Source: Cochliopodium minus
Lineage: Eukaryota > Discosea > Himatismenida > Cochliopodiidae
DNA: 33,404 nt
Assembly: GCA_024220525.1 (NCBI GenBank)
Contig: JAMYWO010000267.1
Location: forward strand, 21,060-54,463
Reading direction: 5' to 3'
Part shown: in pieces, positions 1 to 33,404 of the stretch
Position numbering within the stretch: position 1 is the stretch's first letter
Layout: each line of letters begins with the position of its first letter
The notes under the pieces: model-generated
Seen by the model: the letters and a program-made list of their open reading frames with translations, nothing else
The model's database searches: none
What the model was told of the DNA's origin: nothing
Made by a program: the position numbers and the translations under genes

Positions 1-106
1 TTTTCAATTTATTTCAATTATATATCTTGAACAAAATAGTATGGTATGGTGTATTTAATGATATCAGAAGATATATTGGAATTAAAAGTATTTTTATTTT
101 ATTTAC

Positions 107-550
107 TTCTCTTTTTATGTTCCCAGAATCGAACAATTCCTTCAAAACTTTTCCCACCACCACTTCACTATATCCATCTGTATAATTTCTTGATGTTTCA
201 AATACATTGCATCCATTAGCAACTGCAAATTTTCTAATATAATCATATATATGAGATTTATTAAAGAATCAAAGCTTAAATATTTGTTTTTGGATGATAT
301 GCCCTTAAATTTCTTACATAGAATCTATATGCTTTTGATAATCTCCAATTCTAAATGTTCCAAATCCTACCCGAGATACATTCCAACCTGCCTTTTTGAT
401 ATGAGATTTGGGAAGATTAGGAAAATTGTCAAGAAAAGTATTGGTTCCTTCATTGGTTGCAAAATTTGAATAATTGCAAGATGCAAAGAATTTATTGAAA
501 TTATTCTTTAAAAGGTTGTTTTCTTTATTAAATTTAAGGGTTTTCCTCAT
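107..550 (-). CDS. Aldo/keto reductase, 5' part (runs off the left edge)
   Basis: Exons 318-550 and 107-233 are seen; the next donor is at 106 and later exons lie outside or at the edge of the window. The intron 234-317 (GTAAG..TTAG) removes a stop and gives a continuous aldo/keto reductase start: GFGTFRIG near residue 63, then NGCNVFETSRNYTDG and a SE..VGKVLKEL stretch. These are the first beta/alpha units of the TIM barrel with the catalytic Tyr (RNYTDG). The usual catalytic Asp of the FDTS motif is Glu here (FETS). A basic, Asn-rich leader of about 50 residues precedes the barrel and could be an organelle-targeting peptide; that is inference. The ATG lies 15 bases downstream of the stop codon of the leucine-rich-repeat gene on the same strand. 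Substrate cannot be told. Confidence 0.75.
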
Positions 551-565
551 TTTTTTTTTTAATCT

Positions 566-2240
566 TCAAATTTTTCTTTTGTTGGTGTTTTTGATTTGAA
601 TTTGATTTTTTGATTGAAGCAAAAATTGAATGGAGAAAATATCAAAGATTTGGTAAAGCAAAGGTTTGGGAATTTTCAAATATTTTTTGTTCCTAAAAAA
701 GATGTTGGAAGAAATCAAGAAAGTTTCAATATTTCTCCTCAATTCCTTCTCAAAAAGAAAATGTTTTTGGGGAGCCCAACATGGATTCTCAGAAATTCTT
801 CGATTAACACTGAGAAATTTCTTAACTTTATTGTTCATGATATCATTTGGAAAATGAGAATTGGTGTAACAAATAGAATGATTCACTTTCAACAATTCAC
901 AAAAATTAAAAAAACAGGTATTAATAGCAACTAGTCTCAAAGTGACGAGAGTATCATTTGATTTTAAACAATCCAAAGCATAATGAATGGTCTTCAGTTT
1001 AAATTGATCAGAATCAATGTGGACAAACTTTAGATACTTGTTTTGTTTCAAACAATCGAATACTCTCCTCAGTTCTTCATCTTTTAAATTGACTTCGCTC
1101 AAGTCGAGATGTTCCCATCTTTTGTGAGTCAAAAAATAGATGATAGAGTCAATTTGTTCTCCTCTTTTTTCTTTTATTCTGCATCCATTAAAGTTCAAAT
1201 GGGTGAGTGTCTCATTAATTTCAAGCCCTTTTTTTAAATATGAAAACACATCACTTTCACATTTTGACAAGTTCCTGAAAAATATTTTTTTAAAAAAAAA
1301 AATTAAAAAAACTAAAAATATTAAAAAAAAATCAATTAAAAAAAGTTTAATTAATTTTTTAAAATAAATCAATAAAAAAAATTGAATTTATGTCTAAAAA
1401 ATTTTATTACAGTTTTTTGAGTGAAGTGTTGAAAGTTAATAATTCGTTCAAATCATGTTGCGTTTCAAAAGATAAATTAAGAGAAGAAATTCCTTTGTGG
1501 TTCTGAATGGAGTTTAAAAGAGAGGAAATTTTTTTATTTCCGGTTGTTGTATTTCTCAAACAAAGTTTCTTGAAAAGAGGATTCGATTCCAAAATTTCTT
1601 TGCAATGATTCCTATTTTTTTTTTCTTCGAGCATGATCCTCACTCCTTTTAAAGAAAGAGATATCAAATTTTTATTCTCCTTAAAGGCTTCAGTGACAGG
1701 TCCCATACAGAAATTTTTATTGATTACTTTGAGAGAATTTATTGATTCATTATTCAAAAGAAAATGAGCTATTTGCTTAGAAAGGTTTTCATTGATGTTT
1801 ATATCAAAAATCAGCTTTTTTATTTTTTTATTTCCTTCAATCTTTTTCAAAATTATATCTACTTTTTCATCTACTATGTCATCACTAATGGGAAATCCAA
1901 AAATACTTGAAAATGCACAGAGGCTCAATTTTTCTACAGAAGAATTCAATTTCAAAGATTCAGAGAAATCTCGTGTATTCATTTCATCAATCTTATTTGT
2001 ATCAAATTCTAGATACTTCAATTCTTTTGTTTGTTGCAGATAATCCAAAAAATAGCTGATTTCGTTTCCCATTTCAGAATCAACAACAAATCTTTTCAAT
2101 TTGTCTATTCTCTTCAATTTCTCAAAAAAAAATTCAATTTTCTTTTCATTTTCAGTTTTAAAGATACTTGATGCCTTCAACATTTCTATCTTTCCTTCCT
2201 TGACTTCTTTTATCAATACATCCAATCCTTCCTCCTATTT
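566..2240 (-). CDS. Leucine-rich-repeat protein (RI-like), 5' end uncertain
   Basis: Two exons are clear: about 1411-2240 and 566-1274, joined across intron 1275-1410 (GTAATA..TTTCAG). The splice joins FNTSLKKL to NLSKCESD inside one repeat, which supports it. About 510 residues contain irregular repeats of roughly 25-30 residues of the type NxSLxxLxL, as in ribonuclease-inhibitor-like proteins, a scaffold for protein binding. The C-terminus has an LKIPKPLLYQIF motif, like the short box that closes many protist LRR proteins. The frame stays open upstream of the first plausible codons to a likely acceptor (AAATAG, ending near 2241), so the initiator probably lies in a short upstream exon. I could not place it: candidate ATGs near 2300-2380 do not join in phase. 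Partner and role are unknown. Confidence 0.7.
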
Positions 2241-2569
2241 GAATTAAAAAAAATATTCACAAATAAAAATTTACTATTGATTATATAATCTAACAATTGA
2301 AAGCATTGATTATCGAGTGGTATGAAAAATAATTTATTCCAAATTTTTTTTTATTTTTTTCTAGTTTTCGCACTTTCATCTGTGGTTACTTCCAGATGGT
2401 TTTAAATTTTACTCAAAAAGTTGAGAAACTAACTCTTTAGAAGATCTTTGTTCTTTTCAAAATTTAAAAAATAAAAATATTCAACATTAGCTCTCGTTTT
2501 TTATTTCCTTATGAAACTTTAAAACTGAATAAAAAATACAAAATAAAAAATGTAAGGGATTATTTTTAA
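2226..2569. other. Spacer upstream of the LRR gene
   Basis: About 330 bases lie between the 3' end of the DH-SH2 gene and the first clear LRR exon. The stretch is AT-rich with short minus-strand open frames. It probably holds the missing first exon and promoter of the LRR gene. No RNA gene or repeat is visible. Confidence 0.5.
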
Positions 2570-5462
2570 TTATTCAATATCAGAACTGTTGTTTTCATCA
2601 TAGCCATCCTTGTATCCATCTCCATCACTAAGTAAAAAAAAAAAAAAAAAAATTTATTAAAAAAAAAAATAAAAAAATAAAAAAATAACAAATCATATTT
2701 TGGCTACCTCACTTTAACTTGTTGTTGTTTCCAAATGGAAGAGAAAGGAGATCCCAAACAAAAATTTTCTTTATCTAAATTGAACTTGGGGTTTTTGTAA
2801 CTGTCCTCAATAAGCTGGGTGAGCGAATTAAAAGACTTATTAGAAGATGATTGATCTATTGAAAATTTTCCTCCTATCAAATAAAAAAATAATTAAGAAA
2901 AAAATAAAAAAATAAAAAAATAAAAAATATGAAAAAAAAAATAAAAAAATAAATTAATAAAAAATAAATTAAAATGTAAAATATAAAAAAAATTAAGATA
3001 TTTAAAAGAATAAAAATTTTTTAAGAAAAAATAATAATACCAGGGTTGTGTTTGACTCGAATATGTACGATGTTATTTTTTGAATTTATTTTGGAGATAA
3101 CAAAGTAACCTTTGTAGTTAGGCTGATTGCCAAATCTTACTATGTAAGCTCCCTTCTTATCTGATTTTTGAAGCAAAGAAACAGTGTCCTTATAAAAAAA
3201 AATAAAAAAATATCAATAAAATCAAAAAAATTAATAAAATTAATAAAAAATAAAAAATAAAAAATAAAAAATAAAAAATAAAAAATAAAAAATAAAAAAT
3301 AAAAAATAANTAATAAATAATAAATAATAAATAATAAATAATAAATAATAAATAATAAATAATAAATAATAAATAATAAATAAATAATAAATAAATAAAT
3401 AAATAATAAATAAAAATAATAAATAATAAATAATAAATTATAAATAATAAATAATAATTAATAAATAATAAATATTACAGGAAAATCAACGAAAAGTTTC
3501 GAGATATCACTCATAGATTCTGTTCTTTCTATTTTACCTAAAACAAAAGATAAAAACAAAAAGATAAATAATAAAGTAAAATAAAATTAAAAAAATTAAA
3601 AATAAAGAATTAAATAAATAATTAAATAATTAAATAATTAAATAATTAAAATTAAAAATTATAAATTAATAAAAAATAAAAATAAAAAAGAAAAAGAAAA
3701 AAAAAGGGGGAAAACCGGTTTCTTCATTGATGCTATTAGATATTTTTTCTAATTCTTTCATCACTTTTGTGACTGCTTCATAGTCCCTCTTCTTCCCTTC
3801 CCATTCTTTATTTTCCACTCTGTCTCTCTCTCCAATTTTTATTATGTCTTTCTCTCCTATCTTTATTATATCTTTCTCTTCTAACTTCATATTTTTCTCT
3901 TCTAACTTTATATTTTTCTCTCCTATTTTTATTATATCTTTCTCTTCTATCTTCATATCTTTCTCTTCTATCTTCATCATATCTTTCTCTTCTATTTTTA
4001 TCATTACGCTTTCTATTTCACCATTTCTTTCTAAATTATCATTTCTCTCTGTATTATTGTTATTATTGCTATTATTATTGTTATTATTATTATTATTATT
4101 GTTATTATTATTATTATTATTACTATTACTTAAATTATTATTATGATTATTATTGTAAGTTTCATGTCTATTTTTATTTACATTTTTATTTCTTTCACTA
4201 TTTACAATATTTTCATCATCAAGACCTTTACTCTCATTAATATCATTACCATCAATAACATCATCACCATCAATACTATCATTACCATCAATAACATGAT
4301 TTGTATCATCATTTGTAATAATAACATCATTTGTATCATCATTTGTAATAATAACATCATTTGTAACAATAACATCATTTGTATCAATAACATCATTTGT
4401 AACAATAACATCATTTGTATCAATAACATCATTTGTGATAATAACATCATTTGTAATAATAAATATTTCTTTATTTATAATTTGTTTGTTTTCAATTTCA
4501 TCATCATTTTTGTCATTATTAGTGTCAATATTGTTATTTATATTTTCAATATTAACATTTTTGTCATTATTAGTGTCAATATTGTTATTATCAAATGAAT
4601 TATTGTAAAATTTGGGAAGAGGTAAAGACTTTTGAAGTTGTGAAAAAAACAATGAATATTTCAACAATCTCTGTACTTTATTCGTTTAAATAAAAGAATA
4701 TTTAATTAAAGAATATTATTTTATTGAAGAATATTATTTATTGAATATTTTTTAAATCAAAAATTTTAATAAATAAAGAAAAATATTGATTGAAATTTTT
4801 TTGTGTTCAAATACCAGGTTTAACCAAAAAATCATCTAATTTAAGAAGTTTGTACTTTTTGGAGATTTGTGCTTCAAACTTTTTAAACTTTGAATTATTT
4901 GACCTTTATATTTCGTTTCATTTAGTAGATTTTTTTCATTTTCATTTTTTTTTTTTTCAAATTTTTTTACCTATTTTGATTTAACACTACTATTGCCTTT
5001 TTCCAATTTGATGTATATTGATCATATATTTGAAAATTGTGAACCTTTTGATAGAAAATTTAAAATTAAAATTAATTAAAATAAAAAAAATTTTATAATT
5101 TTAAAATAAAAAGTAATTATTGAAAGGTTTTTTAAAGTTTCCAATAAATTTACAAATTCAGAAAAAAGATTAGATAATTCAAAGATGATGGTGTGATCAT
5201 TGCTTGGATGAAAATTTGTTAAAAGATCATTCAATTTGGAGTTAACCATTTCATGTACAGATTTGATCAATTCAATATTGGAGAATAAAGATAGAAGATC
5301 CTTAGTATTTAATATTTCTTCTTCTCTTATTTGCTTAACAAATTGAACAATGATAATAAGATCTTCCAAATATTTTTCTTCTGTATCGAATAACTCTTTT
5401 AAAGTTTGAAATTGAAATTCTTTCAAGTTGATATCGGTTGTTTTTGTAAAAGTCTGTTTCAT
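2570..5462 (-). CDS. Rho guanine exchange factor: DH domain split by simple-sequence insert, then SH2
   Basis: Eight exons: 5154-5462, 4971-5044, 4815-4903, 3716-4675, 3479-3537, 3041-3188, 2708-2873, 2570-2627; 620 residues. The DH domain (Rho GTPase nucleotide exchange) starts near residue 18: LKELFDTEEKYLEDL is the first conserved helix, and LDDFLVKPVQRLLKYSLFF is the KPVQR helix, restored exactly by the splice 4815/4675. About 270 residues of simple sequence follow (Asn/Asp/Thr-Asn-Asp-Val-Ile repeats, poly-Asn, charged KIEEKD repeats). The frame then returns to a last DH-like helix (YEAVTKVMKELEKISNSINE). The SH2 domain (about 495-595) shows GAYIVRFG with the phosphotyrosine-binding Arg, HIRVKHNPGGKFSI and a SFNSLTQLIEDSYKNP helix. 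The tail is acidic. No PH domain is seen, which is unusual for a DH protein. It probably links phosphotyrosine signals to Rho at the membrane. It is divergent with the eEF1B-gamma gene. Confidence 0.85.
3235..3478. repeat. Intronic AT microsatellite (hexamer, then heptamer AATAATA)
   Basis: This lies in the 290-base intron between exons 5 and 6 of the DH-SH2 gene. It begins as AAAAAT-type units and passes near 3310 (where the assembly has a single n) into about 20 copies of a 7-base AATAATA unit with slips to 4- and 8-base spacing. The n suggests the assembly was unsure of repeat length. Confidence 0.85.
3844..4600 (-). repeat. Coding simple-sequence repeats in the DH insert
   Basis: On the coding strand, from high to low coordinates, there are NNNIDTNNDKN repeats (4510-4600), about ten TNDVI/TNDVIVTND units (4290-4460), GDD/GND units, a poly-Asn run (4040-4140) and about ten KIEEKD/KIGEKD/KLEEKN units (3844-4010). 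The frame is kept for 960 bases, so the repeats are translated unless removed by a cryptic splice. Confidence 0.85.
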
Positions 5463-5787
5463 TTAAATCTAAATTAAAGAAATATATATTTCTATTGTCA
5501 TTTTTACTAGTTTCTTCTTTATATATCTATTCAATATCTCTTTATTATCTTTTTCCATTTCTATAATCAATTTTTTATTTTACTTTTCTTATTTTAAATT
5601 TATCTCATTTTTATTGTATTTATTTAACAACTTTAAATTTTTATTCAATCCCATCCTATTGCAATCTTTCTCAAATATTTCTTCTATTCTGAATATTTTT
5701 CTCAAATAATCAAAATAAATATAAAAAAATTCAAACAAATAAATAAAAAATAAAAAAAAAGTTTCTCCTTAAATAACTTCAACAAAA
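5463..5787. promoter_or_regulatory. Divergent promoter region
   Basis: These 325 bases separate the start codon of the DH-SH2 gene (minus) from that of eEF1B-gamma (plus), so both promoters must lie here or overlap. The stretch is T-rich on the plus strand in the middle and A-rich just before the eEF1B-gamma ATG. No defined motif can be called in such AT-rich DNA. Confidence 0.5.
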
Positions 5788-7454
5788 ATGAAGCTTGTAA
5801 GTCGTAAAATCTTCACTTTTTCTTTCCCTTTTTTTTTTATTCTGACAAATTGTATTCAAATAGAAATTATATTCATACCCAAATAATCCAAGAGCAAATA
5901 AAATTCTTATAGCTGCTTGTTATTATGGAATAGAAATAGAAACAACCCCTAATTTTAAATTGGGAGTAGATAACCAAACAAATGAATTCAAAGAAAAACT
6001 GAATCCAAATGCAAAAGTACCTGTTCTGGAAACTGAAGAAGGGACTCTCTTTGAAAGTGCTGCTATTCTAAGATATGTGGGAAGATTAGGAGATGGAAGC
6101 TTGTATGGTAAAACTTTATTTGAAAATGGCCAAGTAGATCAATGGATTGATTGGTGTCAATGGAATTTAGATTTACCTTCTATGGCTTGGTTATATCCTA
6201 TCTATGGATATGTTCCTGATAATTTTGTAAAACATATTTGGTTATTTATTTTTTTCAAGAAAATTGACTAATATTTAAATTTTTACAATAAAAAAGAATA
6301 GAACAAAAAAAGCAAAAGTAGATGTAAGAAAAGCATTAAAGATTCTCAATGATCATTTGAAATTGCGAACTTACATGGTTGGGGAAAGAATAACGATAGC
6401 TGATATTTTCCTCTCTTGTTCTTTGTATCCTCTTTACCAACTTGTTTTGGATCCTGGTTTTAGAAATGCATTTCCTTTCACTAACAGATGGTTTCTCACT
6501 TGCATCAATCAGTCCTTTTTCATCAAAATCATTGGTCACATAGAATTGGCCAAAAAGATGACTGTGGCAAAGGTATTTACTTCCTTTTAAAAAAAATACA
6601 AATTATTTCAAATATAAAAATGATGAACAAAGTTATCCCTAGCTGACATCAATTGATGACAAAACTAACGAAATTAACAACTGATTTATTTATATTTTGA
6701 AAAATTTGATTCTTCAAAAAAAGAACTTTTTTTAATAACTTTTTTTAAAAAGGCGATAGAGAATGAAGAAAAGAATCCAGAATACATAGAATGGGAGAAA
6801 GGTTTGGGAAAAACAAAACTAGATTTGCAAGAATTTAAAAAAAGATACATAAAGAGTAAGAGTGCAGAAGAAAAGAGGGAAAGAGTGATGCCTTTTTTCT
6901 GGGAAAATTTTGAAGAAAAAGAATTTACTTTTTGCCTTTTCTCTTTCTCCCCCTCCTCCCCTTTTAAATCGATTCAAGAAGCCTTTTCTTTTCTTTCCTC
7001 TTCTCTTCTCCCCTCCCTCTCCCTTTCTTCCCTCCCCTCCTTTTCTTTCGCCTCCCTTCTTGTGCTTGGTGCTAATAACTGTAACACCAATGTTGGTAAC
7101 AGCAACGAAAATGTAAGTAAGGAAACAATCAGCATAAGAGGTCTTTTTCTCTTTCCCATTTCACATAAAAATAGTGAAAATAAGCAACAAAATAAAGAGA
7201 ATAAAGAGAATAAAGATAATAAAGAGAATAAAGATAATAAAGAGAATAAAGACAATAAAGAGAATAAAGAGAATAAGAAAGAGATTATTCTCCCACCTCA
7301 CCTGGAAAGTTTGAAAGGAAAAGAAGGATATTCTTTCAAAAAACTGGACCATAGTGAAAGAAAACTGATTGAAGAATATTGGTGCCTTTCTTCTACTCCT
7401 TCTTTCGTTGATTTCCTACCTTTTGATGGAAAGTCATTCAAACTTTTGAAATGA
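5788..7454 (+). CDS. EEF1G: Translation elongation factor 1B gamma
   Basis: Exons 5788-5796, 5864-6226, 6297-6572 and 6753-7454, 449 residues. The first coding exon is only ATGAAGCTT, before a strong GTAAGT donor. The N-terminal half is the glutathione-transferase-like region: KLYSYPNNPRANKIL, KVPVLETEEGTLFESAAI, then GERITIADIFLSC, FRNAFPFTNRWFLTCINQ, the hallmark of the gamma subunit. The gamma-specific C-terminal domain follows almost at once (LDLQEFKKRY, VMPFFWENF, SLLVLGANN, SIRGLFLFP, YSFKKLDHSE, PFDGKSFK). The protein is the structural subunit of the eEF1B exchange complex, which recharges eEF1A with GTP during translation. Odd features: the usual charged linker between the halves is nearly absent, while a Lys/Glu/Asn repeat of about 30 residues (NKENKD units) and a Ser/Pro/Leu-rich stretch sit inside the conserved C-terminal domain. 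Confidence 0.9.
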
Positions 7455-7658
7455 ATTAATTAAAAGTCATTTTTTTTTGTAGATAAAAAAAAATTTTTTA
7501 ATTTCTTTTCCTTACTTATTTATTCAAATTGAGCTAATTCATAAAAATATAAACATTCTTTACTTTTTCACCCTAAAACAATGACATTTAAAAAACAAAA
7601 TAAAAATAATTAATAAAAAAATAATTTAACAATGATATAATATAAAATTTAAAAAAAA

Positions 7659-8831
7659 ATGAATTCATTCAAATATCAAAGCATTTTAAATTCTATTGAT
7701 CACGAGAAAGAAAATAAAGTTGTATGGGAACTTATTTTGAGAAACAATAATTTCTCAGTAAAGGATATTGTGAACCTTTCTCAGTTAAACAAAGAACTTT
7801 CAAATTTAATCAACAAAAATTCTGTTTGGAAAAATTTGAATGAAAGAGAATTTGAAGGAAAAAAAAGTGACTTTTATTTTCCAACAAAAACAGAAGAAAT
7901 TAATGATTTAATAATTTTCAATAAAAATTTGAAGAATGAAAATTTTTGTGAAGAAAAAGTGAATTTCCAAAACAACAAGCTCTCTTCATATAATTCAAAT
8001 ACAAAATATTTGCATCCAGAAGATGTTTTAATCTTGGAAAAATTAGTCGCATTAGAAAAATTCTTTGGTTTTTTAACTTCTTCAATTCCTGTTTTTTTAA
8101 TTTTCTATTCTTTTCTTTTAGAATTAAAATTGGGAAATATAATTCAAACAAGCTTTTTAATGTGTTCAATACCCTTTCTTATTGTTATCACTAATTTCCT
8201 TCTTTTCATCCTTATTTCTTTTTATTCTTTAAATAAAAAGTGGAACAATCTTTTCATTTGGAACAAATTTTTATCTCTTTCAAAAAGACTATCTTTCATT
8301 TCTTCTTGCTCCTTCATTAATTTGTGTCTTTTCTTTATTCTAATGATACTTAAACTAGATAAAAAGCTTAATCTAAATTACAATTTCCTTTTCTTTTTAC
8401 TTGAAACATTTCTAATCGTTCAGTTTTATTTGGAACTTTTGGATTCAAAAAAAAATAATCTTTTCAAATTTTTGTTTATTTCTGGATATTTTTTCTTGAT
8501 AACTTTTTCTCTTCTTCTTCACTTTACTATAATTAAAGTGATTCCTTCTTCAGTAAAATGGAACTTTTGTTTTATTCCTTTTTATCTTTTTGATTCGATT
8601 TTGATCATTTCTACTTTTTCTTTATTAGTTTTTGTTTTTAAAAACAAAAAAATAATTCTCAAAGAAAAAACAAAATCATTTCTTCTATTCATCTCTTCAA
8701 TTTTATTTTTACTTGCTTCAATATTTTTACACCTTTACTTACTCAAAAATATTTCTTTTTATTTTTTCATTTATTTATTTCAATCTTTTCTTTTTACCTT
8801 GCAAATAACAATTTTATTAAAAGAAAAATAA
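7659..8831 (+). CDS. F-box-like N-terminus fused to a multi-span membrane protein
   Basis: One uninterrupted frame of 390 residues from ATG, with no introns, unlike its neighbours. Residues about 20-65 resemble an F-box: VWELIL, VNLSQLNKELSNLI, SVWKNLNEREF. F-boxes recruit Skp1 and cullin ubiquitin ligases. From residue 136 there are about eight hydrophobic spans (about 136-156, 163-190, 211-232, 241-262, 268-295, 300-327, 338-363, 366-387). The SVKWNFCFIPFYLFDSILI segment resembles the TMEM185/TMEM60 (fragile-X-F-associated) membrane family, which would fit F-box plus membrane proteins known in some plants and protists. I am fairly sure of the topology, less of the F-box, and least of the TMEM185 link. 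The F-box end would face the cytosol if it works. Confidence 0.65.
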   Translation: MNSFKYQSILNSIDHEKENKVVWELILRNNNFSVKDIVNLSQLNKELSNLINKNSVWKNLNEREFEGKKSDFYFPTKTEEINDLIIFNKNLKNENFCEEKVNFQNNKLSSYNSNTKYLHPEDVLILEKLVALEKFFGFLTSSIPVFLIFYSFLLELKLGNIIQTSFLMCSIPFLIVITNFLLFILISFYSLNKKWNNLFIWNKFLSLSKRLSFISSCSFINLCLFFILMILKLDKKLNLNYNFLFFLLETFLIVQFYLELLDSKKNNLFKFLFISGYFFLITFSLLLHFTIIKVIPSSVKWNFCFIPFYLFDSILIISTFSLLVFVFKNKKIILKEKTKSFLLFISSILFLLASIFLHLYLLKNISFYFFIYLFQSFLFTLQITILLKEK

Positions 8832-9108
8832 TTGATTTTAAATTATTAAAAATTTTTTATTTCCTTTTGACCCTTCAATATAAAATCACTCATTGTGTAA
8901 ATTCTTCTTTAATATTTCATAAAATTGGGAATGAAGATGTTTTAAATTTTTTTTTGAATCTATAAAGATCAAACAATAAATCCTATTAAAACAAGAATTT
9001 AGCTAAACTTCAATAATGAATCAAAAAGGAAAAGTTTTTTTTTTTTGAGAACAATTTTTAAATTTTTTATAAATATTTTTATAAATTAAAAAAATTAAGT
9101 TTAACAAT

Positions 9109-10876
9109 ATGAAGCAAATAAGGGTTGGAATTATTGGAGGTAAAAAGAAAATAAAATATTTATCAAATAAAATATTTAATTTTGGTACAAAATAGCTGGT
9201 CTAAGTGCCAAAATCTTTCATGCTCCATTTATAACAACAAATGAAAATTATTCTTTGATTTGTTTCCTCAGGAATAAACACGAGAAAGGTATTAAATTGT
9301 ATATTTTTTTTTTACCCTTTTTATCAAACAAATGACAAAAGTGGAAGGATTTGAAGGATATGATGTATACACTGATGAAAAAACTTTTTTGAATCTCCAA
9401 TTAGACTTGATTATTATCACCACGCCCTCTAATAATCACTATGAGATGGGTTGCAAAGTATTAGAAAGTGGAAAGCATGTAAAAGAATGATATTGCGTTT
9501 TTCAATAATTAATTTTTTTTTAATTTTTCACCTATTATTAATAAATAATATTTTTTAAAAAATAAAATAAAATAGGTGATAATAGAAAAGGTAAATCTGG
9601 AATGTTTCTCTCTTAAAATTAAATCCTTCTTACATCAATCTTAGCCATTCACAGCAACAGTCGAAGAAGCAAAAAAACTGGAAAAATTATCCATCGAAAA
9701 AAACAAAATTTTGGCGGTAAAAATTTAAAACAAATTCAAAATCGTTCATAAAATCAAATTTTTAAAAATTTTTGCTTTTAAAAATCAAAATTTTAATTTT
9801 TGCTTTGAAAAAAAAAACACAAAAATATTTTTTGAAACTAAAAAATTTATTATAAGTAGGTTTTTCATAATAGAAGATGGGATGGTGATTATGAGACAGT
9901 GAGGGATATAATTTCAAAAGAAAAGTTGGGGAGAGTGGTGGAGTTTGAAAGCAGGTTTGAAAGATACAGATTTGAAAAAAAACCCCTTTCTTGGAAAGAA
10001 GAGAATCTTCCTGCTAATGGAATCCTTTATGACATTGGTCCTCACTTGTAATTTTTAAATAATTCATTAAAAAATAATTTTATTTTATTTTTACTTTTAA
10101 TTTTAATTTTTAAATTATTACATCAAAAATTTATTTTTACTTGTAATTTTCTAAATATTATATTTTTCATTTATTTTTTCAAAGAATTCAACAATGCCTT
10201 TTCCTTTTTGGAAAACCAACATCTGTATTTTCAGTAGTTTCTAACATGGTTTGTTAAATTTTATTTTTTTAAAAAAAAAAGCAAAATGATAATTTTATTA
10301 AAAGAGAAAAATAGAAGGAGGAGTGGATGATGTAACACTTTATTAATTTTTTTTTAAAAACCAAATATAAAATATTTTAATTTTTTTAAAGTTTTTTACA
10401 ATCATTTTGAAATATGAAGATGGGTTGATGGCAACTTTGAAATCAACTTTGTTAGCAAAAATAAAGGGACCTAGATTTCTAATACAAGGAACAAAAGGAT
10501 CTTTTGTTAAACATGTAAACCAAATCTATTTTAAATAAAAAAATAAATTTTAAAAATTTACAAAAAATATAAATTATTTTTTTTTTTAAAGGAACTTGAT
10601 CCACAAGAAAAACAGTTGTTGTCAGGGATGAAAGTGGGTGATGTGGGGTATGGTTTAGAACCAGAAAATGATGGTACTCTTTCTACTATTGACTTTGAGG
10701 GTAAAGTAGAAACGATAAAAGGAGATTATAATCATTTTTTCAACAATGTCGCACAAGCTATTCACAAAAATGATCCTAATCTCTTAGAAATAAGTACCAA
10801 ACATGCTATTCTAGTCATGGAAGTGATAGAAGCTTCAAAAAAGTCTTCAGAACTGAATGCATCAGTTTTCTTATGA
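9109..10876 (+). CDS. Gfo/Idh/MocA-family NAD(P)-dependent oxidoreductase
   Basis: Ten exons: 9109-9139, 9196-9288, 9342-9478, 9576-9590, 9645-9716, 9860-10047, 10185-10248, 10305-10331, 10392-10514, 10592-10876; 344 residues, normal for the family. The Rossmann start is MKQIRVGIIGG..GLSAKIFHAPF, followed by DLIIITTPSNNHYEM and GKHVIIEKPFTATVEEA, the EKP signature with the catalytic Lys near residue 92. Then come VFHNRRWDGDYETV and YDIGPHL at the C-terminal domain entry. Exon 4 is 15 bases and encodes exactly VIIEK; exon 8 is 27 bases. Members oxidise or reduce sugars, cyclitols or related polyols; the substrate here is unknown. The stop lies 29 bases from the stop of the convergent DENN gene. 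Confidence 0.9.
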
Positions 10877-10905
10877 AAAAAAATATATTTCAATTAAATA
10901 AATAT

Positions 10906-12882
10906 TTAATTTTTTAATTCTACTAAACTTAATTTAAAATCATCATCGTTTATAATCAGAAATTTGGAATGGATATCTTTGTTTTTGAGAAGAATACTCA
11001 AAATCAGAATTTTACGCTCTTCCAAGTTTAATTGATTGAAACGTATTATTATTTTATCTAACTCTTCTTTTGTGGAAGTAAAAGGATCAACAGGTGAAAC
11101 AGGGATATGTAAAATGGTGGACTCTTTTTTTTTTAAAGTAAAAGAAAGATCAATAAAAAAATTTAATTCTTAATTGAAAGAAAAAGCTACGTTTAACATC
11201 ATTTTGAAATTTGACTCCCATTGCTTTTTCGAGGGCTATTAATCTTTCTCTTGCATTTTTTAGTTTTTGTTTTGATTTTTCTATTTCAATCTTTAATTAA
11301 AATAATAAATAATTAAAAAATAATAAATTTTAAAAAATCAAAAAAATTTGTTCAAAAAATATGAAATAAATTACCTGAAATTGGTTGATTTTTAATTTTT
11401 CTTCGTTGATGAGAGTTAAAATGGTAGAATTAGAGTGGGTTTGAAGAAAAGATTTGTTGATATCGTTGTCTTTTCTCAAATCAATGAAATTGTTTGTGAA
11501 AAAAGCAAAGATTTGAGTGTTGAAAAAAGATTTGAAAAAAGTTTTTTCTTTGCTTTTAAACAGTGACAAAAGTGTTTCCAGATGTTGTTTGTTCTCAAAA
11601 TCAAATAGTTCTCCTACAAAAAAAAAAAATTGAATAAATCTAAATTTTAAAATTAAATAATATGAATAAAAATAATTTTAAATTAATTTATTTTTAAAAT
11701 AAATAAATAATTTTAACAAACAAAATTATTTTACCTTTAAATTTAGAAGAAGCTTTTTCTTTGATGTGATCAAAAAGATAACAATTAAATTGATCGAAAT
11801 AACCGATCAATTCAACACACAAAGCCAATTCCTTCAAAGAAGCACGGAAAGGATTGTAAACGAGTCCTCCCCCTCCTCCTTGTTGTTGGGAAACACTGCT
11901 TTCTTTTGAATAACTTATTGATTTACTTTTACGATGTTCTTTCATCATTTCATTTAAAATCTTTGGTTTACTGTTTGTTCTCAACAACTGGGGTGATTGT
12001 GGTGGTGTTACTAATAATAATTATTAAAAAATAAAATCATAAATGAAATAACAAAAATTATAAAAATAAACATTATTAAAATAATAATAATATTAATAAA
12101 AATAATAATAATATTAATAATATTAATGATAATAATAATAATATTAATAAAAATGATAATAATAATAATAATATTAATAAAAATGATAATAATATTAATA
12201 AAAATGATAATAATAATAATATTAATGATAATAATAATAATAATATTAATGATAATAATAATAATAAAAATTAGAAGAATTATTGAATAAATAGAACGAA
12301 AATATTTTTGAGAATTGAAAATACATTTAGAGGGGATGACAGAGGAAGAAGAAAGAGATTTTCTATTCTCTGTATTATTATTCTCTGTATTGCTATTCTC
12401 TGTATTGCTATTCTCTGTATTATTATTCTCTGTATTATTATCATTATTCTCACTTATGACAGAAGTGTTTGTATTACGGGGAGAAGAATTGGGGGAGGGG
12501 TTGGGAGAAGAGGAGGGACTTTTCGTAGAAAGAAGGGGAAGAGTAGTATTTTTATCATTATCTGTATTAATATTATTATTGTTATTATGAGTGTTATTAT
12601 TATTATCATTATTATTATTATCATTATTATTATTATTGTTATTATTATTATTTATTGATAAAAATTGATTTAAATTCATTTTTACTTTATCCAATTCTTT
12701 ATCTAATTTTCTACTTTCCTTTTCTATCTCCTTTTCTTTATTATCATTTTTATCATTGTTTTTATTATTATTATTTTCATTATTATTATCTGTATTATTA
12801 TTATTATCTGTTTTATTATTATTATTATCTGTTTTATTATTATTATTATTATTATTATTATCTGTATTATTATTATTATCTG

Positions 12883-12924
<42 letters not shown>

Positions 12925-15900
12925 CATTATTTTTATTATTATCTTTATGATTATCAAAGTGATTATTATCAAAGGAGGAGGAGTTTTGAGAGGGTCTGTC
13001 AAGAGAAGGGGTGGTAGAGGAGATTTTAATGGTGGGGATTATAAGATGTTTTTCGGGGGTAACAGATTCCTTTATTTTTAAACCAGAAGGTTTTTTAGGG
13101 AGGGGAGGAGGGCTTGTCACATCTTTTATTGGCTCTGTAGTAGTATTATAAATAGTAGTACCTTTATTATCTTTATTATCTTTCTCTTTATTAGTATCTT
13201 TATTATCTTTATCATCTTTATTAGTATCTTTATTAGTATCTTTATCATCTTTATCATTACCCTTATTATCCTTATCTTTAGTATCTTTATCATCTTTACT
13301 ATCATTTAAAGAAGAGGAATGGTTAGGGGAGGTGTCTTTGGGAGGGGTGGAGAGATTATGAGAGGAACCCTGAGATTTTAAAATGCTGGAAAATCGACTT
13401 CTGTTGTGTCCTGTTTTACTTTTGATGGGGGTAGTAGAAGTGGGGATGGGAGTGGGTACAGGAATGTATGGTTTTATTGGAGTAGTGGATTGTTTAGAAG
13501 AGTTATTATGATTTCCACTCAATGTATTTGAATGTGTATGTACATTTAAATTAAATGATGAACTATTTTCCAATAATTTTTTTTTAAAATAATAATAAAT
13601 AATTAAAATATTTAAATATTTAAAAGTTTTAATAAATTATAAAGTAATTATTTTTTAAATTATTTTTTTAAAAAAAGAAACCTATGAGTTTCTTGCTCGA
13701 ATTTTCCAGATTTGATATCAGACAAAGACAAAGTTAAAGCTGTTTTAAATTGTTTGAAATGGTTCGATGTTTCTGGGAATTGATGTGAAGACTTTGAGAA
13801 GAATGACATTGATCCTTTTAAATATAAAATAAATAAAATAAAATAAATAAAATAAATAAAATAAATAAAATTAAATATGAAAGAAATAAATATGAAATAC
13901 CAATTTTGTTTTCATCAATGTTAAAGACTACGATGTTGGAATCTAAAGAAGATTTATTGGGGAGATAGAGACTGAGATCAGGGAGGCCAACGATAAAGGG
14001 GACGGGAGCTTGTAGAATTTCTTTCATTGAAAGGGGGAGGATGGGAATCATTGGATTTTGCCACACAAATGGTTTCAACATTGGTATCACTCCCATCACC
14101 AAACTCGTCAATGTTCCCACATCTTTGTGTATAAATATAATCTAGTTTTCATTTTGAATAAAAAATTTTTTTTAAAAAAATGAAAACAAAATTAATTAAA
14201 AAAAAAATAAAATTAATTAAATAATTTAATGAATTTAAAAAATGGAAATGAAAATTAAAAATTTAAAATAAAAAATGAAATTAAAATAAAAATTAAAATT
14301 AAAAATGAAAATTAAAAAATAAAAAATAAAAAATTCACAAAAAAACATAGTATTAATTTAAAAATAGATTATTTAATAAATAAATGATAAAAAATATTAT
14401 TTTTTAAAATTAAGTACTGAAAATTTTCATATATTTTTTTTTAAAAAATAATTCTAGAAAAAAAGAAATAATGAATACTTGTTTTTCAAGTAAGAGAGAA
14501 GAATGCAAGTAGAGAATGGACTCAGGAGAAAGAAGTTTGAAAATGGCAGAGGAGCACCATTCCGTCAACAAGGAAGTTTCAGAAGAGGAGGGACAAACGA
14601 AACTTATAGATTGTAAATCTCCTTTCAATTCGAAATGTAATGATTCTCCTTTTTTTGGTATTGGTATGTCCTTAAATGTTTTCAACATTTTTTTCACCTC
14701 CAGTACTATTAAGAAAAAAAAAGAATAAAAAAATGTAAATAAAATTAAAATAAAATGAAAAGAATTGAGATTTAAAAAAAAATGTAAATTTAAATCAATG
14801 AATAAATAGAAAGATTAAATTAAAAAATTAAAAAGATTAAATAAATTAAAAATAAAATTTAGAAAGATTAAAAAATTGAAAATTAAATTAAATAGATTAA
14901 AAAATTAAAAATTAAATATAACCATCAAAAATTTTTTAAAAAAAAAACTAAACAGAAAATTTTAAAAAAAAACCTTGTTTTTCTTTTTCTTTGATAAAAG
15001 TTTCTTGAATGGAAATTTCGGTTTGTTGGTTGGTGTCATCATAAAACTGATACTCAGGAGAAGTCATTCGAAAAAACCTGTCCTTAGCCAAAATAGCGTA
15101 AATAAAGTCAAAATGCAACTTGAAAAAAGGAAACTTTGTTATGATGCAATACGCTCTTGGTGCTGACAAATATCTTTCGTTTCCCACTTTGATTCTTTTC
15201 CATTGTGAATCTTCCCCTTCTCCTATTCTTCCTTTTTCTTCTAAAAACGATGGTTTTTCCTATTTTTTCAAAGTTTGATTTTTTATTTTTCAGTATTTTG
15301 AATTTATTAAATTATAAATTAATTATTAAGGGTTCTTATTTAATATATATAAAATTTATATAAAATTTAATAGATGTAAATCCGAATGTACTATCATATT
15401 TTTATTTTTTTTGGAAATATATTTCTTATTGTTCGTTTATAGAAAAAAAATTTTTACTGCAATGATTTCTTCATTTATGACACATACACCATAAAAAACT
15501 TCTTCTGATCCAGAAAAGATGAATGTGAAGGAATTTTTTGGTACGTATAATTTATTTAATGGTCTATATCTTACTTCATTGATATTGCTCAATGAATTTG
15601 TTCTCTTTTTTGGGTAATATTTTTGAATGAATAATAAATCAATACAGTTATTATTTCTTACCTTTAATTTTTTGGTTGTGACATCGCCTGGGAAACAAAA
15701 AGTACAAACACTCTTTTCTATGATTTCAGGAGCCCTATTAATTTCAAATAAAATTAAAATTTGTATTCAAATTTATTCGAATTATTAAAATTAATTTCAT
15801 ATAAAGGTTAAAGAGAAAAATTTTTTTTTTTATACTTGTCGTATGAATAAAGTATTTTGGGTTGGAGAAGATCCATGTTTTGATCTTCATTTATAGAATC

Positions 15901-16095
15901 AGAATCTAAACCAATCACAAAAAAATATTCGAAAAAAGAAGATTTCTCTCTATTTGCTTGCTTTGATGCACCCAAAATAGATTGATCAAAATCTATTTTT
16001 GATGGATCTTCACTAAAATAATTTTAAATGATTGAATATAAGTAATTGGATACTAAAAAAGATTACACAATGAAACTATTTGCATAATCATCCAT
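10906..16095 (-). CDS. DENN-domain protein (probable Rab exchange factor)
   Basis: Twelve exons: 16067-16095, 15836-16012, 15458-15734, 14974-15259, 14479-14705, 13901-14141, 13682-13814, 12325-13562, 11735-12010, 11375-11613, 11191-11290, 10906-11123; 1146 residues with all phases consistent. uDENN: FFEYFFVIGLD, VCTFCFPGD, FTFIFSGSEEVFYGVCV, YLSAPRAYCIITKFPFF. Central DENN: SPESILYLHSSLLLEKQ spliced to IIFIHKDVGTLT, MLKPFVWQNPMIPILP, LQAPVPFIVGLPDL. dDENN: TFFKSFFNTQIFAFF. A coiled-coil segment (KSKQKLKNARERLIALEKA) and a short C-terminal domain follow. DENN proteins exchange nucleotide on Rab GTPases in membrane traffic. Between central DENN and dDENN lies an insert of about 410 residues (Ser/Thr/Pro, Lys/Asp and poly-Asn repeats) in the 1238-base exon 8. 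Exon 1 encodes only about ten residues. Confidence 0.9.
12030..12285. repeat. AAT/ATTAATG microsatellite in a DENN intron
   Basis: The intron 12011-12324 is filled with AATAATATTAAT and AATGATAATAAT units. They appear as (ATT)n with ATC and AAT interruptions on the coding strand. They closely resemble the Asn-coding runs in the exon just upstream, so repeat growth may have moved sequence across the exon-intron border. Confidence 0.75.
12555..12960 (-). repeat. Poly-Asn / KTDNNNN coding repeats of the DENN insert
   Basis: Exon 8 of the DENN gene carries several (AAY)n tracts that read as poly-Asn interrupted by TDN and KTDN units. Shorter TENN repeats lie at 12360-12440 and KDTNKDDKD repeats at 13160-13310. 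The frame is open throughout. Confidence 0.85.
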
Positions 16096-16482
16096 TTTTT
16101 TTATTTTATTATTATTATAAAACTCTGAATTACGATCATTGCCCAAATAGCTTTGTTAAGTTGTTTTTTGTTATTAGTTTTTCTAATTCATTTAAACATG
16201 TTTATTGAAATTTTTTGGAATTAGAGAAACAAAGGAAAGAATAACTATAAGAGGAAAAAAGTCTTTAAAAAACTTTACCTTTTAAATAAAAATTTAAAAC
16301 TGATCAGCTATTTGGAAACTCATTAAAGGTCTATTAACTGCAACTCAAAATTTTTCGTAGGTGTTCATTCAACTAGTAACAAAAGGAAAAGCAAACATAA
16401 CTAAAATGGCAGTAGAAGGGTAATGGGTAATCTACAAATACAAATAATTGAGTTGTTAATTGATAAGAAATATTAAATTTAA
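16096..16482. other. Spacer: DENN promoter side and PDI 3' side
   Basis: 387 bases lie between the DENN start codon and the stop of the first PDI gene. The DENN promoter should be in the part next to 16095. The base mix is a little less extreme than the introns, but I see no open frame, RNA gene or repeat. Confidence 0.5.
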
Positions 16483-17624
16483 TTAAAGTTCATCTTTTGA
16501 TTCAAAATAAGAAGGCAAAGGTTTAGGATCAATAATTGCATAATCTCTGTCAACAAAATTACTAAAAGACTCTATATCTCTTTCTCCATTAAAAGTATAT
16601 ACTTGGTAATCTTTGATAAGTAAAAGAGTTGGAAAACCAGTTATTTCAAATAAATCTTTCAAATTATTGTGAGCTTCACAATCAACCTGAGCAACTACAA
16701 CATTTTCTTCTGTGTTCAATTCCGCAAAGTCTAAAAAATTTAATTTTTTTAAATATTATTTGAATAATTCCAATTAAAAAACAAAAATTTTAAGATTCAT
16801 TTAAATTCTTACTTTGCCAAACCTCAGACATCTAATATTGGAAAATTAAAATGTTAAAAAAAACAAAATTTCAAATGAAAAACAAAGTTACTCTTTTGCA
16901 CCAACCACACCACTATTAGAATGTTAAAAAAAATTTTAAAAATGTAAAATATAAAGAAATTACTGGAGTAAAAAACTTTATAAAATAAGTTTTCCCATTG
17001 GAAAGAACATGTGAGTTTTCATCATTTATTTCAAACACTTTTCCAAGAGGTATATCAACCTGTTTTTTTTCAATAACTTTCTTTTCAACAGGTGCAGGAT
17101 AATCAAACTTTTTTGTGCTACCAAAAGTATGATATTCTTCACAGAATCTTACAAAATCTGTTATTTCGCGTGCTCTGTCAAAATTATACACTTTTTCTTC
17201 TTTTATGAACAAGATGGTCGGATATCCTGTAACTTGAAATCTATTACATGTTTCTTGATTTTTTGTACAGTCCACTCTTCCAATTTTATAGGGTTTATTT
17301 TCTTTTATTGCCAATTTTCCAAGTTCATTCCATAAAGGCTCCAATTTTATACACCTAATAAAAAAAATTGAAAATTTCATTTGAATTATATCAAATAAAA
17401 TTCCAATTTACCATCCACATCTAAATTAATATTGCAAGAATATGATCAAATTGTTTTTATATGGAATTATTTTTAAATTTGTACTTTGGTGAAGTAAAGG
17501 CGATAAACCATTGATCATAAAGAACTAATTCATCGAAATTGGAATCATTTAATTCAGTTATATCACTTGCATTTATAAGAGAAAAGAATAAAAAAATTGA
17601 AAACAAAAAGTGAAGATTTTTCAT
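16483..17624 (-). CDS. ER protein disulfide isomerase, two thioredoxin domains, KDEL end
   Basis: Six exons: 17485-17624, 17412-17420, 16964-17354, 16892-16912, 16813-16831, 16483-16730; 275 residues. A signal peptide (MKNLHFLFSIFLFFSLINAS) leads into thioredoxin domain 1. Its active site reads KCGWC, with the Trp that normally starts the motif replaced by Lys; domain 2 has WCGWCKR. Both domains keep the cis-Pro stretch (VTGYPTILFI, ITGFPTLLLI). The last four residues are KDEL, the ER retention signal. The protein should form or shuffle disulfides in the ER lumen. CGWC replaces the usual PDI CGHC, which probably shifts its redox potential. Exon 2 is only 9 bases and supplies Cys-Gly and part of Trp of site 1; exon 4 is 21 bases and encodes exactly WCGWCKR. 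The start is 53 bases after the stop of the neighbouring paralogue. Confidence 0.9.
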
Positions 17625-17677
17625 TTAATTTTTTTAAATATTTTCTTTTGTGATAAGGAAAATTTTCCTTGACTGAT

Positions 17678-18286
17678 TTAAATTTCATCTTTTGATTTTA
17701 AGTGAAGAGAAAGTGCTCTAGATTCAAAATTAGAATGATCTCTTGCGACATAATTGCTAAAAGACTCAACATTTCTATCACCATTGTATTTATAAACTTG
17801 ATTATCTTTAACAAGTAAAATGGTTGGGAAAATCCTAATATCAAACTGTTTTTTCAAATTGTTATGAGCCTGACAATCGACCTGAGCAACCACTACGTTT
17901 TCATCTTTATTTGAAGAAGCAAATTCTAAAAATAAAATTTTTTTTATTTTAATTTACAGGTTAAAATATTAAAACATACTTTCCCATTCTCCTGACATCT
18001 TGAATTTAGATTAAAAATTAAATTTTTAATTAAAAAAAAAAATAGAAATTACTCTCTTGCACCATCCACACCACTATTTAATAGAAATAAACATTAAATT
18101 AAAAAAAGAGTGAAAAAAGTTATTAACAGGTGCAAAAAATTTGATAAAATAAGTTTTTCCATCAGAAAGAGCATTCAAATTTTCTTCATTAATTTCAAAA
18201 ACTTCATTTGGAGGTATTGATATTTGACTTGCTTTGACAATAGAAAATAGAATAATAATTATAAATAAAAATTTTGATGTTTTCAT
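17678..18286 (-). CDS. Small ER thioredoxin-like protein, paralogue of the PDI next to it
   Basis: Four exons: 18128-18286, 18053-18073, 17980-17998, 17678-17925; 148 residues. A signal peptide of about 20 residues (MKTSKFLFIIIILFSIVKAS) precedes one thioredoxin domain: KTYFIKFFAP joined to WCGWCKR, then MSGEWEKFA, VVVAQVDCQAHNN, IRIFPTILLV. The end is KDEI, a conservative variant of KDEL. Exon sizes 21, 19 and 248 are identical to those of domain 2 of the neighbour, and the proteins match closely, so one arose from the other by tandem duplication. Likely role: a thiol oxidoreductase in the ER. KDEI may retain it less tightly; that is inference. Confidence 0.9.
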
Positions 18287-18526
18287 TTTTTTTTTATTTT
18301 TTATTAAATTTTTTATTAGATTTTTTTCAAAAGAAATTATACATGTCTTTAATATAAAAATTTGGAAAAAGGGGCCAAAAAAGAGATTAACAAATGAAAA
18401 CTTAGGGTTTTTAAAAGATAAATTAAAAACTTTAAATTAATTAATAAGTAAGGAAGAGAAAAAAGGTATGAAATGGGAAAATTTAGTTTTTTTTTTTAAA
18501 TTGAATTCAAATTTTGAGGATATCTT

Positions 18527-21500
18527 TTAGTTGATTTTGTTGTTGGTGTTGAAAGTTCCGCTGTTGATTCTCTCATTAACAAACTCTGGAGTCAACTCTT
18601 CTCTTTTAGCAGCAAAAAGATCGCAATGGACTTGACCAATCATCTCTTGAGCACTTCCTTTATGAGTGGTTAATTTAGCTCTTTGAATTGTCTTAATCTA
18701 AATAAAGAAAAAAAGGTTTTTTTTAAAAAAATGAAGAAAGTTATAAAAGCAAGATACAAACAATAAATAATTTTTTTTTTTTTTTTTAAACAATAAATTA
18801 ATAAATAAATAATTTAAAAAAATAAATGAATAAAAGGTTTGTTTACCCCCTCTCCCATGTAAGTTACAAAGATAAACTTTACAGTTTTCATGGTTTGTAC
18901 TATTACGTCATTAACACGTAACAAGCCATAATAAGTAGAGTTTTTGTCATCTTCAATGGAATTTGCCAAACCCTAATTGTAAAAAAAAATTAAAAAAATA
19001 AAAATAAAAATAAAAAAAATAATCATACTTCGATACCACTGTTACCAGAACCAACTAATCTCAATTTGGCAGAAGAAGGGTTGTTGTTGACATAACCGAA
19101 CAAAACAAAGTCATAATCAGATTCATCACTTCTCACTTTCTTTAACTCTTCCTTGCAGTCATCTGAATCAAACGCCAACCCCAAATTTGCTAATTTAAAA
19201 AAAATAAATTTAAAAATTTTTAAAAAAAAATAAAAATTAGAAAAATTAAAATCTGTTTTTGAAATTTTAAAAATTTTACTTGTGTTGACAATATTGGTTC
19301 CTCCTTTTGGATTATTAATTCTTTATTTATTTTTTTTCAATGAAAAATGTTTTTAATAAACGAAAATAGAAAACTTGTAAAAAAAATGAATACAAAGAAG
19401 AACCTCCTCTACCAACAACAGACCTATTTTTATGATTAATAAAATAAAAAATGAAAAATAAAAATATTAAAAGTAAAAAAAAAATAATAAAAAAAATAAA
19501 AAATAAAATAAAAAAAATAAAAATAAAAAATAAAAATAAAAATAAAAAAAATGTAATAATTTAAAATAAATTTAGAGGAGATTTACTTTGTAGGAGGGTT
19601 GGAAGGTTTAGGTTGAGTGTTAATTTTTTGTACTACAGGCTCGTTTTGGGTTTCGACGATGTTAGATTTGGTTCCTGCGATTTGTGTTACTTTTTGCAAA
19701 ACTATTTCGTCGCTCAAATCATTAGGTTCAGATGCCGCAATTGAAACTATTTTTCAAAGAAATAAAAATAAAAAAAATAAAAAAATAATAAAATAAAATA
19801 AATAAAAATAATAAAAAAAATGAAAAAAATAAAAATAGAAATATAATAAATACCGTGAGCTTGTCCCAAGAAATCAAAGATTGTTCCCTTGAAAGTGACA
19901 GTTTTTGCTTTTCTTACAGTTGAAATGGAAGCTCCTACCCAATCTTTTATGGGAATAAATTTGGAAAAAAATAAAAAAAATTAATTTAATGTTTATGTAT
20001 GTATTAATTGATTTTAAAATAAAAAAATTTAAATATTTTGTTTAATATTTGAAAATTAATTATTTACCAATAGTTGCGTATCTTACTACCATTTGGCTGT
20101 CAAATTGAATTTCGACTCTAGTAAGTGCAAATCCGAGCATGTCTTTGATTTAAAAATAAACAATTTATTAAAGAAAAATAAAATAACAAATAAATAATAA
20201 AGAAAAATAAAATTAAGAAAAAAATAATAAATAAAAACCAAATAATTTTTAAGAATAAAATGATAAATAAATACTAAATAATTTTTATTTTCATTTTTAT
20301 TGAATCAAATTTAATTTTGGAAATTCAAAAATAATTGAAAAAATATAAGATTGAAGAAAATAAAGATACCTGGTTTTAAATGTTCTACTAATTCGTTGAC
20401 CCCTTGGGTACCTTCAGCTACCAACTCTATGTTGTTGGTTTGTCCCTAAAAAATAATAAAAAAATAAAATGAAAATAAATGAAAATAAATAAAAATGAAA
20501 ATAAACTTTAATATAATTATAAAAATAAATTTAAATAAAATTATAAAAATAAAATAATAATGAATAAACAAGTTTTAAAGAATCTTTGAAAAATAAAAAA
20601 AATAAAAATTAATTAAATAAATTTGGTTACTTGATAAGCGATCAAAACCCAAGCGTTAGTAGTGTTTCTCACAACTTGAATGGCTCTTTTGATGTTCTCT
20701 TGGTCCAAAAATTGCAACTGACCTGTTTCTATTTTCCCTTGTTGTTTGATGTCTGTGCTCTTGGTTTCTCTTTCGTTGTTTTCGTTTAAAACACGAACAC
20801 TGCTACCAGATGCATCAGATACCTTTGTATCAAAAAAAAAAAAAAAAATTGAAATTTCAAATTGAATTTATGGGATTTTATTCTTTTCTTTCATTTTTAG
20901 TATTCTTACTTTTTGTTGAATAATATCTTGTTGCAAATCATCCAATATTATTGCATCAATGGTTACGTGTGCTTGTCCAATGAAATCTTTCATTTTACCG
21001 CGATGGGTGACGGATAAACTTTTGACGAATATTTTTACTGCCTTTCCTATCCACACGATGAAAACAAATCTTTTTTATAATTGAGAAATGAAATCTAATT
21101 TATAATTTGTTTGATTTTAATTTGATTTTGTCATACCTTGTTACTGGGAGATTATCTATGGTATCAGTAACTTTTAAGAGACCATATTGTATTTGATCCT
21201 CTTTCAAATGTGTTTTCAATTCTTCCAATCCTCCACTTCCTTTTATGAAACAAAAAAAAAAAAAAGGTAAGGAATGGTGTTAATATTTGTGTTTTTGAAT
21301 TTTATTAATTTTTATTATTTTTTTTCACTTAAAAAATAAAAAATTTATGATAATATTCAATTTAATATTTTTCTGATTCTTCTTTACCTTCAGATTGGAA
21401 AGTAATTATTTTTTTATCTTGATATCCAAAGAGAGTCCTTCAAATTTAAGAAAATTAAATTTTATAAAGGAGAATGAAAATTTCAAAAATTTAATTACCA

Positions 21501-21672
21501 ATCCAAATTAGAGGTTCTCACATTTTTAATTGAAGCAACTCCTTCATTTTGTGCATATTCTAAAGAAGGAATTAAAGTATATGAAAAATATATTATAATT
21601 AATTATTTTGATTTAATCAAAAATTAAATGTATTTGATGATTCATATTACCTGAAAATTCAACGTCTCCCAT
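18527..21672 (-). CDS. Triple coactosin-type ADF-H actin-binding protein
   Basis: Fifteen exons: 21651-21672, 21499-21559, 21388-21437, 21137-21239, 20910-21069, 20631-20822, 20370-20445, 20068-20142, 19854-19943, 19587-19746, 19404-19423, 19280-19303, 19029-19189, 18847-18972, 18527-18697; 496 residues, every phase consistent. Three ADF-H domains of coactosin type lie at about residues 8-145, 168-310 and 345-480. Each has the core beta strand before a Trp/Tyr-Gly motif (FIVWIGKAVKIFVKSLSVTH, IGDWVGASISTVRKAKTVT, FIFVTYMGEGIKTIQRAKLT). Each then has a (S/T)THKG-like turn and a GQ.H segment typical of coactosin. Coactosin binds F-actin sides and opposes capping; three domains in one chain could crosslink or bridge subunits. 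Ordinary coactosins have one domain of about 140 residues and twinfilin has two. Linkers are Ser/Thr/Gln-rich. Exons 1, 11 and 12 are 22, 20 and 24 bases. Confidence 0.9.
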
Positions 21673-22174
21673 AATTTTTAATTTTTTTTGCTTTCTTTTT
21701 TAAAATTTGATTTTAATTTTTTTTATTTTTTATTTAATTTGTTAAAGAAGAAAGATTTCATTTGAACTTTGATATCTCAAAGATCTTGGTTTTTTGGATC
21801 AATTCATTTTGTTTGGAAGATATAGATTTTTTTTTTTTAAAAGGTTGAACTGGGAAATAATAGTAATATAGTTATTGTATTGCATTCATAAAAAAGCGAG
21901 CCAAGAAAATATCCATTACAGATATGAATAAACTGACAATAAAAAATGGTAAAATCTCTGGAGCTCATAATAGAAATAATCAAAAACTTTTTCGTATGAT
22001 TTTTCATTTCCGTAAGGGATGTTTTTGTTTGAGATCTTCTATTGATAATAAGAATTTGATAGTTTCTTTATTTTTTCTTCAAGATTTTCATATTGGCTGA
22101 TGTTTTTGAATCATTTAGGACATTATCAATTGATGTTAACAAATTATATTTGTGATTTAAACAAATTTAATTTA
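21673..22174. other. Spacer upstream of the coactosin gene
   Basis: 502 bases lie between the coactosin start and the stop of the aldo/keto reductase fragment. A pyrimidine-rich run on the minus strand lies near the coactosin ATG, as expected of a promoter. The rest shows short open frames only and no recognisable gene or repeat. Confidence 0.5.
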
Positions 22175-22552
22175 TTAAAGCAGAGATAAATTATTGATGG
22201 CATCTTGCAATTTAGGAGCAGTGGGAACAGGATTCTTCAAGCTCTTCATCAAGTCATTGACATAAAGAGGACTCCTCATACCGACCAAAATTGTATCTAC
22301 ATCTGATTGAAGTAACAATTCTACCACCTTATTTTGAAGGATTTCATTTTCTTCTTGAACTAACATACAAAAAAAAAAATAAAAAAAAATTTAATTAAAA
22401 ACAAAAAAATTAAAAAAACTTTTCTTACCAACACCAGCAGTTTCGGCTCCATCATCTTCCCAATTTCCGTCATCCAAATTGACTTTATTGGCGCGTTTGT
22501 CAGGAGAGCCAGAATCGTCATCAGAAATATCTTCTGGCAATTTCAAATCCTT
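22175..22552 (-). CDS. Aldo/keto reductase, 3' end only (5' part lost in assembly gap)
   Basis: Exons 22429-22552 (open into the gap) and 22175-22359, joined across intron 22360-22428. The last exon reads ILQNKVVELLLQSDVDTIL then VGMRSPLYVNDLM, the closing strand and helix of the aldo/keto reductase barrel with the conserved (V/N)GMR..YV signature. The upstream exon is acidic (LPEDISDDDSGSPDKR, NWEDDGAE), an unusually charged loop. The rest of the gene is not in this sequence: beyond the gap the DNA looks unrelated. It may be the same subfamily as the gene at the left edge, but the two visible parts do not overlap, so this cannot be tested here. Confidence 0.7.
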
Positions 22553-22651
22553 NNNNNNNNNNNNNNNNNNNNNNNNNNNNNNNNNNNNNNNNNNNNNNNN
22601 NNNNNNNNNNNNNNNNNNNNNNNNNNNNNNNNNNNNNNNNNNNNNNNNNNN
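22553..22651. other. Assembly gap
   Basis: 99 unknown bases. The sequence to the left is the inside of an aldo/keto reductase gene on the minus strand; to the right is a reverse-transcriptase-like scrap on the plus strand. The two sides may not be truly adjacent. Confidence 0.98.
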
Positions 22652-22727
22652 AAGAAATAAGACAAGCAATCAAGAAAACTCCAAACAAAGCACCTGGACC
22701 TTTAGGAGTGAGAATAACTCTTTTTAG
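22652..22727 (+). mobile_element. Scrap of LINE-type reverse transcriptase
   Basis: The first bases after the gap read, in one plus-strand frame, EIRQAIKKTPNKAPGPLGVR before a stop at 22725-22727. This matches the early reverse-transcriptase motif of non-LTR retrotransposons, EI..AI....KAPGPDG, with Leu in place of Asp. Only about 25 residues are visible and no downstream domain follows, so this is a truncated or broken copy. The rest may lie in the gap. Recognition rests on one short motif. Confidence 0.5.
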
Positions 22728-23565
22728 ATAGTTAAACAGTTAAAACCAAGAATCGCATCGAAATAAAAACAAAAAATAAAATATTTTTCTTTCTAATTAA
22801 GATATGTTATTCTCGGGCATAATGAACATGCCCTTAAAAATTTTTTGGAATGCTTTTATAAGATAAAGTGATTTCAATTGTAAAGCAATCACCATTATTT
22901 TAAGAATTATAGTTGAAATGATCTGATATAAACAGAACTCAAAAATTTGATGCTAAGAAATTTCGAATAATTCAAGATTTTTCCGGATTTTTATAAAAAA
23001 TATCACATATTTTTCAAAATAATAGGTATTAATTGAATTTACATTATCTTTTTTTAAAACAAGGATGTAGCAAATTACTACTCTCATTGATAAAAGGAGC
23101 AATTGGTCAAAAATTCCAAAAGCCTTAACAAAGATAAATTCTTTCAGAAACAATTCTTTCTCAAAAAAATGAGTAATATATAATTTGTGATACAAATGAA
23201 ACGTGTTTTTAGCTTATATATTTCAATTAAGCTTAACCCAAAAAAATCTTAATAATTCTCATATGACAATATAAAAAAATTCAGAATGTATATTTATTAA
23301 GTTTCACAATTGGATAAGAGCCAAAATCAAATAATTAATAAATATAAAAAAATATTCCAATGAAAAAGTTGTTCAAAAGAAAAATTTCATCAATTGAAAG
23401 GGAAATAAAATATTGTACCAAAATTCCTTTTTGGAGTTTTTCCAACATCAAATCATACACAAAGATAAGGCATTTCTCAACAATTGATGGTATCAAATTA
23501 ATAATTTTCAACACATAATTTTTATTCATATTTTTTTTAATAAAGAATCAAATAATGTGAGAAAA
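22728..23565. other. Gene-poor spacer before the Crinkler-like gene
   Basis: About 840 bases with no supported gene. There are open frames of 60-80 codons on the minus strand (near 22953-23195 and 23335-23529) rich in Ile, Leu and Phe, as expected by chance in AT-rich DNA. A small perfect inverted repeat, GGGCAT..ATGCCC with a 7-base loop, lies at about 22817-22835. Decayed mobile DNA is possible given the scrap next door. Confidence 0.5.
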
Positions 23566-26514
23566 ATGGAGATTCAAGTTTTGGAAAAGAATTTTGATCT
23601 TTCAGCAGATGAAGTTCTCGGAGTAATGAATGATTTACCAACAAAAGAATTTCCAGAGGGATTTATAGAGGAATTAAAGAAGATTCAGAATAGGAAAAAG
23701 TTTACAGGAAGAAATTTCTTGGATCTTACTGAGAATCAATTGGGGAACTATTTTAAGGGAAAAAAAGAATTTGCAGGACAAGCTCTTTCTGTTAAATATG
23801 ATTTTAAAGTTGCATTGCAAAGTAAGAGTATTATAATTTAATTTTTTTATAAATATTTTTCTTTGCAAGAAAAAAACTTTAGAATTCTTGAAGAACAAAT
23901 AAAAAATGGAGTTGAAATTGATGGGATCTCCAAGTACAAGGAACATATTTCTCCTTCTCAATGGAAATCTCTTGTCTCTTTATTCCATGGAAACTTAGAA
24001 TCTCAAATCAAAAATGGAACTACCATTGATGAGATCTCCAAGTATGAGCAATTTCTATCTCCTTTTCAATGGGAATCTCTTGTCTCTTTATACCAAGGAA
24101 ACATAATGAATAAGATTCGTTTATTCATTAGCAATCCAAAATCATACAACTATAACATCCAAACATTTAGGAATGATCTCAATAATTTCCCAGAAAATAA
24201 AAAAGAAGAAATTTGCCAAGGAATTGCTAATAGCTTTGGTTCTCTCAAAAAATTATTACTATCATGGAGCATTGAGACAATGAAAGTAAAAATCAAAGAG
24301 ACAAAAGAAAAAGAAACAAAGGAAGTAATTATCAGTCCAAAATAGGATTTTGCAAAAGCGAACAAATTAGCTAATGGAATTGTAGTATCAAAAAATAACC
24401 ACGTTGAATTGTACAAGTATGATCAAAAGGAAAGATTGTTAGAAGAATTCATGAACCATCTTGAAAAGAGAGCAGATAATTCTATCTCGAATGAAAGAAA
24501 ACCTTTTCTTTTGTATTTTCATTCTCCAGGAAATGGAAAAACTGCTAAACTTGATGAGATCACCAGAATGGCCATTACCAATGAATTACAAAAGGAAATC
24601 AATCAACCAAAAGTTCTTTATCCACAACTCGAAAATTGTTTGGCAATTATCATCACTTATAATGATAAAATGAATTCTCATAATCTGATCTTCGAGAATG
24701 GATTATATGAAACTGATTTGATTGCAAGGAACTATTATTGGTAAAATTTTTATAAAAAACTTTTCAAATTAAAACTTCTTAATCTTCCAAGTTATTTTTA
24801 TGATCTCGATGCTTCTGGTTCAGATTGTTACGAAGAATTCTCCAAAACGTTCTCAATATTTTTTAAGCATTTGAAATACAAAATAGCCATCGAATGTTTG
24901 ATTCAAGATTGGAAGGAATTCAAAAAAACAGTTAGGGATATCTTTTTCATTTCATGCATTGATGAGTTGAGAATATTGGAAGATAAAAAAACTGGAGATC
25001 TTAGTCGTATTCAAAAAGTTTTGGAAATCGTAAAGAAAGAAAATAACCCATTAATCCTGTATGCTTTTACTGCTCTGGATCCAAGAGTTTTTGAGTATTC
25101 TGGTTTGACTTTACATAAATCTACTTTAGGAAGGTTTCTAGATTGTAAAATAATCAAAAGAATGCTAACAGAAAAAATAGAAAAATTGCCGGATTTACTA
25201 CCAGTTCCAAATGATCCAAAGGAAAAAACAATCTTTCTAACTACTTTAAAATTATCTGATGGACATTATCGCACCATTCAATCTGTAATTTCTTCTTTTT
25301 TTTATTCATCAAAATAAAAGCTTTAAATTATATTTGGTATAAGTATAAAGTATATGAAAATATATAAAAATATAAGAAAAAAATAAAAATATATAAAAAT
25401 TTCTTTCTTCTCAAAGATTGTATACAGATACATTGAATTCAAAAAGTATCATGAATCTCTTTCGTCCCAACAAATAATTGAAGAATTGACTTATTGTCCT
25501 CCAATTGTAGATCTAGTGGATCCACAATTTGAAAATAATTGGATTATTCTTGCTGCAGCTATTCTCCATTGCAATTTGAATTTGGATGATGAAATTTTAA
25601 AAGGAGAAAAAGTACTTTCTTTTATCATTCAGGGAGCTTATTTGAATGATTTAAAAGCAATAGAATATAATAGTAATACCCAAATTAAACCGATCACCCC
25701 TCATGTTTCTTTTATACTTCTCTATTCTTTTGCTCGTTATGCTTTAAAGTCAAGTGTAGATCAAAAGACTTTTGTTATAGCCAAATTGATAGAAAATTGT
25801 CTTAAAGTTGATGATTCAAAAGCATTTGAAAAATTTAATGCTCTTTATCTCCTATTGATTCTCCAATTGAGATCTTTTCTTTGTTCACCCCAAGAATACA
25901 TGACAAAATTCCTTGAGCAATTCACCCAAAAGAAGACTTTAACTGTGAAAGAACTTTTTCTCGACAAAATCACAACAGATGAGAATCACAAGAATCTTCT
26001 AAATTTGCAACTTAAATTGCTTGATGATAATGGGGTTCCTTTCATTTACAAATTCGATGAAGATAAAGATAGACCCTACGATGATAAAGAAACAAAAAAA
26101 CAGCCTGGAAGATCTTTAGAGGAAAGATTTTCAAAAGAAGAAATAGAATTCAATACTTTCTATCTTTCGAGCCAGAGTACTGAAGCAGGTATTGAGGGTT
26201 CTATTCTTTTACCTCTTTCAAATGGAGGTTCTCTTTTGATTACCCTTCAAACTAAGCTGAAATTGGAAAATACAACTGGCTATTCTTATACAACAGGAAT
26301 AAATAAGATTCTTGAAGCCTCAAATCATTTGAGATCTTTCCTTTCCAATAAAGGGACCAAAATACAAAGTGTGCTTCCAATTCTTATCACAAATAGAGAT
26401 ATCTGTAAAAATAGTACAAATACAGATGGAATTATGATCATTCATGATAAAGATTTGGACAAATTTTTTGGTCATTCCTTCTCTACATTTCCTTTTCGCA
26501 ATTCATTTCTCTGA
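23566..26514 (+). CDS. Crinkler-like protein: SAM-like header, P-loop NTPase, nuclease-like C-terminus
   Basis: Five exons: 23566-23821, 23870-24285, 24346-24740, 24792-25284, 25417-26514; 885 residues. Introns of 48, 60, 51 and 132 bases all have GT..AG ends and keep the frame; the 60- and 51-base ones each remove one stop. The first ATG of the frame is used. A SAM-like header (FTGRNFLDLTENQLGNYF) is followed by a two-copy repeat of about 34 residues (ISKYKEHISPSQWKSLVSLF, ISKYEQFLSPFQWESLVSLY). The NTPase has Walker A HSPGNGKTAKLDEI (Lys near 289) and Walker B FFISCIDELRIL (Asp-Glu near 413). The C-terminal part has an E(780)..QTK(798-800) pattern like the restriction-endonuclease fold of Crinkler proteins. 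Such NTPase-nuclease proteins occur as effectors in oomycetes and chytrids and also in free-living protists, where roles in conflict or genome defence are suggested. No signal peptide. Function here is unknown. Confidence 0.65.
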
Positions 26515-27515
26515 TAATTTCATCATGAAAATTTTTTTGAAAATTTAATCTTTAAAAATAAAAAAATTTATTTGCAATGCTTTGCTCTTTCAACAAGTAA
26601 ATTCACAGTGTTCACATTGCCATGGATGAGTCTTCCTGGATGACAAAACTGTTTTTTCACTTACAAACTTTTTTTTTTGAAAACACCCACAAAGTGGGAT
26701 ATCTTTATTTAAAATATTAAACATAATCAAACAAAAAAGTATTAAATTATTCCAGATAATTCAATCAACATTTGGTAGACTCCAAATTGGAAGTCCAAGA
26801 ATGATTATCAAGACTCTTCTATTTTTACAACTTTCCTTGTAGCATTGAAAAGAAGATTTTGAAGAGAAAGATTGTTTTTTTTGATTCTTTTTTTGATATT
26901 TCACATCTTTTTTTTTATTTGCTATTGAGATACCTTGGTTATATGAGATAAAAAAAAAAGAATAGAAAGAAAAAGAGTTAAATTGTTTCAGGAGTAAGAA
27001 AGCAGCACAGAGTAGTTTGAGAATTTACATTTGTTTGACAACTTTTTGTCGAATACTAAGATATTGACAAAAAGAAAGAAATGAAATTTTTTTGAGGTTT
27101 TTTTGATTATGTGTTGAAATTGAGAAGCGAAGATGAAGGTATTCATTGAATTTAACCTATTTTTCAAAGTTTTTGACTTGTACACTAAAGTCAACAATTC
27201 TTAAAGCTATTGTACACAATTTCCCAATAATTCTTCCAAATTGTCCAATTATAGATCCAACTGAAAGTGTGGTTGGGACCATCATTTGTACTTGAGATTC
27301 TCAAAGATGAAAATTATAATAATTCCTTTTGTCTTCAAATTCGGCATGGTAAAAATCCTCAATGGTTTCCTTCAAACAAACTTTAGAGAATGTGAAATAG
27401 GGTGATGCTGGAACTTAAGGAAATATTTCTTTAATTTTAGAGGGGAATTTTAATAATTTCAATTAAAAAAAATATAAAAAAAATTGGAAGATAAAAATTA
27501 TTCTTGAATATTAAT
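26515..27515. other. Gene-poor spacer, possible decayed coding DNA
   Basis: 1 kb between the Crinkler-like gene and the phosphatase. The base mix is less AT-rich than introns, and stretches near 26580-26700 and 27190-27400 read as fairly ordinary protein on the minus strand (for example HPWQCEHCEFTC and VPTTLSVGSIIGQFGRIIG), but with frequent stops and no splice model that joins them. This could be a decayed gene or mobile element. I recognise no family. The phosphatase promoter must lie near its right end. Confidence 0.4.
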
Positions 27516-28447
27516 ATGGATTCAGAAAATGAAGGGAAAGAAAAAGGAAATATTGAAGTTTTGCAATCTTTAAATAAAGAAAGGATAAACAAATATTTAT
27601 TGAAATCATCAGTAAATGAAATTATTAGCCCAAATATTCCTCTTGAAGACTTTCCTCCAACTCAAATACTTCCATACTGTTGGATAGGTAAAATAAAATT
27701 TAATAATCGAAAATTACTTTTATTCTAAAAGTAATAATACAGGAAGCATTAATAATTTGAAAGATGAAAAACTAATGAAAAAATTCACCCACCAAATAAA
27801 TTGTTCTATTGATCAAGAGATCAAAAAATATAAACACATTGAAGTTTTTGACATAGATCTCCATTATAATTCCTCCATGTTTCAAATTCCAATTTTGGAA
27901 AAATCAATCGATTTAATCGAAATAGTTAGAAAAATGTATGACAGAAAAAGTGAAAAAACTTTTTTCAAAAAGAAAAAGCCTTGTGTGCTCGTTACTTGCG
28001 GTCACGGTAGAAGTAGATCAGTGTCTCTTGTTGTCTCATATTTAATTCATGGTATGATTCCTTTCAAAGCAACCTCTTTCAAATACTTTTTTTATTACAA
28101 TCTTTTAATTTTATTTTTTAATTTTTTAATTTTTTAATCTTTATTTCATTAAAAAGTTTTTGGTTGGAATTTAAAAGATTCTTGGAGGTTCATTAAAAAT
28201 AAAAGACAAATTATTGGACCAAAAGGTAAGATTTATAAGAGAAATACTTTTAGTTAAAATCATAAACTATTTATTATTATTTTTTATTTTTTAAAACAAA
28301 AATTGTTTTTAAATTATTTAATTATTATTAAAAATAATAGATAAATTGAGAAAACTGTTAATGAAATTCGAGCGTTATTCAAAGAATACACAAAGTTATA
28401 ATAATATTCAATGGGAGGAAGAAGGAGACTTTATCTATCAAGGTTGA
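27516..28447 (+). CDS. Dual-specificity protein phosphatase
   Basis: Four exons: 27516-27687, 27743-28051, 28157-28225, 28341-28447; 218 residues. The DUSP fold starts at ILPYCWIGSINNL near residue 51 (the usual ILP.LYLG), then HQINCS, a VFDIDL strand near 92-97 that could hold the general-acid Asp, and the P-loop VLVTCGHGRSRS with nucleophile Cys143 and Arg149 (C-x5-R). The His that normally precedes the Cys is Thr here, which would change the Cys pKa; some active phosphatases have such changes, but activity may be reduced. The end of the fold (WNLKDSWRFIKNKRQIIGP) is the usual R..I.P helix. The intron positions at 28052 and 28226 restore this order. It should dephosphorylate Ser/Thr/Tyr, perhaps MAP kinases. 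The leader of about 48 residues is not conserved. Convergent with the next gene, 96 bases apart. Confidence 0.88.
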
Positions 28448-28543
28448 TATTTTTGATTGTAGAATTAAATTATTTTAAAAATAACTTTGTTCTATAAAAC
28501 CTGTTTAATTTTAATTACATTGGTTTTTTCATTTCCCCAAAAA

Positions 28544-29487
28544 TTAATAATATCCTCTTTGATATTGTTGATTTCCTTCAAATTCTTCCATTTCGTATCC
28601 ATTTTGTTGATTTCCTTGACCTCGTTGATCACCATATTGTTGTTCAAATCTGTTTTGTTTATTTCCGAATTGTTCGCCAAATTGATCAAATTCTCCAAAT
28701 TGACCTTGTTGATTTCCTCCATACTGTCCAAATTGATCTTGTTGATCCTCACCATATTGTTGTTCATATTGATTTTGTTGATTTCCAAATTGTTCTCCAA
28801 ATTGATCTTGCTTATCGAATTGTCCAAATTGATCTTGTTGATTTCCTCCATACTGTCCAAATTGATCTTGTTGATCCTCACCATATTGTTGTTCATATTG
28901 ATTTTGTTGATTTCCAAATTGTTCTCCAAATTGGGTTTGCTGATCAAATCGTTGCTCCAAAGGTGGGGGAGGAGGTTGTGTAAACCTATTTTGAGAAGGT
29001 CTTTTTTTATTCTGATTTCCTCCCCTGCTTTGTTTTCTCTTTCCTCCCCCTCTTTTATTTTTCATTTTGCCTCTTTTCCTTTTGAAAACATTTTTTATTT
29101 TTCCTCCAATGTTTTTTATTTGGCCCACTTTGGATCTCACTGAAAGACATTCAATTGTTTTTTCAAAATAATTTATATTATTCTTACCCACACTTTTGAC
29201 TTTTCTTACTTTTCCTGCCACCTTTTTAAACTTTCCAACCTTTGATCTAATAGCAGATTTCACTTTAAATTCAATCAATTTAGATCGTTTTGAGTTATTA
29301 AATTCCATTTTATTGAATACCTTTAGATACTTTTCCAACCACTTTTTAATAAAAAATTATCCTTTATATTTTTTATTTGAATCGATATTTCTTTACTTTT
29401 GCCAATTAAATTAAAAAAGGCATCAACTGAATGGATCAATAGTAATATTACTAATATAAATATTATTAACCTAAAAAATCCTTTCAT
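28544..29487 (-). CDS. Secreted protein: Lys-rich half, then Gln/Tyr/Gly-rich repeats
   Basis: Model of three exons: 29397-29487, 29188-29262, 28544-29139; 253 residues. A clear signal peptide (MKGFFRLIIFILVILLLIHS, cut near VDA) is followed by two related basic repeats, AIRSKVGKFKKVAGKVRKVK and VRSKVGQIKNIGGKIKNV, then a Lys/Arg/Gly stretch and a Pro run. The C-terminal half of about 145 residues is made of QFGNQQNQYEQQYGEDQQDQ-type repeats, acidic and Tyr-rich. Intron 29140-29187 is 48 bases and also open in frame; I accept it because splicing brings the two basic repeats together. The acceptor of intron 1 is less sure. No known domain. The layout (signal, polycation, Gln/Tyr/acid repeats) suggests an extracellular matrix, cyst-wall or adhesive protein; that is inference. 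The next gene has the same plan. Confidence 0.7.
28690..28950 (-). repeat. Tandem 129-base coding repeat, two copies
   Basis: Within the secreted repeat protein, a unit beginning GATCCTCACCATATTG (plus strand) at 28744 recurs at 28873, and the flanking sequence matches over most of the 129-base period (43 residues). The near identity points to a recent duplication or to gene-conversion upkeep. Shorter, more diverged units lie on either side. Confidence 0.85.
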
Positions 29488-29582
29488 ATTTTTTTTTTTT
29501 TATTCATTTTATCAAATTTAATTAAATTTCAAATTCTTAATTAATCATGGTTTAGTTAATCGAGAGTTTTGTATTAATTAAA

Positions 29583-30475
29583 CTAATAATTTTGATATTG
29601 ATCATATCCACCTTGATCATAGGAGTTTGATTGTCTATAATCTTCACCGTAAAAATCTTGATCAAAGCCAACTTGATTAAAATTACCTTGTTCTCCCCAA
29701 TCATTGATTAGTTCTCTTTGGAAAACTTCTGAATCTCCATATCCACTCTGGTCTTGAACAAAATCATCTTGATCATAACCATTTTGATCATAATTAACTT
29801 GATTATAATTACCTTGTTCTCCATCAAAACTCCTATCTCTTTGAAATCCTTGTTCTTCATCTCCATACCCACTCTGGTAGTTTGAATCTTGATAAACTTC
29901 TGGTTGATCAAAGGCTATTTCTTCTGCCATTTTTGAGGTTGTATGTTTCATTTTGTTGAATCCTTTATTTGATGAAAAAAAAAGTTTAATAAAAAATGAA
30001 TAAACTCTTATTAATTTTACCTCTGAATGCCTTATTTCCCAATTTCTTGAATGCTTTTTTATTCTTTAACATTCCTCCCACATTTCCTGCCATTTGTTGG
30101 AACATTCCCTTTGGTCCTCCTTTTTTCATCATACCACCTGCAAATTTACTCAATTTTCCCACTTTTCCCATCATTCCCATTGGATTTCCTCCCATCATCA
30201 TTCCCATTGGCCCTCCCGAAGCCATCATTCCCATTCCAGCTTTCATCATTCCTCCCAAAAGCCCCTTTCCCTTTATCATATCACCACCTACCTTTTTAAT
30301 TCCTTTTCCAAACTTTTAATGGTAATTTTTTTTATCCAATTACATTCATTCTCTCTTTTTCCAATTTTACCTTTTTAAATCCTCTTTTAAATTTTTTGGA
30401 TATTGCATCGGATGTATAAAAACATAAAGAAATGATAAACAATATCGCTATCAATCTCTTTTTGGATAATTTCAT
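29583..30475 (-). CDS. Secreted protein: Lys-rich, Met/Gly-rich and Asp/Tyr/Gln-rich segments
   Basis: Three exons: 30371-30475, 30021-30312, 29583-29962; 258 residues. A signal peptide (MKLSKKRLIAILFIISLCFY, cut near TSDA) leads to a basic segment (KKFKRGFKKFGKGIKKVGG). A striking Met/Gly-rich segment of about 60 residues follows (GLLGGMMKAGMGMMASGGPM and similar), then KKLGNKAFRG. The last 125 residues are acidic repeats with Gln, Tyr, Gly and Asn (EQGNYNQVNYDQNGYDQDD; QSGYGD; EQGNFNQVGFDQ). The splice frames are unambiguous: phases agree and both introns are short. No known domain and no Cys in the repeats. Basic and acidic blocks in one chain suggest phase separation or ionic crosslinking outside the cell; this is inference. 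Same layout and strand as the neighbour 95 bases away, so probably an old tandem pair. Confidence 0.8.
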
Positions 30476-30649
30476 TTTTATTTTGTTTATTTTTATTTAT
30501 TTTATTTTTTTTGAATAAAATAAATATATTCGGCAGCTTAAAACAAGAACAGAGTTAAATCAATTTTAGTAATAAAATAAATAGAAAGTTAACAAGCATT
30601 TTCATTTTTATTCTTTCAATTGTGAAAAAAAATATATTTATCATTTTAT

Positions 30650-32270
30650 TTATTTATTATCAATTAATTTCACTTTTAGTTTGATAAGAATATCAATGTG
30701 TTCAAGATATTTGTTTAAAAAAGATTTTAAAACAATTTTTTTGTTCAAAAGTTGCTCAATTTGTTTATCAATCATTTTCAATTTCTGATCTATGTTGGGG
30801 AGTTCTTTAAGTTTACTGGTGAGAAGATCATATTCTGTTTCCATTTCTTTTGTTATCTCTTTCATTTCTTTTTCCACAGAGGAGGATTTATTAAAGTTTA
30901 TTCTTACCTCTTTTTTTGTTTCTTTCCCTCCTTTTCCCTTTCTTTTTTCTTTTTTTTCTTTTTTGTTTTCAACAGAGTTAATAGAAGAGTAAATAATTTC
31001 ATTTTCTTTTCTTAAATTTTTTTGTTTTAAAGAAAATTCTTTTTTTTCTTCTTTTTCATCTCTTTTTTTATTTCCTTCCCTCCCAATCTCTTTATTATTT
31101 ACCTCCCCAGTGTTATTTGCAGTGATAGTATTATCAGTGTTATTACCAGTGTTATTTGCAGTGTTTTCAGTGTTATTTTTGTTTTTGTGTGTGTTTTCAT
31201 TATTTACAGCAGAGTTATCAAAAGAATTGGAATTGAAATTGAAAGAGGGGGAAGGAAAGGGAGAAGGAGAGAGGGAAGGAAAGGGGGAAGGAGAGGGGGA
31301 AGAAGAAGGGAGACGTTTGTATTTATTACTGGTTATTACAATGAGAGAGGATCTTTTTTTGGGTAATAAAGGAGTTGATGGTAATGGTGGTAAAGGAGGT
31401 GCTACTTTTTTTATTTCTTTTTTTTCATAGTTAATTTCCATTACATTCTCAATATTTACATCATTATTTTTTATGTTATTACTATCATTATTATTATTAT
31501 TGTTATTTTTATTGTTATTATCATTTTTACTATTTTCAATATTAATATTGTTATTATTATCATTATTATTGTTATATTTGTTATTATTATCATTTTTATT
31601 AATATCAATATTGTTATTATTATTATTATCATTATTATTGTTATATTTGTTATTATTATCATTTCCATTGGAAATATCAGTATGAAGAGGAAGAGGAGGA
31701 GGGTAAGAAAAGGAGATTTGGTGAAGGGACAAGAGATTTTCAAAGAAAAGTTTTTGTTTTAACATCTCTTCTTCTTTCTCTTTCTTTTCTTTTTCCATTT
31801 TTATACCTTTTTCACATTAATTTAAAAAAATAATATTAAAAATTAAATAAATGAAAATAAAATAAAATAATTGAAAATAAATAAATAATAATTAAGAATA
31901 AATAAATAATTCAAGGATTAATTATTAAAAAAAAAAAAATATAAATGAAAAAAGTTACAATTTAAAAGGGCATTTTCTTTTAAAAGAATTTCTCTATCCA
32001 AAAGAAAAATAAACTGTTTATCTGCTTCCTCTCTTTCTCTATTGTATTCCTCTCTTTCCCTATTGTATTCCTCTCTTTCTCTAATAAATTCCTCTCTTTC
32101 TCTATTGTATTCCTCTCTTTCTCTAATAAATTCCTCTCTTTCTTTATTGTATTCCTCTCTTTCTCTATTATATTCTTCTTTTTCTTTATTAAATTCTTCT
32201 TTTTCACATTCAACTTTATTATTATTGTTATTATTGTTATTATTGTTATTATTGTTATTATTGTTATGAA

Positions 32271-32312
<42 letters not shown>

Positions 32313-33231
32313 GAATATTTCTATTATTATTACTTTTATTATCAGTTTCTTCCAGAAAAGAGAGAGGAAAAGGTTTATTTTGGTTAAGAAGAATTACTTG
32401 GTTTATTTGATCCATCCACCCATGTTTCTCATTTATACTCTTACTTTTTGTTTTTTTTAATTTTTATAATATTAATTTTAAATTAAATTTAATTTAATAA
32501 TATTTAATTAAAAAATATTTGAGAAATAAATAAAAAATTTTATTAATAAATAAAGAATATGATGAATAATTTTAATAATAAAAAAATAAATAAGAATAAT
32601 TAATAAATAATAAAAAATAAAATAAATAAAACAAAATATTTGAAATAAAAATCAGGCCTGATATAAATGGATTGAATAAACGGTTAAATGAAGACAAATT
32701 GAATGATTAAATGAATTTCAAAATTAAAGATAAAGGGAAAAGGGGTACCAAAAAAAACTCATTTTTCTTTTGCGTGAGATGATGACAATAGAAAAACCAT
32801 GCAATTCTTCTTTCAAAGTTTTTATTTTTTTCAATTCATTTCTTTTCATAATTAAAAATAAATTAAAAATAGTATTTTTATACATTATTTTTATATATTA
32901 TTTTTATTTATTATTTAAAACAATTTTATATATTATTTTAATAATAATTTAATATTATTTTTACACATTTTATTTTATTTTTATATTTTTTTAAAAAATT
33001 ATTTTATTTTATTTTTAATTATTATTTTTACAAGTCATCAATTTCAGAAAGGACACAGTTGTGAAGAGGAATGAAACCCTTGTATTCAAATTTACCACGC
33101 ATATTAATTTTGGTGTAAACAAGAAAATCAGAAAACAAAAAAATATGCCTTGTTTGTAATTTATAATGTCTATTCATTTTCTTCATTATCCCTTCTTTGC
33201 ACACATACCTTTCTCCGTCATTTACTTCCAT
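30650..33231 (-). CDS. Rho exchange factor, C-terminal part: PH domain, heptad helix, Asn-rich tail
   Basis: Exons seen: 33032-33231, 32749-32841, 31959-32443, 30650-31806; 644 residues, with earlier exons (probably the DH domain) beyond the right edge. The PH domain of DH-PH type starts at GERYVCKEGIMKKM, then TRHIFLFSDFLVYTK, GFIPLHNC, LHGFSIVIISRKRKMSFFCK, and closes with the Trp helix (SINEKHGWMDQINQVI); splices 32842-33031 and 32444-32748 restore this exactly. Poly-Asn follows, then about eight perfect 7-residue repeats (EEYNRER, EEFIRER), which should form a long charged helix. Then come a Lys/Glu helix, Asn/Asp repeats, Ser/Pro repeats, more Lys/Glu-rich helix and a final predicted coiled coil (LKELPNIDQKLKMIDKQIEQ). 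The family activates Rho GTPases at membranes. The exon start at 33231 follows an AAAAAG acceptor. Confidence 0.8.
31470..31680 (-). repeat. Asn/Asp-rich coding repeats in the second exchange factor
   Basis: Two near-identical blocks, each reading roughly NNKYNNNNDNNNN then IDINKNDNNN or INIENSKNDNN, are followed by a short poly-Asn tract. They are built from AAY codons and lie in the last exon. A poly-Asn run built the same way sits in the previous exon at 32218-32330. Confidence 0.8.
31990..32212 (-). repeat. 21-base coding repeat (EEYNRER heptads)
   Basis: About eight head-to-tail 21-base units encode EEFNKEK, EEYNRER, EEYNKER, EEFIRER and similar. There is one aromatic residue per heptad, and Glu and Arg/Lys lie three to four residues apart. 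The regular seven-residue step points to selection on helix phase rather than slippage alone. Confidence 0.85.
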
Positions 33232-33254
33232 CTTTTTTTTTTTGTTCAAAATAT

Positions 33255-33404
33255 AAGAAATAAAATTAATAAATAATAATAATAAATAATAAATAAAATA
33301 AATAATAAATAATAAATAAATAAAAACAAATAATAAATAATAAATAATAAATAATAAATAATAAATAATAAATAATAAATAATAAATAATAAATAATAAA
33401 TAAT
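33255..33404. repeat. AATAATA heptamer microsatellite at the right edge
   Basis: AAT units pass into at least 13 clean copies of a 7-base AATAATA unit that run off the window. By position it lies in an intron of the second Rho exchange factor. The same 7-base unit fills an intron of the first exchange factor near 3310-3480. The scaffold may end in this repeat. Confidence 0.85.

Follow-up and report, generated by a model that had tools for sequence, protein, structure and literature searches.

A probably interrupted member of a small gene family with a P-loop NTPase core, a nuclease-like end and a mosaic 5′ cassette in Cochliopodium minus

We analysed a stretch of 33,404 nucleotides of Cochliopodium minus DNA (the window). 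The genome searched was the 44.65-Mb assembly of 598 contigs, in which the window is C266:21060–54463; other copies are named here after their contigs. The gene under study lies on the plus strand of the window, as do all parts of it given below, and runs from an ATG at 23566 to a TGA at 26514. The original prediction joined five exons into a protein of 885 residues. Exon 1 (23566–23821) encodes a header (residues 1–85), and intron 1 (23822–23869; 48 nt, GTAAG..GCAAG, 52% T) falls at the boundary between the header and the repeats. Exon 2 (23870–24285) holds two repeats of 36 residues, visible as a direct repeat with a spacing of 108 nt, and a linker. After a disputed 60-nt ‘intron 2’ (24286–24345), the P-loop NTPase starts in exon 3 (24346–24740) and continues in exon 4 (24792–25284), and exon 5 (25417–26514) encodes a region that is helical judging by its sequence and a nuclease-like end with the stop codon.

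Introns 1, 3 and 4 have GT..AG ends and 39–52% T. An intron at the position of intron 1 is also found in the copies on C41 and C118. Intron 3 (24741–24791; 51 nt, 39% T) occupies the same site, before YFDL, in C41 and C57. Intron 4 (25285–25416; 132 nt, 39% T) has a counterpart at the same site in C57 and none in C41. Thus the ATG-to-TGA gene and the introns of 48, 51 and 132 nt were retained from the five-exon model, whereas the 60-nt ‘intron 2’ is very probably coding.

The assembly gap that had been placed next to the gene consists of 99 N at 22553–22651. The description of the surroundings as gene-poor was overstated, because four exon-like frames on the minus strand upstream (18527–21074) matched Cofilin_ADF (best value 1.5 × 10−7); a single frame passed the cut-off. 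These frames appear to belong to cofilin/coactosin-type genes, so the stretch is not gene-free. The proposed LINE scrap amounts to a likeness of 25 residues seen by eye, and a Pfam search of the scrap gave no match. A dispersed repeat lies just 3′ of the gene (26669–27079) and has at least 42 genomic matches, the window’s own among them; one listed match lies downstream of the C138 copy. Just 5′ of the gene, another repeated stretch (22734–22964) is 83% identical to positions 1349–1591 of locus L042. Single N bases were observed at position 3310 of the window, at 5475 of locus L035 and at about 2834 of locus L039, in low-complexity sequence or where the sequence changes abruptly, and these sites look like assembly joins.

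The predicted P-loop NTPase with both Walker motifs was confirmed. Walker A is SPGNGKT (24523–24543, exon 3) and Walker B is CIDEL, with D413 and E414 at 24961–24966 in exon 4. The usual Walker A pattern begins with a glycine, where the window copy has H. We aligned the window protein with the copies on C41, C15, C193, C39 and C69, which were picked as long and readable as spliced models, while the gapped or broken C57, C137, C121 and C138 were left out. Identity to the window protein was 33% for C41, 25% for C15, 25% for C193, 23% for C39 and 22% for C69. Among others, G286, G288, K289, N330, D348, R352, D413 and E414 were invariant in all six members, as was R516 (25270–25272) in a GHYRT-type motif of exon 4. 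When the window copy and C41 were taken as one profile and the remaining four members as another, hhalign aligned the two across 618 columns (E 8.7 × 10−36). In C193, Walker A reads GKK instead of GKT, and therefore open copies need not all be ATPases.

The nuclease-like E..QxK C-terminus described earlier was also found to be conserved. In exon 5, D734 and D736 (26056–26064), E780 (26194–26196) and Q798-T-K800 (26248–26256) are invariant in six of six members. In the window copy, 17 residues separate E780 from the QxK motif. A spacing of E, 17 residues and QxK is also that of Mrr-like PD-(D/E)xK nucleases. We consider the C-terminus a putative PD-(D/E)xK-type nuclease, whose active site would be E...QxK. 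Between the NTPase and this end, the only helix-turn-helix match was HTH_36 in C39 (residues 365–392, E 0.14).

The window copy is one of at least ten related loci in the genome. With the last exon as query, at least ten places on nine contigs were found at E ≤ 0.001, the window included. The whole gene model as query adds C138, and the C15 core as query adds matches to the NTPase part on C86, on C273 and at a second place on C121 (E ≤ 0.01); all these locus counts are lower bounds. The spliced models of C15, C193, C39, C69 and C41 are open across the core. C137 carries many stops, C138 has a stop and a 2-base gap relative to the other copies, and C85 also contains stops. As each of these three copies carries several breaks, decay is common among the paralogs. 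The loci appear to form a small, fast-changing birth-and-death gene family in which the front ends differ between copies.

Some further features were seen at these loci. Directly downstream of the C41 copy, on the minus strand at C41:162027–162800 (L003), lies a P-loop ATPase gene (AAA_22, 4.7 × 10−5, below the cut-off), which has one other match in the genome, on C279. The C69 copy (L047) is a single-exon frame of 841 residues; its C-terminal extension is SAP-like by eye, and Pfam gave no match to it. On C57, a gene end lacking the C-terminus stands at an N join (L035, 98500–107500) and a C-terminus only follows a run of N (L036, 61500–69500), and the two pieces may be a single gene placed apart.

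The header had been called SAM-like, a name that we could not uphold, since it matches no SAM model in Pfam. The headers of the window, C41 and C118 gave no Pfam match at E 10. An hhalign comparison of the three window-type headers with the SAM header of C193 gave a probability of 0.5%, although so few sequences make this a weak test. The C193 header is a true SAM domain (SAM_2, 8.7 × 10−7) and also matched PDB SAM domains. The header of C39 is weakly PB1-like (E 0.013, under the cut-off), and that of C69 matches no family name and is distinct from the window type. An alignment of four headers, including the SAM row of C193, gave no meaningful match to PDB by sequence.

Two repeats follow the header as predicted, with a period of 108 nt, that is, 36 residues and not 34. 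The direct repeat (23896–23997 and 24004–24105) is 81% identical, and the units span about 23890–23997 and 23998–24105. The number of units differs between copies: two in the window, at least four in C57 and one in C41. The two units of the window gave only matches below the cut-off in Pfam (BofC_C, 0.0019; LRR_RI_capping, 0.003). The four-unit array of C57 exceeded the Pfam cut-offs of three families: LRR_RI_capping (1.6 × 10−10; 41 bits against 33), CTLH (1.7 × 10−7; 31.8 bits against 26) and P22_AR_C (22.7 bits against 22.4). We doubt that any of the three identifies the repeat, and tentatively read these matches as short pieces summed over near-identical units.

We compared the 5′ part of the gene among the copies. 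A window-type header or repeat is present on C266, C118, C138, C85, C38 and C41; C57 has the repeat with no visible header, which would fall in a run of N, and C2 has a scrap. This header stands before a core of the A2 type in the window, C41 and C138, and before a different P-loop core in C118, C38 and C85. In C118, this core contains the motifs SGSGKS and GVDEL. We do not claim the C118 core as a homolog of the family: of 2000 shuffled versions, 1782 were scored and two reached its score of 7.4 against the family profile, and with an unrelated frame of the window the score was 5.8.

A 5′ cassette of 618 bp, which comprises the flank, the header, intron 1 and repeat 1, is 86–93% identical to C118 and C138 (identities computed without gap columns). 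The flank (23380–23565) travels with the header, and the promoter and 5′ UTR would thus be part of the exchanged cassette. It is identical to C138 at 158 of 172 bases and to C118 at 146 of 170; by the search program’s own count the values are 85% and 79%, and five places were found in all. Against C138, identity is 92% in the flank, 91% in the header, 91% in intron 1 and 93% in repeat 1, and beyond repeat 1 it falls to 73%, 60% and 67%. The 5′ side (540 of 589 bases identical) differs strongly from the part beyond (418 of 613; Fisher’s test, p = 4 × 10−25), and the noncoding 5′ parts by themselves (201 of 219) also exceed the 3′ part (p = 2 × 10−13). Beyond the repeat, C138 is identical to C57 at 436 of 469 bases of the NTPase part. 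Against C118, identity is 86% in the flank, 89% in the header, 87% in the intron, 91% in repeat 1 and 69% in repeat 2, with no homologous core beyond the repeats. The corresponding values for flank, header, intron and repeat 1 are 60%, 85%, 91% and 67% with C85 and 80%, 78%, 87% and 67% with C38. Cassette exchange thus appears clear only with C118 and C138, and is less clear with C85 and C38.

In C118 and C138, similarity in the flank and the intron is as high as in the exons. Selection at the protein level therefore does not explain the similarity, and recombination or gene conversion fits it. We suggest that such events took place with a border inside the repeat array.

The 60-nt stretch 24286–24345 ends with an in-frame TAG (24343–24345). 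It has 13% T and 27% GC, against 39–68% T and 6–19% GC in 15 other inferred introns (three of the window gene and 12 of its relatives, chosen by eye or by spliced alignment, not blind). The corresponding stretch of C57 is an open reading frame that differs little in length; the alignment is loose, with identity at 33 of 60 bases. C41 has no intron at this position. Because of this base composition, the open frame in C57 and the absence of an intron in C41, we read the stretch as, very probably, a charged coding linker interrupted by a TAG. A true or newly arisen intron, formed by intronisation of coding sequence and allowing the full 885-residue protein to be made, seems unlikely to us for the same reasons, even though the stretch has GT..AG ends and a length that is a multiple of three, the frame is kept on either side of it, and the rest of the 2.9 kb is intact and under purifying selection.

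The frame beyond the TAG extends over 655 codons without a further stop. Comparison of the window copy with C57 gave a dN/dS of 0.36 for 551 codons and of 0.33 for the 423 that follow the TAG; both estimates also cover the common history of the two copies and change along the C57 lineage. Under simulated AT-biased neutral drift at 0.05 substitutions per site, 6.9 stops arose on average and none of 300 runs stayed free of stops. This codon pattern indicates that the frame beyond the TAG is under purifying selection. A clean frame under such selection means that the break is very recent, or is an assembly error, or is bypassed. A reassigned TAG codon was ruled out, as in-frame stops are absent from the five other members of the alignment. 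The gene could be intact, with no intron 2, if the TAG were a base error of the assembly: the frame has no other defect, and gaps of N as well as single-N joins, at which the sequence changes, occur in the assembly. However, decay is common in the family, as several breaks in each of C138, C85 and C137 show, and we regard an assembly error as improbable. We favour a TAG that inactivates the window copy. The original prediction had named decay of the gene as evidence against itself; the window copy does look broken at one point, with a clean frame elsewhere.

Searches for relatives outside this genome gave little. The best Pfam match of the window protein was LRR_RI_capping (E 0.17), which is meaningless, and no NTPase or nuclease profile matched. 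The family alignments gave weak matches only against Pfam, NCBIfam, PADLOC and PHROGs. One of these, PADLOC mad8 (E 0.0013, one of six members), was taken as P-loop noise. The core gave no meaningful match to PDB by sequence, and pattern scans of viral and prokaryote genome contigs found no relative. Scoring in each protein search was limited to the roughly 8,000 candidates sharing most words with the query. Among these, neither the 885-residue model (at E ≤ 1) nor the six-member alignment found a relative. The C15 core (residues 70–778) found one, P0001 (E 1.6 × 10−39, 29% identity). P0001 is a JGI metagenome protein of 602 residues on a 3.35-kb contig, and its header and Walker A lie outside view. 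It keeps the DE of Walker B, the arginine of RTLQ (the equivalent of R516), DxD, E and QxK, and a single comparison with window exon 5 gave 2 × 10−9. The protein collection searched probably consists mostly of prokaryotes and metagenomes; therefore absence from it says little about other protists.

The plan of the protein resembles STAND/NACHT NTPases (PF05729, PF20720) in that Walker A and B are present and a header and repeats adjoin the NTPase. C15 matched these two profiles weakly (E 0.0019 and 0.0064, below the cut-off), the former being the best Pfam match of any core, and the window copy matched neither. In the usual STAND layout the repeats stand behind the NTPase, whereas those of the window copy precede it. 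The likeness of the C-terminus to Mrr-like nucleases is one of motif spacing, as no library gave a sequence match. It is conceivable that the C-terminus is some other or degenerate alpha/beta domain and that the protein is a STAND-like ATPase sensor only. The lack of a nuclease profile match and the failure of structure prediction (two AlphaFold models, mean pLDDT 36.9 and 33.7) would agree with this, and because of these low values the nuclease fold is deduced from the motif and its spacing. The invariance of DxD, E and QxK in six of six members, their presence in P0001 and the nuclease-like spacing make a sensor with no nuclease doubtful, and we retain the putative nuclease.

The gene had also been called Crinkler-like. 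PMC5289972 describes Crinkler-RHS-type proteins as modular proteins that swap headers and have the plan header, NTPase, HTH and REase. Our protein shares with them the order of header, P-loop NTPase, middle region and QxK nuclease-like end, as well as several copies, interchangeable headers on different cores and no clear signal peptide. Unlike them, the window header has no Ubl motif, and 36-residue repeats stand between header and NTPase. No Crinkler or REase profile matched the window protein. PF07999 (RHSP) gave no match in the protein or the genome, and the control genomes also gave none. PF20147 did not match the protein and gave one match below the cut-off in the genome (C154, 17.7 bits, cut-off 24.6) and none in 14 control genomes. 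The N-terminal Crinkler motifs LxLFLAK, DWL and HVLVxxP, as given in PMC5289972 and PMC11064341, are absent from the 885-residue model. The protein fits the Crinkler-like plan, with its header, repeats, P-loop NTPase and QxK end, but homology to the known profiles could not be shown; by sequence, the protein would not count as a canonical Crinkler.

This plan could also suggest a secreted or injected effector that acts against another organism, since it resembles the Crinkler plan (PMC5289972). The absence of a signal peptide had been predicted and was confirmed: the N-terminus is not hydrophobic, and the best 15-residue Kyte–Doolittle mean in the first 60 residues is 0.51. This is weak evidence against an effector, because PMC5289972 reports that the presence of signal peptides in Crinklers in general has come into doubt. 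The missing N-terminal motifs and the lack of a PF20147 match above the cut-off in the genome also speak against it, and we consider an effector very unlikely.

With a probability of about 0.6, we regard the window copy as a gene that was interrupted recently and that belongs to a small family evolving by birth and death, with a header, 36-residue repeats, a P-loop NTPase, a middle region and a PD-(D/E)xK-type nuclease, and with no visible secretion signal. The order of the parts and the swapping of headers lead us to read these as putative conflict proteins. In the intact relatives, partner binding or assembly of the protein would most likely fall to the header and repeats. ATP binding would serve as the switch that sets the C-terminal nuclease free to act on DNA or RNA, whether of an invader or of the cell itself. 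A toxic nuclease with a regulatory NTPase is carried over by analogy only, from Crinkler-RHS-type proteins, for which PMC5289972 and PMC11064341 present these roles as the current view. The ATPase and nuclease activities and a role in defence or conflict are likewise predicted from the sequences. The 5′ cassette would recombine among copies, so that one header could serve different NTPase cores.

More tentatively, a portable 5′ cassette of regulatory DNA, header, intron and growing or shrinking repeats may recombine onto at least two intracellular P-loop cores. In a genome with no detectable standard Crinkler/RHS profile, it would then be a system of the protist’s own making that diversifies conflict NTPase-nucleases. 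We hold this broader proposal to be possible but less likely than not.

The window copy is a caution, in that a tempting GT..AG intron conceals a stop codon. If the intact paralogs are ATP-gated nucleases, the family, small and tractable, would allow the swapping of headers to be traced in the DNA of a eukaryote, and it would bear on the choice between defence inside the cell and attack on a host.
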